Made by a program: the position numbers and the translations under genes
Assembly: GCF_002939885.1 (NCBI RefSeq)
Contig: NZ_MDED01000017.1
Span: forward strand, 1-64,000
DNA length: 64,000 nucleotides
Reading direction: 5' to 3'
From: Xanthomonas cucurbitae
Lineage (GTDB): Bacteria; Pseudomonadota; Gammaproteobacteria; Xanthomonadales; Xanthomonadaceae
The notes under the pieces: model-generated
Database searches by the model: none
Seen by the model: only the letters and a program-made list of their open reading frames with translations
What the model was told of the DNA's origin: nothing
Shown: one piece after another, positions 1-64,000 of the stretch
Numbering within the stretch: position 1 is the stretch's first letter
Layout: the number at the start of each line of letters is the position of its first letter

Positions 1-383
1 CCCCACCTCCGTTGCCTTCAAGTGGGGCCATTGTCCAGCCGACCCGTCGCAAATCCTGCAACTACCGGCTGAGGAATGGGGCTAATCAGGTAAGCTTATG
101 CATTGGCCCTGGCACTGGCGCCCGGCATCGGCATCGGATCGGCATCGGCAGGGCAATCGGGGGCAGGCCTGTCCCGCGCGCAGGCGTAGCGCGGTGGCCG
201 GCAACGTGGGCCGCTAATGCCACTGGCTACTCGCTAATGACCAAAGGTCAATGCCGAAGCCGGGCCGCACGGCGGGCTGGCGGCATGCACAGGCTGGAGC
301 TGCGTCGCCAGGCCATGCCTACCGCATCGGCGCGACAGCATCCACGGCCGTGCCGGGATACTGTCGCTGCGCAATCCCTGGAA
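1..383. other. Non-coding stretch at window start
   Basis: I see no convincing gene in this stretch. A long plus-strand frame runs through it but continues antisense through the following gene and reads as low-complexity Arg/Ala/His protein, so I treat it as a shadow. Around 125-150 there is a short GGCATCGGCATCGG-type tandem. The upstream neighbour lies outside the window. Confidence 0.4.
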
Positions 384-1691
384 TCAGGCGCGTTTGCCGC
401 GCTTGCGGATCGGGGTGACGGTGGCCGGATCGCGGCTGCCTACGGGGTCAGCATCGTAGCGGGCGATGAACTCGCGCACCTGCGGGTACACCACTTCGCG
501 CCAGCGGCGGCCGCTGAAAATGCCGTAATGGCCGGCACCTTCCACCACCAGATGGCGGCGGTGCGCCGCATCGATGCCGGTGCACAGATCGTGCACGGCT
601 TCGGTCTGGCCCAGGCCGGCGATGTCGTCCAGTTCACCTTCGATACTGAGCAGCGCGGTGTTGCGGATCGCCGACGGCTTGACCAGCTGGCCCTCCACTT
701 TCCATTTGCCCTGCGGCAGCAAAAAGTCCTGAAAGACCACGCGGATCGTGTCCAGATAATATTCGGCCGGCATGTCCAGCACGGCGTTGTACTCATCGTA
801 GAACTGCCGGTGCGCCTGCGCATCCTGCAGGTCGCCCTTGACCAGGTCGGTGTAGAAATCCCAGTGCGACATCACGTGCCGGTTGGGGTTCATCGACAGG
901 AAACCGGCGTGCTGCAGGAAGCCCGGATATACCTGGCGGCCGTGGCCCGGATACGGAAACGGCACGGTGTGGATCAGGTTGTTCTGGAACCACTCGATGC
1001 CGTTTTCCGTGGCCAGGTTGTTGACCTGGGTGGGGCTGCGGCGTGCATCGATCGGGCCGCCCATCATCACCAGCGAGCGCGGCGTGGGCTCGTCGTTGCT
1101 GGCCATCAGCGACACCGCTGCCAGCACCGGCACGGTGGGCTGGCACACGCTCACCACATGCAGGCGCTCGGCGCCGATGTGGCGGATGAAGTCCTGGATA
1201 TAGGTGATGTAGTCCTCGAGCCGGAACGCGCCTGCTTCCAGCGGCACCATGCGCGCGTCCACCCAGTCGGTCACATAGACCTTGTGGTTGCGCAGCAGGG
1301 TGCGCACGGTGTCGCGCAGCAGGGTGGCGTGGTGGCCGGACAACGGCGCAACCACCAGCACGGCGGGCTGCTCCTTCATCTTGCCGATCAGCTCGACATG
1401 GTCGCTGAAGCGCTTGAAGCGCAGCAGGCGGCAGAACGGCTTGCTCAGCACTTCGCGCTCGATGATCGGCAGCGAGTGGCCATCCACTTCGACATCGTCC
1501 AGCGCCCAAGCAGGCTTTTCGTATTCCTTGCCCAGCCGGTGGAACAGCTCGTTGCTGGCGGCCATGCGTTCTGCACCCGGGAGCGAGGCCCACAGGCTGT
1601 CGGGGTCGGAGAACATCTTGGCGTTCGCCTGGGCCTGATGCACCCAGGGAGCCAGCAGATTGCGGGTCAGCTCATGCAGTTGATAAAGCAT
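384..1691 (-). CDS. phaZ: Intracellular polyhydroxyalkanoate depolymerase (PhaZ family)
   Basis: Predicted to hydrolyse intracellular PHA/PHB ester bonds. About 435 residues, close to the usual length for intracellular PhaZ. The start MLYQLHELTRNLLAPW is the characteristic beginning of the family; an ATG three codons upstream (1700) is possible. The nucleophile region reads VVSVCQPTVP, so the usual lipase-box serine is replaced by cysteine, as established for the Ralstonia intracellular depolymerases. The C-terminal GAGHYGIFSGRRW carries the likely catalytic His. No signal peptide is seen, which fits a cytoplasmic enzyme. No PHA synthase lies in the window. The family call is firm. The physiological substrate is inferred. 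Confidence 0.88.
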   Translation of the reverse strand: MLYQLHELTRNLLAPWVHQAQANAKMFSDPDSLWASLPGAERMAASNELFHRLGKEYEKPAWALDDVEVDGHSLPIIEREVLSKPFCRLLRFKRFSDHVELIGKMKEQPAVLVVAPLSGHHATLLRDTVRTLLRNHKVYVTDWVDARMVPLEAGAFRLEDYITYIQDFIRHIGAERLHVVSVCQPTVPVLAAVSLMASNDEPTPRSLVMMGGPIDARRSPTQVNNLATENGIEWFQNNLIHTVPFPYPGHGRQVYPGFLQHAGFLSMNPNRHVMSHWDFYTDLVKGDLQDAQAHRQFYDEYNAVLDMPAEYYLDTIRVVFQDFLLPQGKWKVEGQLVKPSAIRNTALLSIEGELDDIAGLGQTEAVHDLCTGIDAAHRRHLVVEGAGHYGIFSGRRWREVVYPQVREFIARYDADPVGSRDPATVTPIRKRGKRA

Positions 1692-1750
1692 TCCACCCAT
1701 CCATGCGGTTTTGCTGCCGCGCAGCATACCCGGTTTGGCGCATTTGCACC

Positions 1751-2395
1751 TTAATGGGGCTGCGGACGGTGGCAAGCCCCTCTCCCACCGGGAGAGCTGT
1801 GTTCCAGTGCCGATGCGGCGTCCAGCAATTGCGGCGACAACCAGCAATGCGACCCCAGCGCGGTGAACCCGGCACTGGCAAAACGCTTGCGATACCAGCG
1901 CGCCGGGCGTGGCTGGAAGCCGTCGTGGTCACCTTCGAACGCGTCTTCCTGCGCAAAGGTCTCCAGGAAGGCGACGCCTGCGCACAGTTCGGCCAGCCCC
2001 GGCAGGCCCTGGTTGAATTCGCGGGCGGACACGTAATGCAGGACGTCCGAACAGATCAACAGGTCCACCGGCGCGCAGGGGCGCAGCCAGGCGAAGTCGC
2101 CGAAACGGGCCGGATGGATCTGACGACTGCGGCCATAGCGCTGCACGGCATAGGCGCTACTGTCGAACCCCAGGTAACTCAGCTTGGGGCGCAGCGCCAG
2201 CAGCGGGGCGCGCCATGCGCCTTCGCCGCAGCCCACATCCAGCACGCTGCGGATCGGTCGCTCCAAGTAGTACTCGGCTTGGGCCACGGCCAGTGCGACC
2301 TTGCGTCGCAGGCGCGCCGGGTCGGCCAGGCCCGCGTTGCGGTACCAGCGGGTGAAATAGGCAGCGTCGTACTGTTTGTGCTCGGGCGTGGGCAT
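1751..2395 (-). CDS. Class I SAM-dependent methyltransferase
   Basis: 214 residues. Motif I is clear (SVLDVGCGEGAWRAPLL, about residue 45), followed by the acidic motif II end (LGFDSS) and a motif IV-like LLICSDVLHYV, which mark a Rossmann-fold methyltransferase. The substrate cannot be read from the sequence. The chosen ATG gives MPTPEHKQYD. The last residues (SSPGGRGACHRPQPH) are encoded by a copy of the CTCTCCC/GGGAGAG palindrome, so the natural C-terminus appears to have been replaced by repeat sequence. It lies divergent to the hemJ-like gene, with 72 bp between the starts. Confidence 0.8.
   Translation of the reverse strand: MPTPEHKQYDAAYFTRWYRNAGLADPARLRRKVALAVAQAEYYLERPIRSVLDVGCGEGAWRAPLLALRPKLSYLGFDSSAYAVQRYGRSRQIHPARFGDFAWLRPCAPVDLLICSDVLHYVSAREFNQGLPGLAELCAGVAFLETFAQEDAFEGDHDGFQPRPARWYRKRFASAGFTALGSHCWLSPQLLDAASALEHSSPGGRGACHRPQPH
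1780..1796. repeat. CTCTCCC-ACC-GGGAGAG palindrome inside a gene end
   Basis: A 7-bp inverted repeat with a 3-nt loop inside the 3' end of the methyltransferase. The same core recurs at 36195-36217, and a CTTCTCCC variant at 43521-43541. It belongs to a dispersed REP-like intergenic family, which here contributes coding sequence. Confidence 0.7.
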
Positions 2396-2467
2396 GGGGG
2401 ATGCGCTTTTGCGCCATTGGATAGGTGAAAATGCGGGCCATCCTACGCCAGCCAGCGGAGCCAGCGC

Positions 2468-2914
2468 ATGACCCTGTACCTGTGGATCAAGACCTTCCAT
2501 CTGTTGTTCGTCATCGCCTGGATGGCGGCGGTGTTTTATCTGCCGCGGATCCTGGTCAACATCGCCGAAGCCGGCAACGACACTGCGGTGCGCGCGCGCC
2601 TGGTGCTGATGGGGCGGCGGCTGTACCGGTTCGGCCACAGCATGCTCGGTCTGGCGCTGCTGCTGGGCGCGGTGCTGTGGCTGGGCTACCGGGTGATTCC
2701 CGATTTTCCGACCATGGTGGCCGGCGGCTGGCTGCATGCCAAGCTGTTCGCGGTGGCCTTGATCCTGGCGCACTACATCGTGGCCGGGCGCTGGTTGAAG
2801 GGCGTGGACCAGGGCCGTGCGCTGCCTGGCGGCCGCGCGTTGCGGTTGTTCAACGAAGTACCGGTGGTGCTGCTGGTGGGCGTGATCTGGCTGGTGCTTG
2901 CCAAGCCGTTCTGA
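2468..2914 (+). CDS. hemJ: HemJ-like protoporphyrinogen IX oxidase (CopD/UPF0093 family)
   Basis: 148 residues with four predicted membrane helices. The opening LYLWIKTFHLLFVIAWMAAVFYLPR, with its conserved His and Arg, and the later GWLHAKLFAVALILAHY match the HemJ family, which oxidises protoporphyrinogen IX to protoporphyrin IX in heme synthesis at the inner membrane. A GGAG ribosome site lies 7-10 bases ahead of the ATG. Transcribed alone, divergent from the methyltransferase. The family is clear. The heme role rests on established work on HemJ in other bacteria. Confidence 0.85.
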   Translation: MTLYLWIKTFHLLFVIAWMAAVFYLPRILVNIAEAGNDTAVRARLVLMGRRLYRFGHSMLGLALLLGAVLWLGYRVIPDFPTMVAGGWLHAKLFAVALILAHYIVAGRWLKGVDQGRALPGGRALRLFNEVPVVLLVGVIWLVLAKPF

Positions 2915-2920
2915 GTGCAG

Positions 2921-2938
2921 CGTGCCTGCGCAGGCACG
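2921..2938. terminator. Hairpin between convergent genes
   Basis: A perfect 18-nt palindrome (CGTGCCTGCGCAGGCACG) lies between the hemJ stop and the stop of the opposing TPR gene. There is no T-tract on either side, so intrinsic termination is only a possibility. Confidence 0.4.
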
Positions 2939-2978
2939 ACGGGGGCGGTGCTGCAGATCGTTGGATCTCAGCCAGTGC

Positions 2979-3734
2979 TCATGCGCCGGAGTCCAGCTCA
3001 CGCAGCCCCTTGCGTGCCAGCTCGACCCAGGCGCGTTGCTCGCGTTGGTAGTGCCTGGGCGAGGCGGCGGCATGGCGCAGTACCTGTTCGTATACCGCCT
3101 TGGCCTGGTCGCTGCGTGCGGTGCGCTGTAGCAGCTGTGCATAGCGCAGGCGCGCCTCTTCACCGGGATAGCCCTGCGCCAGTGTCTCGTACTCGTGCAG
3201 TGCGGCGTCGGTGTCGCCGCTGTCTTCGACGGCGCGCGCATACAGCAGATGCCCGTCGTGCGAACGGAAGCCGGGGTTGGCCGCGATCAGTGCATCCAGG
3301 GTCTGCCGCGTCTGCTGCGGTTGGCCCAGCCCGAACTGCGCCCTGGCCAGGCCCAGCATCAGGTGCGGATCATCGCGATACAGCCCGCGCAGTGCGCCCT
3401 GGTAATGCTCGGCGGCCTGCGCGTAATCGCCGCGTGCCAGCAGGCTTTCGGCGAGTTGGCGACGATTTTCCGGGGTATCGGCCACATCCAGCCGGCGCGA
3501 GGCGTCGCGCTGTTCGCGCTGCGGGTCCAGGGTGTTGCGCACGCGCTTGAGGCTGCGGCGCGCGTTGGGGTCGTTGCGCAGGTCGGGAATGACCGCCACG
3601 CATACGTAGACCAGCACCGCCAGCAGCGAAAACGCCAGCAGCAGGAAGAGCCAGTACAGCGGGCGCCCGCTGCGCACCACGTGGACGCAGCAGGCAGCTT
3701 GCAGCAACAGCGAAATCAGCAGGAGCGGAGACAT
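2979..3734 (-). CDS. Membrane-anchored TPR protein
   Basis: 251 residues. Two N-terminal hydrophobic segments (about 1-15 and 27-50) are followed by a soluble region with at least three tetratricopeptide-like repeats, for example LAESLLARGDYAQAAEHYQGA, GLARAQFGLGQPQQTRQTLD and RYAQLLQRTARSDQAKAVYE. It looks like an inner-membrane scaffold with its TPRs on one side. The partner is unknown. It lies 61 bp downstream of accA on the same strand and may be the last gene of that transcript. Confidence 0.75.
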   Translation of the reverse strand: MSPLLLISLLLQAACCVHVVRSGRPLYWLFLLLAFSLLAVLVYVCVAVIPDLRNDPNARRSLKRVRNTLDPQREQRDASRRLDVADTPENRRQLAESLLARGDYAQAAEHYQGALRGLYRDDPHLMLGLARAQFGLGQPQQTRQTLDALIAANPGFRSHDGHLLYARAVEDSGDTDAALHEYETLAQGYPGEEARLRYAQLLQRTARSDQAKAVYEQVLRHAAASPRHYQREQRAWVELARKGLRELDSGA

Positions 3735-3795
3735 GCGAGTGAGGCGTCCTTTCCATGGCCGCGCACTCGGCGCGGCCGGTCAGCGTGCACGCGGG

Positions 3796-4755
3796 TCAAT
3801 GCCCTTCGTAGGCACCGTAGCTGCGCAGGCGCTCGTAGCGTTGCTGCAGCAGGGTTTCCACCGGGATCTTTTCCAGTGCGTCCAGTTCGTTGAGCAATAC
3901 CGCCTTCAGGCGCTTGCCCATCTGCTCGGGGTTGCGGTGCGCGCCGCCGGTGGGCTCGCGGATCACCTTGTCGACCAGGCCCAGGCCCTTCAGGCGCTTG
4001 GCGGTCAGGCCGAGCTGTTCGGCGGCGTCCTTGGCCTTGGCGGCATCCTTCCACAGGATCGAGGCGCAGCCTTCGGGTGAAATGACCGAATAGGTGCCGT
4101 ATTCCAGCATCAGGGTGCGGTCGCCCACGCCGATCGCCAGCGCGCCGCCGGAGCCGCCTTCGCCGATCACGGTGCAGATCACCGGGATCTTGAGCTCGGC
4201 CATTTCCAGCAGGTTGCGCGCGATCGCCTCGGACTGGCCGCGTTCCTCGGCACCGATGCCGGGATACGCGCCGGGGGTGTCGATGAAGGTCAGCAGCGGC
4301 AGGCGAAAGCGTTCGGCCAACTTCATCAGGCGCAGCGCCTTGCGGTAACCCTCCGGGCGCGGCATGCCGAAATTACGCGCCACCTTGGTCTTGGTGTCGC
4401 GGCCCTTCTGGTGGCCGATGATGACCACAGGGCGCCCGTCGATACGGCCCAGGCCACCGACGATCGCCTTGTCGTCGGCATAGGCGCGGTCGCCGGCCAG
4501 TTCCTGGAACTCATCGCAGAGGGTGCCGATGTAGTCCAGCGTATACGGGCGTTGCGGGTGACGCGCCAGCTGCGCGACCTGCCAGGCCGACAGGTCGCGG
4601 AAGATCTGCGCGGTGCGCAGGCGCAGCTTGTCGCGCAGCGCGCGCACTTCGGTGTCCACGTTGACCGCGGGCCCGGTGCTGGCCTTGCGCAGCTCCTGGA
4701 TCTTGGCTTCCAGATCGGCGATGGGTTGCTCGAAGTCGAGGTAGTTGGGATTCAT
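3796..4755 (-). CDS. accA: Acetyl-CoA carboxylase carboxyltransferase subunit alpha
   Basis: 319 residues, the standard AccA length. With AccD it transfers CO2 from carboxybiotin to acetyl-CoA, the first step of fatty-acid synthesis. The N-terminal helical region [18 protein letters not shown] and the crotonase-like core ([35 protein letters not shown]) are unmistakable. It is the last clear gene of the lipid A / replication block, separated from dnaE by 162 bp that contain an inverted heptamer-repeat element. Confidence 0.97.
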
Positions 4756-4830
4756 GCAGTGGTGTCATCAACGTAAGGCGGGGAGTGTAGCTGAAGCGGT
4801 GTGGCTGGCCCGTACGGGGGCGTTGGGAGC

Positions 4831-4912
4831 GGAATCGGGAATCGGGAGTCGGGAATCAAAGCAAGGTATCCGGCCGCCCCTACGCTTTTGCGATTCCCCA
4901 TTCCCGATTCCC
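4831..4912. repeat. Inverted GGGAATC heptamer element, accA/dnaE junction
   Basis: The left arm (4831-4857) is four tandem copies of GGGAATC/GGGAGTC. The right arm (4891-4912) is the reverse complement (GATTCCC units). The unique middle is about 33 nt. The arms can fold into a long hairpin in either transcript. Similar elements occur at 9345-9477 and 10638-10747. Confidence 0.8.
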
Positions 4913-4917
4913 AATTT

Positions 4918-7900
4918 TCACGCCCATGGCGGGCTGTACTTGATCTTCACCGTTCGCACCGCCGGGTCGGCGCGCAGGCTGTCCATCAGCTGTTGGTCGA
5001 TGCGCACCGAGTGGCTGCCGTTGAGGTCGAGCATGCCGGCCACGCCGCCGCTGGGGGTGCGCAGCAGCAGGTCCAGGCGCAGGGGGGTCTTGCCGGGGCG
5101 GTGCTTGGCCAGCAGCGCGTCGATGCGGGGGAAGGCCTGCTTCTCGCGCAGGTCCAGGCGCAGCGACAGCCGCTGTGCATGCTCGGCGCAGATCTGCTCG
5201 TAGTCCCAGCATTGGCGGATGCGCAGGCTGTAGCCACCGTTGAATTCGTCTTCGCGCAGGCCGCCCTTGACGATCAGGATACGGTCGCGGGTGAGCAGGT
5301 GGCCGAATTCGGCCATCGCATCGGAAAACGCACTGCATTCCACCCGCCCGCGGCCGTCTTCCAGTTGCACGAATACCTGGCTGTCGCCCTTGCGGCGCAC
5401 GCCGATCACCTGGCCGGCCAGGATCGCGCTGACTTCCGGGCGCCAGGCGCGTTTTTCGCCGTCGCCGCCACCTCCACCACCGCCACCGCCACCACCGCCA
5501 CGTTGCTGGGAAGCCAGGATCTTTTCCAGCGCGCCCAGGTCGCAGCCGACCAGCTCGCGCACTTCTTCGCGGTGCGGGTCGAACGGATGCCCGCTGAGGT
5601 AGAAGCCCAGCGTTTCGCGCTCGCCGGTGAGCAACTGGCCCAGCGGCCACTCCTTGCTCTCGGGCAGGTCCAGGCGCATTGCCGGCGCGCTTGGGTCCGG
5701 CCCGCCGAACAGCGAGTTCTGCCCCGAGGCGCGTTCGCGCGCCATCTGCTCGGTGGCCTTCATCACTTCGGGCAACTGCAGCATCAGCGAGGCGCGGTTC
5801 TTGCCCAGCCCATCCATCGCGCCGGCATGGATCATCGCTTCCAGCGTGCGCCGGTTGAGCTTGGCGGTGCCCACGCGCGTGCAGAAATCCAGCAGCGTAG
5901 TGTAGGGGCCGCCACGCTGGCGCTCTTCGACGATCGCCTCGCAGGCGCCCTGGCCAACGCCCTTGATCGCGCCCAGGCCATACTGGATCGTGTCCGGGGT
6001 GGCGGCTTCGAACATGTAGGCCGATTCGTTGACGCGCGGTGGCTTGACGGTGAGGCCGAGGTTGCGCACTTCATCGAGAAAGCCGACCACCTTGTCGGTG
6101 TTGTCCATGTCCGAGGACAGCGTCGCGGCCATGAATTCGGCCGGGTAATGCCGTTTCAGCCAGGCGGTCTGGTAGCTGACCAGCGCGTAGGCGGCAGCGT
6201 GCGACTTGTTGAAGCCGTAGCCGGCGAACTTCTCCATCAAATCGAAGATTTCGTCGGCCTTGGCGGCGCCCACGCCGCCCTTGGCTGCACCTTCGCGGAA
6301 GATTTCGCGGTGCTTGGCCATTTCGGCCGGCACCTTCTTGCCCATCGCACGACGCAACAGGTCGGCGCCGCCCAGCGAATAATCGCCGACGATCTGCGCC
6401 ATCTGCATCACCTGCTCCTGGTACACCATGATGCCGTAGGTGTCTTTCAGGATGGCTTCGGTGCGCGGATCGGGATACACGATCTCCTGCTGGCCGTGCT
6501 TGCGCGCGTTGAAGTCCGGGATCAGGTCCATCGGGCCGGGGCGGTACAGCGACACCAGCGCGATCAGGTCCTCGAAGCGGTCCGGGCGTGCGTCCTTGAG
6601 CAGGCGGCGCATGCCCGAGGATTCGAACTGGAACACCGCACCAGTGCTGCCCGAGGCGAACACACCTTTGTAGGTGGGCGCGTCGTCCAGCGGGATGGCG
6701 GTGATGTCCACCGGGTCGATGCCGGCGCGCGCGTGGCGCACGTTGATCGCCTTGACCGCCCAATCGATGATGGTCAGCGTGCGCAGGCCGAGGAAGTCGA
6801 ACTTCACCAGGCCCACGGCTTCGACGTCGTCCTTGTCGAACTGGGTGACCGGATTCTTGCCGCGGCCGTCTTCGTCGTGTTCGGCGAACAGCGGGCAGAA
6901 CTCGCTCAATGGCTCGGGCGCGATCACCACGCCGCCGGCGTGCTTGCCGGCGTTGCGGGTGAGGTCTTCGAGCTGGCGCGCCAGGTCCATCAGGTCGCGC
7001 ACGTCGTCCTCGACCTGGTAGCGCTGGATCAGGTCCGGCGAGGCCATCTCCGAGTCCTTGCCTTCGCCCATCGCATCCTTGAGCGTGATGCCCAGGATGT
7101 TGGGGATCAGCTTGGCCACGCTGTCGACCAGCCCGTAGGTGAAGCCGAGCACGCGCCCGGCATCGCGCACCACCGCCTTGGCGGCCATGGTGCCGTAGGT
7201 GATGATCTGGCTGACGCGCTCGCGGCCGTACTTGCGCGCCACGTAGTCGATGACTTCGTCGCGGCGGTCCATGCAGAAGTCGATGTCGAAGTCGGGCATC
7301 GACACGCGCTCTGGATTCAGGAAGCGCTCGAACAGCAGGTTGTACGGCAGCGGGTCCAGGTCGGTGATCTGCAGCGCCCAGGCCACCAGCGAACCGGCAC
7401 CGGAACCGCGCCCCGGGCCGATCGGAATGCCCTGGTTCTTGCCCCACTGGATGAAGTCGGCCACGATCAGGAAGTAGCCGGGAAAGCCCATCTTGATGAT
7501 GGTGTCCAGTTCGAATTCGAGCCGGTCCACATAGTCCTGGCGCGTCTTGCCCGGTGCGATGGGGTTCTTTTCCAGACGTGCGGCCAGACCCTCGCGCGAC
7601 TGGCTGCGGATCCAGGTGTCCAGGGTCTGGTCTTCTGGCACCGGATAGGCGGGCAGGAAGTAGGTGCCCAGGCGCATTTCGATGTTGCAGCGCTGCGCCA
7701 GCGCCTGCGTGTTGTCGATGGCATCGGGCACATCGGCGAACAGCGCGGCCATCTCGTCGCTGGATTTCAGGTGCTGCTGGTCGCTGTAGTCGCGTGGGCG
7801 CTTGGGGTCGTCCAGCACGCGGCCGGAGGAAATGCACACGCGCGCTTCGTGCGCATTGAAGTCGCTGGCATCCAGAAACCGCACGTCGTTGCTGGCCACC

Positions 7901-8523
7901 ACCGGCAGCCCGCGCACGCCAGCCGCATGCAGGGCGAACTGGTTGAAGCGTTCCTCGCCCTCGCGCCCGGTGCGGGTCAGTTCCAGATGCAGGCCATCGC
8001 CGAACACGCGCTGCCAGTCGGCCAGCTGCTGCTCGGCAAGGTCGGCACGGCCTTCGTTGAACAGGCGCCCGGCCAGGCTGTCGCGGCCGGCCAGCGCAAA
8101 CAGGTTGGCGTGGCCGGCCTGCAGCCACTCGGGATGGATCGCCACGCCGCCTTCGGGGCGATGGCCTTCCATCCAGGCGCGCGTGAGCAGCCGCGACAGG
8201 CTCAGGTAGCCGTCGCGGTCGCGGCACAGCAGGGTCATGCGCCAGGGCGTCATGTCCGGCGTGGCGATCATCACGTCGGCGCCGGCGATGGGCTTGATGC
8301 CCACGCCCTCGGCGGCCTTGTAGAACTTGACCAGCGCGAACAGGTTGTTGAGATCGGTGACCGCCAGCGCCGGCATGTCGAGTTCGACCGCCCGGCTCAG
8401 CAAATTGGCCTGTTTGGCCTTTTTCGGGTCAGCCTGATCCGGTTTCTCGGGCACGCGGATGGTGGAATCCGCCAGCGAGAACTCGGTGTGGACGTGCAGA
8501 TGGACGAAGCGGGAAGTGGACAT
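4918..8523 (-). CDS. dnaE: DNA polymerase III subunit alpha
   Basis: 1201 residues; E. coli DnaE has 1160. It is the replicative polymerase catalytic subunit. It opens with the PHP domain (FVHLHVHTEFSLADS). The polymerase core contains GRGSGAGSLVAWAL and the catalytic PDFDIDFC Asp pair. The third acidic region is KFDFLGLRTL, and the C-terminal OB-fold region (ILAGQVIGVRRK) follows. Just before the OB fold, residues 1009-1020 are twelve consecutive glycines encoded by GGN codons at 5464-5499, an unusual spacer that probably arose by repeat slippage. Located between rnhB and accA, as in many gammaproteobacteria. Confidence 0.97.
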   Translation of the reverse strand: MSTSRFVHLHVHTEFSLADSTIRVPEKPDQADPKKAKQANLLSRAVELDMPALAVTDLNNLFALVKFYKAAEGVGIKPIAGADVMIATPDMTPWRMTLLCRDRDGYLSLSRLLTRAWMEGHRPEGGVAIHPEWLQAGHANLFALAGRDSLAGRLFNEGRADLAEQQLADWQRVFGDGLHLELTRTGREGEERFNQFALHAAGVRGLPVVASNDVRFLDASDFNAHEARVCISSGRVLDDPKRPRDYSDQQHLKSSDEMAALFADVPDAIDNTQALAQRCNIEMRLGTYFLPAYPVPEDQTLDTWIRSQSREGLAARLEKNPIAPGKTRQDYVDRLEFELDTIIKMGFPGYFLIVADFIQWGKNQGIPIGPGRGSGAGSLVAWALQITDLDPLPYNLLFERFLNPERVSMPDFDIDFCMDRRDEVIDYVARKYGRERVSQIITYGTMAAKAVVRDAGRVLGFTYGLVDSVAKLIPNILGITLKDAMGEGKDSEMASPDLIQRYQVEDDVRDLMDLARQLEDLTRNAGKHAGGVVIAPEPLSEFCPLFAEHDEDGRGKNPVTQFDKDDVEAVGLVKFDFLGLRTLTIIDWAVKAINVRHARAGIDPVDITAIPLDDAPTYKGVFASGSTGAVFQFESSGMRRLLKDARPDRFEDLIALVSLYRPGPMDLIPDFNARKHGQQEIVYPDPRTEAILKDTYGIMVYQEQVMQMAQIVGDYSLGGADLLRRAMGKKVPAEMAKHREIFREGAAKGGVGAAKADEIFDLMEKFAGYGFNKSHAAAYALVSYQTAWLKRHYPAEFMAATLSSDMDNTDKVVGFLDEVRNLGLTVKPPRVNESAYMFEAATPDTIQYGLGAIKGVGQGACEAIVEERQRGGPYTTLLDFCTRVGTAKLNRRTLEAMIHAGAMDGLGKNRASLMLQLPEVMKATEQMARERASGQNSLFGGPDPSAPAMRLDLPESKEWPLGQLLTGERETLGFYLSGHPFDPHREEVRELVGCDLGALEKILASQQRGGGGGGGGGGGGDGEKRAWRPEVSAILAGQVIGVRRKGDSQVFVQLEDGRGRVECSAFSDAMAEFGHLLTRDRILIVKGGLREDEFNGGYSLRIRQCWDYEQICAEHAQRLSLRLDLREKQAFPRIDALLAKHRPGKTPLRLDLLLRTPSGGVAGMLDLNGSHSVRIDQQLMDSLRADPAVRTVKIKYSPPWA
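5464..5499 (-). repeat. In-frame poly-glycine trinucleotide tract in dnaE
   Basis: Twelve GGN codons in a row (GGC, GGT and one GGA) encode Gly12 in the linker ahead of the DnaE OB fold. It is a candidate length-variable microsatellite. Confidence 0.85.
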
Positions 8524-8596
8524 GCGGAACCAGAACGATGCCCGCGCAGGGTAGCGGCGGGGGCGGGGAGGAACAAGGCTTGACAGGTGGGGCGGC

Positions 8597-8763
8597 GGGA
8601 CCCGGGACCCGGGGCCGGGGACCCGGAAAAGCGGTGAATCGCTTGATTGAAAGCCCGCGCATCGCTTCCTGCACGGGCGGGGAGCTGCGCCGGTCTGTGC
8701 CTAGACGGCCCCGGCGTGTTGCAAGATCCGCAGCTGTTCCGGGTCCCCGGTCCCCGGTTCCGG
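8597..8763. repeat. Inverted GGGACCC element, dnaE/rnhB junction
   Basis: The left arm (8597-8626) holds GGGACCC and GGGGCC units. The right arm (8739-8763) holds GGTCCCC units in reverse complement. The right arm lies inside the 3' end of rnhB and encodes its last charged residues ([11 protein letters not shown]). It has the same inverted-pair architecture as the GGGAATC elements but a different unit. Confidence 0.7.
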
Positions 8764-9435
8764 AGACCGGCTCTCCCGGCTTTCCAGCGCCAACCGCACC
8801 GGCGCAAAGCTGCGCCGGTGCTGCGGGCATGGCCCATACTTTCGCAGCGCGGTCAGATGTACCGGCGTGGCATAGCCCTTGTGCTGGTCGAAGCGGTAGT
8901 TGGGGTATTGGGCGTGCAGGGCGTGCATCAGGCGGTCGCGGGTGACCTTGGCCACGATCGAGGCCGCCATGATGGCGCGGTCCAGGCCATCGCCGCCGAC
9001 CAGCGCCTCGGCCGGGCAAGGCAGCCCCTTGGGCACGCGGTTGCCGTCGATGCGCGCAAACCCGGCCACATGCGCCACCCCTTCCACCGCGCGCCGCATG
9101 CCGAGCATGGTGGCCTGGTAGATGTTGATGCGGTCGATCTCTTCGCTGTCGATCAACACCACCGACCACGCCAGCGCCCGGTCGACGATGCGCGCGTACA
9201 GCTGCTCGCGGCGCTCGGCAGTCAGTTGCTTGGAATCGTCCAACCCGTTGATGCGCGGCTTGGCAGGATCCAAGACCACCGCCGCCACCGCCACCGGCCC
9301 GGCCAGCGGACCGCGGCCGGCTTCGTCGACGCCGGCGATGAGACGGGAATCGGGAATCGGGAGTGGGGAATCGTGGAAAAGCCCGTCCTGCGTCGTCGGA
9401 ACGACCAAGGCAGCAGGGGAGGTGGAGCGCTTCAT
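8701..9435 (-). CDS. rnhB: Ribonuclease HII
   Basis: About 244 residues. It removes ribonucleotides and RNA from RNA-DNA hybrids. The core [25 protein letters not shown] carries the DEAGRG metal-binding motif. [14 protein letters not shown] and the later Asp-containing region follow. The conserved [15 protein letters not shown] marks the end of the catalytic fold. The start overlaps the lpxB stop as ATGA. The first 40 residues include PLPIPDSRL, translated from the GGGAATC repeat, and the last 25 come from a GGGACCC-type repeat, so both termini are non-conserved extensions. Confidence 0.93.
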
Positions 9436-9477
9436 GGGCCACCTTCTGCCGATTCCCGATTCCCGATTCCCGATTCC
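9345..9477. repeat. Inverted GGGAATC element, rnhB/lpxB junction
   Basis: The left arm (9345-9372) has four GGGAATC-type units. The right arm (9451-9477) has four GATTCCC units. The pair encloses the lpxB stop / rnhB start overlap, so both arms are translated: the left within the RnhB N-terminus and the right within the LpxB C-terminus. Confidence 0.85.
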
Positions 9478-10751
9478 GGCTGCGTCAGCAGCCCAGCCAC
9501 CGCATCGGCCGCGCGCGCGGAGGCATCGCGGCGCAGTTCGGCATGCAGGGCCAGGTAACGCGGTTGCAGGGCGGCGACCTTCTCCGGGTGCTTGAACCAG
9601 TCCAGCAGGGCGACGCACAGCCGTTCCGGGGTGCAGTCGTCCTGCATCAGCTCGGGGGCGAGGTCGTCATTGGCCAGGATGTTGGGCAGCGCGTAGCGGT
9701 TGACCTTGAGCAGGCCCAGCGTCTTGACGATGCGGTAGGTCAGCGGCGCCACCTTGTAGCCGACCACCATCGGGCGCTTGACCAGCATGGCTTCCAGCGT
9801 GGCGGTGCCGGAGGCCAGCAGCACCACGTCGGCGGCCAGCATCGCGGTGCGCGCCTGGCCGTCGAGCAGGTGCGAGCGCATCACCGGCAGCGACGAGCGC
9901 GAGAGCTGCTCGGCCAGCAATTGCTTGCAGCCCGTGTTGGCGGCGGGCACCAGCACATGCAGGTTGGACAGGTGTTCGGATACCAGCCAGGCGGCCTGGA
10001 AGAAGGTGTCGCCGAGCCGGCTGATCTCGCCCTGCCGGCTACCCGGCAGCACCGCCAGCACGGTGCTGGAAGCGGACACGCCCAGCTTGGCGCGTGCGGC
10101 CTGGCGGTCGGCCTGGTAGGCGATATCGTCGGCCATCGGGTGGCCGACGAAGCGCGCGTCCACGCCGTGTCTGGCATAGATCGGCGGTTCCATCGGGAAC
10201 AGGCACAGCACCAGGTCGGCACTGGCGCCGATCTTTTCCGCACGCTTTTCGCGCCAGGCCCAGACCGAGGGGCTGACGTAATGCACTGTCTTGATGCCAC
10301 GCTGCTTGAGCCAGCGCTCTACCGGTAGATTGAAATCCGGCGCGTCGATGCCGATGAACACATCCGGCTTCCACGCCAGCACGCGCTCGCGGAACGCGCG
10401 ACGCAGCTTGAGCAGGCGCGGCAGATGGCGCAGCACCTCGGTCAGGCCCATCACCGCCAGCTCGCTGGCGTCGAACCAGGTCTGGCATCCCGCACCGCGC
10501 ATCGCATCGCCGCCGATGCCCACGCATTCGGCGCCCGGGTAGCGCAGCCGCAACTGCTCGATCAGGCCCGCGCCCAGGATGTCGCCGGAGGCCTCGCCTG
10601 CGATCAGGGCGATGCGGGGAGGGCGCGCATGCGCGCCGGGAATGGGGAGTGGGGAATGGGGAATCGGCAGAGCCGTCGGGTCGCCGTCTGCAGGCGCGCG
10701 CTCCTGCACGCCTGTCTCGATTCCCGATTCCCGATTCCCGATTCCCGTCAT
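9432..10751 (-). CDS. lpxB: Lipid-A-disaccharide synthase
   Basis: 439 residues, longer than E. coli LpxB (382). It condenses UDP-2,3-diacylglucosamine with lipid X in lipid A synthesis at the inner membrane. The conserved core starts at [22 protein letters not shown] (about residue 49). DAPDFNL, the SPSVWAW region and the GSRQGE nucleotide-site motif are present. The roughly 48 residues ahead of the core and the last 15 ([15 protein letters not shown]) are translated heptamer repeat, which explains the extra length. The start overlaps the lpxA stop (ATGA), and the stop overlaps the rnhB start. Confidence 0.95.
10638..10747. repeat. Inverted GGGAATC element in the lpxB 5' end
   Basis: The left arm (10638-10667) is GGGAATGGGGAGTGGGGAAT-type and the right arm (10719-10747) is four GATTCCC units. 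It is inserted directly after the LpxB start codon and encodes the residues [11 protein letters not shown] and [13 protein letters not shown] in the N-terminal extension. Confidence 0.85.
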
Positions 10752-11539
10752 CGCAGCAACGGCCTTTCCGCCGCTTCGATGAACTCCAGCATGCCACGCA
10801 CGTCTTCGCTGTCCCTGGCCTGCTCGGCCAGTTGCGCCTTGGCGTCGGCCAGTGGCAGGCCCGCCACGTACAGCGTGCGGTAGGCACGCTTGATCGCAGT
10901 GATGCGCTCGGCGTCGAAGCCGCGGCGCTTGAGGCCTTCGCTGTTGATGCCGCGCGGGCGGCCCAGCGAATCGCTGCCGACCATGGTGAAGGGCGGCACG
11001 TCGCCGTTGGTCAGCGCGCCCATGCCCAGGAAGGCGTGCGCGCCGATGCGGCAGAACTGGTGTGCGCCGGCAAAGCCACTGATGATGACGTAGTCGCCCA
11101 CGGTGACGTGGCCGGCCAGGGTGGTGTTGTTGGAAAACACGCAGTGGTTGCCGACATGGCAGTCGTGCGCCACGTGCGTGTAGGCCAGCATCCAGTTGTC
11201 GTCGCCGACCACGGTGGCGCCGCCGCCGCCGCCGGTGCCGCGGTTGATGGTGACGAACTCGCGGATCACGTTGCGGTTACCGATCGTAAGCTCGGTGCGC
11301 TCGCCGGCGTACTTCTTGTCCTGCGGTTCGCCACCGATCGCCGCATGGCCGATGAAGCGGTTGTCGCGGCCGATCCGGGTAGGACCGTTGATCGAGCAAT
11401 GCGGCCCCACCTCGGTGCCAGCGCCGATCTCCACGTCCGCGCCGATCAGGCAGAACGCACCAATGCGGACGTCCTCGGCCAATCGCGCCGCGGGATCGAT
11501 GACGGCGGTGGGATGAATCAAGGGTGCCTGATCACGCAT
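10748..11539 (-). CDS. lpxA: UDP-N-acetylglucosamine acyltransferase
   Basis: 263 residues, standard length. It catalyses the first step of lipid A synthesis, 3-O-acylation of UDP-GlcNAc from acyl-ACP, in the cytosol. The N-terminal two thirds is a left-handed beta helix of hexapeptide repeats ([18 protein letters not shown]). The region [21 protein letters not shown] contains the catalytic-type His, and the C-terminal helical domain includes [17 protein letters not shown]. Organised as fabZ-lpxA-lpxB, with a four-base overlap into lpxB. Confidence 0.97.
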
Positions 11540-11562
11540 CGTCTCTCACCTCCAAAAACGGA

Positions 11563-12024
11563 TTATTCCTTGGCACCGGCGCACATGACTTCCGCGCTGG
11601 CCACGACTTCGCCGTTGACCTTGGCCTCGCCGTAATAGCACCCCATGTTGCGGATCAGGCGCTTCATCTGCACTTCCAGCATCAACACGTCGCCCGGCAC
11701 CACCTGCTTGTTGAAGCGGGCATTGTCGACCTTGACCATATAGAACAGTTTGGACGACGCATCGCGGCCCAGGCCCAGCTGGGTCAGAACACCGCCGGCC
11801 TGCGCCAGCGCCTCGATGATCAGCACGCCCGGCATCACCGGACGGGTCGGGAAGTGGCCCTGGAAGAACGGCTCGTTGCTGCTGACGTTCTTCTGCCCGA
11901 CGATGCGCCTGGCTTCCAGGTCCAGCTCGATGACCCGGTCGATCAGCAGGAACGGATAGCGGTGCGGCATCAGCGTCTTGATCTGGTTGACGTCGATCGG
12001 CAACTCATAAACGGGGTGACTCAT
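11563..12024 (-). CDS. fabZ: 3-hydroxyacyl-ACP dehydratase FabZ
   Basis: 153 residues. It dehydrates beta-hydroxyacyl-ACP and supplies fatty-acid elongation, competing with LpxA/LpxD for hydroxyacyl-ACP. The hotdog fold motifs are clear: [14 protein letters not shown] (catalytic His) and [21 protein letters not shown] (catalytic Glu). The ATG at 12024 overlaps the lpxD stop as ATGA and gives the usual short N-terminus ([16 protein letters not shown]). A longer frame exists upstream but runs into lpxD. Confidence 0.97.
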
Positions 12025-13034
12025 GCGTTCTCCTTGCCCACAGCCAGGATGCGCCTTGCCAACGCATCGAGCTGTTTGAAGCGCGCGGCATTCTTGCGCC
12101 ACGTGCGATTGTCGGTGAGAGGGGTGCCGGACGAATACTCGCCCGGCTCATGGATGGAATTGCGCACCACCGACTTGCCGGTGATGACGACCTTGTCGCA
12201 GATCTCCAGATGGCCGACCACGCCGACATGCCCGCCCAGCAGGCAATAGCGGCCGATCTTGGCGCTGCCGGCAATGCCGGTACAGCCGGCGATGGCGCTA
12301 TGGGCGCCGATGCGGCAGTTGTGCGCAATCTGTACCAGGTTATCCACGCGCACGTCTTCTTCCAGGACGGTGTCTTCGAGCGCGCCGCGGTCGATACAGG
12401 TGTTGGCGCCGATCTCGCAATCGTCGCCGATGACCACGCCGCCCAGCTGCGGCACCTTGATCCAGTGGCCGGCATCCATTGCCAGGCCGAAGCCGTCGGC
12501 GCCGATCACTGCGCCCGGATGGATGCGCACGCGCTTGCCCAGGCGCACGCGGGTGACCAGGGTGACGCGGGCGAGCAGTTCGCTGCCATCGCCCACCACG
12601 CAGTCTTCGCCGACGATGCTGCCGGTGCCGATCACGCAGCCATCGCCCACGCGGCTGCGCGCCCCGATGCTGACGAACGGGCCGACATGCGCGCCCGGCG
12701 CCACCTGCGCGGTGGGATCGATCACCGCCGACGGATGGATGCCCGGCGCGCGCACCGGCGGCACATCGAACAACGCGGCGATCTTGGCGAACGCGGTGTA
12801 CGGGTCCTTGGCGATCAGGGCAGTGCCTTGCGCTGCCTCTGCATCGTCGGCGCGCAGGACCACCACGGCCGCCTGTGTCTGCGCCAGTTGCGGTCGGTAG
12901 CGTGGATTGGACAGGAAGCTGAGTTGGCCCGCGCCGGCCTGCGCCAGGGTAGCGACGCCGCCCACTTCGGTGGCGCCGTCGCCAACCAGGGTCAGCCCGA
13001 ACTGTTCGGCAATCGCACTTGCGGTCAGTCGCAT
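12021..13034 (-). CDS. lpxD: UDP-3-O-acylglucosamine N-acyltransferase
   Basis: 337 residues, normal length. It is the third step of lipid A synthesis, N-acylation of UDP-3-O-acyl-GlcN. An N-terminal uridine-binding domain (about 1-100) is followed by left-handed beta-helix hexapeptide repeats from about 105 to 300 and a short C-terminal helix. GLAMDAGHWIKVPQLGGVVIGDD and SVVRNSIHEPGEYSSGTPL are typical. It is the first gene of the lpxD-fabZ-lpxA-lpxB-rnhB run. Upstream, bamA ends in a terminator-like hairpin, so lpxD may have its own promoter in 13035-13326. Confidence 0.96.
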   Translation of the reverse strand: MRLTASAIAEQFGLTLVGDGATEVGGVATLAQAGAGQLSFLSNPRYRPQLAQTQAAVVVLRADDAEAAQGTALIAKDPYTAFAKIAALFDVPPVRAPGIHPSAVIDPTAQVAPGAHVGPFVSIGARSRVGDGCVIGTGSIVGEDCVVGDGSELLARVTLVTRVRLGKRVRIHPGAVIGADGFGLAMDAGHWIKVPQLGGVVIGDDCEIGANTCIDRGALEDTVLEEDVRVDNLVQIAHNCRIGAHSAIAGCTGIAGSAKIGRYCLLGGHVGVVGHLEICDKVVITGKSVVRNSIHEPGEYSSGTPLTDNRTWRKNAARFKQLDALARRILAVGKENA

Positions 13035-13326
13035 CAGGGTAAGCCTCGCGTAAACGGTAGAAACGGGTTCGAGTGGATGTGGACGGCAGCGGCGGTATCG
13101 AGCCCGGCGGGTTCAGTGGTGGTCTGATCGCCAACGCCGCTGAGCGACCAGCGGTGCATTCCCCGCATCAGCCGTTCGCGTTTGTCGGCCTGTCGGCGAC
13201 GGCGGCCGACTCTGCAGCGGCGTCTTCACCGAACGACGCGGCGGCGCGGTGCCACGACTGCGTGGCGACCCGCAGACGCGGTCTGCCAGGGCGGAAATCC
13301 GCGTCCACGGCCGCAGAACGGAAAAT
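13035..13326. other. Intergenic region where skp/ompH would be expected
   Basis: About 290 nt with no convincing gene between lpxD and the bamA terminator. In many gammaproteobacteria the periplasmic chaperone gene skp lies here. Translations of all frames are Arg/Ala-rich with no signal peptide. Transcription of lpxD may begin here, but I see no strong promoter. Confidence 0.5.
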
Positions 13327-13350
13327 GGCGGCCCGGGCGAGCGGGCCGCC
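13327..13350 (-). terminator. Intrinsic terminator after bamA
   Basis: A 9-bp GC-rich stem (GGCGGCCCG / CGGGCCGCC) with a 6-nt loop, followed on the minus strand by ATTTTC, 17 nt beyond the bamA stop. The T-tract is short but the stem is perfect. Confidence 0.7.
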
Positions 13351-13366
13351 ACTGTCATGTCTGCGC

Positions 13367-15772
13367 TTAGAACTGGCCGCCGAAAGTGAACTGCAGGCGC
13401 TCGATCTCGTCGTTGTCTTCCTTCTTCAACGGGAATGCGTAGCTGATCGAAATGGGACCGACCGGCGCGCGCCACAACAGCGCGACACCGGTCGAGGCAC
13501 GCAATTCGTTGGCCTTGAAGTTGTCCACGCCGCTGTAGACGTTGCCGAAATCGAAGAAGGCCGAGATGCGCGCGGACGGGCTGTCGAACAGCTTGGGGAA
13601 ATACATTTCCACCGAGCCGACCGTCTTGAACGAGCCACCCAGCGGCTGGCCGCGGTTGAACCCGTTGATGGCTTCCGAGCGCGGGCCCAGCGTATTGTCC
13701 TCGAAGCCGCGCACCGAGTTGGTACCGCCAGCGTAGAAGTTCTCGTAGAACGGCAGGCCGGTGGCAGTCACACTGCGCAGGCGGTTGCTACCGTTGCAGG
13801 CCTGCTCGGTCACGGTGGCGTTGTTGACCGCGCCACAGATGTCGACCGTGGTGTCCTTGCCGTAGCTGTCGCCGTAGCCCAGCTCGAAGCGGGTGTTCAG
13901 CACCAACGCCGGGATGATCGGCCAGTAGTTGGAGATCTGGTAGTTGAGCTTGTAGTACTCCACCGTTGAGCCGGGCAGGGTGGTTTCCAGGCCCACGCGC
14001 TGGAACATGCCGCGGGTGGGCATGAAGAAGTCGTTGCGGGTATCGCGTGCCCAGCCGAACTCGGTGCGCACGGCCTTGAAGGTGTCCGTGCCGACGGCAC
14101 GGATGTAGTCCACGATCGCCTGCGGCGTGGTGCCCGGGAAGGTGGTGATCTGGTTGCTGTCCACGCCGATCATCGCCGAGACGGTGTCGTTTTCGGTGAT
14201 CGGGACGCCGAAGATCACCTGCGCCGAACCGTTCGTGCTGTTGAACTGCGCGGTGTTGAAGTCCGAGTAGTCCAGCGAGCGCCAGGACAGGTTGTAGCCC
14301 AGCGAGACGCCGTCGTCGGTGAAGAACGGATTGGTGTAGGAGAATGCATAACGCTGCTGGAAGGTGCTGCGCGAGGCCTCCACCGCCACCCGGTTGCCGC
14401 CGCCCAGGAAGTTGTTCTGCGACAACTGCACCGAGGTGGTCACGCCGAAGGCCTGCGAGAAGCCCAGGCCGAACACGAAGCTTCCGGAGGTGGTTTCCTT
14501 GACGTCATACACCACGTCCACCTGGTCGTTGCTGCCGGGCACCGCGGGGGTTTCCACGTTCACCGACTCAAAGTAGCCCAGGCGTTGCAGGCGGATCTTG
14601 GAACGGTCGATCGCCGCCTGCGAATACCAGGTGTTCTCGAATTGGCGCATTTCGCGGCGCAGCACTTCATCGGAGGTGCGGCTGTTGCCCTTGTAGAGGA
14701 TGCGGCGCACGGTCACGCGCGGGCCGGGCACCACCTGCAGGTTCACCGCAACGGTGCGGTCCTCGCGGTTCGGGGTCGGGATCGGATTGACCTTGGCGAA
14801 GGCATAGCCGACGTTGCTCAGCGTATTGGTGATCGCATCGGAGGTGTACTCCAGCAGCGCACGCGAGAAGATGTCGCCGGCCTTGGGGATCACCAGGCGC
14901 TCGATGTCGGCCTGCGGCAGCACGGTGTCGCCGGTGACCTTGATTTCGGAAATCTTGTATTGCTCGCCCTCGGTGACGCCGGCGCTGACGAACATGTCGC
15001 GCTTGTCCGGGCTGATCGACACCTGGGTGGAGTCGATGCTGAAGTCCACATAGCCGCGGTCCAGGTACCAGGAGTTGAGCTTCTCCAGGTCGCCGGACAT
15101 CTTTTCCTTGGAGTACTGGTCGTCGCGGCGATACCACGATGCCCAGTTGTGCTCCTTGGATTCCCAGTTATCCAGGATGTCCTGGTTGGCGAACTTCTCG
15201 GTGCCGATCAGGTTGACGTGGCGGATCTTGGCCGCCTTGCCCTCCTTGATCGCGATGGCCACATCCACGCGGTTGCGGTCCAGCGGGCTCACCGTTGGGG
15301 TGATCTCGACGTTGTACTTGCCGCGATTGTTGTACTGGCGGGTCAGTTCCTGGGTCACGCGGTCCAGGCTCAGGCGGTCGAAGGTACCGCCCTCGGACAG
15401 GCCGATATCGCCCAGGCCCTTGAGCAGTTCCTCGGACTTGATGTCCTTGTTGCCGGTCACGGTGAGCTTGTTGATCGCCGGACGCTCCTTGACCGTAATC
15501 ACCAGGATGTTGCCCTGGCGGTCCAGCTGCACATCTTCGAAGAAGCCGGTGCGGTAGAGCGCGCGGATCGAGTCGGCCACCTTGGCATCGTCCACGGTGT
15601 CGCCGCGGTTCACCGGCAGGTAGGTGAACACGGTGCCGGATGCGATGCGCTGCAGGCCGTCGACGCGGATGTCGCTGGCGACGAACGGCTCGGCGGCCAG
15701 GGCAATGGCTGGCAGGCTGAGGCCGGCGGCAAGAGCGAGGGCAAGCAGGCGGCGAGTGGGAAGACGCGTCAT
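13367..15772 (-). CDS. bamA: Outer-membrane assembly factor BamA
   Basis: 801 residues. Core of the BAM complex that folds beta-barrel proteins into the outer membrane. A signal peptide (LLALALAAGLSLPAIALAAEP) is followed by five POTRA domains (about 25-430; the first begins FVASDIRVDGLQRI). A 16-strand barrel follows, with the conserved VRGFEDNTLGPR loop and a C-terminal Phe (LQFTFGGQF). The start at 15772 gives an MTRLPTRRL n-region. It lies 86 bp after rseP in the usual rseP-bamA order, and a hairpin terminator follows the stop. Confidence 0.97.
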   Translation of the reverse strand: MTRLPTRRLLALALAAGLSLPAIALAAEPFVASDIRVDGLQRIASGTVFTYLPVNRGDTVDDAKVADSIRALYRTGFFEDVQLDRQGNILVITVKERPAINKLTVTGNKDIKSEELLKGLGDIGLSEGGTFDRLSLDRVTQELTRQYNNRGKYNVEITPTVSPLDRNRVDVAIAIKEGKAAKIRHVNLIGTEKFANQDILDNWESKEHNWASWYRRDDQYSKEKMSGDLEKLNSWYLDRGYVDFSIDSTQVSISPDKRDMFVSAGVTEGEQYKISEIKVTGDTVLPQADIERLVIPKAGDIFSRALLEYTSDAITNTLSNVGYAFAKVNPIPTPNREDRTVAVNLQVVPGPRVTVRRILYKGNSRTSDEVLRREMRQFENTWYSQAAIDRSKIRLQRLGYFESVNVETPAVPGSNDQVDVVYDVKETTSGSFVFGLGFSQAFGVTTSVQLSQNNFLGGGNRVAVEASRSTFQQRYAFSYTNPFFTDDGVSLGYNLSWRSLDYSDFNTAQFNSTNGSAQVIFGVPITENDTVSAMIGVDSNQITTFPGTTPQAIVDYIRAVGTDTFKAVRTEFGWARDTRNDFFMPTRGMFQRVGLETTLPGSTVEYYKLNYQISNYWPIIPALVLNTRFELGYGDSYGKDTTVDICGAVNNATVTEQACNGSNRLRSVTATGLPFYENFYAGGTNSVRGFEDNTLGPRSEAINGFNRGQPLGGSFKTVGSVEMYFPKLFDSPSARISAFFDFGNVYSGVDNFKANELRASTGVALLWRAPVGPISISYAFPLKKEDNDEIERLQFTFGGQF

Positions 15773-15858
15773 GTCACATCCGGTTGGAGTCGATTGCGGG
15801 TGTTGCTGGGTGCCGGCGTATGACGACGACAACAGGCGATAGGGGGAGAACAGCTGCA

Positions 15859-17214
15859 TCATGGAACCAGGCCAAGGATATCGTTGTAGAACGCCAGCCC
15901 CATCAGGCCCGCCAGGACCGCCAGGCCGACATATTGTCCGGCGATCATGGCCTGTTCGCTGAGCGGGCTGCCCTTGACCAACTCGATAAGGTAATACAGC
16001 AGGTGCCCACCGTCCAAGATCGGGATGGGCATCAGGTTGATGATCGCCAGGCTCAGCGACAGCAGGCCCAGGAAATACAGGAACCAGTCGAGCCCGCGCT
16101 CGGCCGAGGCATTGGCCGCGCGGGCGATGGTGACCGGCCCGGAGATGTTCTTGACCGAAGCCTGGCCGGTCAGCATGCGCTTCATCATGCCCAGCGAATC
16201 GGCGGTCATCCGGCCGGTTTCGCGAATGGCGGCAGGTACGGCGGCGAAGAAGCCGTACTGCTGGCGGCTGTCGTAGGCCGGGGCGGGCGCTGCGGCCGGG
16301 CGGATGCCGATCATCCATTGGCCCTGCGGCGATTTGCGCGGGGCGATCTCCAGCGCCAAGCGGTCTTCGCCCTGTTCGCCCTTGCGCGCTACCTCGATCA
16401 TGCCCAGGCCGCCGTGTTCGCCCAGCGCCTGCACCTGCGGAATGATGTCTTCGGCCGAGCGGATCGGCTGGCCGTCGATGGCCACGATGCGGTCGCCCGG
16501 CTTGAGCAGGCCATCGGCCACCGAGCCGGGGACCACTTCGGCGACCACCGGCGGCTGCAGCATGAACTGCCAGCCGATGCCGGCCAGCGATGCCACGCGG
16601 CGCTCGTCGAAACCGACCGGCAGCTGCGAAAGACGCAAGGTGTGGTCGCTGTTGCCACCACCCTCGGCGGCGGTGAGCACTTGGATATCGCGCTTGTCCA
16701 TTGCCGCGGTGGTGAGCTGCAGGCTGGCATCGCTCCAGCTGGTCACGCGGCGGCCGTCGATGCGCACGATGCGCTCGCCCGGGGTCAGGCCGGCTGCGGC
16801 AGCCAGGCCATCGGCGCGGCCCACGGTGGCCGAATAATCCTGCTTGCCGACCACGAACATGGCCCACAACATCGCCATGCACAGCAGCAGGTTGGCGATC
16901 GGGCCGGCAGCGACGATGGCGATGCGCTGCCAGACGGTCTTGCGGTTGAAGGCCTGCTCCTGCTCGGCCGGGTGCACATCGCCTTCGCGCTCGTCGAGCA
17001 TCTTGACGTAGCCGCCCAGCGGGATGGCGGCCACCACGAACTCGGTGCCGTGACGGTCGCGGCGCATCCACAACGGTTTGCCGAAACCCACTGAAAACCG
17101 CAGCACCTTGACTCCGCAGCGGCGCGCCACCCAGAAATGTCCGAATTCGTGGAAAGTCACCAACACGCCCAGGCTGACGATCATCCACCAGACCGAACCG
17201 ATGAAATCACCCAT
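15859..17214 (-). CDS. rseP: RIP site-2 zinc metalloprotease RseP
   Basis: 451 residues, as in E. coli. It cleaves the anti-sigma factor RseA within the inner membrane and so activates sigma-E after envelope stress. The active site is VTFHEFGHFWVARR (HExxH) near the N-terminus plus LDGGHLLYYLIE in the C-terminal membrane part. Two PDZ domains lie between them (GLTPGERIVRIDGRRVTSW and GLLKPGDRIVAIDGQPI). The start gives MGDFIGSVWWMIVSLGV. 26 bp downstream of dxr. Confidence 0.96.
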   Translation of the reverse strand: MGDFIGSVWWMIVSLGVLVTFHEFGHFWVARRCGVKVLRFSVGFGKPLWMRRDRHGTEFVVAAIPLGGYVKMLDEREGDVHPAEQEQAFNRKTVWQRIAIVAAGPIANLLLCMAMLWAMFVVGKQDYSATVGRADGLAAAAGLTPGERIVRIDGRRVTSWSDASLQLTTAAMDKRDIQVLTAAEGGGNSDHTLRLSQLPVGFDERRVASLAGIGWQFMLQPPVVAEVVPGSVADGLLKPGDRIVAIDGQPIRSAEDIIPQVQALGEHGGLGMIEVARKGEQGEDRLALEIAPRKSPQGQWMIGIRPAAAPAPAYDSRQQYGFFAAVPAAIRETGRMTADSLGMMKRMLTGQASVKNISGPVTIARAANASAERGLDWFLYFLGLLSLSLAIINLMPIPILDGGHLLYYLIELVKGSPLSEQAMIAGQYVGLAVLAGLMGLAFYNDILGLVP

Positions 17215-17240
17215 GGATGCAACTCGGTTGCGTGAAACGG

Positions 17241-18431
17241 TCAGGCATGCGGGGCGTAGTGGGCAAGGGCGCGTTCGGTGATCTGCCGGGCTTGCGCGTC
17301 GGCAAGCAGCAGGGTGTCCAGGGAGTCGGCAGTGTGTCGGGGGAGCGTTGTCAGCGTGTGTTCGACCAACGCAGGGATCGCTAGGAAACCTATATGGCCC
17401 TGAAGAAACGCTGAAACGGCCACTTCGTTGGCCGCGTTCAGGATGGCCGGTGCGGTCCCGCCGGCGCGCAGCGCCTCCCAGGACAGGCGCAGGCATGGGA
17501 AGGCGTCCACGTTCGGCGCCTCGAACTCCAGCCGGCCGTGCTGCAACAGGTCCAGCCCGGCAACTCCGGAGTCGATCCGCTCCGGCCACGCCAGGCCGAC
17601 CGCCAGGGTGGTACGCATGTCCGGCAGGCCGAGCTGGGCCAGGGTGGAGCCGTCGACGAACTCGACCAGCGAGTGCACCAGGCTCTGCGGATGCACCAGC
17701 ACGTCGATCCGGTCGCCGGACAGGCCGAACAGGTGATGCGCCTCGATGACTTCCAGGCCCTTGTTCATCAGGGTCGCCGAATCCACCGAGATCTTCGGGC
17801 CCATCGACCATTTGGGGTGCGCCACCGCCTGTGCGGGTGTCACCGCCGTCAGGGCGGCGCGGTCCCAGCCGCGGAACGGCCCGCCGGAAGCGGTCAGGAC
17901 CACTCGCCGAACGCCGGCGCTGGCATCGCAGGAGCGCAGGCACTGGAAGATGGCGCTATGTTCGCTGTCGATCGGGATGATCTCCGCGCCGGCCGCAGTG
18001 GCGGTGCGGGTCAGCAGTTCGCCGGCCAGCACCAGCGATTCCTTGTTGGCCAGCAACAGGCGCTTGCCGGCGCGTGCGGCGGCCAGGGTGGAGGGCAGCC
18101 CGGCGGCGCCCACGATGGCGGCCACGACGGTATCGCAGGCGTCGCTGGCGGCCAGTGCATCCAGGGCTGCACCACCGGCATGCGCCTGGGTGGCCAGGCC
18201 GGCGGCACGCAGGCCGTCGCGCAGCGCCGGATACAGCGCTTGGTCGGCGATCACCGCGTGCGCGGGCTGGTGGGTGGCGCACAGCGCCAACAGTGCATCG
18301 ACCTGCCGGCCGGCGGAGAGCACGCTGGCGTGCAGCCGGTCGGGGTGGCGGGCGATCACGTCCAGTGCCGAAGCGCCGATCGAGCCGGTCGCGCCGAACA
18401 CGGCGACCTGGCGGGAGGAAGAGCCAGCCAT
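17241..18431 (-). CDS. dxr: 1-deoxy-D-xylulose 5-phosphate reductoisomerase
   Basis: 396 residues, standard length. It converts DXP to MEP with NADPH, the committed step of the MEP isoprenoid pathway that feeds UppS and ubiquinone synthesis. [21 protein letters not shown] is the NADPH-binding site, [16 protein letters not shown] and the metal site [18 protein letters not shown] are intact, and the C-terminal domain is complete. Only 2 bp separate it from cdsA, so the genes are co-transcribed. Confidence 0.97.
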
Positions 18432-18433
18432 GC

Positions 18434-19261
18434 CTAGAATCCGAGAATGTCCTTGCCCAGTGCGAACACCGGCAAGGCCGCAAGGACGCCGTCGATCCGG
18501 TCCAGCACGCCGCCATGGCCGGGAATCACCGCTCCCGAGTCCTTGGCCCCGGCGTGCCGCTTGAGCAGGCTTTCGAACAGGTCGCCAAGTACCGAGGCCA
18601 GCACCGCTACCGCCGCCACCAGCACCAGCAGTGGCGCCTGTGCCAGGGTCAGCCCGGCCAGCCAGCCGAAGGCGCAGGCCACCACGATCCCGGCCAACAG
18701 GCCGCCGGCCAGGCCTTCGATGGTCTTGTTGGGGCTGATGCGCGGTGCCAACTTGTGCTTGCCGAACGCGCGCCCGGCAAAGTACGCGCCCGAGTCGGCC
18801 GCCCACACCATGGTCAGCGCGGTCAGCAGCCACAGGTTGCCCTTGTGTGTGTTGGCATGCAGCAGCACGAGCGCGGCCCAGGCGGGAAGCACCGCCAGGC
18901 TGCCGGCCGCGAGCTTGAGCGCGCGTGCCTGGCCGTTGCCGTGATCGGCGCCGAAGGTGAAAAAGCGCAGCCACAGCAGCGCCAGCACCCACCACACCAC
19001 CCCGACCAGTGCGGCGATCTGGAACAGCACCATCGAGCCGGCCGACGCCCACACCATCAGCACCATCAGCAGCAGGTTGAGCATCAGCAGCACGGTGCGC
19101 GGCAGGCTGTCGTCGATGCCGGACAGTTTGAGCCACTCCCACAGCCCGGTCAGGAACAGCACCGCTGCCAGTGCCGCCAGCCACTGGGTGGGCAGCAGCA
19201 CGATCGCGCAGATGGCGAGCGGCGCCATGATGAGCGCGGCAATCACGCGGGTTCTGGTCAT
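18434..19261 (-). CDS. cdsA: Phosphatidate cytidylyltransferase
   Basis: 275 residues with about seven to eight membrane helices. It makes CDP-diacylglycerol from phosphatidate and CTP in the inner membrane, the branch point of phospholipid synthesis. The family signature near the C-terminus is perfect ([20 protein letters not shown] followed by GVLDRIDG). The ATG at 19261 gives [15 protein letters not shown] and overlaps the uppS stop by four bases (ATGA). Confidence 0.96.
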
Positions 19262-20019
19262 GCCGGGGTGGTCTCCGTCGCCTGAAGGGCGATCTGGGCG
19301 CTGGTCAGGCCGAAGCGACGCTCGCGCCCGGCATAATCGTCCAGCGCCTGCTGCAGCACGCCGGCATCGAACTCCGGCCACAGGGTGTCGGTGAACCACA
19401 GCTCGGTATAGGCCATCTGCCACAGCAGGAAATTGCTGATGCGGGTGTCGCCACCGGTGCGGATGAACAGGTCCGGGGCCGGCAGGTCGGCCAGGGCGAC
19501 CCGGCTGGCGAGCAGGGCCTCGTCGATCTGCTGCGGTTGCAGCCGGCCGGCTGCGACCTCTTCGGCCAGCGCACGCGCAGCCTGCGCAATGTCCTGGCGG
19601 CCGCCGTAGCTGGCCGCGATGCTCAGCACCAGCCGCGCATTGGCGGCGGTGAGGCGTTCGGCGGCGGCCATGCGCTCACGCAACGGCGCGGCGAAGCGGT
19701 CGCGCTCGCCAATGAAACGCACCTGCACGCCGCGCCGCTGCAGTTCTTCGACCTCGCGGTCCAGTGCATGCAGGAACAGCTTCATCAGTGCATCCACCTC
19801 TTCCTGCGGGCGGCCCCAGTTTTCACTGGAGAACGCGAACAGGGTCAGTGCGCCGACGCCTTTTTCCAGGCAGAAATCGATGGTGCGATTGACCGCCCGC
19901 GCACCGGCGCGATGGCCGATCATGCGCGGACGGCGGCGGCGCTGCGCCCAACGCCCATTGCCATCCATGATGATGGCAAGGTGGCGCGGCACCGCGTCGT
20001 TGGAGGGGGCTGGATGCAT
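19258..20019 (-). CDS. uppS: Undecaprenyl diphosphate synthase
   Basis: 253 residues from the ATG. A GTG at 20034 would add five residues and sits 2 bp after frr, so it is a possible start too. It extends farnesyl diphosphate to C55-PP, the lipid carrier for peptidoglycan and O-antigen. The catalytic region [16 protein letters not shown] (Asp), [13 protein letters not shown] and the C-terminal [18 protein letters not shown] with [13 protein letters not shown] are all intact. Confidence 0.96.
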
Positions 20020-20036
20020 GGCAGGCAATGCCACGA

Positions 20037-20594
20037 TCAGACCGTCATCAATTCCTGTTCCTTGCCCTTGACGACCTCATCCACATCCTTGATGGCCTTG
20101 TCGGTGAGCTTCTGGATGTCGTCTTCGGCGCTGCGCGCCTCGTCTTCGGTGACAGCCTTGTCCTTGAGCAGATCCTTGACCTGCTGGTTGGCATCGCGAC
20201 GGATGTTGCGGATGGCCACCTTGCTGTCTTCGCCTTCACCGTGCACGGCCTTGCTGAGCTCCTTGCGGCGCTCCTCGGTCAGCGGCGGCAGGTTGAGCCG
20301 GATCACGGTGCCCACCACGGTCGGGGTCAGGCCCAGATCCGAGGCGTAGATGGCCTTTTCCACGTCCTTGATCATGCCTTTGTCGAACAGGCTGATGACC
20401 AGCGAGCGGCCTTCGGAGACGCTGATGCTGGCGACCTGGTTGAGGGGCGTATCGGCACCGTAGGCCTTGACCTTGATGCCATCCAGCAGCGCCGGCGATG
20501 CACGGCCGGTACGCACGGTGGTCAGGGAATGGCGCAGAGCATCGATGCTCTTGGTCATGCGCGTCTGCGCGTCTTGTTTGATCTGGGTGAGCAT
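20037..20594 (-). CDS. frr: Ribosome recycling factor
   Basis: 185 residues, the usual length. With EF-G it splits post-termination ribosomes. The three-helix-bundle domain starts with [34 protein letters not shown]-type residues, [14 protein letters not shown] and [15 protein letters not shown] are diagnostic. Co-directional with pyrH, separated by 184 bp that contain a GATTCCC repeat copy. Confidence 0.97.
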
Positions 20595-20757
20595 CGCCGG
20601 AATCCGTGTGGAGCTGAATCCGCGGATTATAGCCGGGACTGGGGTTTCCCGACTCGCGCGTGGTCAGGACCCGCGCAGCCGGTTCACTTGCAAGCGTCGC
20701 TTGCCGCTGGAGGCGCTCGACGGACAGGCATCAACGCAGGCGTCAGCACTGCGCTCT

Positions 20758-20777
20758 AACGATTCCCGATTCCCGGC
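20758..20777. repeat. GATTCCC heptamer copy between frr and pyrH
   Basis: Two adjacent GATTCCC units. The nearest possible partner (around 20633-20656) is strongly degenerate, so this may be a decayed member of the inverted-pair family. Confidence 0.6.
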
Positions 20778-20778
20778 C

Positions 20779-21501
20779 TCAGCTACGGCCCTGCACCAAC
20801 GTGCCGATCTGCTCGCCGCGCAGGATGCGCAGCAGCACGCCGGGCTCGCTCATGCCGAAGATGCGCAGCGGCAGGTCGCTATCGCGTGCCAGCGCGAAGG
20901 CGGCGGTGTCCATCACTTCCAGGCCCTGCAGGATGACTTCGTCGTAGGTCAGGCTGTCGTAGCGCACCGCGTCGCTGTGCTTCTTGGGGTCCTTGTCGTA
21001 CACGCCATCGACCTTGGTTGCCTTCAGCAGCAGGTCGGCACCGATCTCGATCGCACGCAGCGCGGCGCCCGAATCGGTGGTGAAGAACGGATTGCCGGTG
21101 CCGGCGGCGAAGATCGCGATGCGGCCTTTTTCCAGATGACGCATGGCGCGGCGACGGATGAAGTCCTCGCAGACATCGTTGATCTTGATCGCGCTCATCA
21201 CGCGCACCTTGGCGCCGAGCTTTTCCAGCGCATCCTGCATGGCCAGCGCGTTGATCACCGTGGCCAGCATGCCCATGTGATCGCCGGTGACGCGGTCCAT
21301 GCCGCTGGCGGCCAGGCCGGCGCCGCGGAAGATGTTGCCACCGCCGATGACCAGGGCCACCTGTGCGCCGGCCTGCTGGGCTTCGATCACTTCCAGCGCG
21401 AGCCGATTGATGACCTTGGGATCGATGCCGTAGTCCCCGTCTCCCATCAGCGCCTCCCCGGATAGTTTGAGAAGAATGCGGCGATAGGAAAGCTCAGACA
21501 T
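20779..21501 (-). CDS. pyrH: UMP kinase
   Basis: 240 residues. It phosphorylates UMP to UDP, and the hexameric bacterial enzyme is regulated by UTP/GTP. The amino-acid-kinase motifs are clear: [47 protein letters not shown] and [16 protein letters not shown]. The start at 21501 (MSELSYRR) is favoured over longer frames because the residues before it are not family-like. It lies 100 bp downstream of the HDOD-GGDEF gene. Confidence 0.97.
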
Positions 21502-21601
21502 GGGAGACCTCGGGGGTGGGGGACGGCAAACGCCGGCAATTCTAGCGGAAGCCTGCCACCGGGGCGTGCTAAAAGTTCCTCTGGCCTGGGTCGAGGTGCC
21601 G

Positions 21602-23119
21602 TCAATGCGCCCGAGGGCCTGGCGGGGTGGGCACCTCGGTCGCATCGTAGGTGCTCACGCGGTTGCGGCCGCGGTGCTTGGAGCGGTACAGCGTGCTGTC
21701 GGCAGCCTGCAGCAGATGATCGATGCTGTCGAACTGACGTTCGACGCCGCCATGCGTGGCCAGGCCGGCCGAGAACGTGATGTGCAGCGGGCCGCCCTGC
21801 AGCTGCGCCATCGGCGTGCGCGCGGTTTCGGCCAGGATGCGTTCGACCACCATCAAGGCCGCTTCGGCCGGCGTGTTGGGCAGGATCACCAGGAATTCCT
21901 CGCCGCCGTAGCGTGCCACCAGATCGCTGGCGCGCACCATGCGCTGCAATGTCTGCGCGAAGTTGCGCAGCACCTTGTCGCCCACCAGGTGGCCATGCGC
22001 ATCGTTGATGCGCTTGAAATTGTCCAGGTCGATGAAGGCGATCGACAGTGGCCAGCCCTGCCGCGAGGCCAGGTCGAACTCATGCGCCAGCGCGGTGCCG
22101 AGCTGGTGCCGGTTGAATACGCCGGTGAGTGCATCGCGGCTGGCCTGTTCGGCCAGGTGGCGCATGCGGTTTTCCGATTCGTCGGCATGCCGGCGTGCCT
22201 CGGCTACTTCCTGCAACTCGCGCAGGTTGCGCAGCATCGCCAGTTCGCGTGCCTGTTCGAAAATCATCTGGACGTGCTCGGGCTGCGGCACGCGGATGTC
22301 GAACAGGGCCTCCAGTTCTGGAAGCGATTCGGCAATGCGTTCGATCACCTTTTCGAAGCGTTCGGCGTCCAGGTGCAGCACGTCCTGCGCCTGCCGCTGC
22401 GCGCACTCGGTCGCGGCGGCGGCGCTGGCCGACAGCCAGATGTCGGCCAGGCGCCCGGACAGCGCCACGCACGCCATGAACGGTTCCAGGCTGGCTGGAT
22501 CTTCCTCGCTCTGTGCGATCGCATTCTGCAAATAGGGTGGCAGTTGCCACTGGTGCGCCAGCCAGGCACCCACATCGGCATGCGTGGTGCCCAGGTGTTG
22601 GCGTTCGGCGTCCAGCAGCGCGGTGTTGTCGGTCGCGTGCTCGAACAGCTGCGCATACGTGTCCGGCGCGCCCTGCAGCAGTGCCAGCGTGCCGATGTCC
22701 TGCAGCAGCCCGGCCAGCATCAGTTCTTCCGGCTTGCGGATGCCGTAGGCCTGGCCCAACACACGGCTGGCCAGCGCGCACAGGCCGGCACGACGCCAGA
22801 CGCGCTCGTGCTGGGGGGCGAAGGTGCTGCGCAGGCCATGCACCATCGAAAACCCCAATGCCAGGCTCAAGGTGGCGTTGAGTCCGAGCATGGTCAATGC
22901 CTGACCCAGGTTGTCGACGCGGCGGCGACTGGCGTAGAGCGGCGAATTGGCCACGCGCAGCATGCGCGCGCTCAGGGCCATGTCCATGCCGATGACGTCG
23001 GCGGCGGTGGCCATGTCCACGTCCGGATCCTGTGCCAGCTCGATGATGCGCAGTGCGATCCCGGGCGGGGAGGGGAGGTTGCGGCAGTAGAGCAGGGCGG
23101 CCTGGAGATCTGGTTGCAT
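21602..23119 (-). CDS. HDOD domain - diguanylate cyclase protein
   Basis: 505 residues. The N-terminal half (about 5-215) is an HDOD domain ([37 protein letters not shown]), a degenerate HD fold used in signalling outputs. A coiled linker (about 285-335) leads to a C-terminal GGDEF domain with an intact active site GGEEF at 405-409. The product-inhibition I-site RASD lies at 396-399, exactly five residues before. It should therefore make c-di-GMP from two GTP with feedback control. No signal peptide or membrane span is seen, so it is cytosolic. It interrupts the usual tsf-pyrH pair. Confidence 0.9.
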
Positions 23120-23345
23120 GTGTCATCGCCGACAGTGAGCGCCAGCATAGAGCGGCGTTCGGTAGGTAGGGCGCGCCATGCTCGGCAATCGTTGCGTTGC
23201 GTTGCATGTGCGCTGGGTGCTGAAAGCCTGGTCGGCGTCTGCAGGTAACGGCACCGGCGGGCACATCTGTAGCATCGGTGCCGTTGCCTATGTGGTGATT
23301 GTGCAGGATCGGCAGGGCATCGTTGGCGCACGCGCGCTGCAGGCA

Positions 23346-23375
23346 CAAAAAAGCCGCGGCATGCCGCGGCTTTTT
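23346..23375 (-). terminator. Strong bidirectional intrinsic terminator after tsf
   Basis: A perfect palindrome centred on 23361-23362 (AAGCCGCGGC / GCCGCGGCTT) flanked by A5 on one side and T5 on the other. It ends the rpsB-tsf transcript 17-46 nt past the tsf stop and separates it from the c-di-GMP gene and pyrH. Confidence 0.92.
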
Positions 23376-23391
23376 CTGCATGGTGTGACGA

Positions 23392-24270
23392 TCAGGCCAG
23401 GCCGGCCTGCTTCATCACTTCGGCGGCGTAGTCTTCCACCACCTTCTCGATGCCTTCGCCGACCGCCAGGCGCTGGAAGCCGACCACGTCGGCGCCGGCG
23501 GCCTTGACCGCCTGCTCGACGGTCTGGTCGGTGTTCAGCACGTACGGCTGGCCGTACAGGGTGACTTCGTTGACGATCTTGCTGATCTTGCCGCTGATGA
23601 TCTTTTCCAGGATGTCGGCCGGCTTGGCCTTGTCCTTGTCGGACATCTTGGCCAGCTCGATTTCCTTTTCCTTGGCGATGAACTCGGCCGGCACGTCGGA
23701 AGCCTTGACGTGCGGCGGGTTCATGGCGGCGATGTGCATGGCGATGCCGCGGGCCAGCTCGATGTCGCCACCCTTCAGCTCGACCAGCACGCCGATGCGG
23801 CCGCCGTGCACATAGGCGGCGACGTTGTTGGCGCTGTCGATCCGCACCAGGCGACGCACCTGCAGGTTCTCGCCGACCTTGGCGATGACCGCGGCGCGAC
23901 GCTCTTCGATGGTCTCGCCGCTGTCCAGCGTGACGCTCTTGAGCGCTTCGGCATCGGTCGCGCCCGAGTTCAGCGCGGCATTGGCCACCACCTCGGTGAA
24001 GGCCAGGAAGTTCTCGTCCTTGGCGACGAAATCGGTTTCGGAGTTGATTTCGACCAGCACGGCCTTGCCGCCGGTCTGTGCGCTGGCGATGCGGCCTTCG
24101 GCGGCAACGCGGTCAGCCTTCTTGTCGGCCTTGGCCAGGCCCGACTTGCGCAGCCATTCGGCAGCGGCGTCGATGTCGCCAGCGTTTTCGACGAGTGCCT
24201 TCTTGCACTCCATCATGCCGGCGCCGGTGCGCTCGCGCAGTTCCTTGACCAGGGAAGCAGTGATTTCCAC
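23392..24270 (-). CDS. tsf: Translation elongation factor Ts
   Basis: 292 residues, standard length. It is the guanine-nucleotide exchange factor for EF-Tu. The N-terminal EF-Tu contact [20 protein letters not shown], the core [13 protein letters not shown] and the dimerisation/C-terminal region are intact. Translation starts at GTG, 7 nt after a good GAGG ribosome site, giving [16 protein letters not shown]. Downstream of rpsB with a 168-bp gap that contains an 11-bp inverted repeat. Confidence 0.97.
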
Positions 24271-24399
24271 GGGATTACCTCATTGGACGAATGCATGCGG
24301 CGGAGGTGTTTCCGCCAGTAGGAGACGGTGCAGCGTGCCGGCCGCCCCCACGGTGTCTTCGGTGGCCCGCACGGCAGGTCGCGAGGGATCCGCCGGGGC

Positions 24400-24427
24400 T
24401 GCGGCCGCACAGCATGGTGCGGCCGCA
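24400..24427. promoter_or_regulatory. Inverted repeat between rpsB and tsf
   Basis: A perfect 11-bp stem (TGCGGCCGCAC / GTGCGGCCGCA) with a 6-nt loop, 11-38 nt after the rpsB stop. There is no T-tract, so it more likely acts as an RNA-stability or partial attenuation element controlling the rpsB:tsf ratio than as a full terminator. Confidence 0.5.
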
Positions 24428-24438
24428 TTGCATACCGA

Positions 24439-25242
24439 TTACTCGGCAGCGGCGGCGTCGGCCTTCTTGTCGCCCTTCCTGGCCGGAGCGCGACGGCCCT
24501 TGCCTTCGTCGCCGGCGTCGGCCGAGAACTCTTCTTCGCGCACCGAAGCAGAGTTCGGCGCAGCGGCCTTGCCTTCCAGCACGGCATCGGCAGCGGCGCG
24601 TGCGTACAGCTGCACGGCGCGAATGGCGTCGTCATTGCCCGGGATGGCGTAGTCGACCAGGGCCGGATCGTAGTTGGTATCGACCACCGCGATCACCGGG
24701 ATGCCGAGCTTCTTGGCTTCCTTGATGGCGATGTCTTCATGGCCGATGTCGATCACGAAGATCGCGTCGGGCAGACGGTTCATTTCCTTGATGCCGCCCA
24801 GCGAGGCGTCCAGCTTCTCACGCTCGCGACGCAGGCCCAGCACTTCGTGCTTGACCAGCTTTTCGAAGGTGCCGTCGGTTTCGGCGGCTTCCAGTTCCTT
24901 CAGGCGGGCAACCGACTGCTTGACGGTACGGAAGTTGGTCAGCGTGCCGCCCAGCCAGCGCTGGGTCATGAACGGCATGTTGCAACGCTCGGCTTCTTCC
25001 TTGATGGACTCGCGCGCGCTGCGCTTGGTGCCCAGGAACAGCACGGTGCCGCGCTTCTGCGCGATCGAGGAGAGGAAGTTCATCGCGTCGTTGAAGAGCG
25101 GAACGGTCTTCTCGAGGTTGATGATGTGGATCTTGCCGCGCGCGCCGAAGATGTACGGCGCCATCTTGGGGTTCCAGTAGCGGGTCTGGTGGCCGAAATG
25201 GACGCCGGCTTCCAGCATCTGACGCATGGTGACCTGAGGCAT
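24439..25242 (-). CDS. rpsB: 30S ribosomal protein S2
   Basis: 267 residues. It binds late to the small subunit and anchors S1. [44 protein letters not shown] and [20 protein letters not shown] are diagnostic. The C-terminal 30 residues are a lysine/alanine tail ([18 protein letters not shown]). The start at 25242 has a GGAG ribosome site. Upstream is a consensus-like promoter with an unusually long leader (about 240 nt). Confidence 0.98.
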
Positions 25243-25485
25243 TGAAAAAACTCCTGATAGCGGAATCGCCGTGCGCGGCTTGTTGTTGAAAAGTCCGCGC
25301 ATGGATGTGCGGGCTGTTGCGAGGGACTCGCGTCAAAGCGCACAAGATTCCGGGGTTGGGCTTCCCTGTTGCCTCCGCGACGAACCCTGTGTGAGGGCAC
25401 CCCGGCACGGATGGCGGCAGCAGGTGTGGATTCGTCGGTGACGCCCGACGTGGGCGGCGTGAAACGTCGGAAGACGCAAAACAGC
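25243..25485 (-). promoter_or_regulatory. Long 5' leader of rpsB
   Basis: About 240 nt lie between the predicted transcription start and the rpsB ATG, with no conserved reading frame. In gammaproteobacteria the rpsB leader is a known site of S2 autoregulation. A structured S2-binding leader is therefore likely here, though I have not folded it. Confidence 0.45.
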
Positions 25486-25491
25486 CGGCGG

Positions 25492-25520
25492 AGTATAGCC
25501 AGGACGCTGCAGCGATGCAA
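25492..25520 (-). promoter_or_regulatory. Sigma-70 promoter of rpsB-tsf
   Basis: TTGCAT - 17 nt - TATACT on the minus strand, four of six and five of six matches to consensus with optimal spacing. It faces rpsB and lies just past the stop of the pilus chaperone gene. Confidence 0.8.
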
Positions 25521-25551
25521 TTGCGCGCCGGCGGCTGGCCTGAGCGCCCGT

Positions 25552-26265
25552 TTAGGGCTCCTGGGCGAGCGTGGTCTCGATGTCGCTGTTGATACGGGCC
25601 ACCACGCGGCCGCCACCGGTCGGCAGGTTGGCCGGCAGGGCCCATTGGCGGGTCTGGCCGGGCAGGATGTAGCCGGCCAGGCTGTCGCGGATGCTGCGCC
25701 GGGCGCCGTCGGCATCGATGTAGGCCAGGTCGGCCAGCCGTGCATGGCGCAGCCCGGCGTTGTGCACGCGCAGCGCGCGGTCCAGACCATGCCTGGAAAC
25801 GGTGGCCCGCAGCGAGGGGGACGGGTCGCCCGCCTCGCTGGGCAGGGCGAACACCGGTGTGGAATAGCGCAGCAGCGGGGTCTCGTCGCTGCCGGCCTGC
25901 TGGGTCACCACCAGCCGATAGCTGTCTTCGGTCTGTGCGGGACCGGGGCCTAGCCGGACCACCCGCAGCAACTGTCGGCCCTGTGGGGCGATTTCGAACT
26001 CGCTGGGGCTGACGGTGGCGTTGGTGGCCGGCTCCAGCAGCTCGCGCTCCCCCTGCTGGCGCCAGCGGTAGAGCCTGGCACTGGCACGCCACGGCAGGGT
26101 CGCCTGGTTGTACAGCCAGACCGCGGTCTGGTCGCCATCGGCCGGAATGTAGGCGGTGGTCGGCGCGATGGCGATCTCGGCCGCGGTCGCCGCGACAGCA
26201 GCGACCAGGCAGGCCATCAGCAGGGCCAGGGTGGGCAGCAGCATCCAGCGTGGTGCGGCGACCAT
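25552..26265 (-). CDS. Periplasmic pilus chaperone (PapD-like), second copy
   Basis: 237 residues. A signal peptide (about 1-29, LLMACLVAAVAATAAE) precedes two Ig-like lobes of the PapD type: EIAIAPTTAYIPADGDQTAVWLYN, the G1-strand region LLRVVRLGPGPAQTEDSYRLVV, LLRYSTPVFALP, and the conserved basic anchor (R in TEDSYRLVV). It caps pilus subunits in the periplasm. Last gene of the Csu-type operon, starting 2 bp after the small subunit-like gene. It is only a distant relative of the other chaperone (30047-30817), so it probably serves a particular subunit. Confidence 0.88.
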   Translation of the reverse strand: MVAAPRWMLLPTLALLMACLVAAVAATAAEIAIAPTTAYIPADGDQTAVWLYNQATLPWRASARLYRWRQQGERELLEPATNATVSPSEFEIAPQGRQLLRVVRLGPGPAQTEDSYRLVVTQQAGSDETPLLRYSTPVFALPSEAGDPSPSLRATVSRHGLDRALRVHNAGLRHARLADLAYIDADGARRSIRDSLAGYILPGQTRQWALPANLPTGGGRVVARINSDIETTLAQEP

Positions 26266-26267
26266 GT

Positions 26268-26585
26268 TCAGAAGACGACGGTGGTGACGCGGGCGGCGTC
26301 GGCGGGAGCGGGACCGGCCAGGGCGCTGGCGTCCTGGCCGGCGGTGGCGATGGCCGCCGCCTCCGGGCTGGTGCTACGCGTCGGCAGTGCGATCGCCATC
26401 GGCGTGCCGCGCGAGCAATTGGCGCGGGGCGGCGTGGTGCGCAGTTCGCAGCCGCCGAGCAGGCGCAGGCCGACATGCAGGGTGGAGTTCTCCGACCCGC
26501 GGCTGCTGGCGGCGGCGTTGGCCACTGGCGCGGCGCAAACGAGGAAAGCCAGCATCAGGCGCTTCAGAAAGTTGATCGGCGTCAT
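26268..26585 (-). CDS. Small secreted protein, possible truncated spore-coat-U subunit
   Basis: 105 residues with a clear signal peptide (FLKRLMLAFLVCAAPVANA). The mature 80 residues contain GCELRTTPPRANCSRGTPMA and end RVTTVVF. Compare the full-length subunit's C-TALTPYNIAL and DTITATIVY: the paired cysteines and closing beta strand match, but the central part of the domain is missing. I read it as a minimal or degenerated SCPU subunit. An upstream frame adds residues, but the ATG at 26585 puts the signal peptide at the start. Its tight spacing to both neighbours suggests it is expressed. Confidence 0.6.
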   Translation of the reverse strand: MTPINFLKRLMLAFLVCAAPVANAAASSRGSENSTLHVGLRLLGGCELRTTPPRANCSRGTPMAIALPTRSTSPEAAAIATAGQDASALAGPAPADAARVTTVVF

Positions 26586-26650
26586 GAGGCAATCGTTTGC
26601 ATTGGAGTCGTTGAAAATAACGACGCCACCGCAGCGAACTTTATTAACTG

Positions 26651-27685
26651 TCAATAAGTGATCGAGACGGTCACCGTGTCGCTGTAGGCGCCGGCGATCG
26701 GCAGTTGAGGCGCAGGCGCGCGGCCATACACGGTCACCGTCTGGGCCAGGCCGTCGCCGGTGCCGGCCAGGGTGTCGATCCCGATCGTGGTACCCCAGCG
26801 ATTGTTGCGCCCGGCATCGCGATAGAGCTCGTAGGTGATGTAGTCGGCGCTGCTGGCGTGGCGCATGCGGCGGCTGACGCCGTTGGCATGGCTGCCGAGA
26901 TCCAGGCCGATGTTCCAGGCGGTGCGGTTGGTGCAGGACAGGCTGATGGTGGAGCTGCGGTCGATCGCGTTCTCGATGCTGCCGGCGATGCTGCCGAAGT
27001 CCAGATCGGTGGTGACATAGGTATTGCAGCGCGCCGGGACGTTGGCCGAGGCGGTGAACGGAAAGGCGTTGCTGGCGGTCTTGGTGCCGCTGCTGGCGGT
27101 ATTGCAGTCGGTGGGCTGCTGGATGCCGCCGATGATGCTTTCGTTGTAGGCGTAGCGCAGCACCGTATCGGCGCCGCCGAAGGCGCTGGCGTGATTGCCC
27201 ACCGACAGGATCTGGTTGCCCGGAATGCGCCCGTAGAGCGTGACCGTGGTGGTTTGGGAGCCGCCGGTGATGATCGGGACCGGGTAGGCGAGGGTGAGAA
27301 GCATCGGCGATGGTGCGGCCGAGCCGGTAGCGCCCCAGATCTGGGAGCGTGCCGCGTCGCTGTAGATCTGGTAGCCCAGGCTGTCGCCGGTGGCATTGCT
27401 CATGCGGCGCGGGGTGTACACGCCAGCGCTGGCGCTACCCGGTCCCAGGTCCAGGCACAGCGACACCCGCGCGCTCCCCAGCACGCTGAGCGCGGCGGTG
27501 GCGCAGGACACATTGAAGCTGGCCACCCCATCGGTGGGGCCGTTGGCGGCCACGTTGCCGAATGCCAGCGGTGTGCCCAGCGTGACCGTGCAGACGGTGT
27601 CGGCCTGCGCAGGCGCACTTGGCGCCAGCCAGAGCGCGGCCAGGGTCAATGCCAGCAGCGCACGCCAGAGGCTGTGCACGGTCAT
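26651..27685 (-). CDS. Csu-type pilus tip subunit, two spore-coat-U domains
   Basis: 344 residues. A signal peptide (LLALTLAALWLAPSAPAQA) is followed by two SCPU domains. The first is about 30-165 (CTVTLGTPLAFGNVAANGPT, SLCLDLGPGSAS, YTPRRMSNATGDSLGYQIY). The second is about 215-344 (CNTYVTTDLDFGSIAGS, ISLSCTNRTAWNIGLDLG, RRMRHASSADYITYELY) and ends DTVTVSITY. The two-domain layout matches CsuE, the tip adhesin of archaic chaperone-usher pili. The start overlaps the usher stop (ATGA). Confidence 0.88.
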   Translation of the reverse strand: MTVHSLWRALLALTLAALWLAPSAPAQADTVCTVTLGTPLAFGNVAANGPTDGVASFNVSCATAALSVLGSARVSLCLDLGPGSASAGVYTPRRMSNATGDSLGYQIYSDAARSQIWGATGSAAPSPMLLTLAYPVPIITGGSQTTTVTLYGRIPGNQILSVGNHASAFGGADTVLRYAYNESIIGGIQQPTDCNTASSGTKTASNAFPFTASANVPARCNTYVTTDLDFGSIAGSIENAIDRSSTISLSCTNRTAWNIGLDLGSHANGVSRRMRHASSADYITYELYRDAGRNNRWGTTIGIDTLAGTGDGLAQTVTVYGRAPAPQLPIAGAYSDTVTVSITY

Positions 27686-30030
27686 GGCGTGCGCTCGGCG
27701 ATGCAGGGCAGCGGGCCAACCCGCGCAATACCGCCGGAACTCGCTGGGTAGGTGAACTGCGCGACACAGCGCCCATCCGGGGTGTCGACCAGGAGGCGGT
27801 TATCGCGTTGCAGGGTGTCCAGATAGGTTTCTCCGTCGTAGCCGACCACCACCCGCCCGGCGTCGCCTTCGCGTTGCACCATGCTGCCCACCGGCACCGA
27901 CGCGCCAGCGGCATCGTGCAAGACGATGACCGCCGCCTGCACCCGGGTGATGCCAAAGCGCACCGCCACGCCGGATTGCTGGCGCGGAGTGACCGTGGTG
28001 TCGACCCGATCCACGCGCAGGTCCGCCGGCAGGCTCAGGGTGTCGATGGACAGCTGATTGCGTTGCCACGATTGCAGCGGCGTCACCAGCAGGGTGCCGC
28101 GCGCATCGGTGACGCCGATCAGGCGATTTTCCAGCCGCACCGGAATGCCCGGCTGCCCGTCGGTGGAGACCACCGCGAACGCATCCTGGATGTCGCGTGC
28201 GGCAAAGCCGCGGCCGTTCATCCACACCAGGCTGCCGCTGGCGCTGGCATAGCCGAAGGTGTCGCCGTCCTGGTTGGCGATGCCGAGGTTGTAGCGGCCG
28301 ATGCGGTTCAACCAGCCCAGCTCGGCCAGGCCGCCACTGGCGTCGTCGCCGGCGCGCCCCTGCAGCCGCCAGCCGACGCCGCCCAGGTCGCCATCGCCGG
28401 GTAGCGGCTGGCTGACGTCGGCCACGAACCCGGTGCGATTGCCGTTGCGCTGCATCGAGGCGCTGGCCTGGCGGATCGCGCCGAACGTGGTCGACAGCGA
28501 CAGATAGACGCTGCGGTCGCGGCGCACATCCAGGTTCTGGTTGGCCGACAGGTTGGCGGCCCAGTCGCGCCCGAAGCTGCGCGACCAGAACATGCTGGCA
28601 TAGCGCGAGGTGTCGCCCTGCGGATAGCTCAGCCGCACGTAGCTGGTGCCCAGTGAGCCGATGGAGGTGAGGTTGACGCCGAACACGGCGCGGTCGCTGA
28701 CGCGCGCCGGCAGGCTGTCCTGCAGTGCCCCGAGGTCACGATAGTCGCCATGGGTGCGTTGGGTGGCCAGGTTGAAGTTGAAGCGGCGGTTGTTCCAGGC
28801 ATAGCCCAGCACGTACTGGCCGCCTTGCAATGCGTGCATGCGGCTGTGTGCGTAGGCCGCATTGAACACGCCGCCGGCGCCGAGCAGCCAGATGCCGCCA
28901 GCCCCGCCATTGACCACGCCGCCGCCGGCTTCGGCGTGCGCTTCCAGGGTGAAGTCGTCGCGCACACCGCGGCGCGCGGTGGCGCTGGCCACCGGTTGGG
29001 ACCCATAGGAGAACGAATGCACCCCGTAGTCGCGGCGCAGGTGGCCGATGCCGGCCGACCATTCGGAAATGCCGCGCCCCAGCAGTTGCGGCGTGCCATA
29101 GAACGCAAAGTCCAGCCGGCGCACCCGGCCGAACGCGTCGGTCACCACGATCTGCGCCTGCCCGGTGCCGCTGATGCCCGGTTGCGCGGCCAGTTGGAAC
29201 GGGCCGGCCGGCACCTGGCCGCTGTACTGGCGCAGGCCATCGACATACAGCTCCACGGTGGAGGGCACCGCCGCTTCACCGAGGAAGCTGGGCGTGGGGG
29301 TCAGTACGCGATACGGCTGCAGCGCGTAGTTGCGCCCGATCTGCACCCCACCCAGGCGGATCGAACGGCTCCAGTCGACGAAGCCGCTGTAGAAGTCACC
29401 GACCCGCAGGCTGGTGGCGGTGTCCGGGAAATCCATCTGCCAGGCGCTGTCCAGGCGCACCGCTTCGCTGCGCCAGCGTTCGTCCTGTGGACGGTCGTAG
29501 GCGAGGAACACGGCGGTGGTATCGACCATGCCGCGCCCAATGCCGAAGCCACGCAGCTCGGTGGTCAGCGACACGCTGCTGGCGCCGGCATTGCGCGTGG
29601 CGTACAGGTCGTAGTTGAGCAACATGCCCGGCGAGGCGGTCGCGCTGGGCGGGGCAAGGTCTTCAGCCTTCAGGACGGTGGTCGATAACGACAGCTGCGC
29701 CAGCGGGGCCTGCAGGGCAAGTCGCTGCAGGGCGGCGTCATAACGCACCTCCAGATCGCGCAGGCTGTCCAGCGCGATCTGCTCCTCGGCGGCGCGGTCG
29801 GCCAGTACAAAGCCGAGCGTGCGCAGTGTCTGAACCGAGGCGCGCAGGTGGCCATCGACCATCTCGAACGGCGCAAGGCCACGATCGGCCTGATTCAGGG
29901 TGACGTCCAGATACAGCGTCTGCGTCTGCGCATTGGCGCTCTGCGCGGGCGGGGCGGGCAGCGAGGTCGCATCGGCCAGGTCGCTGGCCGCAGCGCTGCC
30001 CAGGCAGCCGGTGGCGGCGAACAACGTCAT
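27682..30030 (-). CDS. Outer-membrane usher (FimD/PapC/CsuD family)
   Basis: About 782 residues. It forms the outer-membrane assembly pore for the pilus. A signal peptide (MTLFAATGCLGSAAASD) leads to the N-terminal periplasmic domain (YLDVTLNQADRGLAPFEM). The barrel and plug region follows (LNYDLYATRN, VPSTVELYVDGLRQYSGQVP, GQAQIVVTDAFGR), and then the C-terminal domains (GVAVRFGITRVQAAVIVLHD, GYDGETYLDTLQRDN). Length is typical of archaic ushers. The ATG at 30030 is 16 bp after the chaperone stop. The stop overlaps the tip gene. Confidence 0.92.
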   Translation of the reverse strand: MTLFAATGCLGSAAASDLADATSLPAPPAQSANAQTQTLYLDVTLNQADRGLAPFEMVDGHLRASVQTLRTLGFVLADRAAEEQIALDSLRDLEVRYDAALQRLALQAPLAQLSLSTTVLKAEDLAPPSATASPGMLLNYDLYATRNAGASSVSLTTELRGFGIGRGMVDTTAVFLAYDRPQDERWRSEAVRLDSAWQMDFPDTATSLRVGDFYSGFVDWSRSIRLGGVQIGRNYALQPYRVLTPTPSFLGEAAVPSTVELYVDGLRQYSGQVPAGPFQLAAQPGISGTGQAQIVVTDAFGRVRRLDFAFYGTPQLLGRGISEWSAGIGHLRRDYGVHSFSYGSQPVASATARRGVRDDFTLEAHAEAGGGVVNGGAGGIWLLGAGGVFNAAYAHSRMHALQGGQYVLGYAWNNRRFNFNLATQRTHGDYRDLGALQDSLPARVSDRAVFGVNLTSIGSLGTSYVRLSYPQGDTSRYASMFWSRSFGRDWAANLSANQNLDVRRDRSVYLSLSTTFGAIRQASASMQRNGNRTGFVADVSQPLPGDGDLGGVGWRLQGRAGDDASGGLAELGWLNRIGRYNLGIANQDGDTFGYASASGSLVWMNGRGFAARDIQDAFAVVSTDGQPGIPVRLENRLIGVTDARGTLLVTPLQSWQRNQLSIDTLSLPADLRVDRVDTTVTPRQQSGVAVRFGITRVQAAVIVLHDAAGASVPVGSMVQREGDAGRVVVGYDGETYLDTLQRDNRLLVDTPDGRCVAQFTYPASSGGIARVGPLPCIAERTP

Positions 30031-30046
30031 CGCCAGCCGGGCCGCG

Positions 30047-30817
30047 TCACGGGGCCGCGGGCGCGGCCAGCAGGGTGCGTTCGTCGGCCTCACCATTGAT
30101 CCTTGCGATGATGGAGCCGCGCGCGAACTGCGCCACGGGAGCACCCAGCGACCAGCGCATGGTCTGGCCGGGCAGCACATAGCCGACCAGGCCATTCAAC
30201 GCGCTCCTGGTCGTGCCCTCGACGCGGTGTTGCAGGTCGGCCACCTGGGCATGCCCGTTGCCGGTGTTGCGGATCTGGATCTGCGCGGTGCCGTCGCTGC
30301 CGGCGACCAGCTGTGCGCTCAGGCTGGGCGCAGGCGCGGTCTTGCCCGGCGGCAGCACGAAGATCGGCACCGAGTAGCGCAGCACGAACTGCATGCCCTT
30401 GCGCTCGGCATCGGCGCTGGGCAATTCGTCGACGATGATGCGGTAGCACCGTTCCTCGCCGGTGGGCGGCGGCCCGGCGCGGATCACCCGGATCAATTGG
30501 CGCTCGCCGGCGGCCAGGGTACGCATGGGGGGGCTGACCAGCAGTTCCTGGGTTGGCTCCAACTGGTCCTGTCCATCGCGCTGGGTCCAGCGATAGGCGC
30601 GGGTCTGCACCTGCACCGGCGCACCACCGCTATTGCTCAGCCACAGCCCGTCGGCCGCCTGTTCTGCGCCCAGGCTCAGCGAGGTCGGCGCCAGCTGCAG
30701 GCTGGCCGCCTGCGCCGCCGGCAGCATCCCGCCGACACCCGGGCCCAGCAGCACTGCCAGGGCAGTCGGCAGCAGCCAGGGGAGCAGACGAAGAGCCAGG
30801 CGAGGGGGCGCGTGCAT
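30047..30817 (-). CDS. Periplasmic pilus chaperone (PapD/CsuC-like)
   Basis: 256 residues. A long signal sequence ends around AAQAASLQLAPTSLSLGAEQ, followed by two Ig-like lobes (GLWLSNSGGAPVQVQTRAYRW, RQLIRVIRAGPPPTGEERCYRI, FVLRYSVPIFVLPPG, NGLVGYVLPGQTMRWSLG). It receives pilus subunits after Sec export and donates them to the usher. The ATG has a GAGG site 6 nt upstream; a TTG 12 nt earlier is less likely. It lies immediately after the major subunit, giving the subunit-chaperone-usher-tip order of csu-type operons. Confidence 0.9.
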   Translation of the reverse strand: MHAPPRLALRLLPWLLPTALAVLLGPGVGGMLPAAQAASLQLAPTSLSLGAEQAADGLWLSNSGGAPVQVQTRAYRWTQRDGQDQLEPTQELLVSPPMRTLAAGERQLIRVIRAGPPPTGEERCYRIIVDELPSADAERKGMQFVLRYSVPIFVLPPGKTAPAPSLSAQLVAGSDGTAQIQIRNTGNGHAQVADLQHRVEGTTRSALNGLVGYVLPGQTMRWSLGAPVAQFARGSIIARINGEADERTLLAAPAAP

Positions 30818-30825
30818 GCGTGGCC

Positions 30826-31350
30826 TCAATAGACGATGGTGGCGGTGATCGTGTCCTGGTAGCTACCGGTAGCGGGATTGTTGAGCGAAGGATTGGTCAC
30901 CCGGCCGTAGACCGGATAGATCTGGTTGATGCCGGTGGCGGTGCGGCTCAGCGTATTGGTGCCGGTGGTGCTGCCCCAAACGGTGCTGCGGCCCAGGTCC
31001 TGGTACAGCTGGTAGGCGATGTAGTTGTTGCTGGTGACCAGGGGGTCGGCGTTCTTCATGCGCCGGGTGGTGACGTCGTTCGCGGTACCGGCGTTGCTGC
31101 CCGCACTCAGCGCGATGTTGTAGGGCGTCAGTGCGGTGCACTGGGCAGTCACGCTGCCGTTGGCGTCGGCGTTGGCGGTGGAGGTGGACAGCACCGAGCC
31201 GAAGTCCACGTCCGTCGCGGAGGCTGCGGTGATGGTGCAGGCCTTGGTGACGGCGATCTTGACGTTGAATGTGGTGGTATCTGCGGCATGGACGACGCCC
31301 ACGCCGGCAAGCAGGCCGAGCGACAACAGGACAGGGTGAAGAGTACGCAT
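30826..31350 (-). CDS. Spore-coat-U domain pilus subunit (major pilin)
   Basis: 174 residues. A signal peptide (LLSLGLLAGVGVVHAA) precedes a single SCPU domain: NVKIAVTKACTITAASATDVDFGSVL, QCTALTPYNIALSAGSNAG, RRMKNADPLVTSNNYIAYQL and YQDTITATIVY. It is expected to polymerise by donor-strand complementation into thin archaic pili used in surface attachment. The start at 31350 is chosen because AAGGA lies 7 nt upstream; an in-frame ATG 6 nt earlier is too close to that site. First gene of the operon. Confidence 0.9.
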   Translation of the reverse strand: MRTLHPVLLSLGLLAGVGVVHAADTTTFNVKIAVTKACTITAASATDVDFGSVLSTSTANADANGSVTAQCTALTPYNIALSAGSNAGTANDVTTRRMKNADPLVTSNNYIAYQLYQDLGRSTVWGSTTGTNTLSRTATGINQIYPVYGRVTNPSLNNPATGSYQDTITATIVY

Positions 31351-31411
31351 GGACATTTCCTTGACCGATCGGGTCATCAATGGCGCGACGGCTCGTCGCG
31401 TTCCCTGCTAT

Positions 31412-31427
31412 TGCATCCGTCGTGCCA
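31412..31427 (-). promoter_or_regulatory. Candidate sigma-54 (RpoN) promoter of the pilus operon
   Basis: TGGCACGACGGATGCA on the minus strand, compared with the RpoN consensus TGGCACG-N4-TTGCA: one mismatch, with exact GG/GC (-24/-12) spacing. The predicted start is near 31401, which leaves a leader of about 50 nt before the pilin ATG. Confidence 0.55.
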
Positions 31428-31622
31428 AACATAACGGTGAATTCGGCGTCTATCTAGCTGTTTCCGTTGAATCTTTTGCTGGATTTGTGATGGCCTGCGC
31501 ATGGCCTCGCTAAACGAAACCTTGACGCTATGTGAACGCGATCAACAATGAATGAGCGCAAGCGACGGTTTCCCGTCGTCCTGCCTGCTTGCGCATATCT
31601 GCAAGATCGTCGGCGCAGCCCG

Positions 31623-31650
31623 TTCAGATTCAGCGCGAATCGGCGATAAT
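31623..31650 (+). promoter_or_regulatory. Promoter of map, predicted leaderless mRNA
   Basis: TTCAGA - 16 nt - GATAAT. The -10 box ends 7 nt before the map ATG, so transcription should begin at or next to the start codon. No Shine-Dalgarno sequence is present. Confidence 0.6.
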
Positions 31651-31657
31651 CCCTGCC

Positions 31658-32434
31658 ATGAATGTCAATCTGAAAACCAGAGAAGAAATCGAGCTGATGC
31701 GCGTCGCCGGCCGTCTGGCCGCCGAGGTGCTCGATATGGTGGCCCCGCATGTGAAGCCGGGCGTGACCACCGCCGAGCTGGACCGCATCTGCCATGACCA
31801 CATCGTCAACGTGCAGGGCACCATTCCTGCCAACGTGGGCTACCGCGGCTTTCCCAAGAGCGTGTGCACCTCGGTCAACAACGTGATCTGCCACGGCATC
31901 CCCAGCGCGGCCAAGGTCCTGAAGGAGGGCGACATCGTCAATATCGATGTCACCGTCATCAAGGATGGCTGGCATGGCGATACCAGCCGCATGTATTACG
32001 TGGGCACGCCTTCGGTGATGGCCAAGCGGCTGGTGGACACGACCTATGAGGCAATGTGGCGCGGTATCCGCGCGGTCAAGCCGGGTGCCACCCTGGGCGA
32101 TGTGGGGCACGCGATCCAGAAGTTCGCCGAAGCCGAGCGCTTCAGCGTGGTGCGCGACTACTGCGGCCACGGTATCGGCAAGGTCTATCACGAAGAACTG
32201 CAGGTGATGCATTACGGCCGTCCGGGCGAGGGCCTGGTACTCAAGCCGGGCATGACCTTCACCATCGAGCCGATGATTAACGAAGGCACCTATCACCATA
32301 AGACCCTGCCCGACGGCTGGACGGTGGTGACCAAGGACCGCAAGTTGTCCGCACAGTGGGAACATATGGTGGCAGTGACCGACGACGGCGTGGATGTGCT
32401 GACGCTGTCGGCCAATTCGCCCGCGCCGGTATGA
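31658..32434 (+). CDS. map: Type I methionine aminopeptidase
   Basis: 258 residues. It removes the N-terminal Met from nascent proteins. The metal ligands are all present: Asp pair in NIDVTVIKDGWHGDTSRMYYVG, His in RDYCGHGIGKVYHEE, Glu in MTFTIEPMINEG and Glu in SAQWEHMVAV. No N-terminal extension, so type Ia. The ATG at 31658 (MNVNLKTREEIELMRVAG) follows a -10 box directly. Its stop overlaps the glnD start by four bases. Confidence 0.97.
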   Translation: MNVNLKTREEIELMRVAGRLAAEVLDMVAPHVKPGVTTAELDRICHDHIVNVQGTIPANVGYRGFPKSVCTSVNNVICHGIPSAAKVLKEGDIVNIDVTVIKDGWHGDTSRMYYVGTPSVMAKRLVDTTYEAMWRGIRAVKPGATLGDVGHAIQKFAEAERFSVVRDYCGHGIGKVYHEELQVMHYGRPGEGLVLKPGMTFTIEPMINEGTYHHKTLPDGWTVVTKDRKLSAQWEHMVAVTDDGVDVLTLSANSPAPV

Positions 32435-35040
32435 CGGACACGCCGGCGGAGCGACCCGACCCGGGCGTCGCCGGCGACGCGGAATGGGCCGCGCAGGCCC
32501 GTCCGCTGCTGGTGCATGCGGACATGCGCCTGTGCAAGCGCTTCGACCAGGGCGAACCGATCGAGCGGCTGATCGCGCTGCGCGCCCGCGCGGTCGATCA
32601 ATTGATGCGCAACGCCTGGGCCCGTTGTATTCCCGCCGGCAGTGGCCTGTCGCTGCATGCAGTGGGTGGCTACGGGCGTGGCGAGCTGTTCCCGCGTTCG
32701 GACGTGGACGTGCTGGTATTGAGCGAGGGCGCGGCCCAGCAGCAGCATGAGCAACACCTCGCGCGCCTGTTCGCATTGCTGTGGGATGTGGGCCTGCCGA
32801 TCAGCCACGCGGTGCGCTCGCCTGCACAATGCACGGTGGCCGCGGCCGACCAGACGGTGCTCACTGCGCTGATCGAATCGCGTGCGCTGGTGGCCGATGG
32901 CGAGGCGCGCGCGGCCCTGGCGAAGGCGATCGCGCCGCAACAGGTATGGCCGCCGCGGGATTTCTTCCAGGCCAAGCGCGAGGAACTGCTCGCGCGCCAC
33001 CAGCGCTTCGGCGATACCGCCGATAATCTCGAACCCGACATCAAGGATGGCCCGGGCGGTTTGCGCGACCTGCAGACATTGGGCTGGATGGCGTTGCGTG
33101 CGTTCGGGGTCAAGGACCTGGAGGCCTTGGTCGGGCTGGGCCATGTCGGTTTCGACGAAGCGGTGGCGCTGCGGCGCGAGCGCGATGCTTTGGCGCGGCT
33201 GCGCTTCGGCCTGCATATCGTGGCCAACCGCCCGGAAGAGCGCCTGCGCTTCGATTATCAGAAGACCTTGGCGCAGCGTCTGGGTTTTGCCGACGATCCG
33301 GAAAGCCTGGGTGTGGAAAAGATGATGCAGGGCTTCTACCGCAGCGCTGCGGTGATTCGTCGCGTCACCGACCGGTTGCTGCAACGCTTCGAAGAACAGT
33401 TCGATGGCGAGGCGGTGCCCGAGCCGCTCGGTGCAGGCTTCAGCCTGCGCCGGGGCTACCTGGCCGCCGATGCCGACAGCTGGCCGCAGGGCGATGTGCT
33501 GCAGGTGTTTGCGCTGTTCGCGCAATGGGCGACGCATCGCGAGGTGCGCGGACTGCATTCGCTGACCGCGCGGGCACTGGCCGAGGTACTGCACGCGCTG
33601 CCAGCCTACGACGCGGCCGATGCCGCTACGCGCGACCGTTTCATGGCACTGCTGCGCGGCCCGCGCGCTGTGGAAACGCTCAACCGCATGGCGCGGCTGG
33701 GCGTGCTGGGGCAGTGGATTCCCGCGTTTGCCAGCGTCTCCGGACGCATGCAGTTCGACCTGTTCCACGTCTACACGGTGGACCAGCACACGCTGATGGT
33801 GCTGCGGAACATCGCGCTGTTTGCGGCCGGCCGCGCTGACGAGCGTTTTTCCATCACCCATGAAGTCTGGCCGCGTCTGCGCAAGCCGGAATTGCTGTTG
33901 CTGGCCGGCCTGTTCCACGACATCGCCAAGGGCCGCGGCGGCGATCATTCCGAACTGGGCGCGGTGGATGCGCGCGCGTTCTGCCTGTCGCATCGGCTGA
34001 GCGAAGGTGATACCGAACTGGTGACCTGGCTGGTGGAGCAGCACCTGCGCATGTCGATCACCGCGCAGAAGCAGGACATCTCCGACCCGGAGGTGATCCA
34101 TCGCTTCGCCACGCTGGTGGGCACGCGCGAGCGGCTGGATTATCTGTACCTGCTGACCTGCGCCGACATTGCCGGCACCAGCCCCAAGCTGTGGAATGCG
34201 TGGAAGGATCGCTTGCTGGCCGATCTGTACTTCGCCGCACGCCGCGCGCTGCGCGAAGGGCTGGAACATCCGCCGCCGCGCGAGGAACGCCTGCGCGAGG
34301 CACGCGACTCTGCACGCGCGCTGCTGCAGGCGCAAGGGCACGACGATGTCACCATCGATCGCCAGTTCGCCGGCATGCCGGACGAGAACTTCCTGCGCTT
34401 CCGGCCCGAACAGCTGGCCTGGCAGGCGGCGTCGTTGATCGAGGTCGAGATCGGCCAGACCCTGGTCAAGGCACGGCGCGCGGTGCCGGACAACGACGCA
34501 CTGGAACTGTTCGTCTATTCGCCCGACCGCGACGGCCTGTTCGCGGCGATCGTCGCCACGCTGGATCGCAAGGGCTACGGCGTGCATCGCGCACGGGTGC
34601 TGGACGCGCCGCACGATGCGATCCTGGACGTGTTCGAAGTGCTGCCGCAGGAAAGTTTCGCCGACGGCGACCCGCAACGGCTTGCTACTGCCTTGCGCCA
34701 GGTGCTGGCTGGCGACCTGGCGAAGGTGCGCCCGGCGCGACGCGCGGTGCCGCGCCAGTTGCGGCATTTCCGCTTTGCGCCGCGCGTGGAATTCAGCGAA
34801 AGCGCTGGCGGGCGCCGGACCCGGATCAGCCTGGTCGCCCCCGACCGCCCCGGCCTGCTCGCCGACGTGGCGCATGTATTGCGCATGCAGCACCTGCGCG
34901 TGCACGACGCGCGCATTGCCACCTTCGGCGAGCGTGCCGAAGATCAGTTCCAGATCACCGACGAGCACGACCGCCCGTTGTCCGAACCCGCCCGGCAGGC
35001 GCTGCGCGATGCGTTGTGCGCCTGTCTCGATCCTGCCTAG
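32431..35040 (+). CDS. glnD: Bifunctional PII uridylyltransferase / uridylyl-removing enzyme
   Basis: 869 residues (E. coli 890). It senses glutamine and adds or removes UMP on PII proteins, setting the nitrogen-regulation state. Domains in order: nucleotidyltransferase ([20 protein letters not shown]), GlnD helical region ([20 protein letters not shown]), HD domain ([20 protein letters not shown]) and two C-terminal ACT domains ([19 protein letters not shown] and [17 protein letters not shown]), which bind glutamine. ATGA overlap with map. Followed by dapD after 16 bp. Confidence 0.97.
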
Positions 35041-35056
35041 CCCCCCGGAGACCCCC

Positions 35057-36172
35057 ATGGCCACCACCAAGAAGACCGCGCGCAAGCAGCGCGCGACCAC
35101 CACCAACGCCGTGCCCAAGCGCGCGGGCGTGACGGCCGGCAAGAAGGCCGTTGCACCTGGCGCAGCAGCGCAGAAGACCGCTGCAAGGAAGACGGCCGGC
35201 AAGACCGCGACGGCCGCTGCGCCGCGCGTGCCCAAGCAGCCGACCAAGGTGGTGTCTGCACCGGCCGCCACGAAGGCTGCCGCAGCAAAGAAGCAGCCGA
35301 TCACGAAGCAGGCTGTGCACGGTGCTGCAACGCCGGTGGGCCATGACGCACTCAAGTTGGGCATCGAAAGCGCGTTCGAACGTCGCGCGAGTTTGACCAT
35401 CGACGAGATCGACGGGTCCACCCGCGCCATTGTCACGCGCGTGATCGACGGCCTGGAAAGCGGAGAGTTCCGCGTGGCCGAGCCGGACGGGCAGGGTGGC
35501 TGGACTGTCAACGAGTGGTTGAAGAAAGCCGTGCTGCTGTACTTCCGCGTCAACGAGATGGCGGTGATCGATGCGCAGCCAGCGCCGTTCTGGGACAAGG
35601 TGGAATCGCGCTTTGCCGGCTTCCATGAGGCGGAATTCCGCAAGGCCGGCGTACGCGTGGTGCCGGGCGCGGTGGCGCGTCGCGGCAGTTATTTCGGCAA
35701 GGACGTGGTGCTGATGCCGAGCTTCACCAACATCGGTGCCTACGTCGGCGAAGGCACCATGGTCGACACCTGGGCCACGGTGGGCTCGTGCGCGCAGATC
35801 GGCAAGCAGTGCCATCTATCCGGCGGCGCCGGCATCGGCGGCGTACTCGAACCGTTGCAGGCCAGCCCCACCATCATCGAGGACCACTGCTTCATCGGTG
35901 CGCGTTCGGAAGTGGTCGAAGGCGTGGTCATCGGCCACCACAGCGTGATCGGCATGGGCGTGTTCATCGGCCAGAGTACGCGGATCTACAACCGCGCCAC
36001 CGGCGAGGTGTCCTACGGCTACGTGCCGCCCTACAGCGTGGTGGTCTCCGGCCAGTTGCCGTCCAAGGACGGGACGCATTCGTTGTATTGCGCGGTGATC
36101 GTCAAGCAGGTGGATGCGAAAACGCGCAGCAAGACCAGCGTCAATGAACTGTTGCGTGGGCTGGCGGATTGA
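35057..36172 (+). CDS. dapD: Tetrahydrodipicolinate N-succinyltransferase with basic N-terminal tail
   Basis: 371 residues, against about 274 for the family. Residues from about 97 on are a complete DapD ([90 protein letters not shown]), which succinylates tetrahydrodipicolinate in the DAP/lysine pathway. Residues 1-96 contain no Asp or Glu and about 22 Lys/Arg among Ala, Thr and Pro ([20 protein letters not shown]), resembling a histone-H1/AlgP-like tail. A GGAG site before the ATG supports its translation. An internal in-frame GTG near 35336 lacks a good ribosome site. Confidence 0.95.
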
Positions 36173-36194
36173 TTGGCCCGTACCCTCACCCCAA

Positions 36195-36217
36195 CCCCTC
36201 TCCCGGCGGGAGAGGGG
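36195..36217. repeat. CCCCTCTCCC / GGGAGAGGGG palindrome
   Basis: A 10-bp perfect stem with a 3-nt GGC loop between dapD and the arsC-like gene, followed by CTTT. It is a member of the dispersed REP-like family also seen at 1780-1796 and, as a variant, at 43521-43541. It may act as a transcript-end or stability hairpin. Confidence 0.75.
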
Positions 36218-36247
36218 CTTTACAGGCCGATTTTCCAGGATACAAAG

Positions 36248-36604
36248 ATGACCACGCTCTACGGCTTGAAGAACTGCGACACCTGCAAAAAGGCCACCAA
36301 ATGGCTGGACCGTTTCGGTGTCGCCTCCACGTTCGTGGATTACCGGGACAACAAGCCGTCGCCGGAGACGCTGCTGGAGTGGGCCGGCAAGGCGGGCGGA
36401 TTCGATGCCTTGATCAACAAGTCCTCCACCACCTGGCGGCAGTTGCCCGACAACAAGAAGACGCCTGGTTCGGAGGCAGAATGGAAACTGCTGCTGCGTG
36501 AATATCCGCAGCTGATCCGCCGCCCGGTGGTGGTGACCGACGATGGCCTCGTGAGCCAGGGCTTCTCCGACAACGGCTTCAAGGCGCGCTTTCCGACCGG
36601 CTGA
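36248..36604 (+). CDS. ArsC/Spx-family reductase-like protein (YffB-like)
   Basis: 118 residues. A thioredoxin-fold protein with KNCDTCKKATKWLDRFGV carrying a CxxC pair and RRPVVVTDDGLVSQGF near the end. E. coli YffB has the same family assignment and likewise lies next to dapE, so this is the orthologous neighbourhood rather than an arsenic-resistance locus. No ars genes are nearby. Its precise role is not established. Confidence 0.85.
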   Translation: MTTLYGLKNCDTCKKATKWLDRFGVASTFVDYRDNKPSPETLLEWAGKAGGFDALINKSSTTWRQLPDNKKTPGSEAEWKLLLREYPQLIRRPVVVTDDGLVSQGFSDNGFKARFPTG

Positions 36605-36715
36605 AGCCACTGCAGCACCATCGTTTCGCCTGATGGGCTGCAGAGTGCTGCGTGCGAGCGCAGGCTGTCCGTTCCCCACGCATGCGCGACATGCATCCAC
36701 TGACAAGAGAGAACG

Positions 36716-37849
36716 ATGACCAGCGACGTCCTGCAATTGACCTGCGACCTGATCGCGCGCGCGTCGGTGACTCCCGACGATGCCGGCTGCCAGGCACTGC
36801 TCGCCGAGCGCCTGGCGGCGGCAGGTTTTGCTTGCGAACACCTGCGCCTGGGCGAGGTCGACAATCTCTGGGCCACGCACGGCAGCGGTGCACCGGTGCT
36901 GGTACTGCTCGGCCACACCGACGTGGTGCCGCCAGGCCCGCGCGAGGCCTGGGCCAGCGATCCGTTTGTGCCACAGGTCCGCGATGGCGTGTTGTACGGG
37001 CGCGGCGCGGCCGACATGAAAGGCAGCGTGGCTGCGTTCGCCGTCGCCGCAGCGCAGTTCGTGGCCGAGTACCCGCAGCATCCCGGCACGCTGGCGATGC
37101 TGCTGACCTCCGATGAAGAGGGCGATGCCATCGACGGCGTGCGTCGCGTGGCCGAGTTGTTTCGCACACGCGGGCAGCGTATCGACTGGTGCATCACCGG
37201 CGAGCCCTCGTCCACCGAGCGGCTGGGCGATCTGTTGCGGGTGGGCCGGCGCGGCAGCCTGTCCGGCGCGCTGACGGTGCGTGGGGTGCAAGGCCATGTG
37301 GCGTACCCGCACAAGGCGCGCAATCCCATCCACCAGGCCGCTCCGGCGCTGGCCGAGCTGGTGGCGCGGCAGTGGGACACCGGCTTCGAACGTTTTCCGC
37401 CCACCAGCCTGCAACTGTCCAACATCCATGCCGGCACCGGTGCCAACAACGTGATCCCCGGCGAGCTGCAGGTCGCCTTCAATCTGCGCTATACCCCGCA
37501 TTGGGATGCGCCGCGGCTGGAAGCGGAAATCACTGCCATGCTCGATCGACACGGGCTGGACTACGCGCTGCGCTGGCGTCGCAGCGGCGAGCCGTTCTAT
37601 ACCCCGGAAGGCCGCCTGCGCAGCGTCGCGCGCGAGGTGTTGGGCCAGTTCGCCGGCGCACCGCCGGAAGAAAGTACCGGCGGCGGTACCTCCGATGCGC
37701 GCTTCATCGCACCGCTGGGCGCGCAGTGCATCGAGGTCGGCCCGGTCAATGCCAGCATCCATCAGGTCGACGAGCATGTGCGCGTGGCCGATCTGGAAGC
37801 CTTGCCGGCGCTGTATCGCAGGTTGGTCGAGCGGCTGCTGGTCGCGTGA
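36716..37849 (+). CDS. dapE: Succinyl-diaminopimelate desuccinylase
   Basis: 377 residues. A di-zinc M20-family enzyme that releases LL-DAP from N-succinyl-LL-DAP, two steps after DapD. The ligands are visible: [12 protein letters not shown] (His/Asp), [14 protein letters not shown] (Asp), [13 protein letters not shown] (catalytic Glu and ligand), ITGEPSS, and the C-terminal [13 protein letters not shown] His. The [16 protein letters not shown] dimerisation region is intact. The start has a GAGAGA-rich ribosome site. Confidence 0.97.
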
Positions 37850-37884
37850 CTGCCAGCGCGCCGCCGTCGTTGCCGCTGAAACAG

Positions 37885-37913
37885 TTGCGCCGGCGAAAAC
37901 GAACGGTTAGCGT
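37885..37913 (+). promoter_or_regulatory. Weak candidate promoter for the asnB leader
   Basis: TTGCGC - 17 nt - TAGCGT, three of six matches in each box. It would start transcription at about 37920, next to the leader ATG, giving a leaderless leader-peptide message. Only the spacing and position support it. Confidence 0.3.
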
Positions 37914-37920
37914 CGGCTGC

Positions 37921-38010
37921 ATGGTCATCCGCCTCGCCAACAGCAATAACGTCAACCGCACTGCCCTGCGCGCGAATAATCGTGCGCGGCCGATGCGGGT
38001 CTGCGACTAG
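37921..38010 (+). CDS. Asparagine-rich leader peptide of asnB
   Basis: 29 codons. Residues 6-20 read ANSNNVNRTALRANN, so six of 29 residues are Asn (positions 7, 9, 10, 12, 19 and 20), while the rest of the peptide is unremarkable. Immediately downstream are an intrinsic terminator and asnB, whose product makes Asn. This is the layout of a leader peptide in ribosome-mediated attenuation: scarcity of charged tRNA-Asn would stall the ribosome in the Asn cluster. No clear Shine-Dalgarno sequence precedes the ATG. Short and not recognised as a known protein; the role is inferred from the codons and RNA elements. Confidence 0.7.
   Translation: MVIRLANSNNVNRTALRANNRARPMRVCD
37987..38000 (+). promoter_or_regulatory. 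Antiterminator segment of the asnB attenuator
   Basis: CGGCCGATGCGGGT is perfectly complementary over 14 nt to the 5' arm region of the terminator (38044-38057) and shares CCGATGCGGGT with the 3' arm. It ends 7 nt before the leader stop codon, so a ribosome that finishes the leader would cover it and allow the terminator to form, while one stalled on the Asn codons leaves it free. Confidence 0.7.
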
Positions 38011-38040
38011 GCGAAGTACCACCAAACGCCCAGGAATCAG

Positions 38041-38072
38041 AAAACCCGCATCGGCCGATGCGGGTTTTTTTT
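38041..38072 (+). terminator. Attenuator terminator upstream of asnB
   Basis: A perfect inverted repeat (AAAACCCGCATCGG / CCGATGCGGGTTTT) with eight T residues at 38065-38072, 31 nt after the leader stop and 72 nt before asnB. A strong intrinsic terminator placed ahead of a gene, not after one. Confidence 0.92.
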
Positions 38073-38144
38073 ATGGGTGTCATTGTCGTGCAGCACGCTT
38101 GTCCACCGGCCACGCGATCCCACCGTTCCATCAGGAGTGTTTCC

Positions 38145-39839
38145 ATGTGTTCCATCTTCGGTATTTTCGGCCTGCAACCCGGCGACGATCTGCAGGCGCT
38201 GCGCCGGCAGGCGTTGGAATGTTCGCAGCGGCAGCGCCATCGCGGCCCGGACTGGAGCGGTGTCCATGTCGATGCCGGCGCGATCCTGGTGCATGAGCGC
38301 CTGGCCATCGTCGACCCGGCCGGTGGTTCGCAACCCTTGTTGTCCGCCGATGGGCAACTGGTGCTGGCGGTCAACGGTGAGATCTACAACCATCGCGAAC
38401 TCAAGGCCGAGCTGCTGCAGCCCTACGCCTTCCAGACCGGCTCCGATTGCGAGGTCATCAACGCGCTGTATCGCGAGGATGCGCCGGCCTCGTCGCTCAA
38501 TCGCCTCAACGGTATCTTCGCGTTCGCGCTGTGGGACAAGGCGGCCGGGCGGGTCATCATCGCGCGCGACCCTATCGGTGTGGTGCCGCTGTACTGGGGT
38601 CACGACCGCGAGGGGCGGTTGCGGGTGGCCTCCGAATTGAAGTCGCTGGTGGACGATTGCGCCGATGCGGCGCAGTTTCCGCCGGGCCATTGGTATGACA
38701 GTGCCACCGGTGCACTCAGCCGCTATTACGAGCGCGCCTGGCGCGACTATGGCGCAGTGGAAGGCGTGCAGGTGCCGTTGCAGGAACTGCGCGAAGCCTT
38801 CGAACGCGCGGTGCATCGCCAGCTGATGACCGACGTGCCGTATGGCGTGCTGCTCTCCGGCGGCCTGGATTCGTCGCTGGTTGCCGCCGTGGCGGCGCGC
38901 TACGCCCGCCATCGCGTCGAGGAGAACGACACCACCGAAGCTTGGTGGCCGCGGCTGCATTCGTTCGCGATTGGGCTGAAGGGTTCGCCGGATCTTGCCG
39001 CTGCCGAAGTGGCTGCCGCGGCGATCGGCACCGTGCATCACGGCTTTGAGTACAGCTTCGAAGAAGGGCTGGATGCGTTGCCGGAAGTGATCCGCCATAT
39101 CGAGACCTATGACGTCACCACCATTCGCGCATCCACCCCGATGTTCCTGCTGGCGCGGCGGATCAAGGCGATGGGCGTCAAGATGGTGTTGTCGGGCGAA
39201 GGCAGCGACGAAATCTTCGGCGGCTATCTGTACTTCCACAAGGCGCCCGACGCCCGCCAATTCCACGAGGAACTGGTGCGAAAGCTCGACGCGCTCAACA
39301 ACTACGATTGCTTGCGCGCCAACAAGTCGATGATGGCCTGGGGCGTGGAGCCGCGGGTGCCGTTTCTGGATCGCGAGTTCCTGGACGTGGCCATGCGCAT
39401 GGATGCCAGCCACAAGATGATCGACAAGACCAGCAGCGGCGCAATTCGGATGGAAAAAGGCGTGTTGCGCGAGGCGTTTGCCGGGTATCTGCCGGAATCG
39501 ATCCTGTGGCGGCAGAAGGAGCAATTCAGCGATGGCGTGGGGTATGGCTGGATCGATGGGCTCAAGGCGCATGCCGCCGCGCATGTGAGCGATCGCGAGC
39601 TGGCCGCGGCGGACCGGCGTTTTCCGGTCAACCCGCCGCAGACCAAGGAAGCGTATTTCTATCGCCGCCTGTTCGAGCAGTTCTTCCCCAGCCAGGCGGC
39701 AGCCGAAACGGTGCCGGGCGGCAAGTCGATTGCCTGCTCCTCGCCGACCGCCATCGCATGGGATGCGAGCTTTGCCGCCATGGCCGACCCTTCCGGCCGC
39801 GCCATCGCAGGGGTGCACGCGCAGGCGCTGGCTTCGTAA
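38145..39839 (+). CDS. asnB: Asparagine synthetase B (glutamine-hydrolysing)
   Basis: 564 residues, typical of AsnB. It converts Asp plus Gln and ATP to Asn. The N-terminal glutaminase domain begins MCSIFGIFG with the catalytic Cys2 and contains RHRGPDWSG and VNGEIYNHRELK. The synthetase domain has the PP-loop LLSGGLDSSLVAAV and LSGEGSDEIFGGYLY. AGGAG lies 9-13 nt upstream of the ATG. Preceded by an apparent transcription attenuator with an Asn-rich leader peptide, so expression is probably tuned to the tRNA-Asn charge. Confidence 0.96.
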   Translation: MCSIFGIFGLQPGDDLQALRRQALECSQRQRHRGPDWSGVHVDAGAILVHERLAIVDPAGGSQPLLSADGQLVLAVNGEIYNHRELKAELLQPYAFQTGSDCEVINALYREDAPASSLNRLNGIFAFALWDKAAGRVIIARDPIGVVPLYWGHDREGRLRVASELKSLVDDCADAAQFPPGHWYDSATGALSRYYERAWRDYGAVEGVQVPLQELREAFERAVHRQLMTDVPYGVLLSGGLDSSLVAAVAARYARHRVEENDTTEAWWPRLHSFAIGLKGSPDLAAAEVAAAAIGTVHHGFEYSFEEGLDALPEVIRHIETYDVTTIRASTPMFLLARRIKAMGVKMVLSGEGSDEIFGGYLYFHKAPDARQFHEELVRKLDALNNYDCLRANKSMMAWGVEPRVPFLDREFLDVAMRMDASHKMIDKTSSGAIRMEKGVLREAFAGYLPESILWRQKEQFSDGVGYGWIDGLKAHAAAHVSDRELAAADRRFPVNPPQTKEAYFYRRLFEQFFPSQAAAETVPGGKSIACSSPTAIAWDASFAAMADPSGRAIAGVHAQALAS

Positions 39840-39854
39840 CCCGATGCAACCGCA

Positions 39855-39887
39855 GCGGCCGGCATGCGCGGTGGCGCTGCCGGCCGC
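39855..39887. terminator. Hairpin between convergent asnB and beta-helix gene
   Basis: A 10-bp perfect stem (GCGGCCGGCA / TGCCGGCCGC) with a 13-nt loop in the 54-bp gap between two convergent stops. It has no T-tract. Probably a shared transcript-end structure. Confidence 0.5.
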
Positions 39888-39893
39888 CGTGGC

Positions 39894-40946
39894 TTATTGC
39901 TCGTGGCGCACGCAGTAGCCGTAACGCTGCGGATCGATATCCACCCCTGCCACATCGGCCTGGTTGTTGCGCCACAGGTTCGGCTTGAAGTCGGCGGCAG
40001 TGCAGTTGGCCGCACGGTCCACACCGATGGTGTAGGTGAACGGGGTGTTGGCGAAGCGGTTGTTCTCGAACACGTTGTCCTGGCTCATGCTGTTGTCCCA
40101 GCACAGGATTTCCGGCGTGCGGTAGCGGATGGCGCAGGCCAGGAACACACCGGCCACCTTGTTGCCATCGAACACGTTGTTGCTGAAGCGGTTGCGGCGC
40201 GCATCCGACAGGTAGATGCCTTGGCTGCCATTGCGCTCGAAGCGGTTGTTGCGGATCTCGCTGTCTTCCAGATGCTCGGTGGTCAGGCCTGCGGCCACGT
40301 TGTCGTGGATGTAGTTGTTGACCATGGTGACCTTGGCGGTGCGATTGAACGACACCCCGTCCCAGATCGCACCGGAGACATCGTTGTTCTCGATGGTGAT
40401 CTCGCGCGTGTCGTATTCGCTCAGCAGGCAGGCGCTGCGGCATTTGTTGACCTGCAGGCCAGCCAGCCGAATGCCTTGGCCGGACCGCACCACCACCGCG
40501 CTATTGCTCAGATACGGGCGCTCTGGCATGAATTCCTTGTCGCCAGTGCTGGCCACGATCTGCATGTCTTCGATGCTGACATTGCGGATCACCCCGGTGG
40601 GCTGCTGGTTTTCGTAGTCGCCGACCACCAATGCCGGCTGCTGCACGCCATCGGCCATGCGCAGCACCGTGGTGGGACCCTTGCCGCGCAGGGTGAGGTT
40701 GCCACGATGAATCGACACCAGGCCACTCAACGGAAATTCGCCTTTTTCCAGGCATAACACGGCCGGCTTGTCGCTTTGCGGCAGTTTGTCGATGGCTTTC
40801 TGCAGGTCCTGTCCGTGCTTCACCTTGGCGGTGCAACTGGCCACGGGCGCGGCAGGTGGGCCGGGTGGGGTCGGTGGCGCGGCCGAGCAGGCGGCGGCAA
40901 ACACCAGGGGCAACAGGGCGGAAACGGAGCGGGCAAGCTGAGGCAT
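39894..40946 (-). CDS. Lipoprotein with right-handed parallel beta-helix repeats
   Basis: 350 residues. A lipoprotein signal peptide ends in FAAAC, with the lipobox Cys at position 20, followed by a Pro/Ala linker. The rest is built of beta-helix coils rich in Asn ladders (ENNDVSGAIWDGVSF, VNNYIHDNVAAGLTT, IRNNRFERNGSQGIYLS, FSNNVFDGNKVAGVFL), as in pectate-lyase-like and carbohydrate-active folds. No catalytic signature is identified. Probably an outer-membrane or periplasmic lipoprotein that binds or modifies a polysaccharide. Longer upstream frames exist, but the signal peptide fixes the start. Confidence 0.8.
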   Translation of the reverse strand: MPQLARSVSALLPLVFAAACSAAPPTPPGPPAAPVASCTAKVKHGQDLQKAIDKLPQSDKPAVLCLEKGEFPLSGLVSIHRGNLTLRGKGPTTVLRMADGVQQPALVVGDYENQQPTGVIRNVSIEDMQIVASTGDKEFMPERPYLSNSAVVVRSGQGIRLAGLQVNKCRSACLLSEYDTREITIENNDVSGAIWDGVSFNRTAKVTMVNNYIHDNVAAGLTTEHLEDSEIRNNRFERNGSQGIYLSDARRNRFSNNVFDGNKVAGVFLACAIRYRTPEILCWDNSMSQDNVFENNRFANTPFTYTIGVDRAANCTAADFKPNLWRNNQADVAGVDIDPQRYGYCVRHEQ

Positions 40947-41215
40947 GCGGATTCCGGTCAGTGGGGGAGGAGGGCGATCGTGCTGCAGCAGGCTGCTGAT
41001 CGCGACGATCTCTAGTGTGTCCCACCGGACGTTAAGTTCCAGCCCATGGCCGCGCGCGTAATTCGGCGCAGGTTCATTGCCTGGCCTCGCGCAATGCGTG
41101 CAGTGCGCCATGACGCAACTGGCGCACTGCATGCATTGCCGTCTACCTGCGTGGTGGATGGCGCTTCCCACGTGTCGTGCGCCTGCACACGTCGCTGCGC
41201 GGCGCACCGCCGAGC

Positions 41216-43360
41216 TCAGAAGCTATACGCCAGCTGCGCATAGATGCGGCGCGGCTCGCCGGGGAAATGCCCGCCGCGTGCATTGAAGCCGCTGATTGCA
41301 TAGACCTTGTCGAACAGGTTCTTGACGTTGACCTGCAGCTTCCACGCATCCCACTGGGTCTGCCAGCTGATGTCGTAGATTGCATACGGCTTGACCCGCT
41401 GGCCCTCCAGGCTAACGCGTTCGCCCACGTAATCGGCACCGAACGCGATGGCCGAGCGCCAGGCCGGCAGGTCGTAACGCGTCCACAGGCCGAAGGTGTT
41501 GCGCGGCGCATTGGCGAACCGGTCGCCGGAGGCATTGGTGATGCCATTGGTGCCGGCATCGAGCACGCGCGCATCGTTGTAGGCGTAGGTGAGGTTGAGC
41601 ACCCAGCGCTCGGTGAGGTCGGCCAGCAGGTCCACTTCCAGCCCTTCGCTGCGCACCAGGCCGAGTGCGGACAGTTGATTGACGCCGTCCACGACCTGCC
41701 CATTCGCCTGCACGATATTGCTGCGCTCGATGCGATACAGCGCGGTGTTCAAGGTGAGCCCGCCATCGTTGAGCGCGGTCTTCAGGCCCAGCTCCCACTG
41801 CGTGCTGCGCTCCGGCTCGAAGGGCCCGCCCACGCTGGCGTCCTGGCTGGCGGCGTCCTGCGGCAGGAAACCGCTGGCGTAACTGGCATAGGCATTGATG
41901 CCCTCGCGCAGCACCACGGTGCTGCCGATGCGCCAGCTCAGATCGTTGCCGGTGACGCGCGAATCATCCAGTCGATTGTCGTCCTTGAAGCCGTCCCAGC
42001 GCAGTCCGGCCATCGCATGCCAGCGCGGGGTGAGGGTGAGTTCGTCCTGCAGGTAGGCGCCGTAGCGCTGGCTGCGGGTGCTGGTGGCGCGCCAGGGCAG
42101 CGTGTCCAGGCCGTAATCGTAGAAACCGCTGCGGCCGTACACCGGGTTGAACAGGTCGATACCCGGCACCGGACCGCGCACGCGTCCGGTATCGGCGGTG
42201 TTGGCGGTCTGCGCGCGGAAGTCGGCATCCAGCCGGTAGTAGTCGGCGCCCATCAACAGCTTGTGTTCGATGCCGCCGGTGCTGGTGCGAAACACCGCGT
42301 TGACGTTGCTGGAAACGGCATCGTTGTCGCGGTACTGGTTGCGCAGCTGGCGCGTCATCCACTCGGCGGTGCCATCGCGATCGCGATCGATCAGGCCCAT
42401 TGGCTCGTGATAGATCTGATGCTCGGCGTTCTTGAACCAGCGCAACGCCATATCCACGTCCCACGCGCTGGACGGCGAGAAGCGGTATTGCGCGAACGCC
42501 ACCTTGGCGCGCATGTCCAGGAAGTCGGTGGGCTCGTTGTGGTTCCAGCGGCGGTCGGTGAGGAAGTTGCCGTCGTTATCCACCGGCACGCCACGCAGGC
42601 GGTTGCCACCCAGGTTCTGGGTGATGTCGGTGTATTGCAGGGTCAGTTCGCCGGTCTGGCCGATGTCGAACGCCACCGAGGCATCACCGATCTGGCTCTG
42701 GCTGTCGGTATTCCAGCGAAATCCGTCTTCGCCGTCGGCATACGCACCGATGCGGTAGCGCACACGACCATCGGCGCGCGCCGGGCCGGTGGCTTCGAAC
42801 GAGGCCGCGCCAAAGGATTGGTTGCCCACCTGCAGCTCCACCCGCCGCTGTGCCTGGTGCGCAGGCTTGCGGGTGACGTAGTTGATGACGCCGCCTGGTT
42901 CGCCGCCGCCATACAGGGCACCGGCCGGGCCCTTGAGCACTTCCACCCGTTCGATGTTGAACAGCTGCGGCACCGAGAAACCGGCATACGGATCGCCACG
43001 CAGGCCGTCGTACAGCACGTTTTCCTGGCGGAACCCGCGCAGGGTGACGCCGGCATAGCTGAAGAAGCTGATGCCGCTGATGCTGCGGTACAGATCGGTG
43101 ATCTGGCGTGCGGCCTGATCGTCGATCAGCTCGCGTGGCAGTACCTGCACTGATTGTGGGACAAGTGCCAACGGAGTGTCGGTGCGTGTGGCGACCGCCG
43201 CATCCTCGGATTTGTACAGGGTCTGCGCGCGGCCGATGACATGGACGCCATCCAGGTCGGTGACGGTGGAAGCGGTGCTGGTGTGGTGTTGAGCGAAAGC
43301 GCGAGGCGATGGCAAAGCCAGGGCAGCCGCGAGCGCGGCGACAAGAAGCGTGGGGCGCAT
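41216..43360 (-). CDS. TonB-dependent siderophore receptor
   Basis: 714 residues. A signal peptide (LLVAALAAALALPSPRAFAQ) is followed by a plug domain (LVPQSVQVLPRELIDDQ, YAGVTLRGFRQENVLYDGL, VEVLKGPAGALYGGGEPGGV) and a 22-strand barrel ending in Phe (YAQLAYSF). GPAGALYGGGEPGGVINYVTRKP is typical of ferric-siderophore receptors of the FhuA/FpvA type. There is no N-terminal signalling extension, so it is a plain transducer-type receptor. A Fur-box-like sequence lies directly upstream. The siderophore is unknown. Confidence 0.93.
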   Translation of the reverse strand: MRPTLLVAALAAALALPSPRAFAQHHTSTASTVTDLDGVHVIGRAQTLYKSEDAAVATRTDTPLALVPQSVQVLPRELIDDQAARQITDLYRSISGISFFSYAGVTLRGFRQENVLYDGLRGDPYAGFSVPQLFNIERVEVLKGPAGALYGGGEPGGVINYVTRKPAHQAQRRVELQVGNQSFGAASFEATGPARADGRVRYRIGAYADGEDGFRWNTDSQSQIGDASVAFDIGQTGELTLQYTDITQNLGGNRLRGVPVDNDGNFLTDRRWNHNEPTDFLDMRAKVAFAQYRFSPSSAWDVDMALRWFKNAEHQIYHEPMGLIDRDRDGTAEWMTRQLRNQYRDNDAVSSNVNAVFRTSTGGIEHKLLMGADYYRLDADFRAQTANTADTGRVRGPVPGIDLFNPVYGRSGFYDYGLDTLPWRATSTRSQRYGAYLQDELTLTPRWHAMAGLRWDGFKDDNRLDDSRVTGNDLSWRIGSTVVLREGINAYASYASGFLPQDAASQDASVGGPFEPERSTQWELGLKTALNDGGLTLNTALYRIERSNIVQANGQVVDGVNQLSALGLVRSEGLEVDLLADLTERWVLNLTYAYNDARVLDAGTNGITNASGDRFANAPRNTFGLWTRYDLPAWRSAIAFGADYVGERVSLEGQRVKPYAIYDISWQTQWDAWKLQVNVKNLFDKVYAISGFNARGGHFPGEPRRIYAQLAYSF

Positions 43361-43365
43361 TAGGT

Positions 43366-43384
43366 ACTAATGGGAATGGTTATC
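43366..43384 (-). promoter_or_regulatory. Fur-box-like site before the siderophore receptor
   Basis: GATAACCATTCCCATTAGT on the minus strand, 12 of 19 matches to the classical Fur consensus and closer to the GATAATNATTCTCATTA variant. It ends 5 nt from the receptor start codon, so bound Fur would block transcription or early elongation. Confidence 0.55.
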
Positions 43385-43520
43385 AAGTGCATCTTAGCAT
43401 GATGTGCTTGCTTGATCGCGCGGATTGGTTGCTGGGCAGTGGCTACCGCTACCAGGATGCGCAGCGGTGCAGGCCCGAGCTGCGCAGACGCAGAAACAAA
43501 TCCCACAATGCCAGCGCATC

Positions 43521-43541
43521 CCTTCTCCCGCCGGGAGAAGG
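43521..43541. repeat. CCTTCTCCCG / CGGGAGAAGG palindrome
   Basis: A 10-bp perfect stem with a single-base loop position; it belongs to the REP-like family. It lies past the stop of the acylase gene and could act as its transcript end. The following GTGCCCGAAGGGCGGATGAG also forms part of the repeat unit. Confidence 0.65.
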
Positions 43542-43643
43542 TGCCCGAAGGGCGGATGAGGGTGCGGGCGACGCCTCGTCCCCTCTGTCATGCAGCAAGC
43601 CGCTTGAAGCCGGCGCAAGATGCGTGGCATCGCATGCGAGCGC

Positions 43644-46028
43644 TTATTTCGGCTGCAACTGCAGCGTATAGCGGGTGGCGGTCGGCAGGAATGGGGTGGG
43701 CCGGCCATGCACCCAATCATCGTGTCCTGCGCCCCAGAACGGCGACAGCGGGTGGCCGCTCTGGCCACCGGGCATATGCACGATGCCGTCCTGTTCGTGG
43801 CCAGGGGAGACCACCATGCGTTCGGAGGCGCCGAATGCCGGGCCTTGTACGCGCGGCATGTCGCGATCGCCCGGCAATTGATCGGGCGGCATGCACAGCC
43901 AGCGCTGGGCGAGCGCAGGCAGTGCGCGCGCGATGGGATGACAGATGGAGGCGGTGTTGCGTTCGCCCCAGCGGCGTTCGCCGAGCGGCTGGCCCGGCTC
44001 GCCTTGTGCAAGTAGCGCAGTGTGCGCATCGCGTGCGGCATCGCTGAGCAGCCGATCCCAGCTGGTGTGGTTGGGCGGCAGCAGATGCGCCGGGCGTTGC
44101 TGCAGCAGCGGCCAAACGATCCCTTCCATCTGTGCACGCCGCGGCGGCAGGAACGCCTCGCCCAATGCCGACCTGGCGGGCGCCAGCAAACCTGCTTCCA
44201 CCGCATCGATGGTCTTGCTGCGGAAGTCGCGCACGATGCGGTAGCTGGCCGACCTGGCGGACGCATGCCCGTCCCACTGCCGCGTGGCGCGCTCGATCTG
44301 CTGCAGCGCCGGGTCCTGGCTGTGTGTGACCACGCCACGCAACAGCTGCCACCAGCGCGTCAGCAGCAGCGCGCGATCATCCAGCTGGATCGCCAGCAGA
44401 TCACGCTCGGTGAAGCGCTGTTTGGCGAACAGGTCGTCGCGGATCTGCTGTGCCCGCGCGCCGAGGTCGTAGCCCGCGTTGCCGAGGATCGCCAGCTGCG
44501 GCGCGTCGACCACGCGGCTGTTGGCGGTCCAGAGCCGATGCGAGGGTGGGTCGATCAATGCAGGCGCCGTGTCGCTGCGCACCGGCCACGGCGTGCAGCC
44601 CGTCGTGGCGGCTGGAGGCGTCGCTGGCGCCGCGACGTTCGCCAGTTCGGCGATGCCGCTCGGGCTGCAGCCGGCGTTGCGCGCCGGGCGCGCGCCGATC
44701 AAGCGCCAGGCGATGCGCCCGCTCTGGTCGGCCACCACCAGGTTCTGTGCAGGAATGCCGGAGCGGTCCGCCACCGCGAATGCGCCGGCAAGATCGCTCG
44801 CGCTGCTCAATCGCATGAAATCCAGGCCGATCGCACCGGGCAACTGCGCGGCCCAGCGCAACGCCAGCACGCTGCCATCGGCATTGTCGTGCACGACCGG
44901 CCCCCAGGCCGCTTCGCGCACCTCCAGGCGCACCGGCGCTGCGCCGGCCACGCGGATGGTTTCCACCTGCGTGGTCAGTGCCTGCGGGTGCCCTGGCGTT
45001 GCTGCCGGGATGCGTGCGAAATCGGCGGTATCGATGAAGCTGTTGGTGAAGGCCCAGGCCACATGTCCATTGCTGCCCACCACCACCGCCGGCAGGCCGG
45101 GCAGGGTGAAGCCGGTGACGTCCACCTTGCCGTCGGTTGCGCCGGGGTCGGGGTAGCGCAGCCGCGCACGGAACCAGATGTTGGGCGCGCGTAGACCCAG
45201 ATGCATGTCGTCGGCAACGATGGCGCGGCCGTCAGCGGTGAGCGTGCCATCCACCGCGAAATTATTGCTGCCTGGCGTGGGCTGCTCGGCGCGCGGCAGC
45301 GCGAGCGCGTGTGGCAGCCGGCGCAGATCCAGTGCCGCTGCATCGGGCAGCACGGCATCGCCCTGTGCCGGCCCGAACAGCGGCGCGTCCCAACTGGAGC
45401 CCTGATGGTCGAGCAAGGCTGCCAGGGCTGGCGGCACCACCGCGCGAATACGCGCGGCGGCCAGCTCGGTCTGGTTGTCGTTGTCCTGCAGATCGGCATA
45501 CATCGCCATGCCGGTGAGGATGGAGTCGTCCAGGGTCCAGGCACGCGGGCGCTGCCGCAGCAGCAGGTATGCCCATGGCCGCACCCGCAGCGCCGCCAGT
45601 CCGGCATTGACACCTTCGGTATAGGCCTGCAGCGCGTCGCGCTGGCTGCCCAGGGCGATGTCCAGGTTGGCCTGCACGCGCGCCCGCAGCCGGTGCACGC
45701 GGTTGCGCTTGTCCAGGTCAAGGGCCTTGGCGCCGAACAGTTCGGACAACTCGCCAGCGGGCGCGCGGCGCATCAGATCCATCTCGAAATAGCGTTCCTG
45801 CGCGTGCACGTAGCCGAGCGCGCGCAGCGCATCGATCCGGCTGTGTGCATCGATGGTGACCACGCCGTTGCTGTCGCGCTGTACGCTGACCGGTGCGTGC
45901 AAACCGGCAAGACCGTTGGCACCGTCCAGTTGCGGCAGGCTGCCGCGCAGCAACAGGAACACGATCGCAGCGACGACCAGCGCCAGCAGCACGATTCCCA
46001 GCGATAGCCGGCCCAGCCATTGACGCAT
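43644..46028 (-). CDS. Penicillin-acylase-family Ntn hydrolase
   Basis: 794 residues. An N-terminal hydrophobic segment (SLGIVLLALVVAAIVFLLL) exports the precursor. HAPVSVQRDSNGVVTIDAHS opens the alpha chain. The autocatalytic cleavage site and nucleophile is Ser254 in EQPTPGSNNFAVDG, and AVVVGSNGHVAWAFTNSFID and WTANSRVVD follow in the beta chain. The family hydrolyses amide bonds of penicillins, acyl-homoserine lactones or acylated siderophore precursors. Placement beside a siderophore receptor and bacterioferritin favours an iron-related acylase, but that is inference. Confidence 0.88.
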   Translation of the reverse strand: MRQWLGRLSLGIVLLALVVAAIVFLLLRGSLPQLDGANGLAGLHAPVSVQRDSNGVVTIDAHSRIDALRALGYVHAQERYFEMDLMRRAPAGELSELFGAKALDLDKRNRVHRLRARVQANLDIALGSQRDALQAYTEGVNAGLAALRVRPWAYLLLRQRPRAWTLDDSILTGMAMYADLQDNDNQTELAAARIRAVVPPALAALLDHQGSSWDAPLFGPAQGDAVLPDAAALDLRRLPHALALPRAEQPTPGSNNFAVDGTLTADGRAIVADDMHLGLRAPNIWFRARLRYPDPGATDGKVDVTGFTLPGLPAVVVGSNGHVAWAFTNSFIDTADFARIPAATPGHPQALTTQVETIRVAGAAPVRLEVREAAWGPVVHDNADGSVLALRWAAQLPGAIGLDFMRLSSASDLAGAFAVADRSGIPAQNLVVADQSGRIAWRLIGARPARNAGCSPSGIAELANVAAPATPPAATTGCTPWPVRSDTAPALIDPPSHRLWTANSRVVDAPQLAILGNAGYDLGARAQQIRDDLFAKQRFTERDLLAIQLDDRALLLTRWWQLLRGVVTHSQDPALQQIERATRQWDGHASARSASYRIVRDFRSKTIDAVEAGLLAPARSALGEAFLPPRRAQMEGIVWPLLQQRPAHLLPPNHTSWDRLLSDAARDAHTALLAQGEPGQPLGERRWGERNTASICHPIARALPALAQRWLCMPPDQLPGDRDMPRVQGPAFGASERMVVSPGHEQDGIVHMPGGQSGHPLSPFWGAGHDDWVHGRPTPFLPTATRYTLQLQPK

Positions 46029-46310
46029 TGTCGATTCCTTGAGTTCGGTCGGGAGTGGCCACCGGCATGCGGATGTCGGCATGCGGGACGGTGACGTGAA
46101 GGACCGGCAGTGTACGAGCGGCACATGCCGATTCGAAGCCCCAGCTGCGCCACGTCGGTCGCGGCGTGATGGGCGGTCCGTCGTGGGCAGTGTCGCCGCC
46201 GGCCATGACGGTGGTGGGTCTGGCCGCAAGCGCAACTGAAAGTGATTCCGATTAGATCATTGCCTGAGCAGATAGGGCACCATGCGCACATTGCGTCGCT
46301 GGAGCACACC

Positions 46311-46796
46311 ATGAAAGGCCATCCTGAAGTCGTCGATTACCTCAAGCAGCTGCTGCGCGGCGAGTTGGCGGCACGCGACCAGTATTTTCTGCATTCGCGC
46401 CGTTACGAAGACCAGGGCCTGATGGCGCTGTACGAGCGCATCAACCACGAGATGCAGGAAGAGACTGAGCATGCCGACGCGCTGCTGCGGCGCATCCTGT
46501 TCCTGGAGGGCGACCCGGACATGCGCCCGGCCGAGTTCACCCCCGGCAAGACCGTGGTGGAGATGCTCGAGCGCGATCTGGTGGTGGAGTACGAAGTGCG
46601 CGCCGCGCTGGCCGCCGGCATGAAGCTGTGCGAGGAGCATGGCGACTACGTCAGCCGCGACGTGCTGCTCAAGCAACTGCAGGACACCGAAGAAGATCAC
46701 GCCTGGTGGCTGGAGCAGCAGCTGGGCCTCATCAAGCGGATCGGCCTGGAGCTGTACCAGACCTCGAAGATCGACAAGGGCCACGTGGCCGGTTGA
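46311..46796 (+). CDS. bfr: Bacterioferritin
   Basis: 161 residues, standard length. A 24-mer heme-containing iron store. The ferroxidase ligands are in place: Glu in [17 protein letters not shown], Glu/His in [21 protein letters not shown], and Glu and Glu/His in helices C and D ([21 protein letters not shown]). The usual heme-ligand Met lies in INHEMQEE. It is divergent from the acylase, with 282 bp between the starts. Confidence 0.95.
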
Positions 46797-47037
46797 TTGC
46801 ATCCGTGTGGCCCGAGCGCCGCGCTGTGCAAGGCAGCGTGGCGAGGGCGTGTGGGCCATGCGGCGCGCATCGTCGCATGGCCGGCGAACCTGCGCTCAGT
46901 CGCGTTGCAGGCGATGACCGCCGTGGTCAGTGCGGTGACACCCTTGGCGCGAAGAACGCGGTTCCTGTGCGCGGATGTCGCCTTGTTCCAACGGCTGCAC
47001 CTGCCACCGCACATCGAACAGCGCATGTACTTCGGGG

Positions 47038-47139
47038 CAGCAGCCTGAGGCGACGGCCGTGTCGGTTGCGCCGCTGCGCGCCGCGCCTCAGCAGCCTGAG
47101 GCGCCCGCAGTGCCGGCCGCGCCGCTGCGCGCCGGATGG
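47038..47139 (+). repeat. 51-bp imperfect tandem duplication downstream of bfr
   Basis: Two 51-bp units (47038-47088 and 47089-47139), both starting CAGCAGCCTGAGGCG. In one plus-strand frame they encode QQPEATAVSVAPLRAAP and QQPEAPAVPAAPLRAGW, so the period and substitutions keep a reading frame. The whole 46797-47150 gap (354 nt) has no other clear gene; a short frame starting at TTG after bfr is unconvincing. Confidence 0.6.
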
Positions 47140-47150
47140 GTGAACCACCG

Positions 47151-49394
47151 TTACTGCACTTCCAGCCCATCAACCTTCTGCCACCCGCGCGGCAACAACG
47201 ACCCACGACTCGCACGCGCACCCACATACATCTCCAGATCCTTGAACGACAGGCTCATGGTGCGTGCGCCGCTGCGCACCAGCAGCGTATTGCCCGGGGC
47301 GACCGCGACCACCGCGACCACGCGCTCGGTGCCGAGCTTAGCCTTGGGGATCTCGATGATCTTGTTGCCCTTGCCCTTGTCCAGCTCGGGCACGTCGGTG
47401 GCCGGCACCGCCAGCAGGTTGCCGGCACTGGTAACCGCGACGATCCGATCAGTCTGCGGGTTGCTCACTTGTGCGGGCGTGAGGACGTGCGAACCTGCGG
47501 TGAGATTGAGCATGGCCTTGCCGGCCTTGTTGCGGCCGGTGAGGTTCTCGAAGCGGGTGACGAAGCCGTAGCCGTGCGAGGACGCCAGCACGAAGCGAGT
47601 GGCGTTGTCGGCGCTGGCCATGACCTGGAATGCCGCACCTGATGCCGGCGAGAACCGCCCGGTCAACGGTTCGCCGTTGCCACGCGCCGAGGGCAGGGTG
47701 TGCACCGCAGTGGAGTACGCCCGGCCGTCCGAATCCAGGAACGCCACCTGGTGGGTACTGCGGCTGCGCACCGCCACCAGCAGGCCATCGCCATCGCGAT
47801 ACGACATGCCGGCCGGATCCACCTCGTGCCCCTTGGCCGCGCGCACCCAGCCCTTTTCGGAGAGCACCACGGTCATCGGTTCGCTGGCGACCATCTCGGT
47901 TTCGTCGATGGCCTGGGCGGCACCGCGCTGCACCAGTGGCGAGCGGCGTGCGTCGCCGAACTTCTTGGCATCGGCAGTGAGCTCGTCCTTGATGAGCTTC
48001 TTCAGCTTGGCCTTGCTGTCCAGGATCGCCAGGATCTGCGCGCGTTCCTTGGCAAGCGCTTCCTGCTCGCCACGGATCTTCATTTCTTCCAGGCGCGCCA
48101 GCTGGCGCAGCTTGGTTTCCAGGATGTATTCGGCCTGTTCCTCGCTCAGCGCAAAGCGCGCGATCAGCACCGGCTTGGGTTCGTCCTCGCTGCGGACGAT
48201 GCGGATCACTTCGTCCAGGTTGAGGAAGGCGATCAACAGGCCTTCCAGCAAGTGCAGGCGACGTTCCACCTTCTGCAGGCGATGGTTGAGGCGGCGGGTG
48301 ACCGTGTCGCTGCGGAAGGTGAGCCATTCGCTCAGCAGTTGGCGCAGATTCTTGACCTGCGGGCGGCCATCCAGGCCGATCACGTTGAGGTTGACGCGGT
48401 AGCTGCGTTCCAGGTCGGTGGTGACGAACAGGTGGCCCATCAGCTGCTCGGCATCCACGCGATTGGAGCGCGGCACCAGCACCACCCGCACGGGGCTGGT
48501 GTGGTCGGATTCGTCGCGGATGTCTTCCAGCCACGGCAGCTTCTTGGCGCGCATCTGCTGGGCGATCTGCTCGATCACCTTGGACGGCGACACCTGATAC
48601 GGCAGCGCATCGATGACGATGTTGGCGTGTTCTTTCTTGTAGGTGGCACGCGCGCGTACGCTGCCATGGCCGGTTTCGTAGATGTTGCGCAGGTCGGCAC
48701 GCGGAGTGATGATCTCGGCGGTGGTCGGGTAGTCCGGGCCCAGTACGTGCTCGCACAGGTCGGCGACGCTGGCGTCGGGGTCGTCGAGCAGGCGCAGCAG
48801 CGCGCTGACGATCTCGTTGAGATTGTGTGGCGGCACGTCGGTGGCCATGCCCACCGCGATACCGGTGGTGCCGTTGAGCAGCAGGTGCGGCAGGCGCGCC
48901 GGCAACCAGGTGGGTTCTTCCAGGGTGCCGTCGAAATTGGCTGCCCAGTCGGTGGTGCCCTGGCCGATCTCGCCCAGCAGCACTTCGGCGATCGGGGTCA
49001 GCTTGGATTCGGTGTAGCGCATCGCCGCGAACGACTTGGGGTCGTCGGTGGAACCGAAGTTGCCCTGGCCTTCGATCAGCGGGTAGCGGTACGAGAACGG
49101 CTGCGCCATCAGCACCAGCGCCTCGTAGCAGGCGCTGTCGCCATGCGGGTGGTACTTACCGATCACATCGCCCACGGTGCGCGCGGACTTCTTCGGCTTG
49201 GCAGCCGCGTTCAGGCCGAGCTCGCTCATCGCGAAGATGATGCGGCGCTGCACCGGTTTCAGGCCATCGCCCAGGAACGGCAGGGCGCGGTCCAGCACCA
49301 CGTACATCGAGTAGTCGAGATAAGCGCGTTCGGCGTACTCGCGCAGCGGCAGCTGTTCGAAGCCATGGAAGGTGGGGCGGGTCAGATCGGTCAT
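47151..49394 (-). CDS. parC: DNA topoisomerase IV subunit A
   Basis: 747 residues, as in other gammaproteobacteria. It decatenates daughter chromosomes together with Par[26 protein letters not shown] is the ParC-type N-terminus (not GyrA). The catalytic Tyr lies in [11 protein letters not shown], with the quinolone-determining region [15 protein letters not shown] before it, and C-terminal beta-pinwheel blades follow ([30 protein letters not shown]). The start at 49394 is chosen from the conserved N-terminus. Confidence 0.96.
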
Positions 49395-49455
49395 GTAAAG
49401 CCAGGTCCTGCGTGAAGAAGACTCCGCGCCAGGGCGCGGACTCGAAGAGCGCCGA

Positions 49456-49590
49456 TTATCCGGATGCGGCGGGGGATGCCAAGCTGCGCGCGTGGTCGCT
49501 CGCCAGATAGCGCGTGGGCGGGACGCCGAAATGGCGGTGGAATACGCTGACGAAGGCATCGGGGGCGGCTGTAGCCGAGTTGGCCAGCCA
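49456..49590 (-). pseudogene. Remnant of an AraC-family regulator C-terminus
   Basis: The minus-strand frame reads [18 protein letters not shown] then [15 protein letters not shown], matching the second helix-turn-helix and end of AraC/XylS regulators (usual form: SAFSRAFRRHFGVSPRAYR). Nothing resembling the rest of the DNA-binding or ligand domains precedes it; the region upstream is the promoter of the plus-strand marR gene. A decayed gene fragment. Confidence 0.6.
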
Positions 49591-49654
49591 CCCGCCGCCG
49601 CCACGCCGGCCGCTTGGTATAGCGATGCTTGCTGGCGGTTTAATCGCGATCAAC

Positions 49655-49674
49655 ATATTTGCGTTGACAAATAT
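49655..49674 (+). promoter_or_regulatory. Palindromic operator ATATTTG-N6-CAAATAT over the marR promoter
   Basis: A perfect 7-bp inverted repeat with 6-nt spacing (20 bp in all), the size expected for a MarR dimer site. It overlaps the -35 box at 49664-49669, so the regulator would block polymerase and repress its own operon. Confidence 0.7.
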
Positions 49675-49691
49675 ATTATGCGGAATAAAAT
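49664..49691 (+). promoter_or_regulatory. Promoter of the marR-nodT-emrA-emrB operon
   Basis: TTGACA (perfect -35) - 16 nt - TAAAAT. The -10 box ends 6 nt before the marR ATG, so the message is probably leaderless. This AT-rich patch stands out against the surrounding GC-rich DNA. Confidence 0.72.
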
Positions 49692-49697
49692 GGCCGC

Positions 49698-50138
49698 ATG
49701 AGCGATCACCCCGATACCCCGCCTTCGTTTGGATTGCTGTTGCGCCAGGTGCGCGACGCCTTGATGCGTCAGCTCGATGCCGAAATGAAGGGCGAATTGC
49801 CCGATTTCGGCTTCAGCCACTACGTCGGCCTGAAGATCCTTGCCGTGCGCTCGCCGTGCACGGCCAATGAACTGGCCCTGGCGCTGGACCAGACGCCGAG
49901 CGCGGTCACCCGCCTGCTCGACAAGCTGGAGTCGCTGGGCGCGGTGCGCCGCGAACCGCATGCCCAGGACCGACGCGCGCTGCAGATCGTCATGACCGAA
50001 CAGGGCGCGGCGTTGTGGCAGCGGCTGCGGCTGCGCGGTGAACGTGCCATCGAATACGGCCTGCGCGATCTGTCCGTTCCCGAGCGCGAGCAACTCACCT
50101 CCCTTCTCCTTCGTGTCCGCGATGCACTCAACTCATGA
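49698..50138 (+). CDS. MarR-family repressor of an efflux operon
   Basis: 146 residues. A winged-helix regulator: LKILAVRSPCTANELALAL (helix 2), QTPSAVTRLLDKLESLGAVR (recognition helix) and REPHAQDRRALQIVMTEQG (wing with the Asp-Arg pair). Dimerisation helices lie at both ends. It is the first gene of a resistance-type operon and overlaps the next gene by four bases (ATGA), so it most likely represses the pump until a toxic ligand binds. A palindromic operator lies on its own promoter. Confidence 0.92.
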   Translation: MSDHPDTPPSFGLLLRQVRDALMRQLDAEMKGELPDFGFSHYVGLKILAVRSPCTANELALALDQTPSAVTRLLDKLESLGAVRREPHAQDRRALQIVMTEQGAALWQRLRLRGERAIEYGLRDLSVPEREQLTSLLLRVRDALNS

Positions 50139-51649
50139 ACGCTGCTAGTTCCTTTCTTCAGACGCTGCGCCCGCGCTCGATGCGCCTGACGCGGCCGCTA
50201 GTCCTCACCGCGCTGACCCTGGCGCTGGCCGCGTGCGCCAGCAGCCGTGGTCTGGCACCGCAAGCCACCGTGCTGCAGCCCGGCGACGTGCAGGCCGAGC
50301 GCACCCTGGCGCAGGCCGGGTTGAGTCCGGCCGCATGGCCGGCCAGCGACTGGTGGCGCACGCTGGGCGATGCGCAACTGGATGCCCTCATCGCCGAGGG
50401 CCTGCAGCACAGCCCCAGCCTGGCTGCTGCCGATGCGCGGCTGCGCCAGGCCCAGGCGCGCATCGGCAGCGCGCAGGCCGAGCGCTGCCCCAGCCTGTCG
50501 GTCTCCGGTGGCTATACCGGATTGCAGTTGCCCGAATCGATGGTCGGCGACGCGCTGGGCGGCAGTTACGGCGGCAGCGCGCAGGCGGTGCTGGATTTCC
50601 GCTATGGCGTGGATCTATGGGGTGGCAAGCGAGCCGCCTGGGAAGCGGCGGTGGATCAGACGCATGCCGCCGAGGTGGATGCACAGGCCGCGCGGCTGAA
50701 CCTGTCGGCGGCGATCGCCGAAGGCTATGCGCAGCTGTCCTATGCGTGGAGCCTGCACGATGTGGCCAACGACGAGCTGGCGCGTGCGCAGAAGACCCTG
50801 GATCTGACCCGGCAACGTCGCGGTGCCGGCATCGACAGCGACCTGCAGGTGCGGCAGGCGCAGGCGCGCGTGCCGGCCGCACAGCAGCAACTGCAGTCCG
50901 CTCAGCAGCAGATCGACGAGGCGCGCACCGCACTGGCCGCGCTGGTCGGGCAGGGCCCGGATCGCGGGCTGCAGATTGCACGCCCCACCCTGGGCAGCGG
51001 GTTCGCCACGCACTTGCCGAGCACCCTGCCGGCCGATCTGCTGGGCCGTCGCCCGGACGTGGTGGCAGCGCGTTGGCGGGTAGAGGCGGCCAACAAGGAC
51101 ATCGCGGTTGCCAAGGCCCGTTTCTATCCCAGCCTCAACCTGGTCGCACTGGGCGGCGTCATCAACCCGGATGTCGGCCAGCTGCTGGAAAGCGGCTCGG
51201 TGTTCGGCCTGGTGGCGCCAGCGCTGAGCCTGCCGATCTTCGACGGCGGCAAGCTGCGCGCCAACCTGGCCGGTCGCGACGCGCAATATGACCTGGCGGT
51301 GGCCGACTACAACCAGAAGGTGATTGCCGCCCTGCGCGAAGTGGCCGACCAGGTCAGCGCCGTGCGCTCGCTGGAGCAGCGCGCCCAGGCACAGGACCAG
51401 GGCGTGCAGACGGTGACCGCCGCATTCGAACTCGCGCAGCAGCGCTACCGCGCCGGCATCGGTAGCTACCTGGAAGTGCTCAGCGTGCAGGAGCAGTTGC
51501 TCGTCGCACGCCAGCGCATGGCCGGGCTGCAGTCGCAACAACTCCTGGCCTCGGTGAGGTTGCAGCGTGCACTGGGTGGCGGCTACACGCCGGAACCCGC
51601 ACGCGACAACGCAGCAACCGCGACCACTCCCGCACAACCGAATTCCTGA
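50135..51649 (+). CDS. NodT-family outer-membrane efflux lipoprotein
   Basis: 504 residues. A TolC-like outer-membrane channel of a tripartite pump. The lipobox ALAAC places the lipidated Cys at residue 34 from the first ATG, or 19 from the ATG at 50180, which gives a more ordinary signal peptide. Two OEP repeats are recognisable by LTLGDAQLDALIAEGLQHSPS-like and GRRPDVVAARWRVEAANKD motifs and by long heptad helices (LQQAQARIGSAQAER-type). The stop is followed 10 bp later by emrA. Confidence 0.9.
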   Translation: MNAASSFLQTLRPRSMRLTRPLVLTALTLALAACASSRGLAPQATVLQPGDVQAERTLAQAGLSPAAWPASDWWRTLGDAQLDALIAEGLQHSPSLAAADARLRQAQARIGSAQAERCPSLSVSGGYTGLQLPESMVGDALGGSYGGSAQAVLDFRYGVDLWGGKRAAWEAAVDQTHAAEVDAQAARLNLSAAIAEGYAQLSYAWSLHDVANDELARAQKTLDLTRQRRGAGIDSDLQVRQAQARVPAAQQQLQSAQQQIDEARTALAALVGQGPDRGLQIARPTLGSGFATHLPSTLPADLLGRRPDVVAARWRVEAANKDIAVAKARFYPSLNLVALGGVINPDVGQLLESGSVFGLVAPALSLPIFDGGKLRANLAGRDAQYDLAVADYNQKVIAALREVADQVSAVRSLEQRAQAQDQGVQTVTAAFELAQQRYRAGIGSYLEVLSVQEQLLVARQRMAGLQSQQLLASVRLQRALGGGYTPEPARDNAATATTPAQPNS

Positions 51650-51659
51650 GACAGCGACG

Positions 51660-52853
51660 ATGAGCCAGACGACTCCTGCTTCTTCCCAACCCGCGCCGGC
51701 CGCACCCAGCAAGCGCCGTGCGGCGCTGCGCATCGTGGCCATTCTGGTGATCCTGGCGATCGTCGGTCTGGTGGCGTGGTACTTCCTGGTCGGCCGCTGG
51801 CACGAGGACACCGACGACGCCTACGTGCAGGGCAACCAGGTGCAGATCACCCCGATGGTGGGCGGCACCGTGGTCAGCATCGGCGCCGAAGACGGCATGC
51901 GCGTGGAGCGCGGCCAGTTGCTGGTGCAGCTGGACCCGGCCGATACCGCCGTGGCACTGCAGCAGGCCGAAGCCAACCTGGCCAGGACGGTGCGCCAGGT
52001 GCGCGGGCTGTACCGCAGCGTGGAAGGTGCGCAGGCCGACGTCTCCGCGCGCGAAGTGACGCTGCGCAGCGCCCGTGCCGACTTCGCGCGGCGCAAGGAC
52101 CTGGCCGCCACTGGCGCCATCTCCAACGAAGAACTGGCGCATACCCGTGACGAGCTGGCGGCTGCCGAAGCGGCGGTGAGCGGCTCACGTGAGACCCTGG
52201 AACGCAGCCGCGCGCTGGTGGACGATGGTGCGGTTTCCAGCCAGCCGGATGTGCAGGCGGCCGCCGCGCAGCTGCGTCAGGCCCATCTCAACCATGCGCG
52301 CACCGACGTGGTGGCGCCGGTGTCGGGGTATGTCGCGCGGCGTTCGGCGCAGGTTGGCCAGCGCGTACAGCCGGGCAGCGTGCTGATGGCGGTGGTGCCG
52401 CTGGAGCAGGTCTGGGTGGAAGCCAACTTCAAGGAGACCCAACTCAAGCACATGCGCCTGGGCCAGCCAGTGGAGCTGCATTCGGACCTGTACGGTAGTG
52501 GCGTGGATTACACCGGCCGCATCGAGAGCCTGGGGCTGGGTACTGGCAGCGCGTTCTCGCTGTTGCCGGCGCAGAATGCCAGCGGCAACTGGATCAAGAT
52601 CGTGCAGCGCGTGCCGGTGCGTATCGCCGTGGACAGCAAGCAACTGGCTGCCAATCCATTGCGGATCGGCTTGTCGATGAAGGTCGAGGTGAATCTGCAC
52701 GACCAGCAAGGCAGCGTGTTGCCGGCCAAGGCCGCCACGGGTGCGGTGTTCTCCACCGACGTGTATGCGCAGCAGTTGCAGGCGGCCGACGCCGACATCC
52801 AGCGCATCATCCAGGACAACCTGCCGCCGCAGGCGGCCACCAAGGCGGGCTGA
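51660..52853 (+). CDS. emrA: EmrA-type membrane fusion protein
   Basis: 397 residues. The periplasmic adaptor of a major-facilitator tripartite pump. A basic N-terminus is followed by one membrane anchor (IVAILVILAIVGLVAWYFLV, about 26-45). The biotinyl-lipoyl half DDAYVQGNQVQITPMVGGTV comes next, then a coiled-coil hairpin (about 105-215). The second lipoyl half (DVVAPVSGYVARRSAQVGQR) and beta-barrel region (VWVEANFKETQLKHMRLGQP) follow. The EDTDDAYV motif is typical of EmrA. Six bases separate it from emrB. Confidence 0.93.
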   Translation: MSQTTPASSQPAPAAPSKRRAALRIVAILVILAIVGLVAWYFLVGRWHEDTDDAYVQGNQVQITPMVGGTVVSIGAEDGMRVERGQLLVQLDPADTAVALQQAEANLARTVRQVRGLYRSVEGAQADVSAREVTLRSARADFARRKDLAATGAISNEELAHTRDELAAAEAAVSGSRETLERSRALVDDGAVSSQPDVQAAAAQLRQAHLNHARTDVVAPVSGYVARRSAQVGQRVQPGSVLMAVVPLEQVWVEANFKETQLKHMRLGQPVELHSDLYGSGVDYTGRIESLGLGTGSAFSLLPAQNASGNWIKIVQRVPVRIAVDSKQLAANPLRIGLSMKVEVNLHDQQGSVLPAKAATGAVFSTDVYAQQLQAADADIQRIIQDNLPPQAATKAG

Positions 52854-52859
52854 GCCAGC

Positions 52860-54437
52860 ATGTCTTCGCAAGCTCCCACCACGCCCGGCGGCCCGGCGGC
52901 ACCGGCGCCCGCCGCCGGCTTTCGTCCGGCGAGCGTGGCGTTGTGCACCGTGGGCCTGGCGATGGCCTCGTTCATGCAGGTGCTGGACACCACCATCGCC
53001 AACGTCTCGCTGCCCACCATCGCCGGCAATCTCGGTGCCAGTTCGCAGCAAGCCACCTGGGTCATCACCTCGTTCGCGGTGAGCACCGCGATTGCATTGC
53101 CGCTGACCGGCTGGTTGAGTCGTCGCTTCGGCGAAACCAAGTTGTTCGTGTGGTCCACGCTGGCCTTCACCGTCGCCTCGCTGCTGTGCGGTCTTGCGCA
53201 GAGCATGGGCATGCTGGTGGTGGCGCGCGCGCTGCAGGGCTTCGTGGCAGGGCCGATGTATCCCATCACCCAGAGCCTGCTGGTGTCGATCTACCCGCGC
53301 GAAAAGCGCGGGCAGGCGCTGGCGTTGCTGGCGATGATTACCGTGGTGGCGCCGATCGCCGGGCCGATCCTGGGTGGCTGGATCACCGACAACTACAGCT
53401 GGGAATGGATCTTTCTCATCAATGTGCCGCTGGGCATCATCGCCAGCAGCATCGTCGGTTCGCAGCTGCGGCATCGCCCGGAACAGCTGGAAAAGCCGCG
53501 CATGGACTACATCGGCCTGATCCTGCTGGTGGTCGGCGTGGGCGCGCTGCAACTGGTGCTGGACCTGGGCAACGACGAAGACTGGTTTTCCTCGGACAAG
53601 ATCATCGTGCTGGCCTGCGTTGCTGCGGTCGCGCTGGTGGTGTTCGTGATCTGGGAACTCACCGACAAGGATCCCATCGTCGATCTCAAGTTGTTCCGGC
53701 ATCGCAACTTCCGCGCCGGCACCTTGGCGATGGTGGTGGCGTATGCGGCATTCTTCAGCGTGAGCCTGCTGATCCCGCAGTGGCTGCAGCGCGACATGGG
53801 CTACAACGCGATCTGGGCCGGCCTGGCCACCGCGCCGATCGGCATCCTGCCGGTGCTGATGACGCCTTTCGTGGGTAAATACGCACTGCGCTTCGACCTG
53901 CGCATGTTGGCCACCATCGCGTTCGTGTTCATGTCCTTCACCAGCTTCTTCCGCTCCAACTTCAACCTGCAGGTGGACTTCGCCCATGTGGCCACCATCC
54001 AGCTGGTGATGGGCGTGGGGGGGGCACTGTTCTTCATGCCGGTGCTGCAGATCCTGCTATCGGACCTGGATGGACGCGAGATCGCGGCGGGTTCGGGCCT
54101 GGCGACCTTCCTGCGTACGCTGGGCGGCAGCTTCGCCGCCTCGCTCACCACCTATCTGTGGGCGCGTCGCACCCAGGTGCACCATGCGCATATCACCGAA
54201 CACATCTCGGTCTATACGCCCGGCATGCAGGAGCAGGTCACCGCCATGGGGCAGGGCGATCTGCAACGCGGCGCCGCCTTCCTCAACAACACGATCAATC
54301 ACCAGGCGTCGCAGATGGGCTTCAACGACATCTTCTACCTGCTCGGCTGGACGTTCCTGGCGATCATCATCTTCCTGTGGTTGGCCAAGCCGCCGTTCGG
54401 TGCGGGTGCCGGTGGTGCGGCGGCTGGTGGGCACTGA
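52860..54437 (+). CDS. emrB: EmrB-type DHA2 multidrug MFS transporter
   Basis: 525 residues with 14 predicted membrane helices. A drug:proton antiporter. QVLDTTIANVSLPTIAGNLG (motif D), GWLSRRFGETKLF (motif A) and ITVVAPIAGPILGGWI (motif C of antiporters) are all present. An N-terminal Pro/Ala/Gly stretch precedes the first helix. It completes the marR-nodT-emrA-emrB unit. The substrate is unknown; EmrAB in E. coli exports hydrophobic uncouplers. A bidirectional terminator follows at 54590. Confidence 0.93.
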   Translation: MSSQAPTTPGGPAAPAPAAGFRPASVALCTVGLAMASFMQVLDTTIANVSLPTIAGNLGASSQQATWVITSFAVSTAIALPLTGWLSRRFGETKLFVWSTLAFTVASLLCGLAQSMGMLVVARALQGFVAGPMYPITQSLLVSIYPREKRGQALALLAMITVVAPIAGPILGGWITDNYSWEWIFLINVPLGIIASSIVGSQLRHRPEQLEKPRMDYIGLILLVVGVGALQLVLDLGNDEDWFSSDKIIVLACVAAVALVVFVIWELTDKDPIVDLKLFRHRNFRAGTLAMVVAYAAFFSVSLLIPQWLQRDMGYNAIWAGLATAPIGILPVLMTPFVGKYALRFDLRMLATIAFVFMSFTSFFRSNFNLQVDFAHVATIQLVMGVGGALFFMPVLQILLSDLDGREIAAGSGLATFLRTLGGSFAASLTTYLWARRTQVHHAHITEHISVYTPGMQEQVTAMGQGDLQRGAAFLNNTINHQASQMGFNDIFYLLGWTFLAIIIFLWLAKPPFGAGAGGAAAGGH

Positions 54438-54589
54438 GCGGCAAGGATGATCGCGCACCATCCCGCTGTGCAGCGGGATGGTGCGTCGCGCATCGGCGCA
54501 TTGTTGTGCTGATGCAGGCGAAGGCCGTCCATCCGGCAAGGCGCGTCAGGCGATCGGCAACGACTGCGCTGCACCGGTAGCAACCGCCC

Positions 54590-54629
54590 AAACGCAAAAA
54601 ACCCCGCCGAAGCGAGGTTTTTTGCGTTT
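54590..54629. terminator. Bidirectional terminator of emrB and tRNA-Leu
   Basis: An 18-bp-scale stem with A6 and T6 in its arms (AAACGCAAAAAACC / GGTTTTTTGCGTTT), an inner GC helix and a CGAA tetraloop. It serves the plus-strand efflux operon and the minus-strand tRNA. Confidence 0.88.
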
Positions 54630-54641
54630 GACCGTGAGTCG

Positions 54642-54728
54642 TGGTGCCCAGGAGAGGACTCGAACCTCCACGAAGTTGCCCCCGCTAGCACCTGAAGCTA
54701 GTGCGTCTACCAATTCCGCCACCTGGGC
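54642..54728 (-). tRNA. tRNA-Leu (CAG)
   Basis: 87 nt including an encoded CCA. The acceptor GCCCAGG pairs with CCTGGGC. The D-arm GGCGGAATTGGTAGACGC is typical of class II tRNA-Leu. The anticodon arm CTAGCTTCAGGTGCTAG gives anticodon CAG (reads CUG). There is a long variable arm, and GGTTCGAGTCC is the T-loop. Confidence 0.95.
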
Positions 54729-54904
54729 GACTCAGGGGACGAATTGTGCAAGTTGCATGCGCGGCTGTCAACGCATCTTCTGCAAGAATAGTTGCCGGTG
54801 GTATGGGTGTGCTTACGCTGCGGAGTCTCGTCAACACCGCCAGGGCAGTGCAGTGCCCTGGTCGAAGGACGTTCCGGCGCGCCTGGATAGTCCCGGCCGT
54901 GTCG

Positions 54905-56674
54905 TTAGAAGTCGGTCTGCGCGGTCCGCAGCACCGGATACAGCTGGTAGCGCTCGTCCCAGGAGGAATGGCGCCTGGCGAAGAATTCCAGCCGCGCCTG
55001 CGGGTCGGCGGCGAAGGCCTTGTCGCTGGCGAGGCGCTGTTCGAACTGCGCCTTCAAGTTGGCATCGCGGGCCAGCATGTCGCGCGCCACGTCTTCGGCG
55101 ACATAGGCTTCCATGTATTCCTTGCGTTCGAAGGCGGTGTTGAAGAAGCCCCATTGCAGCAGCGAATCCGGCGCCTGCGGTTCCAGCATCGCCATCACCA
55201 GGCGTGCCTTGGGTTGGGCAATCGGCACGAACAGCGAGCCGGCCGGCACCGCGCGTCGTTCCTCGCGCCACTGCCCGCTGACCTCCAGCGTCTGGTGGCT
55301 TTCATTGGAGCGTGCTGCAAACTTGGCCGTGTCGGCGCGGAAGGTTTGCACCGGGCGCTCGGCAGCGCTGCCCAGGGTGCGGAAGTCGATGCCATGCAGG
55401 CGCAGTTTCTCGCCGATCATGGCGGCCTGCGCGGCAGGCACCAGATAGCCGCCGCGCGGCGCATCGACCACCAGATCGGGGGTGATCTGATCGCGCAGCG
55501 GCACGTTCCAGACCTGCGGCGTATTTTCGTCGTAGCGCGTCATCAGCGCGCCGGAGATCGGCGAGGGCGTGCGGGTGTAGGCATAGCCGCGGAACGCCAC
55601 CGTGCGTGCCTTGGGGCCGGCCGCAAAACTCAGTGGTTCCGGCATGCCGGCCAGGCGGCTGCCGCGTTGATCGGCCGCCAGCGCATCGGCGCGCCAGGCG
55701 GTGCCGTGTCTGGCGGCCTGCTGCAACACCGACACGATGGTGTTGCGGGTGACCCGCACGCGCGTGGGGTAATCCTTCCACGAATGCGTTTCCACCAGCA
55801 TGCCGAAGCGGTTGCGCAGCAGGAAATACCCATGCGAGAAGCGCGGCGGCGACACCTCGTCGGCAAAGCCGGAGGTGGGATCGTCATCGCGCACGAAGGA
55901 CGGGTAGTACGGCAGCGGCAGCGAGCCTTGCTTGCGCAGATCGGCCAGTACCGCATCGCGCCAACGGGTGCCGTCGCGCTGCAGGGCGGTGTCACCGGCG
56001 TGCACCGGCTCCACCTGCACCGAGACGTCGTGCTCGAACTTGGCGCCGTCGGTGACATGCAGGTCCACCACCATCAGCGGGTCCCACTGCTGCACCAGGT
56101 GCAGCATGGCCTGCATCTCCGGTGCGTCGGCCTTAACGTAGTCGCGGTTGAGATTGAGGTTCTGCGCGGTGCTGCGCCAGCCCATCTGTTCGGGCCCGCG
56201 CTGGTTGGGGCGGTTCCAGGGGCCGAAGCGCTCATGGCCATCGATGTTGAACACCGGCACGAAGACCCACACCAGCTTGTCGAGCACGCCCTTGCCGGCC
56301 TTGCCATCGAGCAGTTCGCGCAAGGCCAGGAAACCGGCATCCTTGCCATCGATCTCGCCGGCATGGATCCCGCCCTGGATCAGCACGACCGGCAGCTTGC
56401 GCCGGGCGGCAGCATCGGCATCCAGGGCGCCGCTGGTGGACACGACCAGCGCCTGCATCGGGCGGCCTTCGGGCGTGGTACCGAATTGCGTACAACGCAC
56501 GGCCTGCGGATAGCGCTGCGCGAATGCATCGCACAGCGCGATGACCTCGTCATAGCGACCGGTCTGCACGAAGCCGCTGCGCTCGGCCACGCTGGTCAAC
56601 GGTTCGGCAGCGATCGCGGCGGGGAGAGCGGTGCACAACAGCAGGCCCAAGGCCAGGCGGGTGAAGCGGGGCAT
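54905..56674 (-). CDS. Secreted M14-family zinc carboxypeptidase
   Basis: 589 residues. Signal peptide RLALGLLLCTALPAAIAAEP. The zinc ligands are HxxE in VVLIQGGIHAGEIDGKDAGF and the third His in MVVDLHVTDGAKFEHD, with a catalytic-type Glu in FGMLVETHSWKDYPTRV. The M14 fold ends near residue 330; the last 250 residues form an extra beta-rich domain. Expected to trim peptides in the periplasm or outside the cell. Single gene with no operon partners. Confidence 0.86.
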   Translation of the reverse strand: MPRFTRLALGLLLCTALPAAIAAEPLTSVAERSGFVQTGRYDEVIALCDAFAQRYPQAVRCTQFGTTPEGRPMQALVVSTSGALDADAAARRKLPVVLIQGGIHAGEIDGKDAGFLALRELLDGKAGKGVLDKLVWVFVPVFNIDGHERFGPWNRPNQRGPEQMGWRSTAQNLNLNRDYVKADAPEMQAMLHLVQQWDPLMVVDLHVTDGAKFEHDVSVQVEPVHAGDTALQRDGTRWRDAVLADLRKQGSLPLPYYPSFVRDDDPTSGFADEVSPPRFSHGYFLLRNRFGMLVETHSWKDYPTRVRVTRNTIVSVLQQAARHGTAWRADALAADQRGSRLAGMPEPLSFAAGPKARTVAFRGYAYTRTPSPISGALMTRYDENTPQVWNVPLRDQITPDLVVDAPRGGYLVPAAQAAMIGEKLRLHGIDFRTLGSAAERPVQTFRADTAKFAARSNESHQTLEVSGQWREERRAVPAGSLFVPIAQPKARLVMAMLEPQAPDSLLQWGFFNTAFERKEYMEAYVAEDVARDMLARDANLKAQFEQRLASDKAFAADPQARLEFFARRHSSWDERYQLYPVLRTAQTDF

Positions 56675-56921
56675 GCGGCAGTCCGGTCATCCAGGGAAAC
56701 CTCGGCAATGTAGCCGAGCCGGCGCAGTGGGCCAATCTGCACTGCGACATGGCGCCCGCTCCCGCGCGCGATGCTGCCCGGCGCATTGCACGGCGGGCGC
56801 AGGGCGCACGCAGACCGGGCACGTCCATGCCAGGGGCACGCCTCTTTGCGCCGGCCTGCATGGCCGCGCGCCTGCTGGCGCCGGTACGATAGGGCCTGCC
56901 TACCGTTCGACCGGACTGCCC

Positions 56922-58487
56922 TTGACCACCTCGACCTTGCCCGGCGCCCCTGCCGGCGTGCGCCTGCCACGCCAGATTCCCTTCATCATCGGCAACGAAG
57001 CCTGCGAGCGTTTCAGCTTCTACGGGATGCGCAACATCCTTGTGCAGTTCCTGATGACCTCGCTGTTGCTGCAGGAAATCAGCGGCCCGGGCCGCGAGGC
57101 CGAAGCCAAGCACATCCTGCACAGCTTCATGATCGGGGTGTATTTCTTCCCGCTGCTGGGTGGCTGGCTGGCCGATCGGCTGTTCGGCAAGTACAACACC
57201 ATCCTGTGGTTCAGCCTGGTGTACTGCGCTGGGCATGCCTGTCTTGCGGCGTTCGAAGGTAGCCGCAGCGGTTTCTTCGTCGGGCTAAGCCTGATCGCGC
57301 TGGGCGCGGGCGGCATCAAGCCGTTGGTGGCCTCGTTCATGGGCGACCAGTTCGACCAATCCAACAAGCACCTGGCCAAGGTGGTGTTCGATGCCTTCTA
57401 CTGGATCATCAATTTTGGTTCGCTGTTCGCCTCGCTGCTGATTCCGTTGGCGCTGAAGAACCTGGGGCCGTCCTGGGCGTTCGGCATCCCCGGCATCCTG
57501 ATGTTCGTGGCCACGCTGGTGTTCTGGCTGGGGCGCCACCGTTACGTGCGGGTGCCGTTGCCGCCGCAGGACCCGCATGGATTCGGCGCGGTGGTGCGCA
57601 CCGCGCTGCTGACGCGCGTGCCGGGGCAGGGCCGTCCTGGGCTGGCGCTGGCGTTGCTGTCGGTGGTGCTGGCGTTGGGCTGCCTGGCGCTGATCGCGCC
57701 GCTGGGCATCGTCATCTGCCTGTGCATGGCGCTGGTGCTGCTGCTGGCCGGCATCGGTGGCGGCACCTGGTGGCAGCTGGAGCGCGCGCGTGGCCCGCAT
57801 CCGGACGCGGCGGTGGAAGGCGTGCGCGCCTTGTTGCGGGTGCTGGTGATCTTTGCGCTGGTCACGCCGTTCTTTTCGCTGTTCGACCAGAAGGCCTCGA
57901 CCTGGGTGTTGCAGGGACGCGAGATGACCATGCCGGCCTGGTTCACTGCCTCGCAGATGCAGGCGATCAATCCGTTGCTGGTGATGCTGCTGATTCCGTT
58001 CAACAACCTGGTGCTGTATCCGCTGCTGCGGCGGGTTGGCTGGGAGCCCACGCCATTGCGGCGCATGACCAGCGGCATCGCCTTCAGCGGCGTGGCGTGG
58101 ATCGCGGTCGGGGCGATCCAGGTGGTGATGGACGGCGGCGAGCCGATGCACATCGCCTGGCAGATCCTCCCCTATGCCTTGCTCACCTTCGGCGAGGTGC
58201 TGGTGTCGGCCACCGGCATCGAGTTCGCCTACAGCCAGGCACCGCCGTCGATGAAGGGTGTGGTGATGAGTTTCTGGTATCTGACCACCACGGTCGGCAA
58301 CCTGTGGGTGCTGCTATCGAACGTGGCGGTGCGCAACGAGACGGTGACCGCGCAGATCGCCGATACTGGACTCAGCGAAGCGGCGTTCCTGATGTTCTTC
58401 TTCGCGGCCTTCGCGTTCCTGGCGGCACTGGCCTTCGGCCTGTATGCGCGCGGTTATCGCATGGTCGACAATTACCGTTCTGCCTGA
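56922..58487 (+). CDS. POT-family proton-coupled peptide transporter
   Basis: 521 residues with about 14 membrane helices. It imports di- and tripeptides with protons. The ExxERF motif is in IIGNEACERFSFYGMR. The PTR2 signature regions are GGWLADRLFGKYNTI and FDAFYWIINFGSLFASLL. A TTG at 56922 is the best start (MTTSTLPGAPAG just ahead of the conserved region), because no suitable ATG precedes it and longer frames are not family-like. Followed by a rhomboid gene after 7 bp. Confidence 0.9.
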   Translation: MTTSTLPGAPAGVRLPRQIPFIIGNEACERFSFYGMRNILVQFLMTSLLLQEISGPGREAEAKHILHSFMIGVYFFPLLGGWLADRLFGKYNTILWFSLVYCAGHACLAAFEGSRSGFFVGLSLIALGAGGIKPLVASFMGDQFDQSNKHLAKVVFDAFYWIINFGSLFASLLIPLALKNLGPSWAFGIPGILMFVATLVFWLGRHRYVRVPLPPQDPHGFGAVVRTALLTRVPGQGRPGLALALLSVVLALGCLALIAPLGIVICLCMALVLLLAGIGGGTWWQLERARGPHPDAAVEGVRALLRVLVIFALVTPFFSLFDQKASTWVLQGREMTMPAWFTASQMQAINPLLVMLLIPFNNLVLYPLLRRVGWEPTPLRRMTSGIAFSGVAWIAVGAIQVVMDGGEPMHIAWQILPYALLTFGEVLVSATGIEFAYSQAPPSMKGVVMSFWYLTTTVGNLWVLLSNVAVRNETVTAQIADTGLSEAAFLMFFFAAFAFLAALAFGLYARGYRMVDNYRSA

Positions 58488-58494
58488 GGTCCGC

Positions 58495-59103
58495 ATGATT
58501 ACCCTGATCCTGATTGCCATCACCGGCATCGTCTCCTGGATGGCGTTCAACAACCGCAAGTTGAGCGACCGCCTGATCCTGTGGCCGCCGGCGGTGGACA
58601 AGCACCGGCAGTACGACCGGCTGGTGACCTACGGCTTCATCCACGCCGACCTGGGCCACCTTGTCTTCAACATGGTCACCCTGTTCTTCTTCGGTCGGGT
58701 GATCGAGAACGTGATGCTGCAGCTCACCGGCAGCGTGCTGACCTATCCCTTGTTCTACCTGGCTGCGCTGGTGGTCTCGATCCTGCCCAGCTACCTGAAG
58801 AACCAGAACAATCCCAACTATCTGAGCCTGGGCGCATCGGGTGCGGTGTCGGCGGTGCTGTTCGCCTTCATCCTGCTGCAGCCGTGGACCATCATCCTGG
58901 TGCTGTTCATCCCGGCGCCGGCGATCATCTATGCGGTGTTCTACGTGGGCTACAGCCTGTGGATGGACCGCCGCGGCGGCGATCGCATCAATCACAGCGC
59001 GCACCTGGCCGGCGCGGCATTCGGGGTGATGTTCATGCTCATCATGGAGCCGCGGGTGTGGCAGATCTTCCTGCAGCAGCTTGCCAATCCCCGCTTCGGT
59101 TGA
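58495..59103 (+). CDS. Rhomboid-family intramembrane serine protease
   Basis: 202 residues with six predicted helices. The catalytic Ser is in LSLGASGAVSAVL (GxSG) and the catalytic His in INHSAHLAGAAFG. The N-terminal half has FIHADLGHLVFNMVTLFFFG, the HxxxN-type motif that forms the oxyanion region. It cleaves single-pass membrane proteins within the inner membrane. Translationally close to the POT transporter, so probably co-transcribed. The substrate is unknown. Confidence 0.92.
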   Translation: MITLILIAITGIVSWMAFNNRKLSDRLILWPPAVDKHRQYDRLVTYGFIHADLGHLVFNMVTLFFFGRVIENVMLQLTGSVLTYPLFYLAALVVSILPSYLKNQNNPNYLSLGASGAVSAVLFAFILLQPWTIILVLFIPAPAIIYAVFYVGYSLWMDRRGGDRINHSAHLAGAAFGVMFMLIMEPRVWQIFLQQLANPRFG

Positions 59104-59230
59104 AGGCGTTTACGGGTTTTGCATCCTGCCATGGGCGGCGGTGTCGGCAGCGGCGGTGCCATTCGGCAGGCCCGGCAGTCCGGGCCGCGACTGCCAGGCG
59201 CGACTGTCCTGGCAGATGTGGTGGCGCTGC

Positions 59231-59431
59231 TCAGGCCGCGCTGCGGTCCTGTTCGGTTGCGAGTGACGCACCGGATGTCGCGCCATAGGCCTGTTGCAAG
59301 CGTCGGTACACCGTCTCGTTGAGCTGGGCGAAGTCAGGGCTGTGGGTGTCGCCGGCGATGGCGAACTGGAACAGGCCTTCCAGCAGCGAGCTGTCGCTCG
59401 GGGCATTGTTTCCCGCCGAATCGTTGTGCAT
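59231..59431 (-). CDS. Small hypothetical protein
   Basis: 66 residues, not recognised. Acidic-to-neutral, soluble, with SLLEGLFQFAIAGDTHSPDF and LNETVYRRLQQAYGA as likely helices. A good AGAGGAG ribosome site lies 7 nt before the ATG and codon use resembles the neighbours, which supports it as real. No signal peptide or membrane span. Convergent with the rhomboid gene. Confidence 0.6.
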   Translation of the reverse strand: MHNDSAGNNAPSDSSLLEGLFQFAIAGDTHSPDFAQLNETVYRRLQQAYGATSGASLATEQDRSAA

Positions 59432-59857
59432 GCGATGACTCCTCTTGGGTGAGCGAGGGCACTGGACGCGGCAGTGCTCTCGGCTCAGCTATCGGCGCTG
59501 GCAAAACGAACTTGAGTACTTCGCCGGTCGATTCGGGCGGCAGTGCACATCCTGGGTTCATTTTCACGCGAGTGCCGCGCAGCGCCGGTCACACTTCACC
59601 TCACACACCGTCGGCGACAGATCAGATCGGGTCAGCGACGATGCGTGGGGGCGTGCAGCTGATCTGCAGCGATGCGCTGGATGCCGGTGGGCAGCGTGCG
59701 GCGAATGGTCGGGGCCGTCTTGCATCATGCGTGTGGCTACCTTGCGGTTGTGTCCGTTTGCAACGATGCCACGGCCCGCATGCGACCGCATCATCATTCA
59801 AGACCTGCCAGTCCGATGCCGGCAGCGATGTTTTTCGAACAGGGGGAGCAGGTGGGA
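59432..59857. other. Long intergenic region
   Basis: 426 nt between the small hypothetical gene and the lipoprotein gene. Six-frame reading gives only low-complexity translations. It should contain divergent promoters for both genes. A CACACTTCACCTCACACACC stretch near 59590 is compositionally odd, but I cannot assign it. Confidence 0.4.
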
Positions 59858-60691
59858 ATGCAGCGGCTGCTTGGAGTGAACACGATAACGGGCGTGCTGC
59901 TGCTGGCACTGCTGGGCGGTTGCACGCAGCGCGAATCGGCGACTGACGCCGCAGTGGCGCCTGCTGCCGATGTGGCCGCAACGCCGACTCCGCAGCCAGC
60001 GAGCGGCGGTCCCCTGCAGGACGTGATCGAGCATTCGCCGGCCTACATGGTCGGCATCAGTTATCCGCAGGGGCTGGATGCCTATCCGGAATTGGGGGCG
60101 TTGATCCGCGGCTATGCGCAGGATGCGCGCGGCGAGTTGATGCAGGCGGTCTCCGGGCTCGGTAACGACAAACCTGCCGCACCCTACGAGCTATCGCTGG
60201 CGTTCGAGACCCTGTTGCAAACGCCCGAGCTGATCGTGGTTGCGGCCGACGGCAGTCGCTATACCGGTGGCGCGCACGGTGAGCCACTGGTGGCGCGCTT
60301 CGTGTGGCTGGTCAAGGAGCGCAGGCAACTGACCGCGCAGGCCTTGATTCCCAGCCCGTCGGGCTGGGAAAAAATCGGTGGCGAAGTGGCCGCGCAGTTG
60401 CACGCGGCCGCGCAACAGCGCGTGGTGGCCGAGCGTGTGCCGGTCGAGCAGCAGGCAGAGCAGGTGGCATCGGCCGATCGCATGATTGCCGAGGGCACCG
60501 AGGCACAGGCAGGGAATTTTGCACAGTTCGTACCGGTCTTGAATGCGTCCGGCCAGATCGCCGCACTCCGTTTTGTGTTTCCCCCGTATCAGGTCGGGCC
60601 TTACTCCGACGGCACGCAAACGGCCGACGTCACAACTGCGACATTGCGTGCATGGGTCGCGCCGGAATATGTACATCTCTTCGCTCGCTGA
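59858..60691 (+). CDS. Lipoprotein with a DUF3298/RsiV-like domain
   Basis: 277 residues. Signal peptide with lipobox LLGGC (Cys22), then an Ala/Pro/Thr-rich linker (about 25-52). The folded part has ISYPQGLDAYPELGALIRGY, a middle YTGGAHGEPLVARFVWLVKE and a C-terminal FVFPPYQVGPYSDGTQTADV. This matches the DUF4163-DUF3298 architecture of periplasmic, RsiV-like proteins, some of which bind lysozyme. GGGGGAGCAGGTGGGA before the ATG is an extended ribosome site. Confidence 0.78.
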   Translation: MQRLLGVNTITGVLLLALLGGCTQRESATDAAVAPAADVAATPTPQPASGGPLQDVIEHSPAYMVGISYPQGLDAYPELGALIRGYAQDARGELMQAVSGLGNDKPAAPYELSLAFETLLQTPELIVVAADGSRYTGGAHGEPLVARFVWLVKERRQLTAQALIPSPSGWEKIGGEVAAQLHAAAQQRVVAERVPVEQQAEQVASADRMIAEGTEAQAGNFAQFVPVLNASGQIAALRFVFPPYQVGPYSDGTQTADVTTATLRAWVAPEYVHLFAR

Positions 60692-60757
60692 TCTATCGCC
60701 TTGTAGGTGGTGTGCTTGAATGATTGCGCCATTCAGTACAGTAATCAGACGGGTGAT

Positions 60758-61258
60758 ATGAGTAGCTTCAATGCGACCGCGAACCGTGTCGACCACACCT
60801 GCGAGCGTTACACGGCATTCCCGCGGGAACCCGCCGTCGTGGTGAGGTTGATCAAGCATCTCTACAAGCGGCTGCACACGATCAGTTGCATGCGCCTCAA
60901 GCCGTACGGCATCACCCCGCCGGAGTACGAGATCCTGATGATGTTGTATGGCACGCCGGAGCAGGCGATCACGCCGACCGAGGCGGCCGAGGCGGCCAGC
61001 GAGAAGCCAGCCAACATTACCCGGCTCACCGACCAGCTCTGCGAAAAGGGCTTGATTGCGCGCGGCAGCACGGCCGGCGATCGGCGCAAGATCATGCTGA
61101 CCCTGCAGCCAGCCGGGCTGGAGTTGATCCAGAGCCTGCTGCCGGAAGCGTGCGAGCTGCTGGCGCAGCAGACTGCCGAGATCAGCGAGACCGAACAGGC
61201 CCGTCTGGAAAAGCTGCTGCGGAAATTGCTGCGCGGCGTGGACTCGATCGAGTCTTGA
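60758..61258 (+). CDS. MarR-family transcriptional regulator
   Basis: 166 residues. Winged-helix core: YEILMMLYGTPEQAITPTEA, SEKPANITRLTDQLCEKGLI (recognition helix), then the wing ARGSTAGDRRKIMLTLQPAG. An N-terminal helix with RLIKHLYKRLHTISCMRLKPYG and a C-terminal helix pair would form the dimer. Cys residues at about 16 and in the HTISCMRL segment could allow redox sensing, as in OhrR-type members, but this is speculative. Its target is not obvious, since the next gene is convergent. Confidence 0.88.
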   Translation: MSSFNATANRVDHTCERYTAFPREPAVVVRLIKHLYKRLHTISCMRLKPYGITPPEYEILMMLYGTPEQAITPTEAAEAASEKPANITRLTDQLCEKGLIARGSTAGDRRKIMLTLQPAGLELIQSLLPEACELLAQQTAEISETEQARLEKLLRKLLRGVDSIES

Positions 61259-61300
61259 GCCTGGCATGGCGCGCGTGGATCGCACCGCGATCAACGCCGT

Positions 61301-61344
61301 CAACGACAACGCCGCCCGGATTGCTCCGGGCGGCGTTGTCGTTG
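61301..61344. terminator. 20-bp perfect hairpin between convergent marR and dcp
   Basis: CAACGACAACGCCGCCCGGA pairs without a mismatch to its complement across a 4-nt TTGC loop. It has no T-tract on either strand. It lies 42 nt after the marR stop and 14 nt after the M3 peptidase stop. Likely a shared transcript-end structure. Confidence 0.65.
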
Positions 61345-61358
61345 GTACGGCCGTACGC

Positions 61359-63557
61359 TTACGGCTTGGATTGCGGGGTTTTCGGCGTGGCACTGCTGCC
61401 ATCTTGTGTGCTCAGGCCGCGCTTTTCGAGCAAGGGCTCGATCTGCGGCGCATGCCCGGCAAAGTTCTGGAACAGCTCCATCGCATCCACGCTACCGCCG
61501 CGCGAGAGCAGGGTCTTGCGGAAGCGGTCGCCATTGGCGCGGCTCAGGCCACCATGTTGCTTGAACCACTGCTGGGTGTTGGCATCCAGCACTTCGGACC
61601 AGATGTAGGCGTAGTAGCCGGCCGCATAACCGCCCATGATGTGGCTGAAATACGGGGTCTTGTAGCGCGGCGGGACCGGTGCGTAGGCAATGCCGTCCTG
61701 CTGCAAAGCCTTGGCTTCGAAGGCCATCACGCCGGCGGCATCGGGCACCTGGTTGGCGCTGATCTGATGCCAGTTCTGATCCAGCATCGCCGCACCCAGA
61801 TACTCGGTGGTGGCAAAGCCCTGGTTGAACTTGGAGGCGGCAATCACCTTGTCCAGCAAGGCCTGCGGCATCGGCGTGCCGTTCTGATAATGCTTGGCGT
61901 AGTTCTTCAGAATCGACGGCTCGTCGGCCCACATCTCGTTGACCTGCGAGGGGAACTCGACGAAGTCGCGCGGCACGCTGGTGCCGGAGAAATACGGGTA
62001 TTTGACGTCGGAGAACATGCCGTGCAGCGCATGCCCGAATTCATGGAACATGGTGGTCACTTCGTCCCAGGTCAGCAGCGTAGGCTGGCCGGCCGGCGGC
62101 TTGGGGATGTTGAGGTGGTTGGCCACCACCGGCTTGAAACCGGTCAGCTCGGACTGCGAGACGTAGGAGTTCATCCATGCGCCGCCGCGCTTGGATTCGC
62201 GGGCGTACATGTCGGCGATGAAGATCGCCAGCTGCTTGCCGTCGGCATCGAACACGTCGTAGACGGTGATGTCGTCGCGGTAGGTCGGCAGGTCGGTCCG
62301 TTGCTTGAAGGTCAGGCCGTATTCCTGGGTGGCTGCGTAGAACACGCCGTTTTCCAGCACGTTCTTCAGCTCGAAGTATGGCTTGAGCTGCGATTCGTCG
62401 AAGTTGTACTTGGCCTGGCGCACCTTCTCGCTGTAGTAGGTCCAATCCCAGGCTTCGAGCTTGAAGGTCGGCTTGCGTGCGGATTTTTGTTCCTTGTCGA
62501 TCATCGCCTGCAGGTCGGCGGCTTCGCGCTTGGCGTTGGCGACTGCAGCCGGTGCCAGCTTGCCCAGCATCGCGTTGACCGCTTCGGGTGTCTTGGCGGT
62601 CTGGTTTTCCAGCGAATACGCTGCAAAGGTGGGAAAACCCAGCAGCTTGGCCTTGTCGGCACGCAGCTTCATGATGCGCGACACCAGTGCGGTGTTGTCG
62701 TACTGGCCGCCGTGGCTGCCGCGCGACACCGACGCATCGTAGATACGCTTGCGCAGCTCGCGGTTCTTGAGCTGGCTCAGCGGCGGCTGGCCGGTGGTGT
62801 TGAGCAGGGCGATCACGTACTTGCCCTCGAGCTTGCGCGCCTTGGCGGCTTCGGCGGCGGCGGCGATCTGTTCGTCGGACAGGCCGTCGAGCTGCTTGAC
62901 GTCGTCCACCACCACGGCGGCGGCGTTGACCTCGGCCAGCACGTTCTGGCTGAAGGTGGTGCCCAGCTTGGCCAGCTCGGCATTCATTGCCTTGAGCGTG
63001 GTCTTGTCGGCATCGGAAAGCTTGGCGCCGTTGCGCACGAAGTCGCTGTGGTACTTCTCGATCAGGCGCACGCCTTGTGCATCCAGGCCCAGCTTGGTGC
63101 GTTGGTCGTACAAGCTCTGGATGCGCGCAAACAGCTTGCCGTTGAGCGAGATCGCATCGCGATGCGCGGCGAACCTGGCCGAATAATCGGCCTGCAGTTT
63201 CTTGCGCGCGTCGTTGGTGTCGGCACCGACCAGGTTGAAGAACACGGTGGTGGCGCGGTCGAGCGTGGCGCCGCTTTTCTCCAGCGCGATCAGGGTGTTC
63301 TCGAAGCTCGGCTTGGCCTTCTGGTTGGCGATCTTGTCCACTTCCTTCAACTGCTCGGCCATGCCAGCGTCGAAGGCGGGTGCGAAATCGCTGTCGGTGA
63401 TCTTGTCGAACGGCGGGTAGTGCAGTGGCAGGCTGCTGTCGGCGAAGAACGGGTTGGCCTGGGTGGCGGTCTGCGTGGTGGCGGGTGCGGCGATGCTGTA
63501 GGACGGCATGGCAAGTCCCAGGGACGCGGCCAGGGCGAAAGCAAGACGGGTGGTCAA
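61359..63557 (-). CDS. dcp: Secreted M3-family dipeptidyl carboxypeptidase
   Basis: 732 residues. Zinc site TMFHEFGHALHGMFSDV with the downstream Glu in VEFPSQVNEMWADE; HxxGGYAAGYYAYIWSEVLD-type C-terminal motif. It releases dipeptides from peptide C-termini. Unlike cytosolic E. coli Dcp it begins with a signal peptide (LAFALAASLGLAMPSYSIAAP), so it is predicted to be periplasmic. The start is a TTG with GGAG 8 nt upstream; no ATG gives a complete signal peptide. The C-terminal tail (SSATPKTPQSKP) is disordered. Confidence 0.93.
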   Translation of the reverse strand: MTTRLAFALAASLGLAMPSYSIAAPATTQTATQANPFFADSSLPLHYPPFDKITDSDFAPAFDAGMAEQLKEVDKIANQKAKPSFENTLIALEKSGATLDRATTVFFNLVGADTNDARKKLQADYSARFAAHRDAISLNGKLFARIQSLYDQRTKLGLDAQGVRLIEKYHSDFVRNGAKLSDADKTTLKAMNAELAKLGTTFSQNVLAEVNAAAVVVDDVKQLDGLSDEQIAAAAEAAKARKLEGKYVIALLNTTGQPPLSQLKNRELRKRIYDASVSRGSHGGQYDNTALVSRIMKLRADKAKLLGFPTFAAYSLENQTAKTPEAVNAMLGKLAPAAVANAKREAADLQAMIDKEQKSARKPTFKLEAWDWTYYSEKVRQAKYNFDESQLKPYFELKNVLENGVFYAATQEYGLTFKQRTDLPTYRDDITVYDVFDADGKQLAIFIADMYARESKRGGAWMNSYVSQSELTGFKPVVANHLNIPKPPAGQPTLLTWDEVTTMFHEFGHALHGMFSDVKYPYFSGTSVPRDFVEFPSQVNEMWADEPSILKNYAKHYQNGTPMPQALLDKVIAASKFNQGFATTEYLGAAMLDQNWHQISANQVPDAAGVMAFEAKALQQDGIAYAPVPPRYKTPYFSHIMGGYAAGYYAYIWSEVLDANTQQWFKQHGGLSRANGDRFRKTLLSRGGSVDAMELFQNFAGHAPQIEPLLEKRGLSTQDGSSATPKTPQSKP

Positions 63558-63802
63558 GAGAGTGGCTCCAGAGTGCGACCCGGTAGGCTAACCCAGCCTG
63601 GTGGGAGGGACTTGTGACAAAAGGCATGGCGGTGCGCTGTTTGTGGACGGCAGGCCAGTGAGTCGGTGCAAACGTAGCCATGGCCATGGCGCAGGAGATG
63701 TTGCAACGCCACAGCGGGGCAGTTGCGTCTGCTGCGGTTTGCGATCGTGCAGCAGTGCCGCGCAGGCGTTACCCTTGTAGCTTCTTCCACGCCGAGCCTG
63801 GC

Positions 63803-64000
63803 ATGCACGATCTGACGACGTTCGACTTCACCGACCTGGACGGTCGCACGCATGCGATGGGCGATCACCTCGGTCAGGTGATCCTGGTGGTGAATGTGGC
63901 GTCCAAGTGCGGGTTCACGCCGCAATATGCCGGGCTGCAGGCGCTATGGCAGCGCTATCGTGATCGCGGGCTGGTGGTGATCGGATTTCCCTGCGATCAG
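63803..64000 (+). CDS. Glutathione peroxidase, 5' part (cut by window end)
   Basis: The first 66 codons are visible. [20 protein letters not shown] leads to [19 protein letters not shown], with the peroxidatic Cys36 in place of selenocysteine, and [11 protein letters not shown] at the edge. This is the BtuE/GPX family, which reduces hydroperoxides using thioredoxin or glutathione. The frame is open to the last base. Divergent from dcp. Confidence 0.88.

Follow-up and report, generated by a model that had tools for sequence, protein, structure and literature searches.

The trp, his, leu, ilv, thr and phe leaders are ribosome-mediated transcription attenuators of amino-acid operons. In some Firmicutes, Asn genes are controlled by a T-box riboswitch. 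Leaderless attenuators have been described for Sinorhizobium meliloti trpLE(G) (PMC7298713) and for leader peptides of Streptomyces lividans (PMC8079986). As far as the excerpts of these two papers go, their leaders sense Trp, Leu, Ile, Met, Thr or Ala, and the eight S. lividans leader peptides presented there include none for Asn (PMC8079986).

Here we analyzed a leader element in a 64,000-nucleotide stretch of Xanthomonas cucurbitae DNA (the window) that very probably is a trp-type ribosome-mediated transcription attenuator, sensing charged tRNA-Asn and controlling the asparagine synthase gene asnB. Like the attenuators of amino-acid operons, it combines a leader frame containing codons for the product of the regulated gene, a terminator in front of that gene, a competing antiterminator and a stop codon placed such that a ribosome halted there would cover the 5' arm of the antiterminator (segment 2). 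Unlike the known members of this group, the codons are for Asn and the gene is asnB. A T-box riboswitch likewise responds to the charging of tRNA by switching a terminator, whereas sensing at the asnB leader would be by translated codons. The start of the RNA at the leader AUG, which is predicted here, would be a feature common to the S. meliloti and S. lividans attenuators as they appear in the excerpts, with Asn taking the place of the amino acids sensed there.

At the Rfam gathering score the only match in the window was a tRNA located elsewhere, with no leader family and no T-box riboswitch, which was rejected as a candidate for this reason. Matches to Leu_leader, Thr_leader, mir-35 and Xoo2 sRNA at a relaxed E-value were far below the respective cut-offs and were also rejected. 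Our searches of the open-access literature on asparagine or asnB attenuation, Xanthomonas leader peptides and leaderless transcripts yielded no Asn attenuator, a description in a subscription journal being possible, and none is mentioned in the excerpts of PMC2965389, PMC3771888, PMC7298713, PMC8079986, PMC2864571, PMC9413887 and PMC5864092. The initial annotation of this DNA, made from the sequence alone, had been aware of no Asn-codon attenuator of asparagine synthetase in this lineage, and neither the Rfam matches nor the open-access literature searched contains one. The mechanism is known in kind and its Asn specificity appears to be new.

If this reading is true, asparagine joins the list of amino acids to which translated leader frames respond, the locus provides a further leaderless example beyond Sinorhizobium and Streptomyces, and control of asnB is predicted across three families, which include plant-associated and opportunistic bacteria. 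The reading makes precise predictions that could be tested at low cost, namely a start of transcription at the AUG, an RNA ending near 38072 and induction when Asn is limiting.

The asnB locus and its leader element

In the window, dapE ends at 37849 and asnB starts at 38145, with the leader element between them on the forward strand. The leader peptide frame (37921..38010) opens with the ATG at 37921, comprises 29 codons (MVIRLANSNNVNRTALRANNRARPMRVCD) and closes with the stop TAG at 38008-38010. Its six Asn codons lie at 37939, 37945, 37948, 37954, 37975 and 37978 (span 37939..37980), the last two in or beside the loop of a possible pause-type hairpin (37968..37987) in which 37968-37975 would pair with 37980-37987. 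In alignment A1, 82.4% of the cells of this hairpin are paired, with weak covariation. The C-terminal codons of the leader form segment 2, the 5' arm of the antiterminator (37987..38000, CGGCCGATGCGGGT), which is the exact reverse complement of segment 3 (38044..38057). Segment 3 is common to the antiterminator, where it faces segment 2, and to the 5' arm of the terminator.

The intrinsic terminator (38041..38072) consists of a stem of 38041-38052 with 38057-38068, which encloses the loop GGCC, and of eight T residues at 38065-38072. It is followed by AGGAG at 38133..38137, the ribosome binding site of asnB. For all of these parts (leader, Asn codons, complementary segment, terminator, AGGAG and asnB) the coordinates given in the initial annotation were confirmed by direct reading. 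The fold of 37900-38075 has a z score of -3.70. A consensus scan of 37700-38200 does not list the terminator, likely because the scan draws the stem out into the A/T flank.

The asnB gene (38145..39839) encodes asparagine synthase B, the glutamine-hydrolyzing enzyme, with a score of 859.8 bits against NF006949 (cut-off 499), and its product is 96% identical to AsnB of X. euroxanthea. The regulated gene is thus the maker of the sensed amino acid. In the host genome, asnB is the sole NF006949 match over the cut-off and no asnA was found, while AsnRS scores over its own cut-off in 31/31 genomes searched. Taken together, these observations indicate that free asparagine feeds tRNA-Asn and that asnB is the only synthase of free asparagine found. 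The contig of asnB also carries a second, distant asparagine-synthase-like gene (G000:C17:81817-83574), which is below the asnB cut-off.

We infer from these parts the following course of events. RNA polymerase would start at the first base of the leader AUG or directly beside it, and a ribosome would load at the leaderless 5' end of the RNA and translate the Asn-rich leader. When charged tRNA-Asn is scarce, the ribosome would stall at the Asn codons and leave at least 37991-38000 free; this stretch would pair with 38044-38053 once the latter has emerged, the terminator would not form and asnB would be transcribed. When Asn is plentiful, a ribosome reaching the stop at 38008 would cover segment 2, the hairpin of 38041-38068 would form and transcription would stop in the T-run, at about 38072. 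Ribosome-mediated attenuation had been put forward in the initial annotation, and this reading is supported by the Asn-rich orthologous leaders, by covariation, by the common register of the pairing and by the placement of the promoter-like sequence. To this we add a predicted leaderless start, the range of the element among bacterial families and the context of a sole synthase.

Range of the leader and its predicted promoter

We collected 232 asnB upstream regions, made up of 80 named loci (the best 80 of 590 homologues), 30 loci from a family search, 22 usable loci from an order search and 100 fetched stretches; upstream stretches were taken from 90 of the 184 genomes with an asnB match. Sorting by hand from the listings of frames and hairpins, we found a short frame rich in Asn codons with a terminator behind it in 165/232 regions and no such arrangement in 67. 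Removal of 11 duplicates from the 165 left 154 non-redundant loci. One locus, L178, was left out, as its start lay elsewhere than expected.

The leader is present in 124/126 genome-search loci (some genomes counted twice) of three families of the Lysobacterales, f1, f2 and f12, of which f1 and f12 are named Lysobacteraceae and Rhodanobacteraceae after the named loci. It is absent in all 26 loci of other families of the order and before the homologues of Shewanella, Colwellia and Rheinheimera. Among the 67 regions without leader, 17 have a frame with at least three Asn in 20 codons, including four with four or five, and only in L045 does a hairpin follow the frame, the Asn codons there being scattered.

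The two exceptions within the three families, L136 and L225, belong to the same family and have asnB genes of 79% identity, which is typical, and of 64%, which is more distant. A more distant asnB (64% identity) without Asn leader is also found in L067, which presumably comes from a near lineage. Three further loci, L018, L031 and L043, carry an asnB that is 74-82% identical to that of the window, and no leader, on contigs labeled Holophagales, Rhodococcus and Deltaproteobacteria; these may be misassigned contigs or, alternatively, may reflect transfer of the gene alone.

A covariance model of 28 loci (R1), whose 12 base pairs are those of the terminator stem, gave one match above 150 bits in each of 25 same-genus genomes. 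In the seven of these 25 for which the places of the match and of asnB were compared, the match lies just upstream of asnB (7/7). Across 274 genomes of the class, 39 have a match at E<=0.001, with scores above 100 bits only in G000, G010 and G029 and the next at 40 bits. The weak matches are mostly to the terminator part alone. Nine of them cover the full model (G205, G175, G332, G328 and G198 and, class-wide, G422, G487, G379 and G544); the one in G198 is the asnB site of that genome. The one of the nine that was read, locus L246 of G422, is by eye a terminator without Asn leader. As R1 represents the Xanthomonas/Stenotrophomonas type and misses or weakly scores the types of other families (no match in G209), the class-wide search is no test of absence elsewhere.

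The leader is preceded by a promoter-like sequence. In the window, the predicted -35 element TTGCGC (37885..37890) and the predicted -10 element TAGCGT (37908..37913) are separated by a spacer of 17 nt, and the latter ends 7 nt 5' of the ATG. Across loci, TTGC at -37 to -35 from the leader ATG occurs in 143/154 when the promoter aided the choice of the start, in 125/154 when the choice was unaided and at only 7/575 other ATGs. An A2/T6 hexamer starting at -13 or -12 occurs in 115/154 (aided) and 106/154 (unaided) compared with 23/575 other ATGs, and both elements are found together in 109/154 loci with the promoter-aided choice.

The base at -1 of the leader ATG is C in 97% of loci (aided) or 142/154 (unaided), compared with 165/575 other ATGs. 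An SD-like motif stands before the leader in 29/154 loci versus 22.3 in shuffles, near the shuffled level, and before asnB in 139/154. This SD count, the promoter-like spacing and the C at -1 suggest that transcription probably starts with the leader AUG itself, its A (37921) being the first base, and gives a leaderless leader mRNA.

The hairpin might be a mere terminator of dapE, with the asnB promoter behind it and the Asn-rich frame untranslated. dapE does lie upstream here, intrinsic terminators are commonplace between genes, and a scan of 37700-38200 finds no sigma-70 consensus promoter before the leader either, the predicted leader promoter being below the scan threshold. However, dapE was found in the fetched flank of asnB in only 36/84 loci, and in the other 48 (including L010, L034 and L042, which have fewer than 900 bases upstream) the leader is kept, which argues that the element goes with asnB. 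The promoter-like sequence is moreover conserved before the leader, directly so in 117/154 loci, but this leader-type promoter is not enriched between the terminator and asnB (8/154 versus 5.5 in shuffles, a count that other promoter types would escape). A promoter downstream of 38072 had been named in the initial annotation as one observation that would speak against attenuation; the predicted leader-type promoter stands on the other side of the terminator. Since a dapE terminator would also leave the Asn content of the frame and the pairing of segment 2 unexplained, we regard this explanation as very improbable and take the element to be an attenuator of asnB.

Asn codons of the leader

The upstream region of the host contains six Asn in 20 codons, whereas no frame in 40 dinucleotide shuffles exceeds three. 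Among the 154 non-redundant leaders, 149 have at least four Asn in 20 codons and all have at least three (range 3 to 9). Dinucleotide shuffles reach at least four in 104/6160 cases and at least three in 673/6160, a comparison that is not independent, Asn content having been one basis of the sorting; the presence of the leader in 124/126 loci of the three families therefore weighs more. On both counts Asn codons are enriched in the orthologous leaders, as the attenuator proposed for this locus had implied. The reverse strand reaches four Asn in 20 codons in 1/154 loci. Adjacent Asn codons are found in 150/154 leaders, and Asn makes up 19.4% of the 4960 residues, more than any other amino acid.

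The leaders are otherwise highly variable in sequence and length, from 20 to 55 codons, and keep their Asn codons. Among nine Xanthomonas-type leaders, four of the host's six Asn positions are Asn in 9/9 and the other two in 8/9. This variability bears on a second explanation, in which leader and hairpins exist as described but serve mainly to make a short terminated leaderless RNA, or its peptide, with a target elsewhere, and attenuation of asnB comes second. The precedent is rnTrpL/peTrpL of S. meliloti, likewise a leaderless attenuator RNA, which according to the excerpted text acts in trans (PMC7298713). Against it, outside the Asn codons and the pairing segment the peptides vary so widely in sequence and length (20-55 aa) that no trans role is indicated, and we hold it to be highly unlikely that such a role is the main one. 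That the terminated leaderless RNA of about 150 nt, or the Asn/Arg/Ala-rich peptide, acts in trans in addition to attenuation, as a wider asparagine signal in Xanthomonas and relatives, seems unlikely as well.

We give almost no credence to the notion that the Asn codons are A/T-rich unpaired spacers in a switch that senses the general translation rate. In its favor, AAT (450 codons) is about as frequent as AAC (512) across the 154 loci despite the G+C-rich setting. Against it, the leaders contain few other A/T-rich codons (Lys 0.2%, Tyr 0.3%, Phe 1.7%, Ile 1.8%) and the controlled gene encodes Asn synthase. Attenuation in response to the charging of tRNA-Asn thus stays the preferred reading. 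The share of AAT is 29/62 Asn codons in the nine Xanthomonas-type leaders versus 7/25 in three genes of the window; with these small numbers, a preference of the leaders for the less used Asn codon is possible.

Antiterminator, terminator and ribosome geometry

The pairing of segments 2 and 3 has a register that is fixed relative to the leader stop: at offset -7, at least five of six Watson-Crick pairs can form in 104/154 loci, compared with 37 at the next best offset. Position by position, using for each locus the register of best pairing, segments 2 and 3 pair in 112 loci at position -1 (mean of shuffles 68), 143 at +2 (125), 101 at +5 (47), 78 at +6 (39) and 82 at +7 (47). At these five of the ten aligned positions the pairing exceeds that in any of 2000 shuffles. 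Positions 0, +1 and +4 vary too little to tell, and positions -2 and +3 show no excess of pairing over shuffles. Taken locus by locus, the helix of segments 2 and 3 beats shuffles at p<=0.05 in 79/154.

Position +2 distinguishes between the two hairpins. All ten loci with T in segment 3 have A in segment 2, where the leader encodes Gln in place of the Arg of relatives, compared with 1/144 of the loci with C in segment 3. Because nine of the ten keep the G of segment 4, the 3' arm of the terminator, this change from C-G to U-A fits the antiterminator better than the terminator.

The antiterminator further contains two inner pairings within 38001..38040, of 38001-38003 with 38038-38040 and of 38010-38013 with 38027-38030 (helices 3 and 5); in either helix there are two pairs in which both partners have changed. 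With these inner helices, which are not common to the terminator, 87.1% of antiterminator cells are paired in the 28-locus alignment, compared with 28.8-39.2% when the pairing is slid. In the same alignment, 18 cells are changed on both sides versus 7.6 in shuffles. Counted as pairs, six are changed on both sides versus 3.5, a number reached by 33/500 shuffles; these ignore relatedness, and the structure had been taken from the first row of the alignment. The initial annotation had proposed a search for compensatory changes in the competing segments, and segments 2 and 3 do covary across loci.

By sequence, the terminator is conserved, with 98.8% of the cells of its stem paired in alignment A1 and at least five T in 9 nt at the stem end in 145/154 loci. 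In the Lysobacter-like loci L023, L024, L135, L137 and L147 and in a few others, no segment 2 can be clearly made out at the register used elsewhere. In these five loci, the promoter-like sequence, the Asn-rich leader and the terminator are all present, and the antiterminator may be built differently.

In 73 of the 104 loci of common register, the core of segment 2 starts 11 or 14 nt past the last Asn codon, roughly at the front edge of the footprint that a ribosome stalled at that codon would have. In 19/104 the distance is only 5 nt, and the ribosome would have to stall at an Asn codon further upstream. In 88/154 loci the helix of segments 2 and 3 ends 7 or 8 nt 5' of the stop, such that a ribosome at the stop would cover segment 2.

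We also folded the leader RNAs of 150/154 loci (pairing score of at least 15) under ribosome masks. In the nascent RNA, pairing of segments 2 and 3 (P>0.5) is predicted in 113/150 with a ribosome stalled at the last Asn codon and in 116/150 without ribosome. In the full-length RNA, the terminator (P>0.5) is predicted in 143/150 with the stall mask, 150/150 with the stop mask and 144/150 without ribosome. As proof of the switch these models were discarded, since the stalled and ribosome-free states hardly differ and the terminator wins in at least 143/150 in each full-length state. They are compatible with the switch provided that folding is kinetic, and reveal no clear protector for an untranslated leader. 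In 142/150 folds of RNA that does not yet include segment 3, segment 2 pairs with upstream sequence.

Elsewhere in the window, at 36173-36230, a frame encoding LTPTPLPAGEG and a similar frame on the reverse strand lie between genes that by eye resemble dapD and an arsC relative; we take these frames to suggest a repeated palindromic element of the REP type.
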